From Streptomyces sp. H39-S7 (GTDB lineage: Bacteria; Actinomycetota; Actinomycetes; Streptomycetales; Streptomycetaceae), in the NCBI RefSeq assembly GCF_027158205.1, contig NZ_JAPVLU010000009.1, positions 1 to 64,000 of the forward strand: a stretch of DNA of 64,000 nt. The letters are read 5' to 3'. The position numbers and the translations under genes are program-made. The notes under the pieces were generated by a model. The model made no database searches. It saw only the letters and a list, made by a program, of their open reading frames with translations, and was not told the origin of the DNA. The stretch's first letter is position 1; each line of letters opens with the position of its first letter. Of this stretch, positions 1 to 64,000 are shown in pieces.

Positions 1-84
1 GGGCACCGCAACATTGCCGCCGGCCTCCGCCACGTCTCCTACGACCCCTTCAGCAGGCCGCTGGACCTGCTCAACATCCCCTGA
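1..84 (+). CDS. Transposase C-terminal end (partial)
   Basis: Frame 1 reads 27 residues to a TGA at 82-84, including NIAAGLRHVSYDPF followed by RPLDLLNIP. A tail with NIAAxLRH and RPLxLLxI is what I remember from ISAs1-type DDE transposases of actinomycetes. That assignment is from memory and tentative. The catalytic part lies outside the window, so activity cannot be judged. It marks a possible mobile-element boundary at the left edge. Confidence 0.45.
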   Translation, partial: GHRNIAAGLRHVSYDPFSRPLDLLNIP

Positions 85-338
85 CCTGGCCGCCTACATG
101 ATTACCGGGACTTTGAAACACCCCTGGCCGACCGGCCACGGCCGCGTCGAGACCGGCCCTGCCCCGCCGGCGCACGACCGCGGAGCTCGGACTGCTGCGC
201 GCCCGGCTTCGACGGCGTGCCCGTCCGTCAGTGACCTCCCCGTGCCGATTGTCATCGGTCACAATCATCGGCCCCGAATTCTGGGCGCCTCCCAGTCCTG
301 CATTTCGGATGGTCACCCCACCATGGTTGCCAGTTGGT

Positions 339-352
339 TTACCGATCGGTAA
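339..352. promoter_or_regulatory. 14-bp palindrome, TetR-like operator upstream of lipase
   Basis: TTACCGATCGGTAA is a perfect palindrome 77 bp before the lipase start, flanked by GGT and CCC. The size and ACCG/CGGT arms resemble TetR-family operators (family knowledge). No TetR gene lies next to it here. The rest of the 345-bp gap from 85 to 429 shows no gene. Confidence 0.4.
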
Positions 353-429
353 CCCGACTGACGCAGACGGTTCACCCTGCCCCCTCGGGACCAACGACCG
401 TCGCACCCCCATGAGAGGAACGGTCCACC

Positions 430-1401
430 ATGAGACTGACGCGCAGAGATCGCGGCGACCGGCCACCGGTCGCCCGCAGGCGGACCTGGATAGCAAGCGC
501 CGCAGCGGCGACAGCTCTCGCCCTGCTCGTCGCCGCCCCGTCGGCGACCGCGTCCACCCCCGCCTACCCGGTCGGCGACCTCGGCACCGCAGTCAGCAAC
601 TTCCTCCTCAGCCCTGACGCGGTCGCCGGCGCCAACGGCTGGCACTGCACGCCCAGCCCCCAGCACCCGACCCCCGTGGTGCTCGTGCACGCCACGTTCG
701 TCGACCTCGGCGCGAACTGGGCCGTCCTCTCGCCGACGCTGGCCAACGAGGGGTACTGCGTCTACGCGTTCAACTACGGCATGAACTGGCTCTCCGCCGG
801 ACGGATCGGCGGCCTGGGCGACATACCGCAGTCCGCCAGGACCCTGCAGTCGTTCGTCGACACGGTACTGCGGCGCACCGGCGCGTCCAAGGTCGACCTC
901 GTCGGGCACTCCCAGGGCGGCCTGATGCCGAACTACTACCTCAAGCGGCTCGGCGGAGCGGCCAAGGTCGGCCGCTTCGTCGCCCTCGCTCCCAGCAACC
1001 ACGGCACGACCCTGAACGGGATCGTGACGCTCGGGCAGAATCTCAATGCCCTCGGGTTCGCCAACAACGTCCTCAGCCTGCTCCAGCTACCGGGTCTGGT
1101 GCAGCAGGAGCAGGGATCGGCCTTCGAGCAGGCGCTGTTCCGTGACGGCGACACCGTCCCGGGTCCCCGGTACACCGTCATCGAGACGAACAAGGACACC
1201 GTGGTCACCCCCTACACCCACGCGTTCCTCTCCGGCCCCGCCGTCCGCAACATCCTCATCCAGGACCAGTGCGCCGACGACCCGGTCGGCCACGTCGGCA
1301 TGTTCGCGGACAGCCCCACACTCCAGAACGTCCTCAACGCCCTCGGCGCCGACGACCCCGCCTTCCGGGCGACCTGCTCCGGCTACGGCCTGCCCCTGTG
1401 A
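430..1401 (+). CDS. Secreted alpha/beta-hydrolase lipase (class 2 type)
   Basis: A 323-residue extracellular lipase or esterase. An Arg-rich N-terminus and a hydrophobic stretch (about residues 20-40, ending ATAS) form a signal peptide. The nucleophile elbow GHSQGG places Ser161. Likely partners are Asp256 (in NKDTVV) and His288 (in PVGHVGMF). The HATFVDLGANW segment upstream fits the oxyanion region. Length and motifs match Streptomyces EstA/LipA-like triacylglycerol lipases. GAGAGGAA at 413-420 supports the ATG. It stands alone, behind a TetR-like palindrome, and is followed by a strong hairpin. Substrate chain length cannot be inferred. Confidence 0.85.
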   Translation: MRLTRRDRGDRPPVARRRTWIASAAAATALALLVAAPSATASTPAYPVGDLGTAVSNFLLSPDAVAGANGWHCTPSPQHPTPVVLVHATFVDLGANWAVLSPTLANEGYCVYAFNYGMNWLSAGRIGGLGDIPQSARTLQSFVDTVLRRTGASKVDLVGHSQGGLMPNYYLKRLGGAAKVGRFVALAPSNHGTTLNGIVTLGQNLNALGFANNVLSLLQLPGLVQQEQGSAFEQALFRDGDTVPGPRYTVIETNKDTVVTPYTHAFLSGPAVRNILIQDQCADDPVGHVGMFADSPTLQNVLNALGADDPAFRATCSGYGLPL

Positions 1402-1410
1402 CAGCACAGC

Positions 1411-1436
1411 GTGTGCCTTCCCCCGGGAGGGCACAC
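1411..1436 (+). terminator. Hairpin terminator after lipase
   Basis: Two 12-base arms (1411-1422 and 1425-1436) pair with one G-T mismatch and lie 9 bp past the lipase stop. There is no T-tract, which is common for Streptomyces terminators. It separates the lipase from the convergent epimerase-like gene. Confidence 0.6.
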
Positions 1437-1602
1437 GCCCGCCACCCGCACCCGACCCGCCGTTCGCCGGCGTGTGAACCAGCCTGCCGACCGCGGCACG
1501 GCGCATTGCCCTGAACGGGTCGAGGCCATCGTCTTCCGCCCGGTCCCGGTGTTCTTCGCGGCCGCGCTGGTGACGCGCCAGGGTGCTGCCGGGGCCGACC
1601 CC

Positions 1603-2523
1603 CTAACCGGCCAGGCCGCGGGCGGTGGCGACGAGGACCTCGTCCAGCCCGGTCGGGCGGACGCCGAGAGCCAGTTCGGTCACGGTGGAGTCCAGGACGT
1701 GCGGCTGCTCTGTGGCATAGAGCATTTCGACGAACTCGCCGTAGACCGGCGCACCGACGGCGAGTTCGGCCAGAGCGCCCCGGTCCAGCCGTTCAAGACG
1801 CGGCGCGGGTGCGCCGTTGACCTTCGCGTAACGTTCTGCCAGCGCGCCCGCGGAGAGGTTGGCCACGGCGGGGACGTGCCAGGCGTGTCCCCACGAGCGG
1901 TCGCTGCGCGCGGCCGCCACCAGCGTGCGGGCGACGTCTCCGACATCCGCCCAGCAATGCGCGACATCCAGGCGGCCGGGGTACGTCGCGGTCTCTCCGG
2001 CGAGGACCTGCGGCGCGATGCCCAGCGTGAAGGTGCTTACAGCGCCCGGTCCGAGGAACGCGGCGGCGCGGATCTCGGTGACACGTACCCGGCCGGCGTC
2101 GTGCGCGGCCAGGGCGTCCAGCCACATCTGGGCACGGACCCGGCCCTTGACCGAGACCGGTGCCATCGGCAGGTCCTCGGTCATCGGGCCGTGCACGTGA
2201 CCGTAGCCGTAAAGGTTGCCGAGCATCACATAGCGGGCGCCACCGCGCTCCGCCGCCGCCAGCAGCGCGGCGGCGAACGCCGGCACCTCGGCGGCCCATC
2301 GGTCGTAGGCCGGGATCGCGCAGTTGATCAGAACGTCGGCGTCCGCGGTGAGCGCGATCAGTCGCTCGGCGTCGCGCACGTCCGCTGCCACGCGTTCGAT
2401 CAGGGGATGCTCCGGTCCGTTGCCACTACGGGTGATCTGGCGGACGGGGACTCCTTGTTCGGCGAGCAGCAGGGCGACGGCGCGACCTGGCGCACCGGCT
2501 CCGACGACGACATGACGGGACAT
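1603..2523 (-). CDS. NAD(P)-dependent epimerase/dehydratase-like protein
   Basis: A 306-residue atypical short-chain dehydrogenase. The N-terminal GAGAPG dinucleotide-binding motif starts at about residue 8, followed by a Rossmann fold with the typical VLINCAIPAY core strand. A canonical YxxxK is not obvious, so it may be a nucleotide-sugar-type or NAD-binding sensor protein rather than a classical oxidoreductase. The ribosome binding site GGAGATCCCC supports the ATG at 2523. It is divergent from a GlxA-type regulator (150-bp gap), which probably controls it. Substrate unknown. Confidence 0.7.
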   Translation of the reverse strand: MSRHVVVGAGAPGRAVALLLAEQGVPVRQITRSGNGPEHPLIERVAADVRDAERLIALTADADVLINCAIPAYDRWAAEVPAFAAALLAAAERGGARYVMLGNLYGYGHVHGPMTEDLPMAPVSVKGRVRAQMWLDALAAHDAGRVRVTEIRAAAFLGPGAVSTFTLGIAPQVLAGETATYPGRLDVAHCWADVGDVARTLVAAARSDRSWGHAWHVPAVANLSAGALAERYAKVNGAPAPRLERLDRGALAELAVGAPVYGEFVEMLYATEQPHVLDSTVTELALGVRPTGLDEVLVATARGLAG

Positions 2524-2673
2524 GGGGATCTCCAGGGCGAGGCAGTGGGCGGGGGTGGAATGCGGTCGGGCCGCGGGACGCTGACGTCTGCGACGGCGGC
2601 GCTCAGTCAGCTTCCGTCAGCCACGGGGCGGGCAACCACCCGTGATCACGACAGCGAACCGGAGGATCTGGCC

Positions 2674-3642
2674 ATGCATCGCGTCGCCGTCCTGGCCGTG
2701 CCGCCGGTCACGACCTTCGACCTGTCCATCCCCGAACTGGTCTTCGGTGCGGCCCTGGTGGCCGGTGAGCCCGGCTACGAGGTGCGGGTGGGCACCGCGG
2801 AGCCCGGGCTCGTGGATGCCTACGGCAGCCTTCAGGTCCACATTCCGCACGGGCTGGAGATCGTGGCGGATGCCGACACGGTGATCGTCACCGGCACGGG
2901 TGCCCGCCGCGACGCCGATCCGCGGGTGCTGGCCGTGCTGCGCGCGGCCGCGGCGTCGAACCCCCGGATCGCCTCGATCTGCACCGGTGCCTTCGTGCTC
3001 GCTCAGGCCGGGTTGCTGGACGGTCGCCGGGCCACCACCTACTGGCCGTTCTCCGCCGAACTGGCCGAACGGTTCGCGGCGGTGGACGTGGTGGGCGACG
3101 TGCTGTTCGTCGAGGACGGGCCGATCCTGACCTCGGCCGGCCTCGCGGCGGGCATGGACCTGTGCCTGCACCTGATCCGTGCCGACCATGGTGTGTCGGT
3201 CGCCAACGCGGTAGCCCGTCTCGCGGTCGTCTCGCCGGCGCGCCACGGAGGCCAGGCGCAGCGGCTGGACGCGCCGCTGCCGGAAGCCGGGGCGTTCTCG
3301 CTCGCCGAGACACGGGCCTGGGCGCTGGACCGCCTCGGACAGCCGCTCACCCTGGGCGATCTGGCCGCGCACGCGCACACCAGCGTGCGCACCCTCTCCC
3401 GCCGTTTCCAGGCCGAGACCGGCCTTACGCCACTGCAGTGGCTGCTCGAACAGCGGGTGGACCGCGCGCGTGAACTCCTGGAGATCACGGATCTTCCCGT
3501 GGACCGCATCGCGGAACGCAGCGGCCTGGGCAGTGCAGATTCCCTGCGCCATCACCTCGTCCGCCGCGTCCGGCTGACCCCCACCGCCTACCGCGCCCGC
3601 TCCCGCGCCCGCCGGGGCGCCGATCCGGTAGCGAAGGGCTGA
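2674..3642 (+). CDS. GlxA-family transcriptional regulator (DJ-1/PfpI + AraC HTH)
   Basis: A 322-residue regulator. Residues 1-170 form a DJ-1/PfpI-like domain with the SICTGAFVLAQAGLLDGRRAT elbow (elbow Cys present). Residues 210-310 are an AraC-type double HTH (SVRTLSRRF, GLTPLQWLL, RIAERSGLG). The open frame extends far upstream, but GGAGGA at 2661-2666 fixes the ATG at 2674. It is divergent from the epimerase-like gene. An inverted repeat GCTGACG (2580-2586) / CGTCAGC (2615-2621) in the gap is a possible binding site. Ligand unknown. Confidence 0.82.
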   Translation: MHRVAVLAVPPVTTFDLSIPELVFGAALVAGEPGYEVRVGTAEPGLVDAYGSLQVHIPHGLEIVADADTVIVTGTGARRDADPRVLAVLRAAAASNPRIASICTGAFVLAQAGLLDGRRATTYWPFSAELAERFAAVDVVGDVLFVEDGPILTSAGLAAGMDLCLHLIRADHGVSVANAVARLAVVSPARHGGQAQRLDAPLPEAGAFSLAETRAWALDRLGQPLTLGDLAAHAHTSVRTLSRRFQAETGLTPLQWLLEQRVDRARELLEITDLPVDRIAERSGLGSADSLRHHLVRRVRLTPTAYRARSRARRGADPVAKG

Positions 3643-3788
3643 ACCGCGCGGGTCCGGCGGCACGGCGTCAGCGCTGCCTCGCCGCCGGTTGCGGCTTCGC
3701 CTGAAGTCTGTCCACCTCCGGGCGTGTCGAAGCAGCATCGCCCCTCGGGCCAGAACGAGTGTCAGTGCCGGGTGTCAGGATCATTTGC

Positions 3789-5708
3789 ATGGACGCGAAG
3801 ACTTTCGACTGGCGGGCCTTCCTCACTCGGTGGAGCGAGGAGTGGGCCGATGCCCAGGGCGACTTGGAGGACCTGAGCCCGGACGACGCCGAGGACCGGC
3901 AGCGCAGGTGGCTCGGCGTCGATCCTGCCGCCGAGGCGGACATCGCCACCATGAAAGCGCGGCTCGGGCTCGAAATGCCACCGTCCTACAAGGAGTTCCT
4001 GCGGGTCAGCAACGGTTGGCGGCACGCGGGCGGCTTCGTGTGGATGCTGGCCGGCACACGCGAGGCGCACTGGCATGAGGACGCGAGCGGCTTGGGCGAG
4101 GACTTCGACGAGTTCTGGGGCGAGGAGGACAATCCCCAGGAGGTCCGGGCGCAGGTCGGCCTGTGGTCGCGCGCGCTGCAACTGGATGTCGAGTCGGACG
4201 CCACCTACGTGCTGCTCGACCCGGAGGACGTGGGACCGGACGGCGAGTGGGCGGTGCGGGTCTGGGCGTCCTGGCGGGCCTCGGACCCTGAGCGCTACCC
4301 GTCGTTCGCGGCATTCATGGTCGCCATGCACCAGGAGTTCCACAGCCTCGAGGCCGGCCGGAACGAGCCGGAGGGCGCCCCCGCATTCGACAACGAAACC
4401 ACCCGCGCCCAGGACGCCGCCGTGCTCCGGGCTCGGACCGCAGCGTTGCGCGGCCGCCATGACGACGCGGTCCGACTGCTGTTGGAGGCCCAGCGGTACG
4501 GCCGGCCGCGTGCCACCGAGCTCCTGCACCAGCTCGCCCTGTTGGGCGGACCGCACGGGGAAGGTCAGCGGCAGCCGCATCCCGGCGATCCCCGCTTCCT
4601 CACCGAATTGTTGCCCCTGCACGCTTCGGACCTCCTCAACAGCGGCCGCCCGGCCGATGACTGGCCCTTCGCCGATCCCGACCACTTCCCTGACACCGCG
4701 CACGCCGCGGCGGTCACCCTCCGCGAAGTGAGCGAGGGGACGTACCGCTACCGACCCGGCGGCACGTTCGGCGAGGCGGTCGACCAGGCACGCGAGCTGG
4801 CCCGTTGGGGCAATACCGATGCCGCCTGGCGGACCTTGCGGGCCGCGATCCCCCAGTGGGAGCCGCTCGGCCCCGACCACATCGCCCCCGTGGGCCTGCT
4901 CGCCGACCCGGTGCTCGCTCCCGTGCTCACCAGCGAGCGACGCACGGAGTTGCTGGCCACCCCTCGTGGCGGCGAGGCAGGCCCCGCTCCGACCCCCACC
5001 GGCGACCAGGACCCGGGCGGGCTGTCCTGGCTCGCGCGCCCCGACGCACTGAGACCGGTTCGGTCATCGCCGTGCGACTTCCGGGTGGTCCTGGTCGAGG
5101 GCGTCGCTCCGGACGGCCTTCCTATCCGCCTCGGCTCGTCGCCCGATACAGCCCTCTCCCCACCGCTGCGGCGCTGGGAAGTCGACCGCCACCACCGCCC
5201 CGCACAGCGGAGTTTCTCCGGCTACGACGACAGAGCGCTGCTCAGCGTCGGCCGGGCGGGAGCGGGCTGGAGCTTCGGGTTCGAGGAGAACCCGTCCACC
5301 TCGTTCTCCACGGAGCGGTTCACCTCTCCCGCGCCGGCCGCCTCGGCCGCCGGCGGCCGGGCGATCGTGGTGTGGAGCGAGTGGCGCCGGCACACCCCGG
5401 TCTTCCACCTGTCGGTCGCCCAGGGCGGGACACTCCTGTACGCGTTCACGGTGCGGGACGGGGCGATCGAGGACACCACCGGCAACGTCCCCGCCGAACT
5501 CACCCCAACCGCTCTCGGATTCGAAACCCGGGACGCGGCCGCCCAGACGGCCGCGGCTGCCCGCGCCCTGGACGCCATCGCCGAGCTCTACGGCGTCACT
5601 CTGCCGCGCCTCGCCCTCACCGAGGGCCGGCTGCACTCCTTCGAAACCGTCTCCTGGATACGCCCGCCCGGCCCCGGGGATACCTACATGACGATCACCG
5701 TCGGCTGA
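3789..5708 (+). CDS. Large SUKH (SMI1/KNR4) protein with extra C-terminal domains
   Basis: A 639-residue protein. A SUKH domain covers about residues 35-190 (MPPSYKEFLRVSNGW is the diagnostic segment). A helical middle region follows (residues 200-400, with ARTAALRGRHDDAVRLLLEAQ resembling a tetratricopeptide-like helix pair). The C-terminal 200 residues contain WSFGFEENP and resemble DUF6461-type domains. SUKH domains are immunity proteins of polymorphic toxins and also general binding modules. The length is several times that of a simple SUKH immunity protein. No toxin gene is adjacent. AGGA at 3777-3780 favours ATG 3789 over an upstream GTG at 3759. Confidence 0.7.
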   Translation: MDAKTFDWRAFLTRWSEEWADAQGDLEDLSPDDAEDRQRRWLGVDPAAEADIATMKARLGLEMPPSYKEFLRVSNGWRHAGGFVWMLAGTREAHWHEDASGLGEDFDEFWGEEDNPQEVRAQVGLWSRALQLDVESDATYVLLDPEDVGPDGEWAVRVWASWRASDPERYPSFAAFMVAMHQEFHSLEAGRNEPEGAPAFDNETTRAQDAAVLRARTAALRGRHDDAVRLLLEAQRYGRPRATELLHQLALLGGPHGEGQRQPHPGDPRFLTELLPLHASDLLNSGRPADDWPFADPDHFPDTAHAAAVTLREVSEGTYRYRPGGTFGEAVDQARELARWGNTDAAWRTLRAAIPQWEPLGPDHIAPVGLLADPVLAPVLTSERRTELLATPRGGEAGPAPTPTGDQDPGGLSWLARPDALRPVRSSPCDFRVVLVEGVAPDGLPIRLGSSPDTALSPPLRRWEVDRHHRPAQRSFSGYDDRALLSVGRAGAGWSFGFEENPSTSFSTERFTSPAPAASAAGGRAIVVWSEWRRHTPVFHLSVAQGGTLLYAFTVRDGAIEDTTGNVPAELTPTALGFETRDAAAQTAAAARALDAIAELYGVTLPRLALTEGRLHSFETVSWIRPPGPGDTYMTITVG

Positions 5709-5736
5709 CGTGCGGCCCCTCAAAGCTGCCCGCCCT

Positions 5737-6075
5737 TCACCGGCAGCCGCAGCGGGTGGCGTAGAACAGCAGGAAGGCGGCCGTCGCGGCGAACAAGGTG
5801 AAGCCGGCCGTGGCTGCGGCGGCAAGGCCTCGACGGTTGCGCCCTTTCGCGGGATCGCGGAAGGCATGCCAGGCACCGTAGGCGCAGAGGAGGCTCAGGA
5901 GTCCGGCACCCGCGACGGTCAGGCGCGGGCTGAACGACCAGCTCAAGTAGAGGGTCAGAGCGAGGCAGGCGAGCAGGGCGCAAGCCAGCAGGCTGAGGAT
6001 CACCTCGGCGACGGCTTCCCCGACCGTCTCCATCAGGAACTCACTGATGCCCTTCGCCGTCCTGCCGACCCCCAC
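5737..6075 (-). CDS. Small integral membrane protein, unknown function
   Basis: 112 residues with about three hydrophobic segments (25-47, 54-72, 88-106) and a short C-terminal RCGCR tail. I do not recognise the family. It is convergent with the SUKH gene, whose stop is 28 bp away. The membrane pattern and sensible start argue for a real gene, but nothing shows a role. Confidence 0.5.
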   Translation of the reverse strand: MGVGRTAKGISEFLMETVGEAVAEVILSLLACALLACLALTLYLSWSFSPRLTVAGAGLLSLLCAYGAWHAFRDPAKGRNRRGLAAAATAGFTLFAATAAFLLFYATRCGCR

Positions 6076-6165
6076 GAAGCTCCTCCATCGTCGTGTACGA
6101 AGCGGCCGAGCGCGGGGCCGCGGTATGGAGGACCGGCGGGGGTCCCGAATGGTTGCAGCCGGCGT

Positions 6166-6310
6166 TCACAGCGCTCCCTGGTCCGGCTGCGGGTAGCCGA
6201 TCTCGGCGATGTCCCGGGCCAGGTCCGCCAAGCTGGTCTCAGGGTTCAGCAACGACACGACCTCCTGGTTCAGAGGCCGCAGCGCAGATGGGCAAGGACC
6301 GTCACGACAA
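6166..6310 (-). pseudogene. Possible truncated C-terminal gene fragment
   Basis: The reverse frame reads LRPLNQEVVSLLNPETSLADL and continues RDIAEIGYPQPDQGAL before a stop at 6166-6168. It looks protein-like but has no start codon, no ribosome binding site and no upstream continuation. I read it as the tail of a lost gene of unknown family. The whole 6076-6435 gap holds nothing else I can support. Confidence 0.25.
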
Positions 6311-6435
6311 GGCGACCACCCGACGCCGAGCTCGGGCCAGGCGGCCCCTCGTGCCGCGCGTTAGAGTGACCCGCGAGGCCGCCTGGCCCGTGGCGACATT
6401 GCCGGAAACACCATCGTGACCACGGGGAGCGGGCG

Positions 6436-6981
6436 TTGAGCACCGTGCGAAGCATCATCCATGTGAGCCTCGCCGTGGCCATGACGGCCGTCTTGGCCAC
6501 GGCCTGCGACAGCACGGGCAGCACCGCGGCCCCGGCACCGGCGGCGTCCGACCCGGCCAAGTGCACGCTGCGCCAGGATGCCAAGCCCATCGCCACCCGG
6601 TTCCCCGCGTTCGGGCCGATCGCCGCCACCCAGTGGTGTGCCTTCAGCCTCTACACCGGCCGCGCCGACATACCCGGCCCGGAGGACATTCAGCTCGTCG
6701 GACGGCTCACACCGACCGATAGCGACAAGGTCCGCACGATCGCGAGCAACGCGGGATGGCACTTCCACACCACCGCCCTGCCCGACGACCTCCCCGCCGC
6801 CCTCGCCACGACCCTGACCGCCGCCCCCGGCGACTGGATGACCAGCGAAGGCTTCGACACCACCCTCCCGTACCCGGCGGACAGCGCCCGGTTCTTCCTC
6901 AACCCCACCACGCGCACCGTTGTCTTCGTGGCGGTCAACTCCACCGTCTTCGACACCCCCGCCACCGTCGCCGTCCCCTAA
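6436..6981 (+). CDS. Putative lipoprotein, unknown function
   Basis: 181 residues with a short basic N-terminus, a hydrophobic core and a lipobox LATAC (Cys at about residue 24), followed by an Ala/Pro/Thr linker. This predicts a membrane-anchored lipoprotein on the outer face. The mature part has no domain I recognise. The start is TTG 6436 with GGGGAG 8 bp upstream; GTG 6445 is an in-frame alternative. Confidence 0.65.
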   Translation: MSTVRSIIHVSLAVAMTAVLATACDSTGSTAAPAPAASDPAKCTLRQDAKPIATRFPAFGPIAATQWCAFSLYTGRADIPGPEDIQLVGRLTPTDSDKVRTIASNAGWHFHTTALPDDLPAALATTLTAAPGDWMTSEGFDTTLPYPADSARFFLNPTTRTVVFVAVNSTVFDTPATVAVP

Positions 6982-7094
6982 CGCACGCCGCCCGCCGCAC
7001 ACCCGGCAAGAGCTCGCTCGACCGAAACGAGCGTCACCTGGATGGCGGCGCCTACCCGGTTCAGCCACGGGCCGACGAGCGGGGCGAACCCGCC

Positions 7095-7466
7095 TCACCC
7101 GATGAGGGTCTTCTTCGGGCGGACCACGCAGAACTCGTTCCCCTCCGGATCGGACAGCACGGTCCACGACTCGCTGCCGCTCTGTCCGACGTCCGCCCTG
7201 CGGGCACCGAGTGCGAGGATGCGCTCGATCTCGGCTTCTCGGTCCTCCGCGGCGGACGTCAGATCGAAATGCAGGCGGTTCTTGACGGCCTTGCGGTCCG
7301 TCACCGGCATGAAGCAGATACCCACCGGCGCGGTTTCGTCCGGCCCGATCACGACCTCCCGCTGCCGCTCGGACAGGATCCGCCAGCCCAGCACCTCGGC
7401 CCAGAACCGGGCCAGGGCGGGCAGGTCGTGGGCGTCGATGACGATGTGATGCAGCGAGACAGGCAT
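7095..7466 (-). CDS. VOC-family (glyoxalase-like) protein
   Basis: 123 residues from the MPVSLHHIVIDAHDL start; a 16-residue upstream extension looks non-coding. Family features are the HHIVIDAHDLPALARFW opening, LHFDL in the middle and LSDPEGNEFCVV at the end. Such proteins are glyoxalase/bleomycin-resistance-fold metal enzymes or binders. Substrate cannot be told. The closely spaced upstream STAS gene is separated by a small GGCCCG-AA-CGGGCC hairpin at 7490-7503. Confidence 0.72.
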   Translation of the reverse strand: MPVSLHHIVIDAHDLPALARFWAEVLGWRILSERQREVVIGPDETAPVGICFMPVTDRKAVKNRLHFDLTSAAEDREAEIERILALGARRADVGQSGSESWTVLSDPEGNEFCVVRPKKTLIG

Positions 7467-7526
7467 GTCTGCCAGTGTGCCCGGTGATCGGCCCGAACGG
7501 GCCTCATGCTCCAACCGCCTGAGTTG

Positions 7527-7910
7527 CTAGGTGGCGGTGGCGGCCGTGGGGTCTTCGGCGTGGTCCTGGCAGAGGACGGTGAGGGCGTCGGCGAGGTAGC
7601 TGTCCAGGCCGGTGATGTGCAGGATCTGCTGCTGGTGCGCGTCCAGACCGATGACGTGCAGGCGTACGCCGTCGGTGTCGGTGCAGCGTTTGATCCAGAT
7701 CAGCGCGGACAGGCCTGAGGAGTCCCAGGCGTCGACCTCGGCGAAGTCCAGCGTCAGGCACTGAGGCGGGGATGCGACGGCCAGGGCTTCGTCGGCGGCC
7801 TGCCGCAGGTCTTCGACGGTCTCGAAGTCGCACGGTCCGCTGAGAGCGAGGACGACGCGTCCGGGGGTGCTCTGCTGGACCGTGATGGTGAGCGGCTCGG
7901 TGGTGTTCAT
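7527..7910 (-). CDS. STAS-domain anti-sigma factor antagonist
   Basis: 127 residues forming one STAS domain. DSSGLSALIW carries the serine normally phosphorylated by an RsbW/SpoIIAB-type kinase. The start overlaps the stop of the B12-binding protein by 4 bp, so the two are translationally coupled. With the upstream SpoIIE phosphatase it forms a complete signal chain: the phosphatase would dephosphorylate this protein, which then frees a sigma factor by binding the anti-sigma factor. The sigma factor itself is not in the window. Confidence 0.82.
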   Translation of the reverse strand: MNTTEPLTITVQQSTPGRVVLALSGPCDFETVEDLRQAADEALAVASPPQCLTLDFAEVDAWDSSGLSALIWIKRCTDTDGVRLHVIGLDAHQQQILHITGLDSYLADALTVLCQDHAEDPTAATAT

Positions 7911-9013
7911 ACGCGGTCCTCGTTCGTACGGCTGTGCGCAGGTCTGCTGGTGGTGGTCACCGCGGATCGGGCGGCGTCGATGATGGCCAACGTGCGGGGG
8001 AAGTCACGCAGTTGTGCGGCGATGACGTCCAGGGCCGCCAGGAGCGATCGGGCGGGGACGTTTCGGGCCTCCAGGATGGCGGAGGTCCAGGCAAGGAAGT
8101 CGCCGAGCACCTGGGCCTGGTCGACGTACACGGCGGCGATGAGGAAGTCGACGATGTGGCCGACGTCCTCGCGGGTGTGCTCGCGCTGCTGCTCGGTGTA
8201 GGCGCTCATCGCGGGCACCTTGTCCTGCAGGCCGGTCATGGTGTGTTCGGTGAGCTGTCGCCGGCTGCGGCTCAGGAGGGTGTACTCCTGGTCGGCCAGG
8301 TGCGGCAGGGCGGTGAAGTGGCCGCCGAGGTCCGGGTAGGGCAGCTGTACCGGTCCGGGTTCCTCCAGCCTGGCGGCCGCGCTGTCGGCGTCCGGCGCCC
8401 AGGCGTCGGCGCCCAGCAGTTTCGCGAAGCGGCCGTCGGTCCCGAAGGCCGCGCCGCCGACCAGGACGGGGACGCCCGCGGCCTGGCAGGCGGTGATGGT
8501 GGCGTGGGCGGTGGGCAGACGGGTGGCCAGCGAGCAGGACAGGGCGACGGCGTCGGGTCCGGTGGCGTGCAGGTGGGCGATCAGGTGCGCCGTGGGGACG
8601 TGGGCACCGAGGAAGTCGACCTGCCAGCCGCGCAGTTGCAGGGTCTCGGCGACCAGACGGGCGGGTAGAGCGTGCCACTCGCCGTCCACGCAGGCCACCG
8701 TCACCCGCCCGCGCGTCCCTCGCTCCGCGCCGGCGCGGTGGCGGCCCAGAGCGGCGATGGCGCGGTCACTGATGGCGGTGGCGGCGTGCTCGCGGGCAAC
8801 GGTGAAGCGCCCTGCCGCCCATTCCTCGCCGACCTGCGCCTGGGCGGGGGCGATGACCTGCAGCAGTATCTGCTGCCGGGTCAGGCCGCTGTCCGCCGCG
8901 CGGTGGACGATGTCGGTGGCCCGGTACTCGTCCATGTCGGCCAGTGCGGTGAAGAACTCCTGGCACCAGTCGCCCACCGTGCGGGTGTCGACGGCGTGTG
9001 TCTGTGTGGTCAC
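7907..9013 (-). CDS. Cobalamin (B12)-binding sensor/regulatory protein
   Basis: 368 residues from GTG 9013, chosen for its ribosome binding site (GAGGGGAAG, 4 bases before the GTG) over an ATG at 9037. The N-terminal helical cap (residues 1-95) and Rossmann-like B12 domain (100-220) follow the CarH/MetH pattern. EWHALP matches the ExHxx ligand motif, with His114 as probable cobalt ligand. VALSCSLATRL and VLVGGAAFG fit the rest of the fold. The C-terminal 130 residues form a helical domain of unknown role. No HTH is seen, so it probably acts through partners. Its place between a phosphatase and a STAS protein suggests light or redox input to a partner switch (inference). Confidence 0.78.
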   Translation of the reverse strand: MTTQTHAVDTRTVGDWCQEFFTALADMDEYRATDIVHRAADSGLTRQQILLQVIAPAQAQVGEEWAAGRFTVAREHAATAISDRAIAALGRHRAGAERGTRGRVTVACVDGEWHALPARLVAETLQLRGWQVDFLGAHVPTAHLIAHLHATGPDAVALSCSLATRLPTAHATITACQAAGVPVLVGGAAFGTDGRFAKLLGADAWAPDADSAAARLEEPGPVQLPYPDLGGHFTALPHLADQEYTLLSRSRRQLTEHTMTGLQDKVPAMSAYTEQQREHTREDVGHIVDFLIAAVYVDQAQVLGDFLAWTSAILEARNVPARSLLAALDVIAAQLRDFPRTLAIIDAARSAVTTTSRPAHSRTNEDRV

Positions 9014-9053
9014 CGGTCTTCCCCTCGGCTGCGGCATCGTCCGTTGCGGTGCG

Positions 9054-10754
9054 TCATCCGGTGTACCTGCCCCGTCCGTGGCCGTTCACCATCGTCAAAT
9101 GGGATCCACGGCGTGGCGCACCCAGCGCGAGCAGCGCGATGTCGTCGTGCTCTCCACCGCCCAGCCACTGCGCCACGGCGAGTTCCACTCGTTCGACGAT
9201 CGCTTCCACCGGCATGTCGGCGCACTCGCGCAGGGCCTCCTTGAATCGCTCGTCATCGAACATTTCCTTGCCACTGGGGCCGCCGCGGGCCTCGGTGACG
9301 CCGTCGGAGAACAGCAGGCAGGTTTCCCCTGGGTCCAGGATCGTGGTCCAGGTGGTGGACGTGATGTGGGGCAGGGCACCGATCAGGGAGCCGCGGGTGG
9401 CGGCCTGTTCGACGGACCCGTCCGCGCGGATGATCATCGGAGCGGGGTGCCCGGCCGAGGTCAGCCGCAACTCCAGGCGCCCGTTGGCCACCGGGGTGAC
9501 GCCGGCCAGGACCAGCGTCACGAAGCGGGCGTCCTGCTCGTCCAGCAACGTGGCGTTCAGCAGCTCCAGGAGCTGCTTGTGGCGAGGCTCCAGGCGGCGC
9601 AGCGCGGCCAGGGTGTTGCGGATCTTGCCGGTCAGGATCGCCGCGGCGGGGCCCTTGCCACAGACATCCCCGAGCATCAGCAGTGTTTCGCCCGACCCCT
9701 CGGCCCCGCCCGGCGTGGACAGGGGCGGGTGGACGTCGTAGAAGTCGCCGCCGATCAGGTCCGCCGCGCGGGCGGGGCGGTAGGAGCTGGCCAGGTCGAT
9801 GCCCTCGAGGCGGTCGATGGGCGGGGGGATCAGGGCGCGTTGCAGGATATTGGTGGTCTCGGTGCGTTCCGCGTACAGCATGGCGGCGGAGATCGCGGCG
9901 CCGGCGCGGGCGGCGAAGATCCGTGCGAAGAGCTCCTCCTCCTCGTCGAAGCCCGGACGTCCCGCGCGGCGCAGCAGGATCAGCGCTCCGGCCGGCACGC
10001 CGTTGCCCGGCAGCGGAGTGACGATCAGGGATCCCAGCTCGCCGAAGTCCTCGGGGGCGAGCCAGGGCGGGGCGAGGTCGGGGTCCACCCAGCGCGATGG
10101 CACGGGCGGGAAGCCGGCCAGCGCGTCGCTGAGGCCGGGCACCTGGTCCACGTTCACGCTCAGCGTCAGTTCCTCGAGCCGCCCGCCGTGCACCATTCGG
10201 GTCACCGCTACGCGGCGCCCCCGGGTGGGGGTGACCAGCACGGCGGCGTCGGCGAGCTGTTCGGCGGCCAGCTCGGTGGTCACCCGCAGGCAGCGCCGCT
10301 GGTTGAGGGAGGACAGCAGCCGTGCCGAGGCCCGCACCAGGAACTGGGTGCGGGTGCGTTCGTCGCTCAGGCGCTGGAGGGCGGCGCGCTCCTCGGTGAC
10401 GTCCGTCAGCAGCCAGCCCGTGCACTCACCCGGCAGCGGCTGTGCGGTGGCCCGGAACACCCGTGCGCCCACGGAACCGTCCAGGGCGTCCACGCCCTGT
10501 TCCTGCGCCTGGACCAACCAGGGCGCGACCACGTCCGCGGTGAAGGCGTCGCTCTCACCCAGGGAGGGAAAGAGCGCCTCCGCGGCCTTGTTGTGCAGGC
10601 GCACCCGGGCCGGGCTCCCGGCCAGGACGAGCACCGGCGCTGCCGCGTCGACCAGGGCACGCAGCAGTGGGGCCCCGACGGCGGGACGTGGCGCCTTGGG
10701 GACGGTGCTCGGCAGGGACGGTGAGGGGTCGGGGGCGGTGGGAGTAGACGTCAT
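9054..10754 (-). CDS. PAS-GAF-SpoIIE (PP2C) protein serine phosphatase
   Basis: 566 residues. A PAS-like region (about 25-130), a GAF region (140-300) and an RsbU/SpoIIE-type PP2C domain (315-545) are visible. Phosphatase motifs are IGGDFYDV, GDVCGKG, SAGHPAP, LLFSDGVTEA and HDDIALLAL, so the metal-binding aspartates are present. It should dephosphorylate STAS-domain antagonists in response to a sensed signal. It is followed 40 bp downstream by the B12-binding protein and the STAS gene on the same strand, forming a likely operon. Confidence 0.85.
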   Translation of the reverse strand: MTSTPTAPDPSPSLPSTVPKAPRPAVGAPLLRALVDAAAPVLVLAGSPARVRLHNKAAEALFPSLGESDAFTADVVAPWLVQAQEQGVDALDGSVGARVFRATAQPLPGECTGWLLTDVTEERAALQRLSDERTRTQFLVRASARLLSSLNQRRCLRVTTELAAEQLADAAVLVTPTRGRRVAVTRMVHGGRLEELTLSVNVDQVPGLSDALAGFPPVPSRWVDPDLAPPWLAPEDFGELGSLIVTPLPGNGVPAGALILLRRAGRPGFDEEEELFARIFAARAGAAISAAMLYAERTETTNILQRALIPPPIDRLEGIDLASSYRPARAADLIGGDFYDVHPPLSTPGGAEGSGETLLMLGDVCGKGPAAAILTGKIRNTLAALRRLEPRHKQLLELLNATLLDEQDARFVTLVLAGVTPVANGRLELRLTSAGHPAPMIIRADGSVEQAATRGSLIGALPHITSTTWTTILDPGETCLLFSDGVTEARGGPSGKEMFDDERFKEALRECADMPVEAIVERVELAVAQWLGGGEHDDIALLALGAPRRGSHLTMVNGHGRGRYTG

Positions 10755-10826
10755 AGAGGGTCACGGGCCAGGTCACCCGGGGTGCCAGGCCAACTCATTT
10801 CTCTGTCTCGACGGCCGACAACAAAC

Positions 10827-10842
10827 GTTGCCGTATGGCAAC
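10827..10842. promoter_or_regulatory. Inverted repeat in the phosphatase leader region
   Basis: GTTGCC-GTAT-GGCAAC is a perfect 6-bp inverted repeat 73 bp upstream of the phosphatase start. It is the only structure I noticed in the gene-free stretch 10755-11099. It could be an operator; no regulator can be assigned. Confidence 0.3.
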
Positions 10843-11099
10843 CGTCTCGCACCGGAGACGGATAGGGCAAGCCCGGTCCCGGGTCGCCGGAAGAACGATC
10901 GACTCTATCCATCGCCTCGCCTACCCCGAGGGGCGCGGCGCATTCCCATCGATCGGCAAACCCCGGCGAGCCGGTGGGCGGGCCCCACCGTGTACCGAGA
11001 GTCCCGCGCGAAGGGGATTTCGGGGCTCGGGCCATGGGCGGGCCGAGCGGTCCGCGCCGTACGTAGGGTCGGGCGGATCACCCTCGGGGCGGATGCCGG

Positions 11100-11432
11100 T
11101 CAACTCGCCCGCGGCGGAGGGCTCCCGGTGCCGAAGGGCTCCTGCAGACCCAGGGCGTCCAGGACCCGGACGACGTGGCCCGGAGTCGCTATCAGCACGA
11201 GGCCGGCCTCGGCGCTGATGGCCAGATTGCGGGCGGCGAGCAGCGCGCGGACCCCGCTGGAGTCGAAGAACTCGACGCCCTCGAGGTTCACGGACAGATG
11301 CTGGCCCGGGAGCAGGACCACCGTGCGCAGGAGGTCATGGAAGTCCTGCGCGGTCTCGTAGTCCAGCGCCCCGCCGGCCGCGATGAGCGGCCCGTCGGCG
11401 GTGGCGTGTGCCTGAAGCGTCAACGGCACCAT
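11100..11432 (-). CDS. STAS-domain anti-sigma factor antagonist
   Basis: 110 residues from ATG 11432, supported by GGAGGA just upstream; an ATG at 11447 is possible but weaker. FFDSSGVRALLAARN carries the conserved phosphorylatable serine region. It lies upstream of the SpoIIE phosphatase operon on the same strand and beside an RsbW-like kinase gene, so these could form a second kinase-antagonist pair. Confidence 0.78.
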   Translation of the reverse strand: MVPLTLQAHATADGPLIAAGGALDYETAQDFHDLLRTVVLLPGQHLSVNLEGVEFFDSSGVRALLAARNLAISAEAGLVLIATPGHVVRVLDALGLQEPFGTGSPPPRAS

Positions 11433-11578
11433 GGCCGTCCTCCGCATCCCCCTGCCGCACCCCTCGTGGTCACGATGGCGGCATCATCGCGACTACGGGC
11501 GGGCGCATGGCCCGCACCCCGCACCCCTGTGACCGTCGTCCGCACCCTCATGGCGCACATCTTCGCATCCCCGTCCGC

Positions 11579-11617
11579 GACCCTGCCGTATCGGGCCGAG
11601 ACCCTGCCGTACTGGGC
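11579..11617. repeat. Two tandem 19-bp near-identical units
   Basis: GACCCTGCCGTATCGGGCC and GACCCTGCCGTACTGGGCC lie one base apart (11579-11597, 11599-11617) and differ at two positions. They sit between the anti-sigma kinase gene and the STAS gene. A 20-bp period matches about two DNA turns, so a tandem operator is possible. Confidence 0.35.
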
Positions 11618-11645
11618 CGCAAGCCAGGCGGCGGCGTCCGCCGGC

Positions 11646-12119
11646 TCACCCGGCGAGCAGCGCGACGGTAGCCGTCACGGTCTTGCCGCTCGCGCCGTGG
11701 ACGCGGACCTCGACCCGTTCCGACAGCCGGTGGACCAGGTGCCAGCCGAAGCCGCCGCCACCGGCCGACAGGTCCGGCGGGCGCGGAACCGGGCCGCCAG
11801 AGCTGCCGTCACTCACCGCGATCAGCAACCGGGCACCGGTCTGGGAAAGCTCCAGAACGTAAGGACCGGGGGCATGTCGCACCGCGTTGGAAACCAGTTC
11901 GGCGACCACCAACAGCACTTCCTGAACCACGGGGACCGCGGGAACGTCGGCACCTGCGTCCAGGAACCCCCGGGCGTGCTCCCGGGCCAGGCCCATGGTT
12001 CCCTTCAGGCCCGTCAAGGGCCACCTGCCGGAGCGCGCGGGCGGACCGGACGGCTCCTGCACCCTCTGCACCATGCCTCCCGAGGGCCGGTTCGTCGCTT
12101 CCGGTCGCTGCCCCGGCAT
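11646..12119 (-). CDS. RsbW/SpoIIAB-like anti-sigma ATPase (HATPase_c_2)
   Basis: Serine-kinase-type ATP-binding protein of 157 residues from ATG 12119 (ATG 12074 is an equally possible start). Bergerat-fold boxes are the N box (ELVSNAVRHAPG), the G1 box (SDGSSGGP) and a glycine-rich G2 region (GGGGFGWHLVHRLS). Such proteins phosphorylate STAS antagonists or bind sigma factors. It lies among three STAS genes and two SpoIIE phosphatases. The open frame extends upstream without protein-like sequence. Confidence 0.75.
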   Translation of the reverse strand: MPGQRPEATNRPSGGMVQRVQEPSGPPARSGRWPLTGLKGTMGLAREHARGFLDAGADVPAVPVVQEVLLVVAELVSNAVRHAPGPYVLELSQTGARLLIAVSDGSSGGPVPRPPDLSAGGGGFGWHLVHRLSERVEVRVHGASGKTVTATVALLAG

Positions 12120-12299
12120 CCGTCCCAGACTAACGCCGCCGCATCCCTCGACCGCGTGCGGTCGCCCACGGGAGCGGTCCCGGAGAGCGGTGCGGCCCCG
12201 CCCGGCAGCCTCCGGCGCCTGCGGGACGTACGCGTACGCTGGACCGAACCCACCGGCAGCCGGCTCGCCTGGTGCGCAGCACTGAGGAGAGGCGCCCGT

Positions 12300-12746
12300 A
12301 TGGATCCCCCCGCCCTTCCCGGCCCCCGAGCGCCGGGCACCTTGTCCGCCCCGTGTCCGCACGACCACGCGCCCTACGGCAGTGCCGCCCTGGAGCGCTT
12401 TCAGAACGCCTGCGTCAGCTACTTCGACCAGGGCGAGGCACATGTGGCGATCCTGCGGGGGGTGCTGGACTGGCGGGCCGAGGGCTTCGTCAGCGCCGTG
12501 ATCGCCGACGCACGCATGAGCGGCCGTCCGCTGGTGGTGGACCTCTCCGCCGTCACGCACCTGCACATCGACGTCCTGGCCCAGCTCCTGGCCGCCCGCC
12601 ATCACCCTGGCATCAGCCTGCTCACGCCGCTGCCCGCGGCCTTCCTGAAGATCGCCGACTTGACCGGCACCACCGGCTTCTTCGCCACCCATCCCGGCCT
12701 GGTCCACGCACTGGGCGCGACAGCTCCGCCCGTCAGCACCTCGTGA
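12300..12746 (+). CDS. STAS-like protein lacking the usual phosphoserine
   Basis: 148 residues, with GAGGAGAGG 7-8 bp before ATG 12300. The C-terminal 100 residues follow a STAS pattern: VAILRGVLDWRAEGFVSAV, LVVDLSAVTHLHIDVLAQLLAA, and a helix near TTGFFATHPGL. Where antagonists have D(S/T)SG, this one has HLHIDVL, so it cannot be controlled by phosphorylation in the standard way. It is divergent from the RsbW-like gene. It could be a constitutive antagonist or a scaffold protein. Confidence 0.6.
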   Translation: MDPPALPGPRAPGTLSAPCPHDHAPYGSAALERFQNACVSYFDQGEAHVAILRGVLDWRAEGFVSAVIADARMSGRPLVVDLSAVTHLHIDVLAQLLAARHHPGISLLTPLPAAFLKIADLTGTTGFFATHPGLVHALGATAPPVSTS

Positions 12747-12873
12747 CGACAGCCGGCCAAGCGCCGGTCCGCCAGGCCGCGAGGGTGCGGAACCGGCCGG
12801 TCCACCCCGGCTGAGCGGTCGCCGGTCGCCGGTGACCCGTTGCAGGACATCAGCAGGGCCCGCGTGGCTGTTG

Positions 12874-13374
12874 TCAGCGGTCGGTGTCGCGGCGGCGGTG
12901 GCGCAGTTCTCCCAGTTCCTCGGTCATCCGGTCGAGGAAGCGGGTGACGGTGCGCAGCTCGACGTCCGTGAACTCGGAGCGGACGGAGTCCGTCGACGCG
13001 CCGACGGGCTGGAACCACGCGGCGGCCAGCGATCCGGCGCCGGGGTTGTAGTGGACCTGGACCTGGCGGCGGTCCGCGCCGTCGCGGGCGCGCCGCACGT
13101 GCCCGGCGCGTTCGAGCCGGTCCAGGACCGCCGTCACCGCACCGGAGGTCAGGCTCAGCTCCTGGCTCAACGAGCTCGGCGTGGCGGGGGCCGGATGCTC
13201 GCTGTGGGCGGCGTTCATGACGGCGAGCAACGCATGGACGTCGGTTGCGTGGAGCCCCTGGGCCGCGGCGAAGTCGTGGCTGAGCATGTTCATCTCCGCC
13301 GACAGCCGCTGCAGCAGACGCGCGAAGTCCTGGCGGCCGGTGCCGTCGGGTGTGGGGGGTTCGGGGCGGGGCAC
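12874..13374 (-). CDS. MarR-family transcriptional regulator
   Basis: 166 residues from GTG 13374; the open frame continues upstream for 60 codons of non-protein-like sequence. The winged HTH is seen in PSSLSQELSLTSGAVTAVLDRLERAGHVRR, with the typical DRR wing after it. It is divergent from an MMPL exporter with an AT-rich palindromic gap between them, the standard arrangement for a MarR repressor of an efflux gene. The inducing ligand is unknown. Confidence 0.82.
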   Translation of the reverse strand: MPRPEPPTPDGTGRQDFARLLQRLSAEMNMLSHDFAAAQGLHATDVHALLAVMNAAHSEHPAPATPSSLSQELSLTSGAVTAVLDRLERAGHVRRARDGADRRQVQVHYNPGAGSLAAAWFQPVGASTDSVRSEFTDVELRTVTRFLDRMTEELGELRHRRRDTDR

Positions 13375-13468
13375 CTGTCCTCGTACCTTCCGACGGTGGC
13401 GGGGTGGCAAGTCTATGCGCCGACTCGCCCGCCGCTCTGTGCTCCGGGAGGGCGCATCGCCACTTGCC

Positions 13469-13500
13469 TCAATCAACAAGTATCTCAATGATTGAAGTAT
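13469..13500. promoter_or_regulatory. MarR operator region between marR-type and MMPL genes
   Basis: In an AT-rich island, TCAATCA (13469-13475) is inverted as TGATTGA (13489-13495), and TCAATGATTGA (13485-13495) is itself a perfect palindrome. AAGTAT occurs twice (13478-13483, 13495-13500). The site lies 41 bp before the exporter ATG and should block both promoters when bound. Confidence 0.6.
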
Positions 13501-13540
13501 ATTGCTTGCGTTCCCCCGCCGCCGCGCCAGAGGACCCCAT

Positions 13541-15640
13541 ATGCGCCCCCGCACCTCCCCCGCACCCTCCGGCCGGTCACGCCGCCCGCGCCTCGTGGTG
13601 GCCCTGCTGCTGCTCGTCGTCTGGCTGGGCCTGGGCGGAGCGCTCGGCCCCTACGCCGGCAAACTGGGCGAGGTCTCCAGCAACGACAGCGCGGCCTTCC
13701 TGCCGCAGAGCGCGGAGTCCACGGAGGTCGCCACACTGAAGAAGTCGTTCCAGAGCGCCGCCACGCTGCCGGTCATCGTGGTGTGGCAGGCGGAGCGCGG
13801 CGCCGCCGTCCAGCCCTCCCAGCAAGCGGCGGCGACCGCGGCACTGCGGCGCGCCGCGACCGTGGACGGGGCCGTCGGCCCGCCGTCGCCGGCCCTGGCG
13901 TCGAAGGACGGACGGGCCCTGGAGGGCGTCGTCCAGGTGCGGTCCGACCTCGGCGACCGGCTCGGCACCACAGTGGACGCCATCCGGGCCGAGGTGGCCG
14001 CGGTGCCCGGCACCCGGGTCGGTATCGCCGGACCCGCGGCGCTGCAGCAGGACCTGAAGGGCGCGTTCGCCGGAATCGACGGACTTCTGTTGGGCGTCGC
14101 CCTGGCCGTGGTGCTGGTGATCCTGCTGTGTGTCTACCGCAGTGTGGTCCTGCCGTTCCTGGTGATCCTCGGCGCGGTCTTTGCCCTGGGCGTGGCCTGC
14201 GCGGCCGTCTACGTCCTCGCCGAGCACGACCTGGTGCGGGTGGACGGACAGGTGCAGGGCATCTTGTCGATCCTGGTGATCGGCGCCGCGACGGATTACG
14301 GGCTGCTGCTCTCCGCCCGGTTCCGGGAGGAGCTCCAGGTGGTCGGCGACCGCTGGGCGGCGATCCGGGTCGCCTGGCGCCAGTGCGTCGAACCGGTGGT
14401 CGCGTCCGGGCTGACGGTCGGCCTGGGCCTGCTGGTCCTGCTGCTCTCGGACCTGACGAACAACCGGGCCCTGGGGCCCGTGGGCGCGATCGGCATCGCC
14501 TGCGCGGTCCTGTCCGCCCTCACCTTCCTTCCCGCCGCCCTGGTGCTCTGCGGCCGGGCCGCGTTCTGGCCGGCCCGCCCCCGCCAGGACGGCACCGCGC
14601 CCGTGCACGGCATCTGGCGGCGCATCGCCGCCCTCGTGGGCCGGAGCCCCCGCCGCGTGTGGGTGGCCGGCGCCCTGACCCTGCTCGCCCTGGCCGGCTT
14701 CGCCCCGACCCTCGACTCCGGCGGCGTACCGCAGAGCGAACTGTTCACCACCACCCAACCCTCCGTCACCGCCCAGCGGATGCTCGCCGCGCACTTCCCC
14801 GGCGGCTCGGGCAACCCCGCCGTCCTGATCAGCGACGCCGCCCACGCCGACGAGGTGGCCGCCGCCGCCCGAAAGGTCCCCGGTGTCAGTTCGGTCGGCC
14901 CCGGAGGCGGCGGAGCGCCCGGCACCCCCGCGCGGGTCGTGAACGGACGGGTCGCCCTGGACGCCACGTTGACGGACGCCGTCGACAGCGACGCCGCGAT
15001 CCACACCGTCGGCGCACTGCGCACCGCGGTCCACGCCGTCCCCGACGCACACGCCCTGGTCGGCGGCTTCACCGCCCAGCAGTACGACACCCGGCAGACC
15101 GCCGCACGCGACCGCACCGTCATCATCCCCGTCGTCCTGCTCTGCGTGCTGCTCATCCTGATCGCCCTGCTGCGCTCGATCGTCGCCCCGCTCCTGCTGG
15201 TCGCCAGCGTCGCCCTGTCCTACCTGGCGACCCTCGGCGTGGCCGCGCTCGTCTTCCCCCACGTGTTCGGCTTCTCCGCCACCGACCCGTCGGTGCCGCT
15301 CTACGGTTTCGTCTTCCTCGTGGCGCTGGGCGTCGACTACAACATCTTCCTGATGACCCGGGTCCGGGAGGAGACCGCCCGGCACGGAACCCGCGACGGG
15401 GTGCTGCGCGCGCTGACCGCCACCGGCGGGGTGATCACTTCGGCGGGCGTGGTCCTGGCCGCGACCTTCGCCGCCCTGGGCGTGATCCCGCTCGCGTTTC
15501 TGGCGCAGATCGCGTTCATCGTGGCCTTCGGTGTCCTGCTCGACACCCTGCTGGTGCGGTCCTTGGTGGTACCGGGACTCGTCCACGACCTCGGCGACCG
15601 TGTCTGGTGGCCGGGAAGGACCGGGACGATCAAGAACTAG
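13541..15640 (+). CDS. MMPL-family RND transporter
   Basis: 699-residue polytopic exporter. The N-terminal TM helix (about residues 16-36), a large extracytoplasmic loop, five helices around residues 180-350, a second helix near 380, a second loop and five helices at 545-685 give the two-fold MMPL layout. GAATDYGLLLSARFREE and LGVDYNIFLMTRVREE are the paired TM4 proton-relay type motifs. AGAGGA 8 bp upstream supports ATG 13541. It probably exports lipids, pigments or antibiotics under control of the adjacent MarR protein. Confidence 0.87.
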   Translation: MRPRTSPAPSGRSRRPRLVVALLLLVVWLGLGGALGPYAGKLGEVSSNDSAAFLPQSAESTEVATLKKSFQSAATLPVIVVWQAERGAAVQPSQQAAATAALRRAATVDGAVGPPSPALASKDGRALEGVVQVRSDLGDRLGTTVDAIRAEVAAVPGTRVGIAGPAALQQDLKGAFAGIDGLLLGVALAVVLVILLCVYRSVVLPFLVILGAVFALGVACAAVYVLAEHDLVRVDGQVQGILSILVIGAATDYGLLLSARFREELQVVGDRWAAIRVAWRQCVEPVVASGLTVGLGLLVLLLSDLTNNRALGPVGAIGIACAVLSALTFLPAALVLCGRAAFWPARPRQDGTAPVHGIWRRIAALVGRSPRRVWVAGALTLLALAGFAPTLDSGGVPQSELFTTTQPSVTAQRMLAAHFPGGSGNPAVLISDAAHADEVAAAARKVPGVSSVGPGGGGAPGTPARVVNGRVALDATLTDAVDSDAAIHTVGALRTAVHAVPDAHALVGGFTAQQYDTRQTAARDRTVIIPVVLLCVLLILIALLRSIVAPLLLVASVALSYLATLGVAALVFPHVFGFSATDPSVPLYGFVFLVALGVDYNIFLMTRVREETARHGTRDGVLRALTATGGVITSAGVVLAATFAALGVIPLAFLAQIAFIVAFGVLLDTLLVRSLVVPGLVHDLGDRVWWPGRTGTIKN

Positions 15641-15662
15641 CGCTGCGCCGGCAGCGGTCGGC

Positions 15663-16286
15663 TCACCGGCTGTTGAACAGGGCGACGGTGTCCGCGTCGG
15701 CGAACTGCGGCGTCTCCGCTTCCGCGACCATCAGTGCGGCGATACCCGCGCGTGGCGCCGTGGGCGGGATCATCCGAGGCGTGAACTCCGCGGCCCGGAC
15801 AAGGGAGCCGTTGCCCCGGTAGGGCTTTCGGGTCAGCGGCCCGGCGTAGACGGTGGTCCCGCCCGCGTCGCGGACGGCACGGCCGGCAACCTCCTTGGCG
15901 TCCCATTCATGGCGCAGGATGCGCCTGAGGAGAGCCCCGTTGAGGGCGCCGAGCGCTCCTTGGGTGGCGCCCATGCCCAGCGAGGTGAGCCAGATGACCC
16001 GGGGCGCGGCCGAGACGACCTGGCGGGCGCCTTCGGTCAGAATCGCGGGGTCCTGCTTGTTGGTGATGCCCAGGGCGCTCACCACGACGTCGGCGCCTTC
16101 GATCGCGGCGGCGACACTGCCGGGATCGGTCACGTCCGCGCGGACCACCCGCAGGTTCGCGGCGGACATCGCCTGGAGTTGTTCCGGCCGACGGGCCAGG
16201 GCTATGACGTCATGCCCGCGCTCAACGGCGCGCGCGATGACCAGGCGGCCGGTGGGTCCGGTGGAACCGAGGACGGCAATCCGCAT
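15663..16286 (-). CDS. NAD(P)-binding NmrA/SDR-like oxidoreductase
   Basis: 207 residues. GSTGPTGRLVIARAVERGHDV is the atypical-SDR nucleotide-binding motif at the N-terminus. VVVSALG and VIWLTSLGMG follow at the expected strands. The size fits NAD(P)H-dependent flavin/quinone-reductase-like SDRs. It is convergent with the MMPL gene (22 bp between stops) and downstream of the inositol-phosphatase-like gene on the same strand. Confidence 0.78.
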   Translation of the reverse strand: MRIAVLGSTGPTGRLVIARAVERGHDVIALARRPEQLQAMSAANLRVVRADVTDPGSVAAAIEGADVVVSALGITNKQDPAILTEGARQVVSAAPRVIWLTSLGMGATQGALGALNGALLRRILRHEWDAKEVAGRAVRDAGGTTVYAGPLTRKPYRGNGSLVRAAEFTPRMIPPTAPRAGIAALMVAEAETPQFADADTVALFNSR

Positions 16287-16392
16287 GATGATGTGTCCAC
16301 TCTTGGTTGCAGGGGAGGTCGGGGGCCGCGCGGCAGGGCAGCCCGCCCGGTCCCGGGCCGGCTCGAGGCGACGTCGGACCGGGCGGTGTGGG

Positions 16393-17250
16393 TCAGTCGA
16401 GGTCGGACAGGACGTCGACGACTCGGGTGTGCAGAGCGGGAGCGGAGGCCAGGAAGTCGGCGCTTGCCAGGCTCCACGGTTCCCCCCGGGTGTCGGTGAC
16501 CGTGCCGCCGGCCTCGTGGACCAGCAGCGCGCCGGACAGGAGGCCGGAGCGCACGTCGGAGAACTGCCAGAAGGCGTCCATGCGGCCGGACGCGACGTGG
16601 ATGAGCTGCATCGTGGCCGGCACCGAGACCCGCACGACCAAGGCGTTGATCAGCATGGCGGTCACCGAGGCGCCCATGCGACGCAGGGCGCTCTCCTCTT
16701 CACCGGGCTTGGCCTGGCCGGTGCCCACCAAAGCCGCCCGCAGGTCGGTCTTGGCGGAGGAGCGCAGCGGCTCACCGTTGAGGAGAGCTCCCCTGCCCCG
16801 CAGTGCGGTGTAGGTGTCACCGGTCAGCGGCAGATGGACCACGGTCAGCACCGGGGCGTTGTCACGTACCAGCGTGGCGGTCACTCCCCACTCCCCCATG
16901 CCGTGGATGTGGTTGATGTTGCCCTCGGCGGTGTCCACGACCCACCACTCACCGTCGGGCAGGCTGCCGCCGCCCAGCTCGTCCTCCACCCAGCGAGAAC
17001 CCGGACGCGCCGCGAGCAGCGGCTGCTGGATGAGTGCCAGGACCGCGTCGTCGTTGGCGTCGATGGCGCGGACGATCTCGTTGAGGTCACCGGGGCGTGC
17101 GCCCTCGTCGTGGCGCTCGAGCAGATGCGCTCCGGCCGCCTTCACGGCCGTCACGGCGTGCTCCAGGACCGCCTCGAGCTCAGCGGACGCGGCGAGCTCA
17201 ACGGAGGCGGCGGAGTCGGAGACATGGCGGGGGTCGGAGAAGGCGTTCAT
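16393..17250 (-). CDS. Inositol-monophosphatase-family protein with altered metal motifs
   Basis: 285 residues; AGGAG 5 bases before ATG 17250. The fold is recognised from WWVVDTAEGNINHIHGMGEWG and from the final SGALLVHEAGGTVTDTRGEPW. In active family members the first motif is WxxDPxDGTxNxxHG and the last is WDxAAGxLIxxEAGG. Here Glu109 replaces the second Asp and FSDVRSG replaces WDxAAG. Asp106 and the final Asp region are retained. It may be active on an unusual substrate or be a non-catalytic relative. Divergent from a LysR regulator. Confidence 0.75.
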   Translation of the reverse strand: MNAFSDPRHVSDSAASVELAASAELEAVLEHAVTAVKAAGAHLLERHDEGARPGDLNEIVRAIDANDDAVLALIQQPLLAARPGSRWVEDELGGGSLPDGEWWVVDTAEGNINHIHGMGEWGVTATLVRDNAPVLTVVHLPLTGDTYTALRGRGALLNGEPLRSSAKTDLRAALVGTGQAKPGEEESALRRMGASVTAMLINALVVRVSVPATMQLIHVASGRMDAFWQFSDVRSGLLSGALLVHEAGGTVTDTRGEPWSLASADFLASAPALHTRVVDVLSDLD

Positions 17251-17300
17251 GAGCGCTCCTGATGCGAAGGGTTGAGGCCTTTCGGCCGTTCGCCTTTGAC

Positions 17301-17345
17301 GCTAAGACCCGGCATGATTAACTTCAAATGCAATCTGGCTAAGAC
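17301..17345. promoter_or_regulatory. Direct repeats in the LysR-controlled divergent promoter
   Basis: GCTAAGAC occurs at 17301-17308 and again at 17338-17345, 37 bp apart, in the only AT-rich stretch of the 108-bp gap between the inositol-phosphatase-like and LysR genes. LysR proteins bind paired sites of this kind; the assignment is inference. Confidence 0.4.
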
Positions 17346-17358
17346 TGGATTTACCACC

Positions 17359-18306
17359 ATGCAACTTGACATGAATCTGCTCACCGCGCTCGACGCCCTG
17401 CTGGAAGAAGGCAGCGTGACGGAGGCCGCCGCCCGCCTGCACCTGTCGACCCCCGCGATGAGCCGCACCCTGGGCCGCATCCGCCGCGCCACCGGGGACC
17501 AGATCCTCGTACGCACCGGCAGGACCATGACGCCCACCCCCCGCGCCGTGGCCCTGCGGGCGACCGTGCACGACTTGGTCCAGCAGGCCCAGGCGGTCCT
17601 GTCCCCCTCCACCGAAGTCGACCTGTCAGCGTTGGAGCGGACCTTCGTCCTGAAGTGGCACGACGCCCTGGCCGCAGCAGCCGGCCCCGCCCTGCTCCAC
17701 TCCTTGCGCGCCGCGGCGCCCGGCGTGCGTCTGCGCTTCCTGGCCGAGGCCAGTACCGACACCCACGATCCGCGACGAGGGGACATCGACCTCGAAGCCG
17801 GATCCAGCGCACCCTCCTCGCCCGAGATCCGCCACGAGATCATGGCCCATGACCGGCTTGTTCTCGCCCTGCGCCCCGCCCACCCCCTGAGCAGCGGTCC
17901 GCTCACCGTCGAGGACTACGCGGCCGCCGAACACCTCACCGTCTCGCGCCGGGGACGACTGCGTGACCCCATCGATGACGCGCTCGAGACACAGGGCGTG
18001 AGCCGGCACGTAGTGGCCGCCACCCCCACCAACGCCACAGCCCTGCAGTTCGTGCACCACCACGACCTGGTCGCGGCAGTCCCCGAACTCATCAGCCGCC
18101 CCCTGCTGAACGCCCTCGGCCTGCGCACCCGGCCCCTGCCGCTGGCCATGCCCCCTGTCCCCATCTACCTCGCGTGGCACCAGCGCTACGACAACGACCC
18201 CGCGCACGCCTGGCTGCGCGGCCAGGTCCGCACCGCCCTGCACGACGCGTGCACGCACCCCGACGACACCGCCGAGGAACCCGCACGCGTCGCCGACGCT
18301 ACCTGA
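17359..18306 (+). CDS. LysR-family transcriptional regulator
   Basis: 315 residues from ATG 17359 (MQLDMNLLTALDALLEEGSV). The N-terminal winged HTH (SVTEAAARLHLSTPAMSRTLGRIRRATGD) and FVLKWHDALAAAAGPALLHSLRAAAPGVRL effector domain are typical. It is divergent from the inositol-phosphatase-like and SDR genes and probably controls them. It is convergent with the rifampin phosphotransferase gene, stops 7 bp apart. Confidence 0.85.
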   Translation: MQLDMNLLTALDALLEEGSVTEAAARLHLSTPAMSRTLGRIRRATGDQILVRTGRTMTPTPRAVALRATVHDLVQQAQAVLSPSTEVDLSALERTFVLKWHDALAAAAGPALLHSLRAAAPGVRLRFLAEASTDTHDPRRGDIDLEAGSSAPSSPEIRHEIMAHDRLVLALRPAHPLSSGPLTVEDYAAAEHLTVSRRGRLRDPIDDALETQGVSRHVVAATPTNATALQFVHHHDLVAAVPELISRPLLNALGLRTRPLPLAMPPVPIYLAWHQRYDNDPAHAWLRGQVRTALHDACTHPDDTAEEPARVADAT

Positions 18307-18313
18307 AGGTCCA

Positions 18314-20911
18314 TCAGGGCAGGATCTCGACGTACCCGTCCGTTCCGTGCACGCGGATCCGCTGCCCGTCCCGGATCAGCCGGGTGGCCTGCGCCACGCC
18401 CACGACGGCCGGCAGGCCGTACTCCCGGGCGATCACCGCACCGTGGGTCATCAGACCGCCCACCTCCGTCACCAGGCCCGCGATGCCGACGAACAGGGGC
18501 GACCAGCTGGGATCGGTGAAAGCCGTGACGAGGATGTCGCCCGGCTCGAGATCGGCCTCCGCCATGTCAAGGATGACGCGCGCCCGCCCCTCGACGGCCC
18601 CGGCGGAAACCGGCAGTCCCACCAGAGCACCGGCCGGCACGTCGTCGCGCCGGTACGACCCGGCGACGGCCTCCCCCTCCGAGGTGAGCACCCGTGGCGG
18701 CGTGAGCGCCCGGTACGCCCGGAACGCGTCCTGGCGCTCCTGGATGAGCCGGCCATCCACCCGGTTCGAGCGCACGACCTCGTGGAGTTCCTGGAACGTG
18801 AGGTAGAAGATGTCCTCCTTCTCGGACAGCACGCCGGCCCGCACGAGGCGTTCGGCCTCCGCCATCAGGGCCTGCTTATAGACGAACGAGCGGCTGACGA
18901 TGCCGTACTTCGGATACTCCCGGTACCCGATGAAGGCCCGGACCTGGTCGATCATCCGCTTGGCCGCGTCCGCTTTGCGCTCCCCGTCCGGCAGGGCACG
19001 CAAGCGCGACAGCACGTCCAGTTCCTTCTTCCGCGCCTCCTGCCGCCCCTGCTCGAAACGCCGCTCGGCCACGCCCGGTTCGAAGATCCGGACGTTGTCG
19101 AGGATCACCGGCACGAGCGTGGTGGGGCGCTCGCGCCAACGCGGCCTCGTGATGTCGATCTCGCCGACGCAGCGCATGCCGTACCGGTCGAGATAGGCCT
19201 CGATGGCGTCGCGGGCCTCGGTTCCGCCCGTGACCTTCGCCAGGTCGTCCAGGAAGCACTCGTCCTCGACCCCCTGGAGGAACGTCACGACCTCCGGATG
19301 GGGGCGGATGACGTCCGCGACGTCGAGCAGCGCCAGCCCCATCTCCGACGTGACGTTGTCGGGGGCGGACAGCGTGAGCGTGTCCGCCGCGTTCTTCTCG
19401 CCCAGCCACTCCTGCAGGTTGTCGTTGATCCACCAGGTGGCCTCCATCCCCGCCATGATCGCCTGCATGTTCAACGGGTCGCCGAGGATGCGCTTGTGCT
19501 CCTCGAAGGCGTCGAGCAGGAAGTCGAACAGCGCAGGTCCGGTCTTTGTCCGGATGTCCCGCCGCAGGGCGGCGACCGACGCCCTGCTGCGCTCGATCAG
19601 CTCGGAAACGATAGCCGGATCGGGCTCGATCGGAGCGGAGACGCCGCCTGCCGGCGGCCCGCCGGGACCCGCGTCCGGGAGCGACGGGACGAAGTCGTCG
19701 CGGTCGAGGACGGTCTCCAGCGCGTCCCTGACCAGTGGATCGCCGCGCCCCACCAGGTCCAGGAGACCGGCGCGGCCCGCGGGCGAGGCCAAGCGCGCGG
19801 TGACGTCGACGAACAGCCTCCCCCCGGCCTCGTGCATCGCCACCATGGCCGTCAACTGCCAGACGGAGATTCCCAGGGGCTTCATGGCGTCGGTCATCAT
19901 CTGCTGATGCCCGACGGAGACGTAGACGTGCGGGTCCGCGTCGTCGGATACCGGGATGGGGAACAGCGTGGTGATCGGCCGGCTCTGAACGATCTGGAAC
20001 TCGTCGCCGACCAGGCACCATTCGATGTCCTGCGGGCGGCCGAAGTGCGCTTCGATCCGCCGCACGAGCCGCACGAGCCGCACGGCCTGCGCGTCCGTCA
20101 GCGCCGGCTGCTCCTGCCGCTCCGGGTCGATCGCCACTTCCCGCGTGCCGCCGGTCGGCAGGGCGTGAACGGCGAGCTGTTTCGCCGCGATCCTCCTGGC
20201 GACGATCTCTCCGTCGCGCACCGTGAAGGCGTCCGGGTTCACCAGGCCGGAGACCAGGGCCTCACCGAGGCCGAAGCCGGCGTCCACGGTGGCGAGCTTC
20301 CGGTTGCCCGTGACCGGGTCGGCCGTGAACAGGATGCCGGCCGCATCCGGGAAGACCATCCGCTGCACGACCACGGCCATGTCGACCGTGCGGTGGTCCA
20401 TGCCGTTCCGCAGCCGGTAGGTCACGGCCCGCTCGGTGAACAGCGATGCCCAGCACCGGCCGACATGCCGCAGGACGTCCGCGGGGCCCATGACGTTGAG
20501 GTACGTATCCTGCTGGCCCGCGAAGGACGCCGTCGGCGAGTCCTCCGCCGTCGCACTGGACCGGACCGCGTAGGCGCCCTGCTCGCCGAGCCGGACGAGC
20601 GGGCCGGCGATCGCCTCCGCGAGATCATCCGGGATGGCGATCTGTTCGATGCTCCGGCGGATCTCCGCGCTGAGGGTGCGGATCCCCTCCCGGTCATCCG
20701 GGTTCAGCCGCGACAGCTCATCGAGCCGACCGTCGATCGACGGCGCCTCCGCCATGATCCGCCGGAAGGCGTCCGTCGTCACGCAGAATCCAGCCGGCAC
20801 GCGGATGCCCTCGATCCGCGACAGCGCCCCCAGCTGCGCGCCCTTGCCACCGACGACCGCGACGTGCGTCTCGTCGACCTCGTGGAAATCCACCACGTAC
20901 TGCTCGCTCAC
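18314..20911 (-). CDS. rph: Rifampin phosphotransferase (RPH)
   Basis: 865 residues from GTG 20911, set by GGAGGT 7 bp upstream; Listeria RPH is nearly the same length. An N-terminal PEP-synthase-type ATP-binding domain (VGGKGAQLGAL, YAVRSSATAEDSPTASFAGQ, ILFTADPVTGN, IEWCL) covers about residues 1-320. A central rifampin-binding domain opens with GHQQMMTDAMKPLGIS. A swivelling His domain (LMTHGAVIAREYGLPAVVG) has catalytic His823. RPH cleaves ATP and phosphorylates the C21 hydroxyl of rifamycins, giving AMP and Pi. A near-perfect rifamycin-associated element lies upstream. Plain PEP synthase is the alternative, but the central domain and element argue for RPH. Confidence 0.88.
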   Translation of the reverse strand: MSEQYVVDFHEVDETHVAVVGGKGAQLGALSRIEGIRVPAGFCVTTDAFRRIMAEAPSIDGRLDELSRLNPDDREGIRTLSAEIRRSIEQIAIPDDLAEAIAGPLVRLGEQGAYAVRSSATAEDSPTASFAGQQDTYLNVMGPADVLRHVGRCWASLFTERAVTYRLRNGMDHRTVDMAVVVQRMVFPDAAGILFTADPVTGNRKLATVDAGFGLGEALVSGLVNPDAFTVRDGEIVARRIAAKQLAVHALPTGGTREVAIDPERQEQPALTDAQAVRLVRLVRRIEAHFGRPQDIEWCLVGDEFQIVQSRPITTLFPIPVSDDADPHVYVSVGHQQMMTDAMKPLGISVWQLTAMVAMHEAGGRLFVDVTARLASPAGRAGLLDLVGRGDPLVRDALETVLDRDDFVPSLPDAGPGGPPAGGVSAPIEPDPAIVSELIERSRASVAALRRDIRTKTGPALFDFLLDAFEEHKRILGDPLNMQAIMAGMEATWWINDNLQEWLGEKNAADTLTLSAPDNVTSEMGLALLDVADVIRPHPEVVTFLQGVEDECFLDDLAKVTGGTEARDAIEAYLDRYGMRCVGEIDITRPRWRERPTTLVPVILDNVRIFEPGVAERRFEQGRQEARKKELDVLSRLRALPDGERKADAAKRMIDQVRAFIGYREYPKYGIVSRSFVYKQALMAEAERLVRAGVLSEKEDIFYLTFQELHEVVRSNRVDGRLIQERQDAFRAYRALTPPRVLTSEGEAVAGSYRRDDVPAGALVGLPVSAGAVEGRARVILDMAEADLEPGDILVTAFTDPSWSPLFVGIAGLVTEVGGLMTHGAVIAREYGLPAVVGVAQATRLIRDGQRIRVHGTDGYVEILP

Positions 20912-21168
20912 TGCGATACCTCCGAGTCGGCCGTGCCCTGTCCCACCGCACTCATTGATCGATTCACCGGCGCCACAAGCTCCGTCGACCCTCCTGTCAG
21001 GCACGTCGTCAACTCTGTTTGCCTTCCCTCTGACGAACCGGCCGGCCGCACCGCCGGCCCCGCCACATCGTCGTCACCGAGGCGACCCCGCGTCGCCCAC
21101 GACACCCGCACCCCGTGCCCTCGTTTCCGCAGGTTGTGGCCTCGGCCGACGATTCTGCGACACGACCG

Positions 21169-21187
21169 GGGCCTTGCCGCAAGCCCC
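21169..21187. promoter_or_regulatory. Rifamycin-associated element (RAE)
   Basis: GGGCCTTGCCGCAAGCCCC is a 19-bp imperfect palindrome (one arm mismatch), extendable to 21168-21188. It matches the RAE I remember upstream of actinomycete rifamycin-resistance genes, consensus GGGGCTTGC-N-GCAAGCCCC. It lies about 260 bp upstream of rph. It should confer induction by rifamycins, which act on RNA polymerase itself. Confidence 0.8.
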
Positions 21188-21202
21188 CCGGTGCGCTATA
21201 AA
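21174..21202 (+). promoter_or_regulatory. Rightward promoter overlapping the RAE
   Basis: TTGCCG (21174-21179), a 17-bp spacer and TATAAA (21197-21202) form an unusually good -35/-10 pair for this GC-rich DNA, reading right towards the SpoIIE phosphatase. On the other strand TTGCGG with CAGAAT 19 bp later could start rph. So the RAE may serve two back-to-back promoters (inference). Confidence 0.45.
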
Positions 21203-21210
21203 TTAGGAGA

Positions 21211-21234
21211 GGCAAGGAGAGAGATCTCCTTGCC
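21211..21234. promoter_or_regulatory. Perfect 10-bp hairpin next to the RAE promoter
   Basis: GGCAAGGAGA and TCTCCTTGCC flank a GAGA loop. It begins about 9 bp after the rightward -10, so it would be at the very 5' end of that transcript. It may stabilise RNA, act as an operator, or terminate leftward RNA. The rest of the gap to 21544 shows no gene. Confidence 0.45.
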
Positions 21235-21544
21235 TTCGCCATTTTCCGCTCGCTGAAATCGACGGCCCTGTTGCCGGCCGCGGACGCACGCCGCGGTCCG
21301 TACCCGCTGCGGATCGAGCAGCGACACCCCGCCGGTCCCCGCCCCCGCCCCAACACGGTAGAGACAGCGCACGAGCGCCCGTCACCGCGCCGGCGCGGCA
21401 CACGCGCAGCGAGGGGCGGGCCGGGCGGCTGCGGGTTCCCTGGCGTCCCGTGGTGCAATGTGACCTGTGCGGTGCCGGGTTCGACACGGGTCCTCCACGC
21501 TTCGCGACAGAGTTCTGAACGCCATTGAGCACTGAGGAGTCGCT

Positions 21545-22861
21545 GTGACCGCAGGAGAGCCGGACGGGGACAGTGGGAAAGCCTCTCGTCCAGCCCAGGG
21601 CGGGAGCCGCCGAGGCAGGGCGATGACTTTGGCGGGGACGTTGGAGGCGGCGGAGGCCGCGGCGCCCGTGGAGTCGCTCGACGTGGTCGCACGCATGCTC
21701 AAGGAGCACCTCGGTGCGGCGTCGGTGTCGTTCCTGATCACTGACTTCACCGGCAGCTCGGTCGTGCGGCTGGGCGCTGCGGGCAGCGTCGAGACCGGTG
21801 AGCCGGCCCAGCGGATCCCGCTGCGGGGCACCGTGTACGACGACGTGATCCGCACCCAGCGGCCGAGCGTGGAGGACGGGGGCGGAGGTGCGCTGGTGCA
21901 GGTCGTCGCCCCGGTGACCAACCGCGGGGACGCCATCGGGCTCCTGGAACTGTTTCTGACCACGGCCCCGAGCGACCAGGTGATGCAGGAGATCGGCGAG
22001 ACCGCGCATGCGCTGGCGTACATCGTCATCGCGAACCGGTCCTTCACCGATGTGTACCAGTGGGGGCGCCGCACCATCCCGCTGAGTCTGGCCGCGGAGA
22101 TCCAGCACCGGCTGCTCCCGGCGTCGCTGGCGTGCGAGGCGGCACAGTTCGCGGTGGCCGGGGCGCTGGAGCCTGCCGACCACGTCGGGGGTGACACCTT
22201 CGACTACGTGATCGACCGGGACACCGTCCAGCTCTCCGTCACCGACGCCATGGGGCACGACGTCGAGGCCGCGCTGCTGGCCACGCTCCTGGTGGGTGCC
22301 TTGCGCCGGGCACGGCGCGCCGGTGCCGACCTCGCCGAGCAGGCCTGCCAGGCCGACCAGGCCATGCACGAGCACGCCGGCCGGGGCTACGTCACCGGCC
22401 AACTCCTGCGCATCAGTTTGATCGATGGCACGAGCGAGTTCATCAACGCCGGACACCCCTGGCCGCTGCGGATGCGCAACGGCCAGGTGCAGGAGCTCAC
22501 TCCGAAGGTCGACATGCCGTTCGGCTTCCATGCTCCGCACACCTACCGGGTCCAGTCGCTGGACCTGCAGCCGGGTGACCGGCTGGTCATGCTGACCGAC
22601 GGCATGCTGGAGCGCAACGCCGGCCGTCTCGATCTGGCGGACCTGATCGTGCGCACCCGTGCGCTGCATCCCCGTGAGGCCGCCCGCAACCTCATCGCCG
22701 CGATCGTCGACGCCAACGACGGCCACCTGCAGGACGACGCGACCGTCATGTGCCTGGACTGGCACGGCGTCGACCACTCCGAGCGCGACGCCGCCACCGG
22801 CGCCGACCTCACCGACGCCTCACAGCCGTGGGGGACGGGACGGCCGGCTCCCGGCCGCTGA
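21545..22861 (+). CDS. GAF-SpoIIE (PP2C) protein serine phosphatase
   Basis: 438 residues from GTG 21545, with GAGGAG 5 bp upstream. Residues 25-165 look like a GAF domain (VVARMLKEHLGAASVSFLIT). The PP2C part (185-425) shows HVGGDTFDYV, TDAMGHD, NAGHPWPL, MLTDGMLER and LQDDATVMCL, so the metal ligands are kept. It would dephosphorylate a STAS antagonist. It has no kinase or STAS gene adjacent; the candidates lie 9 kb to the left. Its leader could come from the promoter overlapping the RAE. Confidence 0.82.
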   Translation: MTAGEPDGDSGKASRPAQGGSRRGRAMTLAGTLEAAEAAAPVESLDVVARMLKEHLGAASVSFLITDFTGSSVVRLGAAGSVETGEPAQRIPLRGTVYDDVIRTQRPSVEDGGGGALVQVVAPVTNRGDAIGLLELFLTTAPSDQVMQEIGETAHALAYIVIANRSFTDVYQWGRRTIPLSLAAEIQHRLLPASLACEAAQFAVAGALEPADHVGGDTFDYVIDRDTVQLSVTDAMGHDVEAALLATLLVGALRRARRAGADLAEQACQADQAMHEHAGRGYVTGQLLRISLIDGTSEFINAGHPWPLRMRNGQVQELTPKVDMPFGFHAPHTYRVQSLDLQPGDRLVMLTDGMLERNAGRLDLADLIVRTRALHPREAARNLIAAIVDANDGHLQDDATVMCLDWHGVDHSERDAATGADLTDASQPWGTGRPAPGR

Positions 22862-22957
22862 CTCGCCGAGAACAGCAGACCGTTCGGTGCCTTGGATGAC
22901 GCGGCCGCGGAAGGTCCCCAGGCGCCAGGTGACGTCTCCCGGGCGCTTCGGCCCGGC

Positions 22958-24898
22958 TCAGTGGTAGAGGCGCAGGTCCGCGAGGCTCCACCAGCTGCCG
23001 GACGTGCCGGTCTGGGTCACGCGCAGGTAGCGCGCGCTCGTCGGCCGGTGCACGTCGACGGTGGTGAGCTGGCCGGTGCCGGTGCCGGCACCGACCGCCC
23101 GCCAGTGGCTGCCGTCGTCGCTGACGCTGAGCTGCCACCCCCGGGCGTAGTCGCCGAGATCGTCACCGCTGTCGACGGCCACGCTGCGGAAGGTGGTGCG
23201 ACGTCCGAGGTCGAGCTGCACGTACTGACCGGGTGCCTGGGCGGTGCCGCTGCTCCAGCGGGTCGTACCGTCGGCGTCCGCGACGAGCGCCGGATCGCCC
23301 TGGCCGGCCGGCGACGCGGTGGCGGTGGCGCCGGTCAACGGGATCTCGTGCGAGCGGCTGTCGAGACGCGCGGAGGCCGGCCAGGTGAAGGTGGCCAGCG
23401 CACCGCCGGGCAGGGTGTAGTCCAGGGACTTGTCGCCGACCGCCACGGAGAACGAGCGCGGGTCGTCGTTCTCGTTGTGCACGACGAGCGCGGTGGATCC
23501 GTCGGGGTTGCGGAAGGCGACATCGGTGAGCCGGCCGTTCCACCCGGTGGTGCCGTAGTTGGTACTGCCGATCCGGACGGCTCCGGGCTTCACGAACTTC
23601 GAGAGGTGCCCGATGGTGGAGTACTCGGCGTTCGTGGTCACGGTGTGATCCGGGTTGACGGTCAGCAGGGCCGTGCAGGTGTCGCAGCCGCCGTTGTGCG
23701 GGCCACCGGCCGGGTCGAGCGCGAGGTTCCAGTCGGCGACGGATTTCGCCCAGTTGCGGGTGGTGCCGATGGTGATGGTGCGCGCGTGCCAGGTCAGGGT
23801 GCCACGGAAGATCTGGGCCGGGGTGTCGGTGGCGCCGTGCGATCCGGAGCACTCGGTGAACCAGATGCCCTTGTCCGGGCGGGCGTTGTGCAGGGCGGTC
23901 TGCGCGCTGGGGTCCCCGGAATAGCAGTGGTAGGCGGTACCGGCGATCCACCGCGCGGCCGGACTGTCCAGGACGTCGTAGGGGTAGCGGGGCTGCGGGT
24001 CTTCACCGAGTTCCTCGGCGGTGGCGATGTCGTCGGGGTGGGTGGCCCAGTTGTGGTCGTAGGCGAGGATCTTGGTGCGGGGGCTGGCACGGTGCAGCAG
24101 CGGGCCCAGCGCCTCGATGACCTTGGCCTCCTGCTCGACGGGCAGGTCGGTACCGGGGTAGGCGTGCGGCTTGCGGTTCTGCGGCTCGTTCTGCACGGTG
24201 AGGTAGTCGACCGGGACGCCTGCGGCCGCGTAGGCCTGCACGAACTTCACCAGGTAGCGGGCGTACGCCTGGTAGACGGCCGGATCGTCTTTGAGGTGGC
24301 CGCCGACCATGGAGTCGGAATCCTTCATCCAGGCCGGCGGGCTCCACGGGGAGGCCATCACGGTCAGTTGCGGGTTGAGCTGCTTCGCGCGGCGCAGCAG
24401 GGGCAGGATCTGCTGCTGGTCGTGCGCGATGCTGAAGTGCCGCAGGGAGAAGTCCGTCTGGCCCGCCGGCACGTCGTCGTACGTGTAGTGGGCGGCCGCG
24501 GCGGTGAAGTCGGAGGAGCCGACGGGCTGGCGCAGGAAGCTGACGCCGATGCCCCGTACCGGGTCGAAGAGCTGCCGCATGGCCGCGTCCCGTTCGGGAG
24601 CGGGCAGTTGCGTGAGCACGGCGGCGGTCGAGTCGGTGAGCGCGCCGCCGAAACCGTCGACGCTCTGGTAGCGCTGCCGCGGGTCGACGGTGATGGTGGT
24701 CAGGTCGGAGCCGCCGTCGTGGAAGGCGACCGGCGCTTGCGGGTACAGCTTCTGCACACCGTCTGCGGTGGTCAGCCAGACCTGCGCCTGCGGAGCCGCG
24801 GGGCGGGTCGGAGTGTGGGGCGGCGAGGCGGTGGCAGGCAGGCCGGTCAGACACAGTGCGGCGGCCGTGATGGCCGACACGCCGAGGGCGCGTCTCAA
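22958..24898 (-). CDS. Secreted GH30 glycosidase with C-terminal CBM32-like domain
   Basis: 646 residues from TTG 24898, fixed by GAGGAG 6 bp upstream. A signal peptide (residues 1-25) is followed by a GH30 (beta/alpha)8 domain with side beta-sandwich: DGFGGALTDS, MASPWSPPAWMKDS, the acid/base in VQNEPQN (Glu238) and the nucleophile in WFTECSGS (Glu349). The last 130 residues form an F5/8 type C (discoidin, CBM32-like) domain. Family members act on glucosylceramide, beta-1,6-glucans or related beta-glycosides. It is divergent from a LacI regulator, so it is probably sugar-induced. Confidence 0.87.
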   Translation of the reverse strand: MRRALGVSAITAAALCLTGLPATASPPHTPTRPAAPQAQVWLTTADGVQKLYPQAPVAFHDGGSDLTTITVDPRQRYQSVDGFGGALTDSTAAVLTQLPAPERDAAMRQLFDPVRGIGVSFLRQPVGSSDFTAAAAHYTYDDVPAGQTDFSLRHFSIAHDQQQILPLLRRAKQLNPQLTVMASPWSPPAWMKDSDSMVGGHLKDDPAVYQAYARYLVKFVQAYAAAGVPVDYLTVQNEPQNRKPHAYPGTDLPVEQEAKVIEALGPLLHRASPRTKILAYDHNWATHPDDIATAEELGEDPQPRYPYDVLDSPAARWIAGTAYHCYSGDPSAQTALHNARPDKGIWFTECSGSHGATDTPAQIFRGTLTWHARTITIGTTRNWAKSVADWNLALDPAGGPHNGGCDTCTALLTVNPDHTVTTNAEYSTIGHLSKFVKPGAVRIGSTNYGTTGWNGRLTDVAFRNPDGSTALVVHNENDDPRSFSVAVGDKSLDYTLPGGALATFTWPASARLDSRSHEIPLTGATATASPAGQGDPALVADADGTTRWSSGTAQAPGQYVQLDLGRRTTFRSVAVDSGDDLGDYARGWQLSVSDDGSHWRAVGAGTGTGQLTTVDVHRPTSARYLRVTQTGTSGSWWSLADLRLYH

Positions 24899-25004
24899 GG
24901 GTTTCTCCTCTGCTGGCGGCGTGCTGCTGGCGTGAACGGCGCAACGGAAGCGGGACGGGGAACCAGGCCGTACTGTGCCGGTGACGAGGAATCCGGAACC
25001 GCGT

Positions 25005-25030
25005 GAAACAAAATGAAACACATGCGAAAC
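25005..25030. promoter_or_regulatory. Three helically phased GAAAC repeats
   Basis: GAAAC occurs at 25005-25009, 25015-25019 and 25026-25030, a period of 10-11 bp, in the gap between the GH30 and LacI genes. Same-face spacing suggests cooperative regulator binding or a curved promoter region. A fourth GAAAC is at the LacI start (25115). Confidence 0.4.
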
Positions 25031-25112
25031 GTGGCGTCTCACAGGAAAGTCGCAACTCCTTGGCCTGTCAAGCCTTCACGGGAAAGAGCCACGCAGGCAG
25101 TAGGCTGCATAG

Positions 25113-26156
25113 ATGAAACAAGGCGATGTAACGGTGGGCGGGACGGAGGGGTCCCGGGCGACGGTGCGGAGCATCGCGGCCGAGGCGGGGGTGTCGATCG
25201 CCACGGTGTCGCGGGTGATGAGCGGACAGGACAACGTCGCCGACGCCACCCGCCGGCGGGTGCGTGCGGCGGCGGACCGGCTGGGGGCCGCGCCTGCGCT
25301 ACGACGCGGCACTGCGGAAGGGGCCGTGTACGTGCGGTGCCCGTACGTGCTGACCGACTACTTCGGGGTGATCGTCTCGTCCATCGCGGAGACGCTGGAC
25401 CTGCACGGCCGACGGCTGGTGCTCAGTGCGGGCGACGCGGCTCGGGACCTCCAGGTGCTCGGCGGGCTGCCGGACGACCCCACCATCGCCGGCGCGCTCT
25501 TGATCGTCCCACCGGAACCGGCACGGGAACTGGAGGAGCTGCGGGCACGGGACTTCCCCTTCGTGGTGGTCGACCCGCGCACTCCGCTGCGCAGTGACAT
25601 CGCCTCGGTCTCCGCGGCGAATCTCACCGGAGCCCGCAACGTCAGCGCGCATCTGGTCGAGCTCGGCCATCGACGGATCGGCGTGATCGGCGGCCCCGGC
25701 TACTGGCTCGCCGGCCAGTCCCGCGTCGCGGGCCACAACTCGGCGCTCGCCGACGCCGGGGTACTGCCCTCCTCCGAACTGCTGCGCAGCATCGAACCCA
25801 CCGCCGACTGGGGTTACGCGGCCGCGTGCGAGCTGCTGGACCTCCCGGAGCGGCCGACGGCCCTGGTGGCGTTCAACGACAAGGCCGCGGTGGGGGCGCT
25901 GCGGGCGGCATACGAGCGGGGGCTGCGCGTTCCCGAAGATCTGTCGATCACCGGTTTCGACGACATCGACCTGAGCCGCAGCACCCTGCCACGCCTGACG
26001 ACGGTGCGTCAGCCCCTGGAGGAAATGGGCAGAATGGCGGCGTCCTTGCTGATGCGCCTGCTGGAACGCCACACCGTGGACACGCTCCACGTGGAACTGG
26101 CCACCCAGCTGATCGTGCGGGATTCGACCGGGCCGGTGCCGCTGTCACCGCACTGA
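25113..26156 (+). CDS. LacI-family transcriptional regulator
   Basis: 347 residues. The N-terminal HTH (VRSIAAEAGVSIATVSRVMSG, residues 18-38) and hinge helix (ATRRRVRAAADRLG) precede a periplasmic-binding-type effector domain (ISGF-type SITGFDDIDLSR near the C-terminus). ATG 25113 lacks a clear ribosome binding site; GTG 25164 is a possible later start. It is divergent from the GH30 glycosidase and most likely represses it until a sugar ligand binds. Confidence 0.85.
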   Translation: MKQGDVTVGGTEGSRATVRSIAAEAGVSIATVSRVMSGQDNVADATRRRVRAAADRLGAAPALRRGTAEGAVYVRCPYVLTDYFGVIVSSIAETLDLHGRRLVLSAGDAARDLQVLGGLPDDPTIAGALLIVPPEPARELEELRARDFPFVVVDPRTPLRSDIASVSAANLTGARNVSAHLVELGHRRIGVIGGPGYWLAGQSRVAGHNSALADAGVLPSSELLRSIEPTADWGYAAACELLDLPERPTALVAFNDKAAVGALRAAYERGLRVPEDLSITGFDDIDLSRSTLPRLTTVRQPLEEMGRMAASLLMRLLERHTVDTLHVELATQLIVRDSTGPVPLSPH

Positions 26157-26227
26157 CCGCGGCCAACTCCCCCCTCCCGCCTTTGGCTCGCACTGCCTGA
26201 CGGGAACACATCCACCCTTCCGGAGGG

Positions 26228-26890
26228 CTACGGCTCCACCGCCCCAGCCTTACGGGCGAGCAGGTGAACCTCCCGGAACTGACGTCGGTCGGTGGGCTGA
26301 GGTTCGCGAACCATCCGGGCCACCTCGGCCAACCCGGACGCGCGCAGCATCGTGGCGAGGTGATCAGGCGACCACCGATAGGCCGGCGCGACCGTGTGAT
26401 CGAAGACCTGCGTCGGGTGGGACGGATCGTCGCTTGCCGAAAAGCCGAGCAGGAGGTGGCCGCCGGGCGCCAGTACCCGATGGAACTCCGCCAGGATGGG
26501 CGGGAGTTCGGGCGGCGGAGTGTGGATGATGGACCACCGTGAGAGTACGCCGCCCAGCGCGCCGTCAGCGATGTCCAACGCGGCCATCGCGCCCACCTCG
26601 AACCGCAGGCCCGGACAGGCCTGTCGAGCCAACTCGATCATCGCAGGAGAGGCATCGACGCCGAACGCGGTGAGCCCCAACTCGTCGAGATAGGCGGTGA
26701 TATGACCCGGCCCACACCCCAGGTCCGCGACATGGAGCCCCCCACCGGCGCTCACGGCCTCGGCGAAGACATTCAAGATCGCGCGGTCCAGAGGCCTGTC
26801 AGGCAGCGTGTCGCGGAACAGCTCCGCGTAGGTGGGGGCCACGGCGTCGTAGGCCTCGCGGGTGACGGTGAGGGCATCGTGTTCGACCAT
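26228..26890 (-). CDS. Class I SAM-dependent methyltransferase
   Basis: 220 residues. The AdoMet-binding motif VADLGCGPGHITAYL, the acidic VDASP after strand 2, and FHRVLAPGGHLLLGF are standard for small-molecule class I methyltransferases. MVEHDALTV is the preferred start; an upstream ATG at 26914 adds eight residues. It is convergent with the LacI gene and not in an obvious operon. Substrate unknown. Confidence 0.8.
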   Translation of the reverse strand: MVEHDALTVTREAYDAVAPTYAELFRDTLPDRPLDRAILNVFAEAVSAGGGLHVADLGCGPGHITAYLDELGLTAFGVDASPAMIELARQACPGLRFEVGAMAALDIADGALGGVLSRWSIIHTPPPELPPILAEFHRVLAPGGHLLLGFSASDDPSHPTQVFDHTVAPAYRWSPDHLATMLRASGLAEVARMVREPQPTDRRQFREVHLLARKAGAVEP

Positions 26891-27070
26891 GCCCGCGACA
26901 GTAGTTCCCGGCATTCAGCCGGGCCGTGAGATCCACGATCTCCCCTCCTGCCTCAGCGCCACTCCCTGATGTCGAGACGCCTGTGTGCGCCGCCCCGCCC
27001 GACCTGACGAACGCCAAGCCGAGCGCGATGGCCGGTCCGGCATGGACGGGAGGGCGAAGGACCCGCCGGG

Positions 27071-27562
27071 TCACGGGCCGACGGGGAGCAGCAGTCCGCC
27101 CGTGAGTCGCAGGAGTTCGTCGGCGGTGGTGGGGAACACCGTGTGGGGAGTCCCGGCGGCGGCCCAGAGCTGGGGGTAGTCGGTCAGGGCCGCATCGACC
27201 ACGGTCGGAAGGGCCTGGGGATGGCCGACCGGAGCAACGCCTCCGATGGCCTGCCCGGTGGCTTGACGGACCTGCTCCGGGGTGGCGCGCCGGAGTTTGC
27301 CACGCCCCCACCGGGCGGCAAGGGCGGAGGTGTCCACCTGGTGCCGACCGCTGGTCAGTACCAGGACGGGCTCGTCGTCGGAAATGAACACGAGGCTGTT
27401 GGCGATGGCGCCCACGTCACACCCCAGGGCAGCGGCAGCCTCGGCTGCCGTGCGCGCCGATGCGGTCAACTGGCGCACGCGGCCGCCGATGCCGGCCTCG
27501 GCAAGGGCACGGGCCACCTCCTCGCTGCGCGTGGGCAGGGACGTGCCTTCCTTGGGCACCAT
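27071..27562 (-). CDS. YbaK/EbsC-type aminoacyl-tRNA deacylase-like protein
   Basis: 163 residues; GGAGGAG upstream of ATG 27562. TAAEAAAALGCDVGAIANSLVF, VLTSGRHQVD and QAIGGVAPVGHP match the prolyl-tRNA-synthetase-associated YbaK domain, which hydrolyses mischarged tRNAs in trans. It is divergent from an XRE-cupin regulator across tandem palindromes, so its expression is probably regulated, which is unusual for a plain housekeeping editing enzyme. Confidence 0.82.
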   Translation of the reverse strand: MVPKEGTSLPTRSEEVARALAEAGIGGRVRQLTASARTAAEAAAALGCDVGAIANSLVFISDDEPVLVLTSGRHQVDTSALAARWGRGKLRRATPEQVRQATGQAIGGVAPVGHPQALPTVVDAALTDYPQLWAAAGTPHTVFPTTADELLRLTGGLLLPVGP

Positions 27563-27595
27563 GGGACTCCTCCAGGCAGCGTGACGCTGTCATGT

Positions 27596-27627
27596 GTTCC
27601 ATATACGGAACGTTCTGTATGTGGAAC
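27596..27627. promoter_or_regulatory. Two tandem 16-bp operators (GTTCC-N6-GGAAC)
   Basis: GTTCCATATACGGAAC (27596-27611) is followed directly by GTTCTGTATGTGGAAC (27612-27627). Each is an inverted repeat, and the pair together forms a 32-bp near-palindrome with two mismatched pairs. It lies between the YbaK and XRE-cupin genes and is the obvious binding site for the latter. Confidence 0.7.
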
Positions 27628-27691
27628 GATAGGGGCACCGGGGGCTGGGATCAATCAGTTTGCGCAGACGAGGCAGACGAGAAGGAGCACC

Positions 27692-28213
27692 ATGGATCTG
27701 GCCGCCAGCGTCGGCTTGCGTTTGCGGGAGCTGCGCGAGGCGCAGGGGATATCACTGTCCGAGCTGGCGCGCCAATCCAAGATCGGCAAGGGAACGCTCT
27801 CCGAACTGGAGAGCGGCCGACGAAATCCCACTCTGGAGACGCTCTACGCGCTGACGACAGCGCTCAAGGTGCCGCTGAGCACCGCGTTGCACGAACTCTC
27901 GCCCTCCCCCGCCGCGATCTCCGGCCACGCCGTGGACGCCGTCCTCACCGAGCGGTTCGAGACCGACACCTCGGTCACGGAGACCTACCGGATCCGGATC
28001 CGCTCCGGAACGACGCAGGAGTCCGCCGCCCACTCCCCCGGCACGACCGAGCACATCATCGTCCTCGCCGGCACGGCGCGCGTCGGCGAGCTCGACGATC
28101 CCGTCCCGATCGGCCCCGGCATGCACGCCAGTTGGCCCGCCGACGTCCCGCACCTGTACCAGGCACCCGCCGGAGACGTCGAAGCACTGCTGATCGTGCG
28201 CTATCCGCGCTGA
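27692..28213 (+). CDS. XRE-family regulator with cupin domain
   Basis: 173 residues; GAAGGAG at 27681-27687. Residues 5-60 are an XRE HTH (LRLRELREAQGISLSELARQ, then KGTLSELESGRRNPTLETL). Residues 95-170 are a cupin (HSPGTTEHIIVLAGTARVGE, GMHASWPADVPHLYQA). Such two-domain proteins repress genes and sense small ligands through the cupin. Divergent from YbaK with tandem operators in between, so it is probably autoregulated. Confidence 0.85.
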   Translation: MDLAASVGLRLRELREAQGISLSELARQSKIGKGTLSELESGRRNPTLETLYALTTALKVPLSTALHELSPSPAAISGHAVDAVLTERFETDTSVTETYRIRIRSGTTQESAAHSPGTTEHIIVLAGTARVGELDDPVPIGPGMHASWPADVPHLYQAPAGDVEALLIVRYPR

Positions 28214-28524
28214 CGCTCCATCGACCTCAGTTCGCGGGGAAGAACGGCTCCATGAACGCAACAGCTCACGGGGCGCTCGTCCGCCCGGTGCACGGCCACG
28301 ACTACCAGCACGTGCCGGCCCCATGGCCGACAGGACAGCAAATCCTGCACCGCTCGCGCCGAACCCGGGCAGGAAGTCGGACAGGAACAGGAACAACTAT
28401 TCGAACGCATTCCGATGGAAGCCTTGTGGACGCCAAGAGGAATCGGCCAAAGACTCCCGTGATGCCGCACTTCCGCGCGTAGCATTTCCCTTGGGCGCGA
28501 TTCGTACGCGGAGCGGGGTGGCGG
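28214..28524. other. Gene-free stretch before the Trypco1 operon
   Basis: 311 bp with no convincing protein. Forward open frames crossing it have no ribosome binding site and no family features. It must hold the promoter of the downstream operon; I could not pick a clear -35/-10 pair. The stretch around 28390-28490 is less GC-rich than its surroundings. Confidence 0.4.
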
Positions 28525-28878
28525 ATGCTGGTATCAATTGCACTTCCCAGTGGACGGGAGATCCTCCTTCCGGTCGAGGGTTCGAGTCACACCCATAACG
28601 GCGGCAGCAGCCCTGACAGCGCCGGCGCCACCGAAGGTACGTACGACGACGTGTCGTTCCAGGTCGACTTCTCCGATCTCGTGGACACCGCCGGCGAAAT
28701 AGGCGAGTCCTTACGTCTGGCGATGGAACGGATCAGGCCGCGACGAGCTCGCGTCGAGTTGAGTGTGGGAGTGGACGCACCCTCCGGCCAGATCGTCGCG
28801 TTCTTCTCGGACACCGGAGCGAGCGGCGCCCTGAAGCTGACCCTTGAGTGGGAGTACCCCACTCAGGACCCGGCATGA
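28525..28878 (+). CDS. Trypco1 (trypsin-co-occurring domain 1) protein
   Basis: 117 residues. The layout fits Trypco1: a short beta start (VSIALPSGREILLPVE), a helix (DFSDLVDTAGEIGESLRLAMERI), a strand (RARVELSVGV), APSGQIVAFFSDTGASG, and a final strand ALKLTLEWEY. The family is known mainly from its genomic link with trypsin-like proteases fused to STAND NTPases, as seen here. Its ATGA stop/start overlap with the next gene predicts coupled translation. Codon 63 (28711-28713) is a TTA leucine. Proposed role: adaptor or regulator of the protease-NTPase. Confidence 0.78.
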   Translation: MLVSIALPSGREILLPVEGSSHTHNGGSSPDSAGATEGTYDDVSFQVDFSDLVDTAGEIGESLRLAMERIRPRRARVELSVGVDAPSGQIVAFFSDTGASGALKLTLEWEYPTQDPA

Positions 28879-31800
28879 CGGCCGCGCTCGAGGCCCACCT
28901 CCGGAGCTGCACCGTGCTCCTGCGCGACGCTCAGGACAAGGCACTGGGGTCCGGCTTCTTTGTGACGGAACGTCTCATTCTCACTGCGGCCCACGTCGTG
29001 GCGTCTGCTCGCCACTGCGCCAGCGCGAGCTGGAACGGCCTGGACCTCGGCATATTGGCAGAAGAGTGGTTATGGCCTGAGACGGTCACCGGTGCCCGTC
29101 CGTACCCCCTGCCCGACCTGGCGTTGCTGCGGGTGGTGGGTGACACTGCCAACGGCCATCCCTGCGTGCTCCTTGGGGATGACCGGCCTCGAGGACCCCT
29201 GTTGGCCGAGGGACACTCCCTCGGTGCCACCGGCCGCAGCAAGACGCCTGACAGCGCGCGGTTGAACTTCGAGACCGTCAAGCCCGACGAGGGCTTCCCC
29301 CTCATCAAGTGCGCCGGCGGGTACGTCGATCCCGGATTGAGTGGGGGACCCCTGCTCGACCTGCTGTCCGGCCAGGTCGTCGGAGTGACCAAAGGAAAAC
29401 GCAGGGGTGATCAGTCGCTCGGTGGCCTCGCGGTGAGCGTGCAAACGATCCGGGACCATAAGCCGGAACTCTGGTCTGCGAACGCGGCCTTCCACCAGAA
29501 GGATCGACGCTGGGCGTTCGCCCGACTGTGCGGTGATACGGTCACCGACCTGAACACGGCGACCCGCCGCTACTTCGAACTCGTTCGCGCCCTCGTCGTA
29601 GAGCGCCCTGTCATCAAGCCGCCCGACAGGACCATCGGCGATCTGGAGCAGATACCGTCGGTACGTGCCATCAGATCGGGTGCCAGGAACGATCACGGTC
29701 ACGACGCCGGCGCCTCTTCAACGGTAAGGGAAAGCGGCGCATCGGCAGTCGGCGGGGCTGAGGCCGCAGGAACCGAGAACGGCGTCTTCCGCTGGGTACC
29801 ACTCACCACGCGATGGGCTGTGGTGGTCCTGACCGGGACACCCGGAATGGGCAAGTCCCATCTCTTGAGCATGCACACCGACGCACTCGCGCGCGAAGGG
29901 CTCGCCCGGCTCAACGCTGAGAACAACCCGTCGGCGTCCGAACGTATCCCGCTTCTGACAGATTGCTCGGCTCTGGGAAATGCCTTGTCCGGGCGCATTA
30001 CCGACGACGTCGCAGTGGAAGCATTGATCGAGGCGCTCCGGACAGAGGCTGCGATCCGGCTCACGGATGAGCCTGTCGGGCCGGACATCGAAGCGGTCGT
30101 CCGTTTGGCCTACGCGGACGGCCGACTGGTCACCTGCCTGGACGCCCTGGACGAGGCGAGCACGTTTGAATGCGGGCGCGTGCTCGGTGCGCTCAAACCG
30201 CTCGTGAATCATGGCAACAGCCTCGTCCTGACATCCCGTCCGCAGGCTGCAGGGCTCAGAGATGTGATGTCGGTGCTTCCTGCCGGGTGCTTCCGAGCCG
30301 ACGTCGTAGGCTTTTCCGTCGGCCAGGTCTACGCCTTCGCCCGTGCTTGGTTCGCGGACAATCCGGTGCTCGCCGCGCGCTACGAAGCGGGTTTGAAGGA
30401 CCGTCCTGAACTGCGGGCGCTGGCGCGCGTTCCTCTGCTGGCCGCATTTCTCTGCGGTCTGGTCTCCGAAGGCGACGACGTACGCGCTCTGCCCACCTCT
30501 CGCGCCATGTTGTATCAGGCGGTCGTGGCGGCTTCGCTCTCCGGTTCATGGCGCTTCCCCACAAGCCAGGCGATGGATCCTTGCAGCCCGCCGGATTCCC
30601 GGCTCCGTCTCGAAGTGCTCGTTCAGGCGCTGGGGTCGCTCACCCGATCCTGGAGGTCCAGGATCGACCGCTTCCCCGTGGCGGAACTCGATGCGGCTCT
30701 CGCCGCCCATCCGCGGTTCGAGCAGGCCGTGGAAGGTGCGCGGATCCGACGTGCCATGTGGCAGGTGCTGCAGCCGCAGAAGGACGCGGAGCTGCCGCGA
30801 GCAGCCCTCCTGCGGTGGGAGTACATGTTCGACGGCCTCCTCTCCTTCGATGGTGGCGACGGCGGCGCCTCGACGATCCGCTTCGCTCACCCCGTGCTCA
30901 GCGAGTTCTGCGTGGCCGCCTATGTCGCGGGCTTGGACCCGTCGGACCTGCGGGAGGTCGTGCGCCGCCATCGGTGGTTCGACTCGGCCTGGGAACAGAT
31001 CTGGCCGCTGGCAGCCGCCCTCATGGCACAGCCGGATCGGTTGGTCCGGCTCTTCATCGACGCCGATCAGGACAGCTGGCGTGAGCAGACGCTCCTCGCC
31101 GGCCGCTGCCTGATCGGGGTCGTCGGGCGCCTCGACCCGGAACTGACCCGAAAGGTGGTCAGCCGGACGGCCGCCGCGGCGACCGCCCCACGGCCGTTCG
31201 ACCGTGACCGTGCCCTGAATCTGCTCGGGGACATGGTCCTCGCCGGAGTGGAGGGCGTGGCCGCCACGGCGCAGAAGATGATCGACGACGCGGATCTGTC
31301 CCGGCGGACCAGGTTGAAACTGGTCGCTGCACTAGCCGAGACCGGTGACGTCAAAGGCCTCGAAGAAGCGCGCGCACGCGTCGCGGATGCAGAGATCCCG
31401 ACCGGCTACCGGGCGGGGCTCGCCCGAGCAATCGTGAGAGCCAACGACACGGAGGGCTTGGCTCAACTGCGGCGAGCTATCCATGGATCACGCACCCTGG
31501 TGGGACGCCAGCGCCTGATCGCGGCGGTCCCGGTAGAGACGGCGGCAGGGGGCGCGCTGATGGCCGAGATCCTTCGCGACCAGAAAATGCCCGTCCTGAT
31601 CAGATCCGCCGCAGGACAAGTTCTCGTCCACCTTGGCGATATCCATTGGATCGCCCTCGCCAAGGAGATGGCCGCCGATCCACTCACGACCTGGGCGCTC
31701 AGGGCCTCGCTCATTGCCGAATTGCTGGGATTGGGCGAGAACGACCCGCCTCCTGACACGATCACCGTGCTCCGCGACCCCGGTATCCCGGGGGGCACTG

Positions 31801-33629
31801 TCGTCACCCTTCTGGAGAATCTGTTGCGCAGGGGCGAGGCAGACGTCGTCGCCGACGCGTGCGCGCTGCTGGGTCAGACGAGCGTGCCTTGGCTGGAACG
31901 AAAGCGCCTGGCCAGTGCACTTGCCGAGCTGGGACCGGTCGGGATTGAGGCGCTCCAGGCGCATGTCAAGTCGCCGCTACCGGTGGATCTGAAACTTCGG
32001 ACGATCACGGCGCTACTGGAGGTCGGCGAGGCGCAGGACATGGCCGTCGGGATTGTGAACGACTCCGGGGCGCCATCGTGGATCCGCACCAGGCTGGCGT
32101 GCACCTTGCTGGCGCCCGGGAGACGCGCACGGCAGACCGGTCTTGACATGGCGGCTGTCATCGGCCTGGCCCGTGAAGAGAAACCGGATCATTCGTTCCA
32201 GGGGGATCTGATCGCGGTTCTGGCAGCCCATGACGTGCCCGGCAGCGGCGAGGCTGCACTGGGACTGCTCCGGCGGGCCCGGTTGGAGCAAGGGGCTCTC
32301 TACATGGGGAGCAGTCAGTTCATGGACGCACTGGCTGAGGGCGGGTGTGCGGCGCTGCTCGCCCGGATCGCAGAGGAGCCGAATACGGCGGCGGAGGCAC
32401 GTGTGCTCGCTCTCGCCCGACTCGCCGACATCGAGGCAGAGCAGGCGGGCAGGGTTGCGCGCCGCGTCCTCGACACGTTCACTCCGTTCTTCCGATTCCG
32501 GACGGTGATTCTCCTCGCGGAGAAGGGAGTGGTCGAAATCGGAGAGGACCTGACGGATATCTTGGGGTCATCGTTAGCGGCCCACACGGCCTTGTATCAG
32601 CTACTGAGCAGCCCGCGCGCATCGTCCAGCCTGGTCGATCGCCTAGTGGAATTTGGCGCGCGCTTCCAGGACATCGAGCCAGAACAGGGATACAGCATTT
32701 CGATCAATGCAGAAATGATATCGTCCTGCGATCTCACCTGGTCGTCCGACGTCGAGCTGGAAAAGATTGGCCTGGAGTTCCGCCGGCAGTTGGAAATGCG
32801 CGTCGGAATGAAGAGCCGGGCGTTCCTCGGCGAAGACGAGGTCGACGAATTCTCCACCCTGGAAAGCGAGGAGGAGGGTCTCGATTTCCTGACGTCAAAA
32901 CTTGGGGGCTCCTCTGATCTGGTGAAAGAGCAGTTGGAGGCTCTCACCTCGGAGATTCGCGATGATCCTCGAGCGTTCTTACGGATAGTATTTCCCGGCG
33001 AAGAACCAGCGATCCGAAGGATAGCCTACGTTTCGGACGTCATCTGCGAGTGGCTGACAGTGCCCCGCAGCAGCAATTCGCTTGCCTTCGCGCACTTTCT
33101 GCGGGCGAACGAGGACGTCCTGACCAGTCGCGTAAGTTCCGAAATTATTGATCTGGCCCGCAGGATGACGGGTTATTACAACCCGTACGAGGGCCTCGGA
33201 TATCTCACATACTTGGCGGTAAGCCAGGGTATCGAGGCAGCAACTGCATTCATCACCGATGGAGCCGTTCGGCAAAAGGTCATGGCTGCGCACCTCACCG
33301 ATGGACAGGGACAGCTCCTTCTGGACACAGCTCTGGCAGGGCTTCTCCTCACTCCCAACTCAGCCTCGACGAACTTCTATGCGTCGCTCGGTGCACATCT
33401 CATGGGGCTGAGCGAACTGGCGATAAACTTTATGCGAGCGAGCGGGACGTCAGCTCTCATGGACCAGCGGGCCGCGGGTCGGGTCACGGTCCTTCGTGAG
33501 AGCGTGCGATTCGGGTGGAGTGCCGAGGAGACCGATGCTCTGCTCACGGCACTGGCAGGGCCGGGAGGGCCGGATGCACGCGATGCGGATCCCGGATCAA
33601 CGGGTAGCCCTTCCGCGGAGTCGTCATGA
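28875..33629 (+). CDS. Trypsin-like protease fused to NACHT/STAND NTPase and helical repeats
   Basis: 1584 residues from ATG 28875. Residues 15-200 are a trypsin-like protease with an intact triad: His40 (LTAAHVV), Asp81 (PDLALL) and Ser156 (DPGLSGGP). A linker leads to a NACHT/STAND-type NTPase: P-loop GTPGMGKS (321-328, Lys327), Walker B LVTCLDALDEA (Asp423, Asp426, Glu427) and sensor TSRPQ (453-457). From about residue 800 to 1300 alpha-helical HEAT-like repeats suggest a ligand-sensing superstructure. No TM helix or signal peptide, so cytosolic. Three in-frame TTA codons (66, 1234, 1369). Coupled to both neighbours by 4-bp overlaps. Likely an NTP-gated protease of a conflict or immunity system. 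Confidence 0.85.
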   Translation: MTAALEAHLRSCTVLLRDAQDKALGSGFFVTERLILTAAHVVASARHCASASWNGLDLGILAEEWLWPETVTGARPYPLPDLALLRVVGDTANGHPCVLLGDDRPRGPLLAEGHSLGATGRSKTPDSARLNFETVKPDEGFPLIKCAGGYVDPGLSGGPLLDLLSGQVVGVTKGKRRGDQSLGGLAVSVQTIRDHKPELWSANAAFHQKDRRWAFARLCGDTVTDLNTATRRYFELVRALVVERPVIKPPDRTIGDLEQIPSVRAIRSGARNDHGHDAGASSTVRESGASAVGGAEAAGTENGVFRWVPLTTRWAVVVLTGTPGMGKSHLLSMHTDALAREGLARLNAENNPSASERIPLLTDCSALGNALSGRITDDVAVEALIEALRTEAAIRLTDEPVGPDIEAVVRLAYADGRLVTCLDALDEASTFECGRVLGALKPLVNHGNSLVLTSRPQAAGLRDVMSVLPAGCFRADVVGFSVGQVYAFARAWFADNPVLAARYEAGLKDRPELRALARVPLLAAFLCGLVSEGDDVRALPTSRAMLYQAVVAASLSGSWRFPTSQAMDPCSPPDSRLRLEVLVQALGSLTRSWRSRIDRFPVAELDAALAAHPRFEQAVEGARIRRAMWQVLQPQKDAELPRAALLRWEYMFDGLLSFDGGDGGASTIRFAHPVLSEFCVAAYVAGLDPSDLREVVRRHRWFDSAWEQIWPLAAALMAQPDRLVRLFIDADQDSWREQTLLAGRCLIGVVGRLDPELTRKVVSRTAAAATAPRPFDRDRALNLLGDMVLAGVEGVAATAQKMIDDADLSRRTRLKLVAALAETGDVKGLEEARARVADAEIPTGYRAGLARAIVRANDTEGLAQLRRAIHGSRTLVGRQRLIAAVPVETAAGGALMAEILRDQKMPVLIRSAAGQVLVHLGDIHWIALAKEMAADPLTTWALRASLIAELLGLGENDPPPDTITVLRDPGIPGGTVVTLLENLLRRGEADVVADACALLGQTSVPWLERKRLASALAELGPVGIEALQAHVKSPLPVDLKLRTITALLEVGEAQDMAVGIVNDSGAPSWIRTRLACTLLAPGRRARQTGLDMAAVIGLAREEKPDHSFQGDLIAVLAAHDVPGSGEAALGLLRRARLEQGALYMGSSQFMDALAEGGCAALLARIAEEPNTAAEARVLALARLADIEAEQAGRVARRVLDTFTPFFRFRTVILLAEKGVVEIGEDLTDILGSSLAAHTALYQLLSSPRASSSLVDRLVEFGARFQDIEPEQGYSISINAEMISSCDLTWSSDVELEKIGLEFRRQLEMRVGMKSRAFLGEDEVDEFSTLESEEEGLDFLTSKLGGSSDLVKEQLEALTSEIRDDPRAFLRIVFPGEEPAIRRIAYVSDVICEWLTVPRSSNSLAFAHFLRANEDVLTSRVSSEIIDLARRMTGYYNPYEGLGYLTYLAVSQGIEAATAFITDGAVRQKVMAAHLTDGQGQLLLDTALAGLLLTPNSASTNFYASLGAHLMGLSELAINFMRASGTSALMDQRAAGRVTVLRESVRFGWSAEETDALLTALAGPGGPDARDADPGSTGSPSAESS

Positions 33630-34393
33630 CCCTTCCCTTGGGGCCGGCGCCAGGTCTGCCGGACGTCCTCCACGGGGCCGTCGTCGCGACGCCTACGTCC
33701 GTCCCGACCACCCTCGTCCTGGCGCTGGCCGGCGGGGCGGGTGTGGTCGGCGGAGCCGCGATCAACTACGTGTCGGCAAAAAGACAGCTGGCTCTTCAGA
33801 ACAGGCAGGCAGCCGCACAGGAAGCACAATTCGAGATCCAGTTGCGTGCCCAGCGAGAGCAGATTGAACGGCAGTTGGAGGTCCAAGAACGCCAGAGCCA
33901 GGTGCAGGCCGAGGTCCGGCGTGCGGAGTTCCAGACGCGACTGGCCGACGACCGGAGTCGCGCACTCGTCGCCCTGCGACGCGAGTCCTACCTTCACGCC
34001 CTTATGGCGGTCGAGGTGCTGCGCGACCTGCTGGCACCGTTGAACGACCTGTTCACGCACCGAGCGGCCTCTCCGGTCGACGACCGCTCCTTCACGAGTC
34101 AGCAGCTCGAGCAGACCGTGCGGGAGTTCGCAGAACGCTTCGATCGGGCCCGTCTCCAATTACAGAGCGTTCGAATCGCCGGTCCGGATGTCGTTAGTGG
34201 AACCGCGGCCGAGCTCGCCGACTGCCTATCACTCATTCGGGCGGCCGCAGCGCAACGCACCCGTGCGAGCAGTGCGAACGCCGTGTCCCAGGCAGCAGTT
34301 CAATGGCACGCGGACATCGCCGCAACGGACGCCGCCCTCGAGCGATTCATCACTGCCTCGGCAAGGGTTGTCGACGACTCACCACACCCGTGA
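33626..34393 (+). CDS. Membrane-anchored coiled-coil protein of the protease-NTPase operon
   Basis: 255 residues. One TM helix (about 28-50) is followed by a Gln/Glu/Arg-rich coiled coil (51-115) and a helical C-terminal half. I recognise no enzymatic motif. ATG 33626 overlaps the upstream stop by 4 bp. Codon 179 (34160-34162) is TTA. A membrane-tethered helical protein last in a conflict operon could be the membrane-acting effector, the anchor, or the substrate cleaved by the protease. These are inferences. Confidence 0.75.
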   Translation: MTLPLGPAPGLPDVLHGAVVATPTSVPTTLVLALAGGAGVVGGAAINYVSAKRQLALQNRQAAAQEAQFEIQLRAQREQIERQLEVQERQSQVQAEVRRAEFQTRLADDRSRALVALRRESYLHALMAVEVLRDLLAPLNDLFTHRAASPVDDRSFTSQQLEQTVREFAERFDRARLQLQSVRIAGPDVVSGTAAELADCLSLIRAAAAQRTRASSANAVSQAAVQWHADIAATDAALERFITASARVVDDSPHP

Positions 34394-34430
34394 GGGCGCG
34401 CAAGCCGTGGCCGGTCTCCAGCTGCTGGGG

Positions 34431-34952
34431 TCAGTGGTAGGCGTGGACGACGGCGTGGCCCTTGCCGCGGCCGATCATCCACTTGTTCACCGGGGTGGTG
34501 AGCAGGAAGGCGATCACGAAGCCGCCCAGCAGTGACGTCCAGAACAGGGCTTCGTTCAGGTGCGCGTCCATGGCGCCGGGGACCAGGGCGATGATCCCGT
34601 TGTCGACGAGTTCCATCACGATGATGGAGACGGTGTCGGCGGCCAGTGCCACCTTGAGCGCGGTTCTGAAGTCCAGGCCGGCCTTGCGGATCGCGAACAG
34701 GGTCAGGGAGTAGCCGAAGACGAAGGCCAGCACAATCGCCAGGACCATGGTGGGAACGTTGCCCCACATCAGGGCGGTGCCGACCGCCATGCCGAGGATT
34801 TCGCCGATGGCGCACCCCGTCAGGCAGTGCAGCGTCGCCTTCGCGGCGGCTCCCCATGTCACCCCGCCCATGTGATGCCCGGCAGGACCGGCGTGCGCTT
34901 GGTGCTCACTGTGCTCGCGAGCGGCGCCGGTGCGGTGTGCGCTGTGATCCAT
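34431..34952 (-). CDS. DUF4396 membrane protein with His-rich N-terminus
   Basis: 173 residues. The first 28 residues hold several His (HSAHRTGAAREHSEHQAHAG), a possible metal-binding tail. Four hydrophobic helices follow, with the CLTGCAIGEILGMAVGTAL and MELVDNGI segments typical of DUF4396. A CsoR-type palindrome 60 bp upstream of the ATG suggests copper control. The transport or binding function itself is unproven. Confidence 0.78.
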   Translation of the reverse strand: MDHSAHRTGAAREHSEHQAHAGPAGHHMGGVTWGAAAKATLHCLTGCAIGEILGMAVGTALMWGNVPTMVLAIVLAFVFGYSLTLFAIRKAGLDFRTALKVALAADTVSIIVMELVDNGIIALVPGAMDAHLNEALFWTSLLGGFVIAFLLTTPVNKWMIGRGKGHAVVHAYH

Positions 34953-35011
34953 GACCCTCGTCCTCCATTCCGTCCAGTGTGGCCCGTGCTCTGGTCACAC
35001 CACAGAACCAT

Positions 35012-35028
35012 ATACCCCATGGGGGTAT
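35012..35028. promoter_or_regulatory. CsoR-like (copper) operator
   Basis: ATACCCC-ATG-GGGGTAT is a perfect 7-bp inverted repeat (35012-35018, 35022-35028). GC-tract palindromes with ATACCCC arms are the established CsoR/RcnR-family operator type, also in Streptomyces. It lies upstream of the DUF4396 gene. No csoR gene is in the window. Confidence 0.65.
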
Positions 35029-35192
35029 TCCGTGAGGGTGCGGCGGGTCTCCGCGCTTGCTCCGTCCCGCGGCGCCGGCCGAGTTGTGGAGCGACCAGCG
35101 GTCAGAGCCGGCTGACGTTGTCCAGGACGCTCACTCCAGCGGGAGCGGATCACCGCAGTCCTTGACGGCTGCCGGGCAACGGGCGAAGCGCG

Positions 35193-36203
35193 CTATCTGA
35201 CCTCGTCCGCGCGGAAGGTGCGGCGATAGGCGGCGGGTGTGGTGCGCAGGGCCTCGTGGAAGCGTCGGCGCAGGTTGACGGCCGAGGAGAGACCGACCCG
35301 GTGCGCGATGGTCTCCACCGGCAGGTCGGTCTCCTCCAGCAACGCGCGGGTGGCGGCGATCCGCCGGTCCAGCAGCCAGCGTCCGGGGCTGATGCCCAGT
35401 TGCTCGGTGAAGCGGCGGGTCAGTGTGCGGGCCGAGACCTGGGAGCGGACCGCCATTTCGGCGACGCTGACCGGCTGGTCGAGGCGCCCGGTCACCCACT
35501 CCAGCAGGGGGGCCAGCGAGTCGGCGACCGGTCCGGAGGTGGGGAGTTCGGCGTACTGCAGCTGGCAGCCCTCGCGGTGGGGCGGCATCACCATCTGCCG
35601 GGCGATCCGCATCGCGTACGCGGCACCCTGGTCGGCACGCACCAGGTGCAGGCACAGGTCCACGCCGGCCGCCGAGCCGGCGCTGGTGGCGACGTCGCCG
35701 TGGTCCACATAGAGCACCGCGGGGTCGACCTGCACCTGCGGGAACCGGGCGGCCAATTCGGCGGCCTGGGCCCAGTGGGTGGCGGCCCGCCGGCCATCCA
35801 GCAGCCCTGCGGCGGCGAGGACGAAGGCGCCCGAGCAGATGCCGGCGATCCGTGCGCCGCGCCGGTGCGCTCGCAGGACCGCCGCGACCACCGCCGGCGG
35901 CACCTCGGTGCCGGGTGCCTGCTGCCAGCCGGGAACCAGGACGGTGTCCGCGTGCTCCAGCGCGTCCAGGCCCGCCGTGACCAGCAGGCCGTATCCGGCC
36001 TGGGTGCTCACCGGGCCGGGCTGCTCGGTGCAGACCTCGAACGCGTAGCGGGCGGGGATGGCCGGCCCGTGGTCACCGAACACCTCGGCGGCGCAGGCCA
36101 GCGGGAAGGTCGACTGCGGAGGCTGCAGCAGTGCCACCACCCGGTGCGGCGCCGGCGATTTCGGCAACGAGCGAAGCGTCATGGCGGGAAAGTACCCCAT
36201 CAT
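35193..36203 (-). CDS. GlxA-family transcriptional regulator (DJ-1/PfpI + AraC HTH)
   Basis: 336 residues (329 if ATG 36182 is used). The amidotransferase-like domain has GICSGAFVLAAAGLLDGRRAATHW (elbow Cys present). The AraC HTH pair is VSARTLTRRFTEQLGISPGRWLL and ETIAHRVGLSSAVNLRRRF. It resembles the regulator at 2674 but is not a recent duplicate. It is divergent from an MFS exporter (51-bp gap) and probably controls it. Confidence 0.83.
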   Translation of the reverse strand: MMGYFPAMTLRSLPKSPAPHRVVALLQPPQSTFPLACAAEVFGDHGPAIPARYAFEVCTEQPGPVSTQAGYGLLVTAGLDALEHADTVLVPGWQQAPGTEVPPAVVAAVLRAHRRGARIAGICSGAFVLAAAGLLDGRRAATHWAQAAELAARFPQVQVDPAVLYVDHGDVATSAGSAAGVDLCLHLVRADQGAAYAMRIARQMVMPPHREGCQLQYAELPTSGPVADSLAPLLEWVTGRLDQPVSVAEMAVRSQVSARTLTRRFTEQLGISPGRWLLDRRIAATRALLEETDLPVETIAHRVGLSSAVNLRRRFHEALRTTPAAYRRTFRADEVR

Positions 36204-36254
36204 GTCGTTCAGGACACTGGGATGGCCGATTAGTCCGGACCAGGATGACGTGTT

Positions 36255-37595
36255 GTGACCACCACGCAGGCTCGAACCCCGTCCTCACCGCTCACCGATA
36301 CCCCCGGCGTCGACCGGCCGCCCGCCCGGCCCCCGTTGTGGGACCGGCGCTTCTCGCTCTATTTCACCGCCCGCGCGGTCTCGCTGGTCGGCGACGCGAT
36401 GATGCCGGTGGCCGCCGCGCTCGCGGTCGGCCCGCTGTACGGGATCTCCGGGGTCGGCCTGGTCCTCGGCACCTGGACCGGGACGTTCGTCGTCCTGGTC
36501 CTGTTCGGCGGGGTGTTCGCCGACCGGATCGGCGCGCGCCTCATGATGGTCGGCGCGGACCTCGTCCGGGTGCTCACCCAGGGCGTGCTCGCGGCCGCGT
36601 TCTTCCTCGGGTCCCCGCCGTTCTGGCTGCTGGTGACCATGGCGGCACTGGCGGGTGCGGCCGTCGCGATGTTCCTGCCGGGGGTGAACGGGATGGTCCC
36701 GCTGGTCGCCCGCGAACCGCAACGAGCCAACGCCACGCTCAAAGTGGCCGACGCGCTCGCCCAACTACTCGGCCCGGCCCTGGCAGGGTTGCTGATCGCG
36801 CTGACCGGCGCCGGGACCGTGTACGCCATCGACGCCGGCACCTTCGTGCTCAGCGCCCTGTGCCTGGCACTGATCCGCCTCGCCCCCGTCGGCACTCCCG
36901 CACACACCCCAGCCGATGCCGACACCCCAGCACGCAGCGGAAGTTCCCTGCGCCGCGACCTGCGCCAGGGCTGGCACGAGTTCCGCTCCCGCACCTGGAT
37001 GTGGGCGGTGATCCTGATCTGGGTGGCCTACGGCATGCTGCTGTTCGGCCCGCTGGTCCCACTCAGCTCGGCCCTGATCGGTGCCCGACTCGGCCCGAAC
37101 ACCTACGGCCTGGCCGTCTCCTTCCTCGGTGTCGGAACGGTGCTCGGCGGCCTGCTGGCACTGCGGCTGCGACCGGCCCGGCCGCTGGCCGCCGGCGCGC
37201 TGGCGATGGCGCTGTTCACCGCTCTTCCACTGTGCGTGGCGTTGCACGCCGCGCTGCCCGTGCTGCTGGCGGGCCACGCCCTCGCCGGCGGCGGCTTGGC
37301 GTTCTGGTCGGTGATGTGGGCGACCAGCGTGCAGACCCACACCCCGGCCGCGGTACTCAACCGGGTCAGCGCGTACGAGTTGGCCGGCTCGGTGTCCGGG
37401 ATCGCGCTCGGCCAGATACTGGCGGGCCCGGCCACCGCGCTGGCCTCCCCCGAACGGCTGCTGCTGCTCTCGGCGGGCACCTGCCTGGCGGGCTGCGTGG
37501 CCCTCCTCGCGATCCCGGCAATCCGCACCCTGCGCCGCGCCACTCCCACGGCCGGAACGAAGCCGGAAACACCAGGCGGCGCGCCCGCGGAATGA
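36255..37595 (+). CDS. MFS transporter
   Basis: 446 residues from GTG 36255, with about 12 TM helices. VFADRIGARLMMVGADLVRV is the loop 2-3 motif A region, and LPGVNGMVPLVAREPQRANATLKVADALAQLLGPALAG is typical of the MFS_3/enterobactin-exporter-like group. It probably effluxes a small molecule sensed by the divergent GlxA-type regulator. Substrate unknown. Confidence 0.82.
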   Translation: MTTTQARTPSSPLTDTPGVDRPPARPPLWDRRFSLYFTARAVSLVGDAMMPVAAALAVGPLYGISGVGLVLGTWTGTFVVLVLFGGVFADRIGARLMMVGADLVRVLTQGVLAAAFFLGSPPFWLLVTMAALAGAAVAMFLPGVNGMVPLVAREPQRANATLKVADALAQLLGPALAGLLIALTGAGTVYAIDAGTFVLSALCLALIRLAPVGTPAHTPADADTPARSGSSLRRDLRQGWHEFRSRTWMWAVILIWVAYGMLLFGPLVPLSSALIGARLGPNTYGLAVSFLGVGTVLGGLLALRLRPARPLAAGALAMALFTALPLCVALHAALPVLLAGHALAGGGLAFWSVMWATSVQTHTPAAVLNRVSAYELAGSVSGIALGQILAGPATALASPERLLLLSAGTCLAGCVALLAIPAIRTLRRATPTAGTKPETPGGAPAE

Positions 37596-37738
37596 ACGCC
37601 CCCGCGACCACCCGATCCCGGCACCACGTAGCGGCCGGCGGACCACCGCCGACCCAGGGAGTCTCATCCACGGCCTGCGCCACCAACCAAAGGGCCGACC
37701 TGGGCCCGTGGCCTCTTCCCGTCAGCAGCTCGGGTCGT

Positions 37739-39268
37739 TCACGCGGGGCCGCCGATCAGCCTGGCCGTGGTGCAGGCCGACCAGGGCCGAAGGCGGCCGG
37801 TCTCCGCACGGGCGATCTCCGCATCGTAGGCGGCCGCGCCGAAGCGGTATTCCGGCAGTTCCGGCAGGGGCTCCTCGGAATGTCCCGCGGTCGGCGGGCG
37901 CCGCCAGCCCTGCCACAGCACATGGTCGCCTGCCCGGCGGATGGTGACGTAGAGCGCCCCGCAGCACCCCTCCGTGCAGGAGGCCTCCGCCAGTTGCACC
38001 TCACGGGGTTCTGGCCCCGCCCGCAGTCTTCCCCCGTCCAACAGGTACACCGGGGCGTTTGCGTGACCCCGCCCGAAGGCCGACGGGACCAGCGGGCGCC
38101 CGTCCAGCAGGATGCGGGTTTCGTGGGGAGGCAGGTGAGCCGGATCGCCCGTCACCACTTCGACGCGCAGTCGGCTGGACGTGGCCGGGCCGGCGAACGG
38201 CTGTCGGGAGGTACGCCGGATCCACGCGGCGCGGCGCTGCTGGTCAGTGTTCCCGTGGCGGGAGGCGGCGTCCGGCACCGCGGCCCACGGGGCCGTGGAC
38301 AGCAGCCGCCCGAGTGACTCCAGCAGATCCCCGCGCCGGCCGGGGGCCCACTCCAGCAGCGCGGCGGGGCCGCTCTTCAGCTCCAGGACGAGCGACAGCA
38401 GCAGGACGTAGTGCTCGACGCAAGGCGCCAACTGCCCGGCCCGTGTGGCGACGGCCTCGCAGACGGTGAGAGCGTCGCGGTAGGCAAGGAGTTCGATCTG
38501 GTGTGACCTGCTCCTCGCCATGTGCGCGAGGAGGGCACCGGCCTGGGCGACAAGTTGCGCGTCGCCGGGGTGGTCGTCGAGCAGGGCCGGCAGTCGCGCG
38601 GCCTCCGCGATACGGCGCGCGACCGTGCCGTCCATGCAGTTGCGTGACGTAGGCACGGCCACCAGTTCCTGATGGACGGCAGCCGCGTCCCGCGCCCAAA
38701 GGGCGTTGACGAGGGGGCGCAGGGCTTCGCGGCGCGTGTAGCCGGCAAGCCAGGTCAGCGCGGCGTCCGGACGATCAAGGATGTCGAGCGCGTCGACAGC
38801 CGGGCTCAAGAAATCCCTGAGCAGACCCAGGACGCGCAGATGGGGCACATCCTCCGGCTCGCCGAAACGGGTGAGCAGGGCCATGCCGGTGGCGACGGTG
38901 AGCCACGTGGTTCCCGCACGGGTCAGCCGCCGGCCGAGAGCACGGGCTGGCGCCTCCTGCCCGGCGGGAACGGTCAGTTCCGCCACGGCCGACCGGATCA
39001 TGTACCGGTGATGGCCATGGACACCGAACTCGGTGAAACGTCGCCGCAACTCCTCAGGGCCGCCGGGCAGCGGCGTCAGTGCATCCTGGATGGCGGCTCG
39101 CGACCCGTCCCAGGTCAGCGCCGGGAACTCGATCGGTTCGGGGCTCGAGGGGAGGGGGAAACCGCCGCGGCGCGGGATCCCGCCAGGAGCCTCCCGCAAC
39201 TGCCGTAGTGCGTGGTCGTACAAAGCGAGCGGGGCCGGGGGCGCGTCGCGCCCGTCGCGGGCGCTCAC
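37739..39268 (-). CDS. Hypothetical protein with helical N-terminus and CxxxCC motif
   Basis: 509 residues. I do not recognise the whole protein. Residues 70-330 are mainly alpha-helical and repeat-like (FGEPEDVPHLRVLGLLRDFL, LWARDAAAVHQELVAV). The last 110 residues form a beta-rich module containing EASCTEGCCGALYVTIRR, a Cys cluster that may bind metal or form a disulfide. No signal peptide or TM helix. Upstream lies a long hairpin and a small HEAT-repeat gene on the same strand. Confidence 0.65.
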   Translation of the reverse strand: MSARDGRDAPPAPLALYDHALRQLREAPGGIPRRGGFPLPSSPEPIEFPALTWDGSRAAIQDALTPLPGGPEELRRRFTEFGVHGHHRYMIRSAVAELTVPAGQEAPARALGRRLTRAGTTWLTVATGMALLTRFGEPEDVPHLRVLGLLRDFLSPAVDALDILDRPDAALTWLAGYTRREALRPLVNALWARDAAAVHQELVAVPTSRNCMDGTVARRIAEAARLPALLDDHPGDAQLVAQAGALLAHMARSRSHQIELLAYRDALTVCEAVATRAGQLAPCVEHYVLLLSLVLELKSGPAALLEWAPGRRGDLLESLGRLLSTAPWAAVPDAASRHGNTDQQRRAAWIRRTSRQPFAGPATSSRLRVEVVTGDPAHLPPHETRILLDGRPLVPSAFGRGHANAPVYLLDGGRLRAGPEPREVQLAEASCTEGCCGALYVTIRRAGDHVLWQGWRRPPTAGHSEEPLPELPEYRFGAAAYDAEIARAETGRLRPWSACTTARLIGGPA

Positions 39269-39345
39269 AGGGCGCGGTGGGACTCGATTCCATAGGTCAT
39301 GTGCGTACTGTGCCAGACGGGTCTGCGATCTGTCGAAGGGACTGC

Positions 39346-39391
39346 CCGAGCCCTGGCCTTGGCCCGCAGTTTCGCCAAGGCCAGGGCTCGG
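39346..39391. terminator. 18-bp perfect hairpin terminator
   Basis: Arms 39346-39363 and 39374-39391 are perfectly complementary around a 10-base loop. It starts 15 bp past the stop of the HEAT-repeat gene and lies 78 bp before the next gene on that strand. No T-tract. Confidence 0.6.
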
Positions 39392-39405
39392 CCGGCGACA
39401 GCCGT

Positions 39406-39744
39406 CTATGTGATCGTGCCGTTGGATCGGGCTTTCCAGAGCAGGGTCCGTGCCTCGGGGGTGTCGAGCTTGGTCAGGCCCGCGGCGGCCCAGAACCGCA
39501 GGAACTCGTCCGGGCTGTTGAGTTGCGCGCCGAGCGTCGGCAGAGCAGCGGGAGATCGGGCGGCCCCGATGAGCTCGAGCAGCCAGCAGCGCAGACCTTG
39601 GTCGTCCTGCTCCAGTTCGAACTGCTCGAGGAGCTCGTCGAGATGCTCCGCGGCATGCGGCAGGAGTCGGTGGAAGCCGTCCTCCCGACGTTGTGGATCG
39701 CGCGTTCGCATCAGCCGCATGGCCTCACGGAAGTCCTTCGTCAC
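39406..39744 (-). CDS. Small HEAT-repeat protein
   Basis: 112 residues, entirely helical. Two to three HEAT-like repeats can be read: RLLPHAAEHLDELLEQFELE, LRCWLLELIGAARSPAALPTLGAQL, and FLRFWAAAGLTKLDTPEARTLLWKA. Such small repeat proteins are binding scaffolds. No partner is evident; the GNAT protein upstream is 91 bp away on the same strand. Confidence 0.65.
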   Translation of the reverse strand: MTKDFREAMRLMRTRDPQRREDGFHRLLPHAAEHLDELLEQFELEQDDQGLRCWLLELIGAARSPAALPTLGAQLNSPDEFLRFWAAAGLTKLDTPEARTLLWKARSNGTIT

Positions 39745-39835
39745 GCCCGTCAGGCTATGGCCACGAGCGCGATGCCGCCGGAGTCCTGGAGGAACCCGCG
39801 GGCAGGTCGTGCCGGTGCCACCGATTCATGCGCAC

Positions 39836-40879
39836 TCAGGTCAGGCCGGACACATTCCACTCCCAGACTGCGCCGCCCGTGTCGTGGCGGAAGCCCACTG
39901 ACTCGTTGACGTGCACCATCGCATCGTTTCCGATGGCATTCCATGCCGTGACGGTAGTCAGCTCCGGCTCGTGCTCCATGGCCCACGACATGTTCGCCCG
40001 CTTGAGGCTCGCGCCGAGGCCATGGCCCCGATGGGACGGGCGGACGATGGTGTCCCACTGGCTGGCGTGTCGGTGGTGCGATTCGGCCAATCCGAGAGAG
40101 GAGTAGGCGACCAGCTCACCCGTCAGCACGTGCCGCACGGCGCTCACATACGTTCGGTAGCCCCACATTTGTAGGGATTTGTACAGGGCGTCGATCTTCT
40201 CGCCGTCGGTCTTCTCGGGTGCTCGCTTGCTGTCGGAGCGGGCAGCCTCTTCCGCCGCAAGGCTTGAGGACAGTTGTGCGAAGGCAGGCAAATACTCCGG
40301 GGGAACACCTCCGCGCCAACGGAGGGTCTCATATCCAGGATGGTCCCTACCGGAATCGATCGAACCTGCTTCGATACGCAGCGTCAGCCGTTGGTAACGC
40401 GTTCTGCACACAGCGCCGGTTGCCTCGGCGAATGCCTCGCCAGAGCTTGAGCCCGTCTCCGGATCGATGACCAGCGCGGAAGCGCTCAGGACTCTTCGCC
40501 CTTGCAGGAGCTGGGCGGCGCTTGCCATCAGCGCGCTTCCGATACCCCTGCGGCGGAAATCCGGGTGAACGAAGAAGTGCACGATGTCCGCGCCCTCCTC
40601 GCCGTCCCCCACACCGATGGACAGGATCCCCACCGGCTGTCCTTCGACCCTCGCTCCCCAGGCCAGCGAGGTATTCCCGGGCCTCGGGTACTGCACCTGC
40701 CCGAGGAACGCTGTGGGGCACGCCGGGGGGTCCGACGGGCGCTCCCACCTCAGCGTCTGTCGATACGGCAAGGAGAAATCATCGATTGCACCGACCTCAT
40801 CGACGGCGAGCGGCTCGACGGCTGCGGAGCTTTTCCACACAGGTGACTCCTCGTATTCAACTCCCTCGAAGGAAAGCAT
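39836..40879 (-). CDS. Tandem GNAT acetyltransferase-like protein
   Basis: 347 residues with two GNAT-like halves. The first has the acetyl-CoA loop in VHFFVHPDFRRRGIGSALMASAAQLL. The second has WDTIVRPSHRGHGLGASLKRANMSWAME followed by WNAIGNDAMVHVNESVGFRH, a typical GNAT end. One half may be non-catalytic. Family members of this length acetylate mycothiol precursors or small molecules, but no specific substrate is suggested. It is last in a same-strand row of redox and hydrolase genes. Confidence 0.75.
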   Translation of the reverse strand: MLSFEGVEYEESPVWKSSAAVEPLAVDEVGAIDDFSLPYRQTLRWERPSDPPACPTAFLGQVQYPRPGNTSLAWGARVEGQPVGILSIGVGDGEEGADIVHFFVHPDFRRRGIGSALMASAAQLLQGRRVLSASALVIDPETGSSSGEAFAEATGAVCRTRYQRLTLRIEAGSIDSGRDHPGYETLRWRGGVPPEYLPAFAQLSSSLAAEEAARSDSKRAPEKTDGEKIDALYKSLQMWGYRTYVSAVRHVLTGELVAYSSLGLAESHHRHASQWDTIVRPSHRGHGLGASLKRANMSWAMEHEPELTTVTAWNAIGNDAMVHVNESVGFRHDTGGAVWEWNVSGLT

Positions 40880-40958
40880 CCTGACGCCGGCAACGTCACT
40901 CCATTATCCGAACGAGCGGCGGAGTCAGCGGCCCGTGCCAGTCACGGCCGCAGCCTGC

Positions 40959-41498
40959 TCATCGGCTGTGGTGAACCGGTGCTGCAGCCACGCTCAGCTC
41001 CGAGCAGCCCACCACCGTGCCGAACCGCGGGAAGTTGAGCCGGATCGCCGCCTCATGCTCCTCCGCGGACAGGGCCGTCATCGCGTCCTCGGCGAACACC
41101 AGCTCGTAGCCGAGGTCACTTGCGGCCCGAGCCGTGGACTCCACACCCATGTTGGTCGCGATGCCGCCGAAGACCAGCGTGCTGACGCCTCTTGCGCGCA
41201 CCAGCTCGTCCAGGCCGGTGGCATGGAAGGCACCGACCGTTCCCTTGACCACCACGCTGCCCGCCAACCGGGCGACAGACGGGTGCAGTTCGCTGCCGGG
41301 CGGTTGCTCCGCCACCCCCGGCCGATCCACCCGCACCGCCACCACGAGCGCCCCGGCCGCGGCAAACCGCTCCGCCAGCCCGCACGCCGCCAGCAACGCC
41401 TCGTCGCCCGAGCGCGGAGCCAGGGGCAGGGCGACGATGCGCGGCATGAAGTCGACAAGGACGAGCGCGGTGCGGGCCGGATCCAAGGTCATCGTCAT
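40959..41498 (-). CDS. Isochorismatase-family hydrolase lacking the catalytic Cys
   Basis: 179 residues. Asp16 (LVLVDFM) and Lys86 (VVVKGTVGAF) match the family triad. At the nucleophile position FGGIATNMGVESTARAA has Gly119 where amidases have Cys. True isochorismatases (EntB, PhzD) and some YecD-like proteins also have Gly here, so it may cleave a vinyl ether or be non-hydrolytic. It starts 9 bp after the NIPSNAP gene, indicating one transcript. Confidence 0.75.
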   Translation of the reverse strand: MTMTLDPARTALVLVDFMPRIVALPLAPRSGDEALLAACGLAERFAAAGALVVAVRVDRPGVAEQPPGSELHPSVARLAGSVVVKGTVGAFHATGLDELVRARGVSTLVFGGIATNMGVESTARAASDLGYELVFAEDAMTALSAEEHEAAIRLNFPRFGTVVGCSELSVAAAPVHHSR

Positions 41499-41507
41499 GG
41501 GCGCACC

Positions 41508-41834
41508 CTACTGCCCGGTCTCACCGTCGAGGGGCCGCAGGAAGCGGCGCTCGTACCGCTTGATGCAGCCTGTGGAGCGGGCCAGTTGCATCGTCTCCTG
41601 GCCTTCCGGGTCGGTCAGGCTGTCCTTGCGGTACTGCTCGTACTCCGCGAAACCGGGGAAGGAGAAGAGGGCGTACGCGATATCGCTGTCACCCTCGCTC
41701 GGCAGGAAGTAGCCGTGGTGCGTTCCGCCGAAGCGGTTGACGAGTCGGACCCAGCGGCGACCGTACTCCTCGAAGTCCGCGAGCTTGTCGGCGTCGATCT
41801 CGTACTTGAGATGAATAGTGATCACAAGCGACAT
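41508..41834 (-). CDS. NIPSNAP-family protein
   Basis: 108 residues from MSLVITIHLKYEID; upstream open frame is not protein-like. The alpha/beta-barrel dimer pattern (KYEIDADKLADFEEYGRRWVRLVNRFGGTHHGYFLPSEG, then SFPGFAEYEQYRKD) is typical of NIPSNAP. Small stand-alone members are often found beside oxidoreductases. It is between the quinone-oxidoreductase-like gene (64 bp upstream) and the isochorismatase-like gene (9 bp downstream). Confidence 0.75.
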   Translation of the reverse strand: MSLVITIHLKYEIDADKLADFEEYGRRWVRLVNRFGGTHHGYFLPSEGDSDIAYALFSFPGFAEYEQYRKDSLTDPEGQETMQLARSTGCIKRYERRFLRPLDGETGQ

Positions 41835-41898
41835 CATGCCGCATGGCCCCCTGGCCGAGGACCCTACGGCGACCGCCGTGTACCGGAGCGAGCCGGAT

Positions 41899-42816
41899 CT
41901 AGGGCCGCAGCACGATCTTGCCGTGGGTATGCCGCTGTTCCAGTTCGCGGAACGCATCGCGCACCCGCTCCAGCGGGTACGTGCGGGCGATCGGCACTTC
42001 CAACTCGCCGCGTGCGGCGAGCCGGGCCAGCTCGCCGAGCACGACCGCGCTCGCCGCCGAGCCTTCTCCGTAGGTCCGCGCACCGACCCTGGCCGCAGCC
42101 TGCCAGTCGCGGATCGTGTTGATGCGCTCCGGCTGTACACCCAGCTCCACTGCCAGATCGACGTAGCCCTCGCCGAACGTGTCGATGAACGCGTCGACGC
42201 TCCCGCCGGACGCCTCTCGGATCCGTTCCGCCACGCCCTCCCCGTACCCGACCGGGATGACTCCGCGGTCCTTCAACCAAGCGTGGTTCCGCTCGCTCGC
42301 CAGCCCGATCACCGTGGCGCCGCGCCGCCGCGCGAGCTGCACGGCAAGGGACCCGACTCCGCCGGCCGCACCGGACACGACGACCGTGTCGGCGGATCCG
42401 GGGTCCACCGCGAAAACGGTGGCGTATGCGGTCGTGCCGGCCACGTACAACGACCCGGCCACGTCCCAGGACAGCCCCTGCGGACGTGAGGTCACTGTCA
42501 CGTCTTCGACCGCGACGAACTCCGCGTGGCTCGCCCGGTTGTGGGTGAAGCCCAGCACCTCGTCCCCCACCGCGAAGCCGCGCACCTGCGGTCCTGCCTC
42601 CACCACGACTCCGGCCAGGTCGCTGCCCTGTCCGGAGGGGAAGGTCGCCGGCCAGCGGCCGTGCCGCGCGCCCTCGCGGATCATCACCTCGCCGGGCTGG
42701 ATCCCGGCAGCGCGGACCTCGACCAGCACCTGTCCGGGGCCGGGCACGGGCCGCTCGACCTCCTCCACCCGCAGCACATCGATCCCGCCGTACTTGTAGA
42801 ACCGCACCGCCCGCAT
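41899..42816 (-). CDS. NADP-dependent quinone-oxidoreductase-like MDR enzyme
   Basis: 305 residues from MRAVRFYKYGG. The medium-chain dehydrogenase fold is clear: the GroES-like domain (GQVLVEVRAAGIQPGEVMIREG, GSDLAGVVVEAG), the NADP-binding motif SGAAGGVGSLAVQLARRRGA and the C-terminal HTHGKIVLRP. The catalytic zinc ligands are absent, as in quinone oxidoreductases. AAGGAG lies 14 bp before the ATG, a long spacing. It heads a probable operon with NIPSNAP and isochorismatase-like genes. Substrate unknown. Confidence 0.82.
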   Translation of the reverse strand: MRAVRFYKYGGIDVLRVEEVERPVPGPGQVLVEVRAAGIQPGEVMIREGARHGRWPATFPSGQGSDLAGVVVEAGPQVRGFAVGDEVLGFTHNRASHAEFVAVEDVTVTSRPQGLSWDVAGSLYVAGTTAYATVFAVDPGSADTVVVSGAAGGVGSLAVQLARRRGATVIGLASERNHAWLKDRGVIPVGYGEGVAERIREASGGSVDAFIDTFGEGYVDLAVELGVQPERINTIRDWQAAARVGARTYGEGSAASAVVLGELARLAARGELEVPIARTYPLERVRDAFRELEQRHTHGKIVLRP

Positions 42817-43034
42817 CGCGTGACCACCGCTCCTTCTCGTTCGGACAAGCCATGGGACGTTCCCGTACCGATGGCTCCACCTCGACCGTGTCATGGGGTG
42901 CAACAGCTCACGTGCCGGCGGTCTTCCCCTGGGCCCCACGGCCACCGGGCGTACCGGACAATCGGGGGTATCCCCTCGCGCCCGCAGCAAATGATTCGCA
43001 GTCGGCGGCCCGCGCTTCTAGTCTGCGTCGGGTG

Positions 43035-43526
43035 ATGACAGCCGATGACGTGGTGTTCGTCCTGGCCCTGTTGCGGCGGGCGAAGGTGGATGTCTGGGTC
43101 GGTGGAGGCTGGGGAGTCGACGCTCTGATCGGCGAGCAGACCCGGGACCACCGCGATCTTGATCTGATGCACCGACAGGACCAGGAGGCCGCGGTGCTGG
43201 CGGCCCTGTCCACGGAGGGCTTCGGGGAGAGCTTGGACATGAGGCCGATCCGCTTCGTGGTGACGGCTCCGGACAAGCGCGAGATCGACCTCCACCCGCT
43301 GGTCTTTTCCGCCGACGGTTCAGCGGTGCAGGCGTCGCCCGAGCCGGAGCGTCCCTTCGTCTATCCCTCCGCGTGCTTCGTGACGGGCAGCGTGCAGGGG
43401 ACGCCTGTTGCCTGCCTGTCCGCCGAGCAGCAGGTCTCCTTCCACCAGGGGTACGAACCGTCCGATCGCGATCTGCACGACATGGCGCAACTGCGTCGCG
43501 TCTTCGGAATCTCCACGCACTTTTGA
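43035..43526 (+). CDS. Nucleotidyltransferase (Lnu/AadA-like)
   Basis: 163 residues from ATG 43035 (GTG 43032 possible). VWVGGGWGVDALIGEQTRDHRDLDL is the lincosamide/aminoglycoside nucleotidyltransferase signature, where GG and the DLDL acidic pair bind metal-nucleotide. REIDLHP supplies another acidic residue. These enzymes adenylylate antibiotics, but many chromosomal relatives have no proven resistance role. Divergent from the MDR gene (218-bp gap). Confidence 0.75.
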   Translation: MTADDVVFVLALLRRAKVDVWVGGGWGVDALIGEQTRDHRDLDLMHRQDQEAAVLAALSTEGFGESLDMRPIRFVVTAPDKREIDLHPLVFSADGSAVQASPEPERPFVYPSACFVTGSVQGTPVACLSAEQQVSFHQGYEPSDRDLHDMAQLRRVFGISTHF

Positions 43527-43615
43527 CGAGCCCTGTCGGCGGGCCGGGACCACGCCCCTGGCCCCCGCCCGCCGACGACGGCCCCGTCGACGAGAGCATC
43601 GATCGCGCGTCCGGC

Positions 43616-44809
43616 TCAGACGAACGCTCCGATGCCCGTCACCGCCCGCCCGGTGACCAGGGTGTTGATCTCCCGCGTGCCCTCATAGGAATAGAGCGCC
43701 TCGGCGTCGGCGACGAACCGCCCGATGCCGTAGTCCAGGACGATGCCGTTGCCGGCCAGCAGTTCGCGGCCCCAGCCGACGGTCTCCCGCATGCGGCTGG
43801 TGCAGTACGCCTTGGCCAGGGCGGAGTGCTCGTCGCGGAACGTGCCCGCGTCCTCCAGCTGCGCCAGCCGTACGACCATGCCCAGACAGGCGGTGGCGTT
43901 CCCGAGCATCCGCACCAGCAGGTCCTGGACCAGCTGGAATCGGGCGATCGGGCCTCCGAACTGTTCGCGTTCGAGGCTGTAGTCCAGCGCGATCCGGTAG
44001 GCCCCGAGCATGACCCCGACCGCTTCCCAGGCGACGCCGCTGCGGGTGTGGCGCAGCACGTCCGCCGTGTCGCGGAAACCGTTCGCGTTCTGCAGGCGGT
44101 CGGCTTCGGGGACGCGGCAGTCCTTCAGGACGATGTCGGCGTTCTCCACGGTCCGCAGCGCGATCTTGTTCTCGATCGGGGTGGCGGTGAAACCGGGCGC
44201 CGAACCGCTGACCACGAATCCCAGGACGTGTCCGCTGTCCTCGTCCTTGGCCCACACGACGATCAGGTCGGCGAAGGTGGCGTTGCCCGTCCAGCGCTTC
44301 GCCCCGTTCAGGACCCAGGTGTCGCCCTCGCGCCGGGCGGTGGTCCGCAGACCCGCCGCGACGTCGGAGCCGCCTTGTGGTTCGGTGAGGGCGAAGGCGC
44401 CGATCTGCTCCATGCGGCCCATCGACGGCAGCCAGCGACGGCGCTGCTCGGGCGAACCGCAGCGGGCGATGCTGCCCATGGCGAGACCGGAGTGCACGCC
44501 GTAGAAGGTGGCCATGGACGCGTCGACGCGGGCCATCTCCAGGGCGATGAAACCGGTCAGCAGGCTGGTGACGGGGGTGCCGCGGCACTCCTCGTACGGC
44601 AGGCCGGCGATGTCGAGCTCGGCGTAGCGCGGGATGAGGTGGTGGGGGAAGGCGGCCCGGCCCCACCAGTCGTTGGCGTGGGGCGCCACTTCCTTCTGCA
44701 GGAACGTCCGGACCCGCTGCAGGATCTCCGCCTCCTCGGCGGGCAGCAGGTCTTCGAACCGGTAGAGATCCTCGTCCAGCGTGCCGTCGCTCATGTCCTT
44801 CGTCCCCAT
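43616..44809 (-). CDS. Acyl-CoA dehydrogenase (glutaryl-CoA-dehydrogenase-like)
   Basis: 397 residues (392 from ATG 44794). FAD/acyl-CoA motifs are FALTEPQGGSDVAAGLRTTARREGDTWVLNGAKRWTGN and the C-terminal AEALYSYEGTREINTLVTGRAVTG, where the Glu in YEGTREIN is the catalytic base of the glutaryl-CoA-type group. REQFGGPIARFQLVQ is also typical. It should oxidise a short-chain acyl-CoA. No electron-transfer partner is adjacent. Confidence 0.85.
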   Translation of the reverse strand: MGTKDMSDGTLDEDLYRFEDLLPAEEAEILQRVRTFLQKEVAPHANDWWGRAAFPHHLIPRYAELDIAGLPYEECRGTPVTSLLTGFIALEMARVDASMATFYGVHSGLAMGSIARCGSPEQRRRWLPSMGRMEQIGAFALTEPQGGSDVAAGLRTTARREGDTWVLNGAKRWTGNATFADLIVVWAKDEDSGHVLGFVVSGSAPGFTATPIENKIALRTVENADIVLKDCRVPEADRLQNANGFRDTADVLRHTRSGVAWEAVGVMLGAYRIALDYSLEREQFGGPIARFQLVQDLLVRMLGNATACLGMVVRLAQLEDAGTFRDEHSALAKAYCTSRMRETVGWGRELLAGNGIVLDYGIGRFVADAEALYSYEGTREINTLVTGRAVTGIGAFV

Positions 44810-44892
44810 TCGTTCCGGGGTGGCGGATGATCCACCACGGCTTGCCCCTACCCGGCCGCCGTCCGCCGATACCTCCTGTCACCAGGACGGAC

Positions 44893-45055
44893 CCCCGAGC
44901 CGGGCGTCGCGGGGAGTGGCAGACCCGCACCGTGACCAGCACCTAACTGCGCTCCACCGAGACGGAGTTCCAGCTGCACGCCACGCTCGGCGCGTACGAG
45001 GGATCGGAGCGGGTCTTCGCCCGCAACCGGACGCAGACCTTCCCGACCCGGTGCT
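44893..45055 (+). pseudogene. Remnant of an S15/CocE-type hydrolase C-terminus
   Basis: One forward frame reads GEWQTRTVTST, a TAA stop at 44944-44946, then LRSTETEFQLHATLGAYEGSERVFARN before losing homology near 45050. The TxFxLHATLxAYEG block is characteristic of the C-terminal jelly-roll domain of CocE/S15 peptidase-like hydrolases. The in-frame stop, missing start and sudden end mark a decayed gene. Confidence 0.5.
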
Positions 45056-45096
45056 CAGGGACGGCGCTCAGGCCCGGTGCTCAGGGGCGGCGCCAC

Positions 45097-46182
45097 TCAC
45101 CGCAGGACGGCCGCCAGCAGGTCGGTGCCCAGTGCTGTCAGGTCGGGCAGGTTGAGGGTGTAGCGGACGTAGCGACCGTCCCGTCGGGCCGTGAGCAGGC
45201 CCGCGCGGCGCAGGACGGCGAGGTGGCGGGAGACCTCCGGAGGTGAGAGTTCCCAGGCGTGGGCCAGCTCACCGGTGGTGTGCGGGCCACGGGCCAGGGT
45301 GCGCAGCAGCCGCAGCCGCACCGGGTGCGCGAGCGCCTCCAACCGCAGGGTGACCGTTTCGAGCGGCACCGGCTCCGACGGACCCGGCTCGGCCACGGGG
45401 TACTGCACCACCGGCTGCCAGCCCGGCGCGTGGACCGCCACCAGGTGCGGGCGGCCGAAGACGCTGGGGATGAAGGTGACCCCGCTGTCGCGGGCCGCGG
45501 TCGCCTTGTCCTGCAGCTTGTCGACAATGATGCAGTCGCCGTCCGGTGCCAGGGTGACCGCGCCGGAGACCGATGCGAGCGCCGCCCCGATGCCCTGCCG
45601 TTGCAGCAGGCCGTTCTTCAGGCGCAGGTCGGTGGCGAGCTGCACGGCCACGCCCGCCCAGGCGGAGTCGAAGAACGCCTCGGCACACTGTTCGAGGGTG
45701 TGGCGCACCCGCGCCCGCACGGCCGACGGGTCCGCGAGCAGCCGTTCCGCGAACGCCTCCTGCAGCGCGCCCCGGGCCTGGGCCAGGTCCAGGGCCCGCT
45801 CGCGCGCGGTCGCGTCGGTGAGCGGCGACGGCGCGCCGAAGTGGATCCGGTTGCTGCCGCACGTGGTGACGAGTGCGGCGGTCACATACGTCGCGTCGTC
45901 GATCCGGTCCACGTCGTCCAACTCCTCGGCCAGCGTCGGCCGAGGCCGGGCGGGAATCAGGAAGTCGGCTTGCGAGGAGCGCCACAGGAACTCCGCCTCC
46001 CGCAACCGCTCGGCCAGCTCCGGCCGCAGCCCGGCCCAGACCTCCGCGGCCCAGCCGGCGAGCTGCGGATGATGCCCGGGTTCGGCCAGCACGTGCAGCA
46101 TCGCGGTCAGCTCGGCCAGCGGGGAGGCGGCGAATCGCAGTCGCTCGGACAGCAGGCCGCTGATGTCGATCCTCAACGTCAC
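45097..46182 (-). CDS. ArsR-type regulator with DUF5937-like N-terminal domain
   Basis: 361 residues from GTG 46182. The N-terminal 270 residues begin MTLRIDISGLLSERLRFAASPLAELTAMLHVL, a pattern I associate with DUF5937. The C-terminal 90 residues are an ArsR winged HTH (LEALAHPVRLRLLRTLARGPHTTGELAHAWELSPPEVSRHLAVLRRAGLL). It is divergent from an MFS transporter across a perfect 12-bp inverted repeat and likely represses it. Ligand unknown. Confidence 0.82.
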   Translation of the reverse strand: MTLRIDISGLLSERLRFAASPLAELTAMLHVLAEPGHHPQLAGWAAEVWAGLRPELAERLREAEFLWRSSQADFLIPARPRPTLAEELDDVDRIDDATYVTAALVTTCGSNRIHFGAPSPLTDATARERALDLAQARGALQEAFAERLLADPSAVRARVRHTLEQCAEAFFDSAWAGVAVQLATDLRLKNGLLQRQGIGAALASVSGAVTLAPDGDCIIVDKLQDKATAARDSGVTFIPSVFGRPHLVAVHAPGWQPVVQYPVAEPGPSEPVPLETVTLRLEALAHPVRLRLLRTLARGPHTTGELAHAWELSPPEVSRHLAVLRRAGLLTARRDGRYVRYTLNLPDLTALGTDLLAAVLR

Positions 46183-46218
46183 GCCCTCATCATCACCGAT
46201 CGGACGGCCGGCGCCGCC

Positions 46219-46245
46219 GTCGGTTGACGGACACCGTCAACCGAC
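46219..46245. promoter_or_regulatory. Perfect 12-bp inverted repeat operator
   Basis: GTCGGTTGACGG-ACA-CCGTCAACCGAC lies in the middle of the 99-bp gap between the ArsR-type and MFS genes. It contains TTGACG, which could be a -35 element on either strand, so a bound regulator would block both genes. Confidence 0.7.
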
Positions 46246-46281
46246 GCAACCGGCCCGGCGTCCGAACGCACCGTTGACGCC

Positions 46282-47475
46282 ATGACAACCACCACCAAGA
46301 TCCAGCCCCGCGCCCTCGTCCGGGCTTCGGGAGGCCCCCGCTATGCCGTCGCGCTGACCGTGGACGCGCTCGGCACCGGCCTGCTGCGACCCTTCCTGCT
46401 GCTCTACGGGGTGACGGTGCTGAGGCTGTCCGCACCGGCCACCGGCATCGCCATGACGGTCGGCATCGTCGTGGGTCTGGTGTGCATGCCCGCGGTGGGC
46501 CGGTGGCTGGACCGCGGCGCACGCAGCTCGGTCGTGGCAGCGTCGATGCTGATTCGGGTGCTGGGCGTGGCGCTGCTGCTGGCCACCCCGGCGGGGCACA
46601 TCTGGCTGTTCGCGACCGCGGCGCTCTTCCTGGGCATCGGCAACCAGGCCTGGCCGGCCGCCCACGCGGCTCTCGTGGCCACGGTCACCCACGGCCGGGA
46701 ACGCGACACCGCTCTCGCGGCCGGCCGCGCCCTGCGCAACGCCGGCCTCGGCGTGGGCGCACTCCTCGCCACCGCGTGCCTGGCGGGCGGCACCACCGCG
46801 CTGCAGGCGCTGGCAGCCGTCACCGGTCTCGCCTATCTGACAGCGGCGGCCCTGGCGTGGTCGGTCCACCTCCGCGCGCATCCGGGCGCCACCGCGGCCA
46901 AGGGCGGGGACGACGGGCCGGCACCCCGGATGCGCGCACTGCTGGGCGCCAACGTGATCTACGCCTTCTGCCTCAACGTCCCCGAAATCGCCCTTCCCCT
47001 GGTCCTGGTGACGCAGTTGCACGCGTCCCCGGTGTGGTCGGCGGCCATCTTCGTGGCCAACACGGTGCTGGTGGTCACCCTGCAGGTTCCGGTCACCGTG
47101 CTGATGTCCCGATACTCCCGGCGGACCGTTCTGGCCCTCGCCGGCGTGGTGCTCGCCGCGTCCTACCTCGGCTTTCTGGTGGCCACCTCACTGGGACACG
47201 GCTGGGGCGCCCCGGCGGTCGCCACGGTGTCCGTGGTCTGCACTCTCGGCGAGATCGTCTATGCCGGCAGCGCCACGGCGCTTGCCACCGCCCTCGCCCC
47301 GGCTCACGTCCTGGGACGTACCCTCGCCCGCTTCGAGCTCTCCACGGGCTTCGGCCTCGCGGTCTCCCCTGCGGTCATCACCGCTCTCGCACCCCACGGC
47401 TCGACCGCCCTCTGGGGCAGCCTGGCCGCCGCGACGCTCCTGTCAGCCGGCGCCGTTGCCACCGAGAAGGATTGA
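46282..47475 (+). CDS. MFS transporter
   Basis: 397 residues, about 12 TM helices. The N-terminal part (GLVCMPAVGRWLDRGARSSVVAASMLIRVLG) has a motif-A-like loop. The C-terminal half (ALLGANVIYAFCLNVPEIALPLVLVTQL) completes the second bundle. It is probably a drug or metabolite exporter controlled by the divergent ArsR-type regulator. Clearly different in sequence from the MFS protein at 36255. Confidence 0.82.
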   Translation: MTTTTKIQPRALVRASGGPRYAVALTVDALGTGLLRPFLLLYGVTVLRLSAPATGIAMTVGIVVGLVCMPAVGRWLDRGARSSVVAASMLIRVLGVALLLATPAGHIWLFATAALFLGIGNQAWPAAHAALVATVTHGRERDTALAAGRALRNAGLGVGALLATACLAGGTTALQALAAVTGLAYLTAAALAWSVHLRAHPGATAAKGGDDGPAPRMRALLGANVIYAFCLNVPEIALPLVLVTQLHASPVWSAAIFVANTVLVVTLQVPVTVLMSRYSRRTVLALAGVVLAASYLGFLVATSLGHGWGAPAVATVSVVCTLGEIVYAGSATALATALAPAHVLGRTLARFELSTGFGLAVSPAVITALAPHGSTALWGSLAAATLLSAGAVATEKD

Positions 47476-47614
47476 AGAGCGCCGGTGACGTTCCGGTCAG
47501 CGGCTCGCCATGTGGGGGAGGCCGCCACTCCTTGCCGAGTAGTGGCGGGACCGGCCGCTTCACACGCGTCCGCCGAGCGGGGACCCGCCCCCGCGGGTGG
47601 CTTCAAGCGGGTTG

Positions 47615-47761
47615 TCACTGCGAGTCGAAGCCCGTCGCCCGCGAGACCTTCTCCCACGCGGTGAGCTCGGCCCGCACGGCGTCCATGTGTCCGGTCAGCG
47701 CGTCGACCGCGTCGCCGCCGAGCGCGAGGCGCAGCGGGGTGTCGTCGGCGTCCAGCGCCAC
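47615..47761 (-). pseudogene. C-terminal remnant of a short-chain dehydrogenase
   Basis: The frame VALDADDTPLRLALGGDAVD, continuing ALTGHMDAVRAELTAWEKVSRATGFDSQ, matches the final 50 residues of classical SDRs of actinomycetes. No Rossmann motif or start precedes it. It is a truncated gene. The rest of the 47476-47877 gap shows nothing else. Confidence 0.55.
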
Positions 47762-47877
47762 CAGGACGACGAACGTCCCCTGGTACTCGCCTACCTCGCC
47801 GCCGCCCACGAAGTGGGGCGGCCATGTCCTGATCGAGGGCCGACACGGCCGGGCACGTGGCCCACTCCCGGTGGTTC

Positions 47878-48507
47878 TCAGTTGCCGAACCAGACGACGA
47901 GCCGAACGCTGTCATCCCCGTGCAGCAAGGCAAGCGCCTCCATGACGGTCCAGACCGGTTTCCAGTCACCGGGCTCCAAGACGGCATCCCGGCGGCGGAT
48001 CGTCTCGGACTTGTACAAGGTGTCGCCGACGAGCCATTCGCTCCCTTCGGGCCACTCCTGGGCTTGACCTGGTTCTTGTTCGGGAAGGCCGATCGCCTGA
48101 GCGACCTGTGGGCTCCAAGTCCTCTTGCCCGTCAAGATCCACCCGTCTGCGGTCCGACGGTACTGATGGAGTCGACTGTCGGCCCTCTCAGCAGGCTCGT
48201 TCCAGTCGACTGCCTTGAGCTCGGCCCAGGTGATCCAGGTGGTGCCGTATGCCTGGTCCTGCCATGGGGCCAGCCGGTCGAGTTCAGCACGGACCGTTTC
48301 GGACGCATCGACCGGAAGACCACGGTCTGCCGCCAACGGGCGGAAGTTGGCGTAGTTGCGGACTCCGAAGAGGCAGCCGAAGGCATCGTAGTCCCTGTTG
48401 ACATTGAGGAATATCAGGTCGATAGCGGCTCGCCAGACCGACTCCTCGCCTTCCTCGTGAAGGTGCCACGCACGGCACTCGACAAAGCCACTCATATCCG
48501 TTCCCAT
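47878..48507 (-). CDS. Conserved hypothetical, phage-type small protein family
   Basis: 209 residues from ATG 48507 (ATG 48495 possible). The run NRDYDAFGCLFGVRNYANF, then RGLPVDAS and TTWITWAELKAVDW, recalls small phage-encoded hypothetical proteins with RxYxxFxxLxxVRN...RGLPxDxS...SWxxxxELxxxDW; this is from memory. Function unknown. It is divergent from a broken SUKH gene, which suggests a phage- or conflict-derived remnant. Confidence 0.6.
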   Translation of the reverse strand: MGTDMSGFVECRAWHLHEEGEESVWRAAIDLIFLNVNRDYDAFGCLFGVRNYANFRPLAADRGLPVDASETVRAELDRLAPWQDQAYGTTWITWAELKAVDWNEPAERADSRLHQYRRTADGWILTGKRTWSPQVAQAIGLPEQEPGQAQEWPEGSEWLVGDTLYKSETIRRRDAVLEPGDWKPVWTVMEALALLHGDDSVRLVVWFGN

Positions 48508-48611
48508 GACAACGAGTCTGCAGGTGCCGTCAATCGGATTGCGATCATGGCTTTGGGAGCACCGTCCTCGGGACGTGCTGTTTCGAGCCGCACTCACCTC
48601 GGATTCAGCGT

Positions 48612-49030
48612 GTGGTGTGCGCGGGGGCGCTCTGGCTGCTGGAACCGGGCTGCCGGATGCGGTGTACGACCTGGTCGCCCAAACCGCGGAGCGCGAGGAG
48701 ATCCTCGCCGAACTCTGGGAATCGGGCGAAGAGAAGCCATCGGTGCTCCACGAGGACGACGTCAAGCTGGTGCCCTGGGCGTTCGTGGAAGGTGCGGGGC
48801 ACTTCCTGTACTGGGTGGTCCGGCCCGATGTCGCGCCGGAGGAATGGACCGTCATCCTCAACGAGGGGCGCGGCCCCCTCTGGGAGGCCTACCCGACGTC
48901 GTGCAGCCGGTTCATCCTGGACGTGGTGGCCGGCACATCGACGTCGTTCTACTTCACCCACCTCGACGACATCGTCGATCCGGACGACAGGACTCGCTTC
49001 CTCCCCAACTCCCAGGTCCTCATCCGGTAG
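48612..49030 (+). pseudogene. Frameshifted SUKH (SMI1/KNR4) remnant
   Basis: The C-terminal part in one frame reads VYDLVAQTAEREEILAELWE, then FVEGAGHFLYWVVRPDVAPEEWTVILNEGRGPLWEAYPTSCSRFIL, a SUKH ending. The expected upstream segment ALWLLEPG is in a different frame at 48627-48650, so an indel near 48645-48660 has shifted the frame. The N-terminal LPxxY region is missing. An intact frame from 48506 exists but its first 50 residues look non-native. Confidence 0.5.
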
Positions 49031-49107
49031 GGGCAGGCAGGGGTGAGTCCGGCAGTCGCCCTGCCGCCGGCCCCTGCCTGCCGCGGCGACCTGCGAGGAT
49101 CGCTTCC

Positions 49108-49842
49108 ATGTTGCAGGTATGTCTGAACGGTGCCCGAGACCGCGCCGAATGCGCTCACCTTCCGGTCACTCCGCGCGAGCTGGCAGCCGCGGCCAGGGCT
49201 GCTGTCGCCGCGGGGGCTCGGAACATCCATCTCCATCCCAAGGACCGGCACGGTGAGGACACCCTGGAGGCTGCGGCGGTGGCCGCGGCGGTCACAGCCG
49301 TCCGGGCCGCCGTCCCTGGCATTGCCGTCGGCGTCACCACGGGGGCCTGGACCACGCCCGATCCCGACGAACGCGCCGCCCAGGTCCGCTCGTGGACCGT
49401 GCTCCCCGATCACGCCTCCGTGAACTGGCACGAGGACGGGGCCGCCACCGTGGCCACCGCGCTGCTGGATCGCGGTATCGGCATCGAAGCGGGCATCTAC
49501 TCCGGCACTCCCGCGGCACAGCGCTTCCTCGCGTGGCCCCACGCCCACCGTGTGGTGCGCGTCCTCGCGGAAGTCACCGACACCGTCCCTCGGACCGCGC
49601 CCGACTCCGCCCTCGGGCTTTTGGACGAGCTTCGCACCGCCCCAGCACCGCCCATCCTCCTGCACGGAACGGATGCCGCCGCCTGGCCCGTCCTGCACCT
49701 GGCCGCCTCGCTCGGCCTGGACATGCGCATCGGCCTCGAGGACGTGCTCCACCTCCCGGACGGCACCCCCGCCGCCGGCAACACCGACCTCGTCCTCGCC
49801 GCACACCACTTGATCCAGGAGCCATTCACGCCACTCGCATGA
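49108..49842 (+). CDS. BKACE-family (3-keto-5-aminohexanoate cleavage-type) enzyme
   Basis: 244 residues. MLQVCLNGARDRAECAHLPVTPRELAAAARAAVAAGARNIHLHPKD is the opening of beta-keto-acid cleavage enzymes (DUF849), where the HLHPKD His residues bind zinc. SVNWHEDGA and IEAGIYSGTPAAQRFL continue the TIM barrel. These enzymes cleave beta-keto acids with acetyl-CoA. The protein is a little shorter than typical members. Stop is 4 bp from the convergent HTH gene. Confidence 0.8.
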   Translation: MLQVCLNGARDRAECAHLPVTPRELAAAARAAVAAGARNIHLHPKDRHGEDTLEAAAVAAAVTAVRAAVPGIAVGVTTGAWTTPDPDERAAQVRSWTVLPDHASVNWHEDGAATVATALLDRGIGIEAGIYSGTPAAQRFLAWPHAHRVVRVLAEVTDTVPRTAPDSALGLLDELRTAPAPPILLHGTDAAAWPVLHLAASLGLDMRIGLEDVLHLPDGTPAAGNTDLVLAAHHLIQEPFTPLA

Positions 49843-49846
49843 GCCC

Positions 49847-50590
49847 TCACGGCCCTGCCCCGTCCGTGCCGCCCGGGGTTGTCGGGCCCTGTGTGTGGAG
49901 GACTTCGCGGGCCTGCTCGGCGGCGCGGGTGATGCTCTCACTGACGAAGTCGAGGAAGCGGGCGATGTTCTCCAGGCGGGCGGCCGCAGGAGTGTCGCGG
50001 CCGAGGACGCCGACGCCCTGTCGTGCGGTGTCGATGATCTGGGCGTTGGACCGGACGCTGGAGATCATCGCCTGGTACCAGACGTCGTCGTCGACGACGT
50101 AGCGCTCACGGCGGCGTTCGTCGCGTTCCCGGCGGATCAGGCCCTGACTGTCGAGGAACGTGATCGCTTTGGAGATGGACGCCGGGCTGACCTGCAGGCG
50201 CTGGACGAGTTCGGCCGCGGTGAGGCAGCCCTCGTCGGTGGTGTAGAGGCAGACCAGGACCCGCGCCATCATCTTGGGCGTGCCCGCCTGCATGAGCACG
50301 GTGGTGAACATGTCCTCGTACGCGCGCACGGCCTCGGCGTCGCGCCCGTGGGGCGGTGGGGGCGCCTGCGGCCCCCGGGGGGCGGTCGGGGGGCGGTGCG
50401 TGCGGCGTTCGGTGGCGCGGTGGGCCAGGTCCGCGCGGTAGGCGGTGGGGCCGCCGTTGCGCATCACCTCGCGCGTGATGGTGGAGGTCGGGCGGTCGAG
50501 GCGTCGGGCGATCTCCGCGTAGGCGAGGTCGTCGGCAAGCCCCAGCGCGATCTGCCGGCGCTCCTGCTGGGTGAGTCTGCCTCCCGGCAT
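49847..50590 (-). CDS. HTH regulator with IS30-type and MarR/GbsR-type DNA-binding segments
   Basis: 247 residues from ATG 50590, with AAGGAG 6 bp upstream. The N-terminal segment LTQQERRQIALGLADDLAYAEIARRLDRPTSTITREVMRNGG is the HTH_38 type found in IS30 transposases. Residues 110-190 are a winged HTH (LTAAELVQRLQVSPASISKAITFLDSQGLIRRERD). Two DNA-binding segments in one protein is notable. It is divergent from a DUF4097 gene with repeated TGCAAC sites between them. Confidence 0.8.
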   Translation of the reverse strand: MPGGRLTQQERRQIALGLADDLAYAEIARRLDRPTSTITREVMRNGGPTAYRADLAHRATERRTHRPPTAPRGPQAPPPPHGRDAEAVRAYEDMFTTVLMQAGTPKMMARVLVCLYTTDEGCLTAAELVQRLQVSPASISKAITFLDSQGLIRRERDERRRERYVVDDDVWYQAMISSVRSNAQIIDTARQGVGVLGRDTPAAARLENIARFLDFVSESITRAAEQAREVLHTQGPTTPGGTDGAGP

Positions 50591-50643
50591 CGCGGTCTCC
50601 TTCGTGCTCCGTGGCGCCCGCAGCATAGCGTTCACTTCCATCT

Positions 50644-50770
50644 CATTGCAACAATTCGGGTCGAGCTCGTTGCATTGACGTCCAGAGCCATTGCAACAAT
50701 TGCGCAGCTACTACCTGCAGTTATGGATTCCCGGCGCACTGAAATCGTTGTCAGATCAGTGAATGCAACG
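50644..50770. promoter_or_regulatory. Four TGCAAC/GTTGCA sites between HTH and DUF4097 genes
   Basis: TGCAAC is found at 50647-50652, 50692-50697 and 50764-50769, and inverted as GTTGCA at 50669-50674. Two copies sit in the identical 13-mer CATTGCAACAATT (50644-50656, 50689-50701), which contains the inverted repeat ATTG-CAA-CAAT. The sites probably bind the divergent HTH protein. Confidence 0.6.
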
Positions 50771-50813
50771 TAGCGTTTCTCTCATCGGAAACAACGAGGT
50801 CGAGGAGACCACC

Positions 50814-51482
50814 ATGCAGAAGTTCGACACCCCCGCGCCGATCTCCGCCGTCCTGGACATCCCTGCGGGACGCATCCGGTTCATCGCCGCCGACCGGGCC
50901 GACACCACGGTCGAGGTCCTGCCCGCGGACCCCTCCGACGGTCGCGACGTGAAGGCGGCGCAGCAGACCGCGGTCGCCTACGGCGACGGCGTCCTGCGGA
51001 TCGAGGCCGCTTCGGCCAAGCGCCGGATCCTCGGCAGCAGCGGATCGATCGAGGTGACCGTCCAACTGCCTGCCGGATCCCGCGTCGAGGCGAAGGCAGC
51101 CAGTGCCGACCTCCGAGGCGTCGGACGGCTGGGCGATGTCACCTTCGACGGCGCGCAGGCCTCGGTCAAGCTCGACGAGGCCGCAAGTGCCCACCTCACC
51201 CTCCTCGCCGGGGACATCGCCGTCGGCCTGCTGGGCGGCTCCGCGGAGATCAGCACCCGCAAAGGCGACCTGCACATCACCGAGGCCGTAGGCGGCACCG
51301 TGGTGCTGCGCACCGAGGCCGGCGCCGTGTCGATCGGTGCGGCCCCCGGCGTATCGGCTTCCTTGGACGCCGGCACCACCTACGGCCGGATCCACAACGC
51401 GCTGAAGAACACCGCAGGCACCCCCGACCTGACCATCCGCGCGACCACCGCGTACGGCGACATCACCGCCCGCAGCCTGTGA
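50814..51482 (+). CDS. DUF4097-family protein
   Basis: 222 residues; GAGGAG 6 bp before ATG 50814. Repetitive right-handed beta-helix-like sequence (VEAKAASADLRGVGRLGDVTFDGAQASVKLDEAASAHLTLLAGDI, ISTRKGDLHITEAVGGTVVLRTEAGAVSIG) is typical of DUF4097 adhesin-like proteins. No signal peptide is seen, so cytoplasmic or exported by another route. Its pairing with a MarR/HTH_38 regulator is common in Streptomyces. Function unknown. Confidence 0.78.
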   Translation: MQKFDTPAPISAVLDIPAGRIRFIAADRADTTVEVLPADPSDGRDVKAAQQTAVAYGDGVLRIEAASAKRRILGSSGSIEVTVQLPAGSRVEAKAASADLRGVGRLGDVTFDGAQASVKLDEAASAHLTLLAGDIAVGLLGGSAEISTRKGDLHITEAVGGTVVLRTEAGAVSIGAAPGVSASLDAGTTYGRIHNALKNTAGTPDLTIRATTAYGDITARSL

Positions 51483-51646
51483 CCCGCAGCCCCGGGGGTC
51501 CCCGACCCCCGGGCAGGTGCCGGTGCCCCACCGCCCGTCACGTACGTGGACAGGTGGCTCCGGAAACTCACGCGACACCAACCGCGCGCGCTTGACAGAA
51601 TCGATCGCCACCCCGCCCGGCCCGGTTTCGGAGGAATGCCACGGCT

Positions 51647-52330
51647 ATGAACTACGAGCTCTTCCCGCCCCGGCTGCCGTGGTCGGCCGTCGACCCCCAC
51701 GTCAACTCCTTCGCGTGGGACGACGAGGAGAGCTCCCGGACCACCGCCTTGATCGCCTCGCTCATGCCGTGTCCAATCACCGACCGGGACGCGAAGCATC
51801 ACTTCACGACCGAGGTCACGGCGCTCCTGGCAGCCCGGTACGGCCGGTGGGCGTGCGGATGGGACTGGGCAGTCGGCGAGGGCGGTGGCGGAGGCGTGGT
51901 CGCCAGCTGGTGCTGCTCCTCCCATTCCGTGGGTGAGCCCGCAGCGACGGCCCGCGCGGTGGTCGCGTCGCTGCTGCAGTGGCGCGACTGGCTGGAGGAG
52001 CTGGCGGAGCAGTTCGCGCGGTTGGCACCGCCCGTGGGAGCGGATGCCGAGGATCGCAGCTGGTACCTGGAACGGGCGGCATGCCGCCTGGTGACGGTGG
52101 TCATCGACCGCACCAACACCGAGTGCGTCTGGTACGGGCTGTGCCACACGGTGCTGACCTGGTTCCTCTCCTTTGCGGGAATGGAGGAGGAAGCGGCGAA
52201 GAAGGCGGTCGGCGCCGCAATCGGTGGACGGTTCAAGAGCTGGGTGGAGCCGTCCCGAGCTCTGGTCGACGCCGTCGGAGAGGACCTCGCCGTCGGACTG
52301 ACCGGAACGCACCCCTACCGTGACTACTGA
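51647..52330 (+). CDS. Hypothetical protein upstream of the Fic gene
   Basis: 227 residues of no family I recognise. It is Trp- and Cys-rich in the middle (YGRWACGWDWAVGEGGGGGVVASWCC), then helical (ATARAVVASLLQWRDWLEELAEQF). No signal peptide or TM helix. GGAGG lies 12 bp upstream of the ATG. Its last 11 bases overlap the original GTG start of the Fic gene, so the two were translationally coupled; a partner or antitoxin role is possible (inference). Confidence 0.6.
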   Translation: MNYELFPPRLPWSAVDPHVNSFAWDDEESSRTTALIASLMPCPITDRDAKHHFTTEVTALLAARYGRWACGWDWAVGEGGGGGVVASWCCSSHSVGEPAATARAVVASLLQWRDWLEELAEQFARLAPPVGADAEDRSWYLERAACRLVTVVIDRTNTECVWYGLCHTVLTWFLSFAGMEEEAAKKAVGAAIGGRFKSWVEPSRALVDAVGEDLAVGLTGTHPYRDY

Positions 52331-52990
52331 CGCCCTGGCCACCTGGCCACCTGGTGCACCATCAGGACTGGGATCGACTGGGCCTCCGCAGCACGTGACA
52401 CACCGGCTCCCGTCACCGCGACCGTGGACGGCCTCGCGCAGTGGTGCGCTGCGGGGGGCCGCCTCTCCGACCCGGCCCGAGGCGAGCACCTGCTCGCCGC
52501 GCTGGCCCGATCGCGCGCAGACGCCTTCCACCGGCGACCCCTCACCTACACCCTGCTGGCCGGATGGCAGCGGCTTGTCCTCGACCTGCCCCAGGTTCCG
52601 TTCCGACAAGGCGACGCTTTCGCCAAGGGGGGCCGGGAACGCTACGCGCTGACCCCGCACACCCGGCGGGACTTCGAGCACTGCCTGCGCCAGAGCGCCG
52701 ACCGGGCACTCCCCCTGGCCTCCCGTGCGGCCAGGGCCTACCTGGACGTGGCGTTCTTCCACCCCTTCGCGGACGGCAATGCCCGCCTGGCCATGCTCGC
52801 CCTCGCCTACATCCTGGAGCGGGAGGGAATCCGGCTGGATCAACCCGGTCCCCTGCAAACGACCCGCTACGCGGACGATGCCGCCGGCGCCGCCGACCTG
52901 GCCACCCTGGTCTCCGTCCTCATCCGCTCAACCCACCGCCGGGCGACCGCGGCCCGCGCTGACGAGCACGACCCGCTCCGGCTCACCTGA
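52320..52990 (+). pseudogene. Fic/DOC-family gene frameshifted by an 8-bp tandem duplication
   Basis: From GTG 52320 the frame reads MTTDALATW and then breaks at a tandem duplication of CCACCTGG (52339-52346, 52347-52354). Removing one copy joins it to TIRTGIDWASAARDTPAP and the whole Fic protein. The intact remainder can only start at GTG 52424, giving 188 residues. The Fic motif is HPFADGNARLAM (113-124 of that form); canonical is HPFx(D/E)GNGRxxR, so Gly and the last Arg are changed. Fic proteins AMPylate or phosphorylate partner proteins. It may be inactive, phase-variable, or an assembly artefact. Confidence 0.7.
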
Positions 52991-53016
52991 CCGGTGGCCA
53001 AGGCATGACCGCTTGA

Positions 53017-53035
53017 GTCTCCCGTCGGGGGAGAC
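53017..53035. promoter_or_regulatory. MerR-type operator
   Basis: GTCTCCC-GTCGG-GGGAGAC is a perfect 7-bp inverted repeat that begins inside a TTGAGT -35-like hexamer (53013-53018). MerR proteins bind such repeats in a long promoter spacer. It ends 6 bp before the MerR start, suggesting autoregulation and a very short or absent leader. Confidence 0.6.
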
Positions 53036-53041
53036 AGCAAG

Positions 53042-53989
53042 GTGGAGGACATGAACGGCGACACGCTCTACGCGATCGGTGACATTGCCCGGCGGACCGG
53101 GCTGACGGTGAAGACCATCCGGTTCTACTCCGACGCGGGGATCGTGCCGCCGACCGACCGGAGCCCTGCCGGCTACCGGCTCTACGACATCGACGCGGTC
53201 ACCCGTCTCGACCTCGTGCGCACGCTGCGCGACCTCGGGCTCGACCTTGCCGCCATCAGGAAGGTCCTCAACCGGGAGGTCTCCGTCCCCGAAGTGGCCG
53301 CGGCGCACGCCGACGCCCTGGAGGTGCAGATACGAACTCTCCGACTGCGGCGATCAGTGTTGAGAGCGGTGGCGAAGCGTGGCCCAACACCTGAGGAGCT
53401 GGATCTCATGCACAGACTCGCCAAGCTGTCCGACAGTGAACGACAGCGGCTGGTGACCGACTTCATCGACGACACCTTCGGCGGCCTCGACGCCAACCCG
53501 GAGTTCGTGGCCATGATGCGTTCCGCCATGCCCCAACTTCCCGACGATCCGGCCCCCGAACAGGTCGAGGCCTGGGTCGAACTCGGAGAGCTGTGCCAGG
53601 ACACGGACTTCCGGGCCTCCATACGACGGATGGCCGAGCACCAGGCTGCGGAGCGAGCGCAGGGCGACACGACCGGGCTGCATCATGATCTGACCACGGC
53701 CGTGCGTGAGCAGGTCAGTGCCGCTCTCGCAGCGGATATTGAGCCAACGTCCGCCCAGGCAGAGCATGTTGTCGATTCCCTCACCCATCTCTATGCGGAG
53801 ACCTTCGGCCGGGCCGACGACGCAGACCTGCGCCAGTGGCTCGTCACCCGGTTGGAGACCGGCACCGACCCCAGGGCGGAGCGCTACTGGCAGCTTCTGT
53901 CGACCATCAACGGCTGGCCGGTACCGCCCACGCTCACGCCGGTCTTCGCCTGGTTCACCACCGCTCTGCGCGCTCACATGTCCCAGTAG
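53042..53989 (+). CDS. MerR-family transcriptional regulator
   Basis: 315 residues from GTG 53042, supported by GGGGGAGA upstream; ATG 53051 is the alternative. The MerR HTH (YAIGDIARRTGLTVKTIRFYSDAGIVPPTDRSPAGYRLYD) is followed by the dimerisation helix. The 200-residue C-terminal helical domain resembles ligand-binding TipAS-like regulators in size but not clearly in sequence. Probably autoregulated; other targets unknown. Confidence 0.85.
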   Translation: MEDMNGDTLYAIGDIARRTGLTVKTIRFYSDAGIVPPTDRSPAGYRLYDIDAVTRLDLVRTLRDLGLDLAAIRKVLNREVSVPEVAAAHADALEVQIRTLRLRRSVLRAVAKRGPTPEELDLMHRLAKLSDSERQRLVTDFIDDTFGGLDANPEFVAMMRSAMPQLPDDPAPEQVEAWVELGELCQDTDFRASIRRMAEHQAAERAQGDTTGLHHDLTTAVREQVSAALAADIEPTSAQAEHVVDSLTHLYAETFGRADDADLRQWLVTRLETGTDPRAERYWQLLSTINGWPVPPTLTPVFAWFTTALRAHMSQ

Positions 53990-54812
53990 GGCAGGCCTGA
54001 CGAAGCCGCGCGCAGAGCTCCCGGCGGGCACGTGGTGATTCTTCTTGGCCCGACGCTTCGCGATCGTGAGCGGAGCGTCGGGGCATGCCTTGCACCGCGG
54101 CAGACAGCGCGCCGTGGGGGTTGCCGCGTGCACCGTGCTCCTCAGGTCATCTGCGCGGCCGGATCGTCGCGCGAGCAGGTGGCGGAGGACGGGCAGCGCG
54201 CCCTGGCAATGGCCTGGTAGCGGCCTGGATGGTCTGCACGGTTGCTGCGGATGGCGCTCCGCGCACCGTCGCCCCGACTCTTCGTACCCCTGCCTGCGCA
54301 TGGCGAGCCCTTCAGAAATGGCGCACGCAGACGTCTTGTCACTGACTGACGCCCAGACCTACGCTGCGGTAACTGACCCGCGAGTAACCACGCTGTTCCG
54401 TACGGTCCTTGGCATGCGCCGGCTGCATCCGAGGAGGTCAGGTGCCATCCACCGCCGCGGACCCGGTCCTGGTTGGGCAACCCGACGGCCGCCTGATCGG
54501 ACGGCAATCCCCCCTGAAGGAGTCGCTCATGCTCACGGCAGGCAGACGTGTGCTGCTCCCCGATGCCGCCGGGCTCACAGCCACGAGCGCGAAAGGGAGC
54601 CGGACGGTCCGCGGCACGAGGCGTGGGACGACCCCGACGCCGCGGCCACGATCCTCCGAGCGTCGCTGACGTCCTCGACGGTGCGCTGATCCCCGGCACG
54701 AACCGGCGCCCGCGACCCGTCGATGTCCATCGCCGCTGTGGCCTAACGCCCCAGGGACATCACCGCGAACGACATCGGCACGCTCATCTCAACGACGAAC
54801 GAGGAGCACACC
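53990..54812. other. 823-bp region without a confident gene
   Basis: Apart from a weak 75-codon frame, I find no protein I can support here on either strand. Long open frames exist because of GC content, but none has family features. Protein-like scraps such as HEAWDDPDAAATILRASL (about 54600-54680) suggest decayed coding DNA. Confidence 0.4.
54442..54669 (+). CDS. Small ORF with good ribosome binding site, doubtful
   Basis: 75 codons from GTG 54442, preceded by GAGGAGG 4 bp upstream. The first 45 residues (ADPVLVGQPDGRLIGRQSPL, then KESLMLTAGRRVLLPDAA) look protein-like; the end is Arg/Thr/Pro-rich and does not. It may be a frameshifted remnant. No family recognised. Confidence 0.25.
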   Translation: MPSTAADPVLVGQPDGRLIGRQSPLKESLMLTAGRRVLLPDAAGLTATSAKGSRTVRGTRRGTTPTPRPRSSERR

Positions 54813-56237
54813 TTGAGCCGCAAGAGAATCCGTTCCCGTTCCACCCTCGCCGGCCCCGCAACCCGATACACCGCACATCCGGCCGCGGTAACGGACCGCC
54901 GCAGCCCGTCCGCCGGTCTGCGTCTGCTGGCCGGCGTGGTGGCCGCCGGCACAGTCTGCGCGGGCCTGTCGGCGGTCCCGGCCTCTGCGGCCACGACGGA
55001 GCCCGTCGTCTCGCGCGGGGTCACCATCCCCGAGTTCTACAACCCACCGACCGAACTGCCCTCCGCGAACGGCGCGTTGATCCGCACCGAGGCCTTGCCG
55101 CTCGGGCTGAGCATCCCCGGTCTGGACGGCCGCCCCATGCCGGGCACCGCGACCCGCCTGATGTACAAGTCCACCGACTCGTCCGGGCTGCCCGTCGCCG
55201 TGACCGGCGCCTACATCGAGCCCACGGCCGCCTGGAAGGGCACCGGACCCCGCCCCCTGGTCGCGCTGGCCTCGGGCACCATGGGCCAAGGCGACCAGTG
55301 CGCACCGTCCTTCGCCCTGCAGCACCCGCTGACCCTCACCGGCGACACGGTGATCGTGGGCTACGAGGCGCTGGCGATCTACCGTCTGCTGGCAACCGGC
55401 GCGGCGGTCGTCGTCACCGACTACGTCGGACTCGGCTCCACCGACCGCCTGCACACCTACGTCAACCGCCTCGACGAGGCGCACGCCCTGCTGGACGCCG
55501 CCCGCGCCGCCCACGCCGTCCCCGGAGCATCGATCACCCCGGCGTCCCGCACCGGCCTGTACGGCTACAGCCAGGGCGGCGGCGCGAGCGCCGCCGCCGC
55601 GGAGCTCCAACCGTCCTACGCGCCCGACGTCCCGCTCGCCGGCACCTATGCCGGCGCACCGCCGGCCGACCTCACCTCGGTCATGAAGGGCATCGACGGC
55701 AGTGCGCTCGCCGGTGCGCTGGCCTGGTCGATCAGCGGATTCGCCCAGGCCGACCCCGATCTGCGCGCGGTCGTCGAGGCGAACATCAGCACCACCGGCA
55801 AGGCCGCCCTCGTGGACGCGTCGACCATGTGCGTCGGCGACGCGCTCTTCGGCTACGGCTTCACCAAGAGCGGCAAGTGGACCAAGAACGGCCAGTCCAT
55901 CGCCGACATCATCGCCGCCGAACCCAGCGCGCAGGCCGCCTTGAACAAGCAGCGCATCGGCACGCTCAAGCCGACCGGCCCGGTGCGGGTGGCCACCGGC
56001 GTCCAGGACGACATCGTTCCCCACGCGCAGGCGCGGCAACTGGCCGTCGACTGGTGCCGCAAGGGTGCCAACGTCACCTACGACCCCATCAACCTGCCGA
56101 ACCTCGGCGACAAGATCCTCACCAACCACGTCGTGCCGCTCATCACCGACCAGGGCGACGCCATCGCCTGGCTGACCGACCGCCTCTCCGGCAAGCCGTC
56201 CCTCTCCAACTGCTGGACGATGCCCCTCCAACCCTGA
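54813..56237 (+). CDS. Secreted lipase (LIP/secretory-lipase family)
   Basis: 474 residues from TTG 54813; GAGGAG precedes it by 6 bp. A long signal peptide (about 1-60, ending ASAATT) leads to an alpha/beta-hydrolase of the secretory lipase type: GTMGQGDQCAPS, VVVTDYVGLGSTD and the nucleophile elbow GYSQGG (Ser253). The C-terminal VATGVQDDIVPHAQARQLAVDWC holds the Asp, and LTNHVVP is a likely site of the His. It would hydrolyse lipids or esters outside the cell. Confidence 0.83.
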   Translation: MSRKRIRSRSTLAGPATRYTAHPAAVTDRRSPSAGLRLLAGVVAAGTVCAGLSAVPASAATTEPVVSRGVTIPEFYNPPTELPSANGALIRTEALPLGLSIPGLDGRPMPGTATRLMYKSTDSSGLPVAVTGAYIEPTAAWKGTGPRPLVALASGTMGQGDQCAPSFALQHPLTLTGDTVIVGYEALAIYRLLATGAAVVVTDYVGLGSTDRLHTYVNRLDEAHALLDAARAAHAVPGASITPASRTGLYGYSQGGGASAAAAELQPSYAPDVPLAGTYAGAPPADLTSVMKGIDGSALAGALAWSISGFAQADPDLRAVVEANISTTGKAALVDASTMCVGDALFGYGFTKSGKWTKNGQSIADIIAAEPSAQAALNKQRIGTLKPTGPVRVATGVQDDIVPHAQARQLAVDWCRKGANVTYDPINLPNLGDKILTNHVVPLITDQGDAIAWLTDRLSGKPSLSNCWTMPLQP

Positions 56238-56353
56238 CCCCACCCGCACCCGCCCCAACCCGCCGCGTCCACCGGAGAGCAACACCCCGGTGGACGCGGC
56301 ATGCCGTGCGACTGGGCGCGGTCAGTGGCCGGCGGCCGTCCAGACGCGACCGG

Positions 56354-57418
56354 TCAGACCGCGACCGACTCTTCCAGTTCTTGCTCCACCTCGGCCGGCG
56401 TCTCGGCGGGGGCTTCGGTGCCTCGGCGGGCGGCGCGGGCCTCGACGATGCCCGCCACGCAGGCCAGGGCCAGGCCGCCGATCAGCCACAGGACCAGCTT
56501 GGCCACCTGCGCGGCAAGTCCGTCGCTGCCGAAGTAGACCAGGCTGCGGGTGCCCTCGACGAAGCCTGATCCGTTCCAGAAGGTGTGGAGGGCGGCGAAG
56601 AAGCCGTTCTGCATCTCGGGCCGGAAGATCCCGCCGGAGCTGGTGAAGTTGAGCATGACGAAGAGGACCATCAGGCCGAGCGTCGTCCAGCGCTTCAGGA
56701 ACGAGTGCAGTCCGGTGCCCGCCAGCAGGATTCCCGCGGAGTAGACCCAGGCCATCCCCCACACCCCCCACAGGCCGTGGTCGACGAGGTGGAAGAGCGG
56801 ACCGGCGAGGGCGACGCCGATCACGCTGACGACCAGGGACGTCGCGACCGCCAGCAGGGCGCGTACCCGCATCGGCAGGACGCCGCCCACTCCCCCGATC
56901 ACCGCGACGGAGGCGTAGGAGCCGATGCTGAGCGCGACGAGCAGGAAGAAGATGCCCTGGCCGGTCGGGTCGTGCGGCGTCGACGGCACGACATCCGTCA
57001 CGGCCAGCGGGGCTCCCTGCCGCGCGGCTATCGGGGTGAAGACCTTCTGCACCACGGTGGCGGTGGTGTCCGAACCGGCGGACGCCACCAGCAGTACGGG
57101 AGCCTTGGCGTCCATGACGTAGGCGCCGAAGATGTCCCGCGACTCGAGCTGACGCTCCGCCGCCGCCCGGTCGGCGACGGTGCGGACCGCCAGCTTGCCG
57201 TCCGAGGTGTCGTTCAGGGTCTGGGCGAGCACCTGGGCGCTGGGACCCGAGCCGACGACCGCGACCGGCAGGTGGTGCGGCGCCGGGTCGGCGAACGCGC
57301 CCAGGTAGGCAAGTCCCATGCCGACACACATCAGCACGGGGGTGAGCAGGTGGACGACCACATGGCGGAGCCCTCCGGAGGGGGCTGCCGGCCGGCTGTG
57401 GTGGGAGGGGGAGGTCAT
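56354..57418 (-). CDS. DUF3533/ABC-2-like membrane protein
   Basis: 354 residues from ATG 57418. One N-terminal TM helix (about 20-40) is followed by a 120-residue extracytoplasmic part (HHLPVAVVGSGPSAQVLAQTLND, RDIFGAYVMD) and five TM helices. This is the YhgE/Pip or DUF3533 layout, related to ABC-2 permeases, without an ATPase. Divergent from a MarR regulator with paired operators. Probably a regulated export or envelope-stress protein. Confidence 0.75.
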   Translation of the reverse strand: MTSPSHHSRPAAPSGGLRHVVVHLLTPVLMCVGMGLAYLGAFADPAPHHLPVAVVGSGPSAQVLAQTLNDTSDGKLAVRTVADRAAAERQLESRDIFGAYVMDAKAPVLLVASAGSDTTATVVQKVFTPIAARQGAPLAVTDVVPSTPHDPTGQGIFFLLVALSIGSYASVAVIGGVGGVLPMRVRALLAVATSLVVSVIGVALAGPLFHLVDHGLWGVWGMAWVYSAGILLAGTGLHSFLKRWTTLGLMVLFVMLNFTSSGGIFRPEMQNGFFAALHTFWNGSGFVEGTRSLVYFGSDGLAAQVAKLVLWLIGGLALACVAGIVEARAARRGTEAPAETPAEVEQELEESVAV

Positions 57419-57437
57419 CGTCGCGGCTCGCAAACTA

Positions 57438-57476
57438 GTTGGCTTATACAACCGTCTTTACGTTGTACTATACAAC
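57438..57476. promoter_or_regulatory. Two MarR operators
   Basis: GTTGTACTATACAAC (57462-57476) is a perfect 6-bp inverted repeat; GTTGGCTTATACAAC (57438-57452) differs from it at three positions. Their centres are 24 bp apart, in the AT-rich 78-bp gap between the membrane protein and MarR genes. Confidence 0.7.
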
Positions 57477-57496
57477 TACTTTCGAAAGGCCGAACC

Positions 57497-57934
57497 ATGG
57501 ACCCCCGCGACGAACACGTCGAGATCATCCAGCGCGAGATGACCGCCTTCGCGCGCCGCGCCCGCGCCGCCGCCGCGCGCATGCACCCCGAGCTGTCACT
57601 CGTCTCCTTCACCCTGCTCGCCCACCTGGAGGACGAGCAGGGCTGCCGCGCGGCGGATCTCGCGGCGCACTACCTGCTCGACAAGTCGACGGTCAGCCGT
57701 CAGGTCGCCGCCCTGGAGAGCCTCGGTTACGTCGAGCGCCGCCCCGACCCCGCCGACCACCGGTCCCACGTCCTGCACCTCACCGCGGCCGGACTCCGTA
57801 CCCTCGCCCAGGTCACCGGCCGCCGCCGGACCGCCTTCCACGAGCGGCTGGCCGACTGGGATCCCGAGGACCTCCGCCGCTTCGCCGACTACCTCCTGCG
57901 CTACAACGACAGTGGCGCCGCGCAGCAGGAGTGA
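57497..57934 (+). CDS. MarR-family transcriptional regulator
   Basis: 145 residues from ATG 57497. The winged HTH is clear (CRAADLAAHYLLDKSTVSRQVAALESLGYVERRPDPADHRSHVLHLT), with the DxRS wing motif. It is divergent from the DUF3533 membrane protein and should repress it through the two operators between them. Confidence 0.86.
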   Translation: MDPRDEHVEIIQREMTAFARRARAAAARMHPELSLVSFTLLAHLEDEQGCRAADLAAHYLLDKSTVSRQVAALESLGYVERRPDPADHRSHVLHLTAAGLRTLAQVTGRRRTAFHERLADWDPEDLRRFADYLLRYNDSGAAQQE

Positions 57935-58254
57935 GTGCCCTAGAACCGGGCGCCAAGGCCACGTCGCGGTCGGGGACATCCGGCCGGACACCTGTCCACG
58001 GCCGAAGCGCGCAGCCCGCGAGCAGGGCCCGCTCACCCATTCGGCGTGCCGGCCGACGGCTTGCCCTCTCGTACCGCAGAAACGCGATGAACTGGGCGGA
58101 TACCGATAACCAGCAGGCACCACGCCGGTGGAACCGCCTCTTCACGGCCGGGCCGCGCTGCGGTCCGCGCAAGGCTGGGCTTGCGTTGTCACTGTGAGCC
58201 AGGGTTCCTCGCGGTGCGTGGTGCTGCGCCCGGTGCTTGCTGGAGGTTCATCAC
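57935..58254. other. 320-bp gap without a gene
   Basis: No supported protein on either strand. The last 60 bases must contain the promoter of the small surface protein; GGAGG at 58241-58245 is its ribosome binding site. Confidence 0.4.
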
Positions 58255-58692
58255 ATGCGCGCCATATCCACCCTGTGCGGTACCGCTGCCCTGGGCGCCG
58301 CTCTCGCCCTGACCGTGCCGGCGGCCCACGCTGCTGCCCCGCAGCCCACGACCACCGCGTGTGCGAGGGCCGTGGCGGACGCGCAGACGGCGGAAGCGGC
58401 GTACAGCGCAGCGGTCGAGGACTACAAGAAGACCATCGCGGTCGGTGGCCACCCCGGCACGGCGGAGCAGGACAACGTCACCAAGCTGGAGATCGAGGCC
58501 AACGCCGCCGCGTCCACCGCGGCGCGCGCGTGCCCGGACGCCAAGGTCCCCAGCGGCACCATGCACACCGGCGTCGGCTCCACCAGCGAGGGCACCAACA
58601 TCGGAGACCTCGCGGCGGGCGGCGCCCTGATCGGCGCGGTCGGCATCGGCGCGCTGATGCTGCGCCGCCGTCACAACGGCGACCAGATCTGA
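58255..58692 (+). CDS. Small secreted protein with C-terminal membrane anchor
   Basis: 145 residues from ATG 58255. A signal peptide (1-26, ending AHAAAP) is followed by a helical part with two Cys, a short linker and a C-terminal hydrophobic helix plus RRRHNGDQI tail. The layout is that of a sortase substrate, but no LPxTG or LAxTG motif is seen (TSEGTNIGD stands before the helix). A class F sortase gene follows after a strong hairpin. Confidence 0.65.
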   Translation: MRAISTLCGTAALGAALALTVPAAHAAAPQPTTTACARAVADAQTAEAAYSAAVEDYKKTIAVGGHPGTAEQDNVTKLEIEANAAASTAARACPDAKVPSGTMHTGVGSTSEGTNIGDLAAGGALIGAVGIGALMLRRRHNGDQI

Positions 58693-58721
58693 CCGGAAGG
58701 ACTCCGGCGGCCGCATGCCGA

Positions 58722-58759
58722 GTCCGCGTGCCCCGCCCACCAGGGCGGGGCACGCGGAC
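58722..58759. terminator. 17-bp perfect hairpin terminator
   Basis: Arms 58722-58738 and 58743-58759 with an ACCA loop, 30 bp after the stop of the small surface protein. It separates that gene from the sortase, so they have different transcripts or a strongly attenuated read-through. Confidence 0.7.
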
Positions 58760-58842
58760 ACGGCGCGGAGCCCGATCACAGGACGCGCACACGCCGCCGA
58801 CCGGTGTCCCACCGGGCGGCCGACACACCTTTTGGGGAACGA

Positions 58843-59583
58843 GTGGACCGACCCGCCCGCCTGCACTCGCGTTTCCGTTCGCAGTGGGCGCAGTGGGCAC
58901 TGCCGGCTCTTGTGATGGTGGCCCTGGGAATCGGACTGATCCACCACGGCCTGCAGAGTCCGACGCCACCGCCGCAGCCGACCGCGGCGCAGAGGTTTCC
59001 GGCCCACGCCAACCCGCCCCCACCCGTCCCGATCCCTCGCACCGCCCCGATCTCCCCCGCCATCCCGGTCTCCCCCACCGTCATGGCTCAGCCGATGCCG
59101 ACGCCAGCACCGGCACCGGCGAAACCGACGCGAGTACGGATCCCGTCGATCCGCGTCAACGCTCCCCTGACCGGGCTTTCCCTGACGAGCGACGGGAAGC
59201 TGGCCTCACCCCCCGAGACCGACCGCAACCTGGCCGGCTGGTACCAGGACGGCACCAGGCCGGGATCCGTCGGTACCGCCATCATCGGCGGCCACGTCGA
59301 CACCCACTCCGGCCGGGCGGTCTTCTACAACCTGGGCGCCCTCCGGAAGGGCAGCCTGATCGACATCGACCGCGCCGACGGCACCGTCGTGCGATTCACC
59401 ATCGACGCCGTCGAGGCCTACACCGACAAGCAGTTCCCCAATGACAAGGTGTACGGAGCGGCCCAACGCCCCGAGCTGCGCCTGATCACCTGCGGCGGGG
59501 GCTTCGACAAGCGCCGCCAGCGGTACCTGGGCAACGTCGTCGCCTTCGCCCACCTCACCGACACCCGGCGTGCCCTTCCCTGA
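58843..59583 (+). CDS. Class F sortase
   Basis: 246 residues from GTG 58843 with GGGGAA upstream. One N-terminal TM helix (16-36), a Pro-rich linker (40-95) and the sortase domain. Catalytic residues are His151 (IIGGHVDTHSG), Cys217 (LITCGGG) and Arg225 (FDKRRQRY). The TLTC motif is LITC here, usual for class F. It would anchor surface proteins to peptidoglycan; candidates are the protein at 58255 and the LAXTG protein at 61130. Confidence 0.85.
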   Translation: MDRPARLHSRFRSQWAQWALPALVMVALGIGLIHHGLQSPTPPPQPTAAQRFPAHANPPPPVPIPRTAPISPAIPVSPTVMAQPMPTPAPAPAKPTRVRIPSIRVNAPLTGLSLTSDGKLASPPETDRNLAGWYQDGTRPGSVGTAIIGGHVDTHSGRAVFYNLGALRKGSLIDIDRADGTVVRFTIDAVEAYTDKQFPNDKVYGAAQRPELRLITCGGGFDKRRQRYLGNVVAFAHLTDTRRALP

Positions 59584-59603
59584 GTCCTCTCTGCTGGTGC
59601 GGG

Positions 59604-60626
59604 CTACGGCCCAGGCGGCAAGCGCCGGGTCCGACGCCAGTACGAGCGGGCGGCCACGGTCAGTGCGAGTCCGTACACGGCGAAGGCTGCGATGCCGATC
59701 CAGCTGACCAGCAGCGCATCGTGCGCGGAATGGAAGTCACCGCGCCGCAACGTCACCGCGCCTGCCGACACGAGGGCCAGGTAGCCGGACCCGAACACGC
59801 CGTAGGGAAGCAAGGTCGCCGCGCCGAGCAGGGCTGGGGTCAGCGGGAGCCAGCGCGGGACGCGGCGGTCGTGCAGGAACACCGTCCAGCGAGGGAAGAC
59901 CTGACCCCAGGGACGGACCAGGCCCCACAGCAGGAACACGCCGAACGCGGCCAACAGCGCGGTGGCGTCCAGGCCCCAGGACTCCAAGGTCAACCAGATT
60001 CCCGACGCGCCGTTGCGCTGGGAGATCGCACGCATCTCCTCGCCGGACGTCCCGGCGAAAGTGCCGCCGCAGGCCCAGGTCACCTTCATCACCGTGTAGG
60101 GGACGAAGGCCAGGGTCCCGGCCCAGGCGATGAGTTGCACCGGCCGCGGGGCGGCGGAGGGCTCCGGCGCTGCGATCTCGCCGACCGGTCGGCGATCGGA
60201 GCGGGCGGTGGCCGCGAGCAGGAGGGCGCCTGCGGCCGCCAGGGCGTGGTTCGCAGCGGCGGTCCACCTGTCCGCACCCTGACCGAACAACAGTGTGACG
60301 ACATCCATCAGCAGGCTGAACGCGGCGGCGCCGGCCAGCGCGCACACCACCCAGAGCAGCCTCCGCAGGGGTGTCCGCAATCCGTAGCGCGTCACCGCAG
60401 CACCGAGCAGCGCAGCTGTCACCGCCATCACCACGACCGCCCACCCCAAGGCGGCCGGCTCAGAGCCCCGATGGAGGAACAGCGGCACCCCACCGGCCAC
60501 ACATGCCAGCGCGAACCCGGTGTACAACACCGCCCACATCGTCGTGGCCCAGCCCACCCAGTGCGGCCACCGCTGCCACCAAAGACGCCACCACGTCGTC
60601 GCTCCCGTTACCTCTGCACCAGCCAT
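59604..60626 (-). CDS. Polytopic membrane protein, unknown function
   Basis: 340 residues from MAGAEVTGATTWWRLWWQRW. About eight to nine TM helices; conserved-looking loops are YTVMKVTWACGGTFAGTSGEEM and RRLLWVVCALAGAA. I recognise it only as an actinobacterial multi-pass protein. Convergent with the sortase gene (20 bp between stops). Confidence 0.7.
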   Translation of the reverse strand: MAGAEVTGATTWWRLWWQRWPHWVGWATTMWAVLYTGFALACVAGGVPLFLHRGSEPAALGWAVVVMAVTAALLGAAVTRYGLRTPLRRLLWVVCALAGAAAFSLLMDVVTLLFGQGADRWTAAANHALAAAGALLLAATARSDRRPVGEIAAPEPSAAPRPVQLIAWAGTLAFVPYTVMKVTWACGGTFAGTSGEEMRAISQRNGASGIWLTLESWGLDATALLAAFGVFLLWGLVRPWGQVFPRWTVFLHDRRVPRWLPLTPALLGAATLLPYGVFGSGYLALVSAGAVTLRRGDFHSAHDALLVSWIGIAAFAVYGLALTVAARSYWRRTRRLPPGP

Positions 60627-61129
60627 GCTCCGACCGTCGCATCGACCTCCACATCCGACGTCGGCCACTTGAACGATCCGTGTCCCTCGCCCGGGTGAGC
60701 CGGCTGTACGACCTGCGTATGCGTCAGCGGCGGCCGCCTTCCCCGGCATGTCGCGAGGGGGCTCAATGCCCCGCGTGCACTGGACGGTGCCGTGGCGCGC
60801 GGATAACCCAGCGCGGCCGCGCGTTCGTTCGCGATGGACGCTTCCCCGTCGGTGATCACGATCCGGACCACGGGCAGCCCGTTCTACGCCCTTTACGCAA
60901 GAATGCCCCGCAGTTCTGCCGCATTTCATCGCATTGCCCGTTTGTTGAACAATTGACAAGGATGGTCACTGCCATGAAGATGCGTCGTGATCCCGGCTTC
61001 GGGGCTGCCGGGTGCTTCCCCCCTCCTCCCGGTATGGCCCATGCCCGCATTGACGTGCGGCGCACGGTGAATTGGTCTCGTGTGCGGCCGGGGTCTTCGT
61101 GTTGTTCGTTGAGGAAGGGGTGTTCGTCG
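60627..61129. other. 503-bp gap before the LAXTG protein gene
   Basis: No supported gene. TTGTTGAACAATTGACAAGG (60941-60960) is an AT-rich stretch with the palindrome TTGAACAATTGA-like arms and is the likely promoter area of the downstream surface protein. Confidence 0.4.
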
Positions 61130-62035
61130 ATGTCGCGACGCACCGCATCGCATCTGTTGGGTTCGACCGCCATCGCCGTGTCCGTGGCGGTCGCGGGAGC
61201 CGGCACGGCGTTGGCCGACGGCGGCGGCAAGGGTTACGGGAAGCACAATGTGGCCGGGTACACCAAGCCGGGGACGCTGCCCGGTCAGGTGAAGCCGGCC
61301 GACGCGCACTGCGCGTTCTCGCTGCACGGCGCGGCATGGACCGCCGCCCAGGGGCTGGCCGCCATCACCCCCACCGCCGACGGGAAGATCAGCCTGGACG
61401 TCATGGGCCGTGGCGGGGTCTGCACGGTGTCGCTGGCCTCCTACCAGGCTCACGGTCCGACCTTCGCGACGTCCGGCCTGCAGGTCCTGACCGGCTTCGC
61501 GACCGTCACCGTCCGCCAGGGTGCCACCAAGTCGCTGACGATCGCGGTGCCGGACGCCGGATGCTTCGCCCAGATCGACCTGTACTAGGGCAGCACCCGC
61601 TACGACGGAGCCACCGGGACCGGTCACGGTCCCGCGCCCGAGGGCCCGAACGGTGCCGTCATCGGGACGAAGCTGATCGCCGCGTGGAACGGCCCGGTCG
61701 GAGGCAAGGACTGCATCAACGCCTCCCCCACCCCGAGCCCGACCGTGACCACCCCCAGCGCGTCCCCCACCACTCCCGCCGCGCCCAGCACGGCTCCGGG
61801 CACGCCCGCTGTCCCGAGCACCGGGCCTGCCGTGCCGACGGGCACCCCGTCCACCAGCGGTGCCGCGGTACCGCCGGCCACAACTCCCGCGGCCACGCCG
61901 ACTGACGACACCCACTTGGCGACGACCGGCAGCAGCAACGTCGGCCCGCTGGTGGGAGCTGCCGGGGCCCTGTTCCTGGCCGGAGGTGGCGTTCTGTTCG
62001 CCGTGCGCCGCCGCAACGCTGCACGCCACGGCTAA
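61130..62035 (+). pseudogene. LAXTG-anchored surface protein gene interrupted by an amber codon
   Basis: ATG 61130 with GAGGAAGGGG upstream. A signal peptide (1-29, ending ALAD) is followed by a 120-residue domain with two Cys, up to DLY at codon 152. Then a TAG at 61586-61588. The same frame continues without another stop for 149 codons: GSTRYDGATGTGHGPAPEGP, IIAAWNG-like LIAAWNGPVGG, a Pro/Thr/Ser wall-spanning linker, a THLATTG sorting motif (LAXTG), a TM helix and a RRRNAARHG tail. Relatives usually have a sense codon here; CAG to TAG is one base change. Without read-through the product is secreted, not anchored. Confidence 0.75.
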
Positions 62036-62046
62036 CTGCGCTGTTT

Positions 62047-62099
62047 CCTCGGGCGGACGGCCCGCGCACGCACCTCGTGCGTGGGCCGTCCGCCCGAGG
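62047..62099. terminator. Extended hairpin terminator
   Basis: Outer arms 62047-62062 and 62084-62099 (16 bp, perfect) enclose an inner 7-bp stem (62067-62073, 62077-62083) with a small bulge. It begins 12 bp after the LAXTG gene stop. Confidence 0.65.
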
Positions 62100-62135
62100 T
62101 CTCGCCGAGACGAACCAGCAAGGAGCAGCGCCCGG

Positions 62136-62987
62136 ATGAGCGCGCCACAATCCCCCCGGCGTACCAGTGGACCCACCCCGGGCGCCGACTTCGACGATGT
62201 CGCGATGGTCCGCCCGTATCTCTCGCACCCGCGCCATGCCGAGGCGCCGAGCGCTCCCGTTGCCCCGGAGCCGTTGGCTGTGCCGAGTCCGCAGACCCAG
62301 GATCCCGCGCCTGCGCTGGCCGCCGGAGGACCGGACTCCGCAGGTACGGCCCGAGCACACCCGCGGCGCCGTCGAACGGCCCGGGCAAAGGCCCGGCGCG
62401 GTCGGACGACTGCCGTTTGGCTGTCCGTCACAGCCGCCGGGTGCTTCCTGTGGTGGGTCCTGCCTGCCGCACCGCCCGAATCCCGCTCCACTGTGGCTGG
62501 TCCTCCCTCGACGCACACCACTCCCGCCGACGGCGCCACGGACCACGCGTCGGCTCCGGCCGCCCCGACGTCGGCACCTCCACTCACCGGGCCGGCCAGT
62601 TCCGGGCCGACCACCCCGGCGGGACGAAGGACGCAGGCACCCCAGGGCCCACCACCGACCACCGCCTCAGTCCCCCCGTCCACCGGAGCGGCCGGTGCCG
62701 GTGCGCCGGGTAGCGGCGCGCCGACCCGGGGCCATGCGAGGAACCCGGCCACGGGCGGATCGCGGGAGTTGGGTCCGGGCGACCGGGGAGCGAACGTCGC
62801 CCGCTTGCAGGACCTGCTGTACGACCACGGCAAGACCTACGTGTCCTCGACCGGCGTCTACGACAGTGACACCGAACGCGCCGTCCGTGACATCCAGCAG
62901 GAATACGGCATCACCGCTGACCGGTCCGGCTCCTACGGCTCCGCCACCCGCGCCGCCCTCGACCCCACCGGTACCGGCAACGGCTGA
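62136..62987 (+). CDS. Membrane protein with peptidoglycan-binding domain
   Basis: 283 residues from ATG 62136, AAGGAG upstream. A cytoplasmic Arg-rich stretch (75-90), one TM helix (91-110), a long Pro/Thr/Ala linker, and a C-terminal peptidoglycan-binding_1-type domain (LGPGDRGANVARLQDLLYDHGKTYVSSTGVYDSDTERAVRDIQQEYGI). It probably anchors to or senses the cell wall. It lies next to the surface-protein and sortase genes. Confidence 0.75.
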   Translation: MSAPQSPRRTSGPTPGADFDDVAMVRPYLSHPRHAEAPSAPVAPEPLAVPSPQTQDPAPALAAGGPDSAGTARAHPRRRRTARAKARRGRTTAVWLSVTAAGCFLWWVLPAAPPESRSTVAGPPSTHTTPADGATDHASAPAAPTSAPPLTGPASSGPTTPAGRRTQAPQGPPPTTASVPPSTGAAGAGAPGSGAPTRGHARNPATGGSRELGPGDRGANVARLQDLLYDHGKTYVSSTGVYDSDTERAVRDIQQEYGITADRSGSYGSATRAALDPTGTGNG

Positions 62988-63030
62988 GGAACGCCCCCTC
63001 GGCAGGAGGTCGAGCCCGAGGGGACCTTCC

Positions 63031-63918
63031 TCAGTCGTTGCCGGGTTTGCTGAACTCTTCGATCAGCACGGGGTACTGCTCCCCGCCGTGTCCGGCCGCG
63101 ACCGAGCGGGCGGCCATTGCTTTGAGCAACTTCGGCAGATCGGTGTTCACACCCACCGCCTCGCTCTCCTCGATCAAGTGGTCCATCGCCCGTACGTCGG
63201 TCTCCAGGGTCGACACCTCGGCCGGGAAGGAGCCGCGGTCGATCTGCTCGGCATACCCAGGCAGCCATTCGGCCACAACGGCAGCGACCTGCCGCGCGAA
63301 CGGCGCGTACGTTGCGGCGCCGACACCGGCCGTCCGCAGCAGTGCGGTGCCCTGGAGCCAGGCGTTGAGGACGCTCCACATCATGGCCAGGCCCGCCACG
63401 TCGTACAGGGACGCCAGCCCATGGTCCGCACCGAGGTAGGTGACGGTGCCGAGCGCGTCCAGGGCTGACTTGTGTACCTCGAAGTCCGACTGCGGCCCGC
63501 TGTGCAGAATCACCGCCTCGGCGGTCCCGATCGCCGGCGGGATGGCCATGATGGCGCCGTCCAGGTAACGGGCGCCAAGCTGCGCGGCCCACTGGGCGGC
63601 TTCTCGGGCCTGGGTGGAGTCGCCCGAGGTCAGGTCCACCAACATCGTGCCGTTCAGCTCGATATCGCTCGCGCCGAGCAGCTCGCGCATGGTCGCGTAG
63701 TCGGTGACGCAGATGACCGTCAGGGAACCTCCCTTGAGCGCGTCGCCGACTGTCGGCGCCAGCCGAGCGCCTCCGGCCACCAACTGGTCGGCCTTGGAGG
63801 CCGTACGGTTCCACACGGTTACGGGGTGCCCGGCCTTCAGGAAAGCACCGGCGAGCGCCTGGCCCATTCGTCCAAGTCCGATGACTGTTACGGGCGTTTC
63901 GGTTCTGTTGTTGTTCAT
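63031..63918 (-). CDS. Imine-reductase-like NAD(P)-dependent oxidoreductase
   Basis: 295 residues. The N-terminal Rossmann motif VIGLGRMGQALAGAFLKAGHPVTVWNRTASKAD is that of the beta-hydroxyacid dehydrogenase/imine reductase superfamily. GADHGLASLYDVAGLAMMW at the inter-domain helix carries an Asp (LYD) at the position linked to imine reductases. Start chosen at ATG 63918: the upstream ATG 63939 falls inside the MerR-type promoter spacer, so the mRNA is probably leaderless. Divergent from a MerR gene at the window edge. Confidence 0.78.
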   Translation of the reverse strand: MNNNRTETPVTVIGLGRMGQALAGAFLKAGHPVTVWNRTASKADQLVAGGARLAPTVGDALKGGSLTVICVTDYATMRELLGASDIELNGTMLVDLTSGDSTQAREAAQWAAQLGARYLDGAIMAIPPAIGTAEAVILHSGPQSDFEVHKSALDALGTVTYLGADHGLASLYDVAGLAMMWSVLNAWLQGTALLRTAGVGAATYAPFARQVAAVVAEWLPGYAEQIDRGSFPAEVSTLETDVRAMDHLIEESEAVGVNTDLPKLLKAMAARSVAAGHGGEQYPVLIEEFSKPGND

Positions 63919-63924
63919 GACAGC

Positions 63925-63956
63925 ATCGTCAACGTTCATACCGGTGTGAAGGTCAA
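63925..63956 (-). promoter_or_regulatory. MerR-type promoter of the imine-reductase-like gene
   Basis: On the reverse strand TTGACC (63956-63951) and a TGACGA(T) -10 are separated by 19 bp, the long spacer typical of MerR-controlled promoters. The spacer contains TTCA-N8-TGAA (63950-63935). Predicted transcription starts at or next to ATG 63918. Confidence 0.6.
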
Positions 63957-63967
63957 GCGAGGTTCGG

Positions 63968-64000
63968 ATGCTGATCGGGGAACTGAGTCGTCGGACGGGT
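63968..64000 (+). CDS. MerR-family regulator, N-terminus only (cut by window edge)
   Basis: ATG 63968 opens MLIGELSRRTG, the usual beginning of a MerR HTH (xxIGELSRRTGV). Only 11 codons are in the window. Its position divergent to a MerR-type promoter supports the call. Confidence 0.6.
   Translation, partial: MLIGELSRRTG

Follow-up and report, generated by a model that had tools for sequence, protein, structure and literature searches.

An in-frame amber codon, probably a recent nonsense mutation, in a LAXTG surface-protein gene of Streptomyces

RESULTS

A TAG codon parts the signal peptide from the sorting signal within one reading frame

The window analyzed here, by which we mean the whole stretch of 64,000 nucleotides, covers positions 1 to 64,000 of contig NZ_JAPVLU010000009.1 from Streptomyces sp. 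H39-S7 (GCF_027158205.1). Its sequence and translation revealed a TAG codon at 61586-61588 that is in frame both with an ATG at 61130 and with the stop codon ending at 62035. The TAG is preceded by 152 codons and followed by 148 sense codons, or 149 counting the final stop, confirming the original prediction of an amber codon after which the same frame stays open for 149 codons. The gene is composed of the following elements.

61111 to 61120, plus strand: probable ribosome-binding purine stretch before the ATG at 61130, judged from the sequence
61130 to 61585, plus strand: first half of the gene, with a signal peptide, a glycine-rich stretch and most of a four-cysteine beta domain (sequence, translation, homology, predicted fold)
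61586 to 61588, plus strand: the in-frame TAG, present in no relative examined (translation, alignment, family search)
61589 to 61723, plus strand: end of the domain past the stop, with the last predicted strand and the last cysteine (alignment, predicted structure)
61724 to 61912, plus strand: linker rich in Ser, Thr, Pro and Ala (translation)
61913 to 62032, plus strand: sorting signal with an LATTG motif (61916-61930), hydrophobic helix and basic tail (NF041528 over its cut-off, PF00746 below its cut-off)
62033 to 62035, plus strand: natural stop codon TAA (sequence)

By eye, the signal peptide takes up approximately residues 1 to 29 of the first half. The second half had been predicted to hold a linker, an LATTG motif, a membrane helix and a basic tail, and all of these were found in the expected order: the tail includes RRR in translation, and the NCBIfam model strep_LAETG (NF041528) scored 30.9 and 32.2 bits in two runs against a cut-off of 30. 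At third codon positions, the G+C content is 0.91 ahead of the TAG and 0.86 past it. An open frame of 148 codons arose by chance in 18% of 5,000 first-order Markov simulations, which is too common in this G+C-rich composition for the frame to count as proof of a single gene. We regard the two halves as one gene because the relatives are homologous through the position of the stop, not because the frame is long. Under the standard code, the TAG at 61586 keeps the signal peptide and the sorting signal out of a common product; only readthrough, or an error in the sequence, would unite them.

The stop is found in a single genome

Relatives were collected with the first half of the gene, which was matched in 37 of 100 related genomes (the window's own genome counted in) and, in the GTDB contig collection, at 61 loci, 60 from Streptomyces and one from Actinobacteria bacterium OV320. 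The resulting 91 loci comprise the window itself, 89 aligned relatives and one locus (L020) that was left out since it gave no local tblastn match at 1e-3; its matched part contains no stop. None of the 89 aligned relatives has a stop at the TAG column, and all of them continue through the position. The residue at this column is variable in the relatives, arginine being the commonest (61/89). A CAG codon, which the original prediction expected in orthologues, occurs there in none of the 89. Nor does any of them end at this point, a case the prediction had likewise raised, and naturally short orthologues are ruled out among these relatives.

An L[A/P/S]xTG motif lies within the last 80 residues of 88 of the 89 relatives. 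The exception is L081 (Streptomyces sp. DHE7-1), in which LAETG, a helix and a basic tail are found, from position 5288, in a frame other than that of the domain. Either this relative has lost its anchor independently or its sequence contains an error, and L081 may represent a further case of anchor loss in the family.

For a wider view of the family, a profile (A1) of 45 sequences, namely the window and 44 of the 89 relatives, was searched against 394 family genomes, with the best nine first-look candidates scored per genome. This yielded 149 matches at an E value of 1e-20 in 134 genomes. The single internal stop among them is the window's own (0/148 in the others). The gene is without close kin in these collections: the best same-genus match to residues 1 to 152 has 54% identity, and the nearest relative is about 61% identical to the window in the domain. 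Across 44 aligned domain residues after the stop, nearest relative L002 is 75% identical to the window. No closer relative was found in 35 genomes of the genus, nine of which gave a match at 1e-20, the window's own included. One copy was detected in the window's own genome, and a second copy that might make the gene redundant was looked for and not found.

The second half bears no trace of decay

As expected of a pseudogene, the gene carries a disabling stop while its homologues are intact. Relaxed constraint after the stop, which would also mark a pseudogene, was not seen. A column was counted as conserved if at least 90% of the 89 relatives agree in it. Of the 20 such columns ahead of the stop (residues 56 to 152), 18 are retained in the window, and so are all 11 past the stop (residues 154 to 198). 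Dividing the mean distance past the stop by that ahead of it gives 0.92 for the window, which is the median value for the 90 sequences (rank 48 from the top). The second half shows no trace of decay; therefore, the stop is recent on this time scale, or it is a sequencing error, or the gene is rescued. With the nearest relative at about 61% identity, a mutation late on the branch would leave no trace, and constraint thus cannot tell a recent mutation apart from a base-call error or readthrough, both of which an intact second half also fits. For the same reason, and with none closer in the 35 genus genomes, the age of the stop is only coarsely datable.

The stop cuts a four-cysteine beta domain

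The upstream part was said to end in mid-domain, and the alignment and the predicted structure bear this out. Three cysteines precede the stop column and one follows it in 84 of the 89 relatives; in the remaining 5 the numbers are four and one. The third and fourth cysteines of the window occupy the same column in all 89 relatives, whereas the first and second are found in their own column in 71 and 73 of them and within six columns in 85 and 89, respectively. The domain was modeled with the stop read as one residue (mean pLDDT 80.5, pTM 0.76, residues 1 to 24 below 50). Strands were predicted at model residues 117-123 and 152-157, and the stop corresponds to residue 123, at the end of a strand, such that one predicted strand and the last cysteine come after the TAG.

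Searches with the model point to nothing beyond a generic beta sandwich. Foldseek returned no match at an E value of 0.001 or better, and the best VIA-align hit was human CD109, at Z 6.0 across 91 residues; GH3 and fibronectin type III domains scored almost as well. A profile search of the PDB gave one match, Adiponectin (E 0.019, 21 positions), which we took as chance. Models of the C-terminal sorting signal aside, the window's halves and four relatives gave no match above the cut-off of any Pfam or NCBIfam model for the domain. The four-cysteine beta domain (window 61220-61723) is present in 134 of the 394 family genomes at 1e-20, without a Pfam or NCBIfam match in the sequences tried.

The genome encodes class E sortases, and the gene looks accessory

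Class E sortases of Streptomyces coelicolor attach LAXTG proteins, according to the part of the source available (PMC5148588). The genome studied here contains 18 sortase-domain matches, four of which are class E sortases over the NF033747 cut-off. Three class E sortase genes lie close together at C58:298637-302439 of the same genome. A class F sortase gene is located about 1.5 kb upstream of the stop-bearing gene, at 58804-59580 (201 bits, cut-off 166); its product is not expected to be the enzyme for an LAXTG motif. Directly before it, within window 58237-59583, is a gene for a small protein with a GVDTG sorting-signal match (26.9 bits, just under the cut-off of 29), and the small protein and the class F sortase are likely an enzyme-substrate pair.

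Seven genes that neighbour the stop-bearing gene were searched by tblastn in 12 kb of sequence surrounding the relative in each of six genomes of the genus, and none gave a match at 1e-5. The gene's position is therefore not conserved, and from its sequence context the gene looks accessory. A plasmid origin was rejected: of the 93 plasmid records that match the final 24 kb of the window, none spans 80% of that segment, and the matches of the best 20 of the 93 lie outside this gene. A relative is encoded on one plasmid record, with 43% identity over 63% of the query.

Alternative explanations of the stop

If the TAG were a sequencing or assembly error, the strain itself would carry a sense codon and make a normal anchored protein. 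Apart from the stop, the gene looks intact with no sign of decay, the genome is a draft of 146 contigs, and the stop is present in this one record only, all of which would suit an error. The change is, however, a substitution and not a homopolymer indel, and no internal stop was seen in the genome's 18 sortase-model and 8 LAXTG sorting-signal-model matches, a small sample. A composition scan of the window gave 24 other candidate stops in coding-like frames, only one of which, at 41510 (minus strand), looked coding on both sides by eye; it is the boundary between two genes. The scan is a weak one, since by the same eye rule the gene's own proline-rich second half would not stand out. We infer that the stop is real, and we consider a base-call or assembly error unlikely.

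Readthrough at some rate would place a little full-length anchored protein beside the truncated one. Constraint past the stop equals that ahead of it, and Belinky et al. 2021 (PMC7918605), in the part of the paper available, describe bacterial genes that contain in-frame stops and have dN/dS below 1; they propose that readthrough is frequent. Against it, the stop is conserved in none of the 89 aligned relatives and in none of the 148 other family matches, and the 100 bases that follow it, the only length folded, form no unusual RNA structure (z-score 0.00, no better than shuffles). As for a suppressor tRNA, Rfam gave 82 tRNAs in the genome, and ARAGORN, run on the stretches covering them, gave 84 distinct tRNAs with 44 anticodons after merging by position. 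No CUA anticodon is among these 84 in the draft genome. Near-cognate decoding of a stop requires no CUA tRNA. Among papers retrieved on stop-codon readthrough, Streptomyces and amber codons, none dealt with readthrough in Streptomyces, to judge by titles and the opening lines of abstracts. Low-level readthrough of the TAG may occur; as an account of this locus it gains no positive support here and is distinctly improbable.

Seventeen of the tRNA genes form an array packed into about 1.8 kb of a single strand (C102:50300-52500, L122). Many of its anticodons also occur elsewhere in the genome, a pattern known from the tRNA arrays of mobile elements.

The truncated protein could also be useful as a secreted form, in which case the stop would have been favoured. 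Its signal peptide is intact. Stops in internalin A (InlA), an LPXTG protein, reportedly yield a truncated and secreted protein, to go by the title of a 2005 paper. Premature stops in InlA are frequent among Listeria isolates from processed foods, as stated in the available part of PMC5131979. What speaks against such a role here is that the stop falls within a folded domain, whose final predicted strand and cysteine are lost, and that none of the 89 relatives ends at this point. With the domain itself interrupted, a working secreted form is unlikely, and that the stop was favoured for this purpose seems very improbable.

Regulated low-rate decoding of the amber codon by a near-cognate tRNA, giving few anchored beside many truncated molecules, we hold to be improbable in the extreme; if true, it would allow an actinomycete to switch between a wall-bound form of the protein and a released one.

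DISCUSSION

Taken together, the above results point to a recent strain-level nonsense mutation in an accessory LAXTG wall-anchored surface-protein gene of a Streptomyces-kind actinomycete, and we regard this as the probable explanation of the stop. The original prediction offered a choice between a fresh nonsense mutation and an amber codon read through to give both forms. The former is borne out by a stop confined to one genome (1 of 149 matches), an undecayed second half and the lack of short forms among the 89 relatives, whereas the latter gained no positive support, with no CUA tRNA among the 84 examined, no notable RNA structure in the 100 bases after the stop and a stop that is not conserved.

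If the stop is a nonsense mutation, residue 152, within the folded domain, would be the last one translated. The truncated product would retain its signal peptide, and export would be possible, but neither the final predicted strand and cysteine of the domain nor the linker and sorting signal would be present. Because these elements are missing, it would not be attached by a class E sortase and would probably misfold and be degraded. Under its first alternative, the prediction further held that an anchored protein had been turned into a secreted one. Loss of the anchor agrees with our reading, while a working secreted form is doubtful with a cut that precedes the last predicted strand and the last cysteine; on the structural model, the truncated product is more likely misfolded.

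A recent loss-of-function mutation of such a kind is ordinary in bacteria. For the biology of the strain the finding would be one more strain-level broken allele of an accessory surface-protein gene, and it matters little; the beta domain itself is a better subject than the broken allele. For annotation it is a warning: a gene that encodes one anchored protein in the relatives may be called automatically as a short secreted protein, perhaps with a LAXTG fragment as a second entry.

The locus can be compared with three known systems. Like the cases of Belinky et al. 2021 (PMC7918605), it is a conserved gene with an in-frame stop and constraint on both sides; that study, in the part available, concentrated on stops present in orthologues from at least two species, as a guard against artefacts, whereas here the stop is in one genome. 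The InlA alleles of Listeria (PMC5131979, as far as the accessible part describes them) likewise carry, in certain strains of a species, a premature stop that precedes the wall-sorting signal, but the stop described here is inside a folded domain, and one genome is known to carry it. In layout the gene resembles the LAETG/LAXTG sortase-dependent proteins of Streptomyces (NF041528), with which it shares a signal peptide, a folded domain, a low-complexity linker, LATTG, a helix and a basic tail, in a genome that has class E sortases. Unlike those class E sortase substrates, it has an in-frame stop that parts most of the domain from the sorting signal, and under standard reading no anchored protein would be made.
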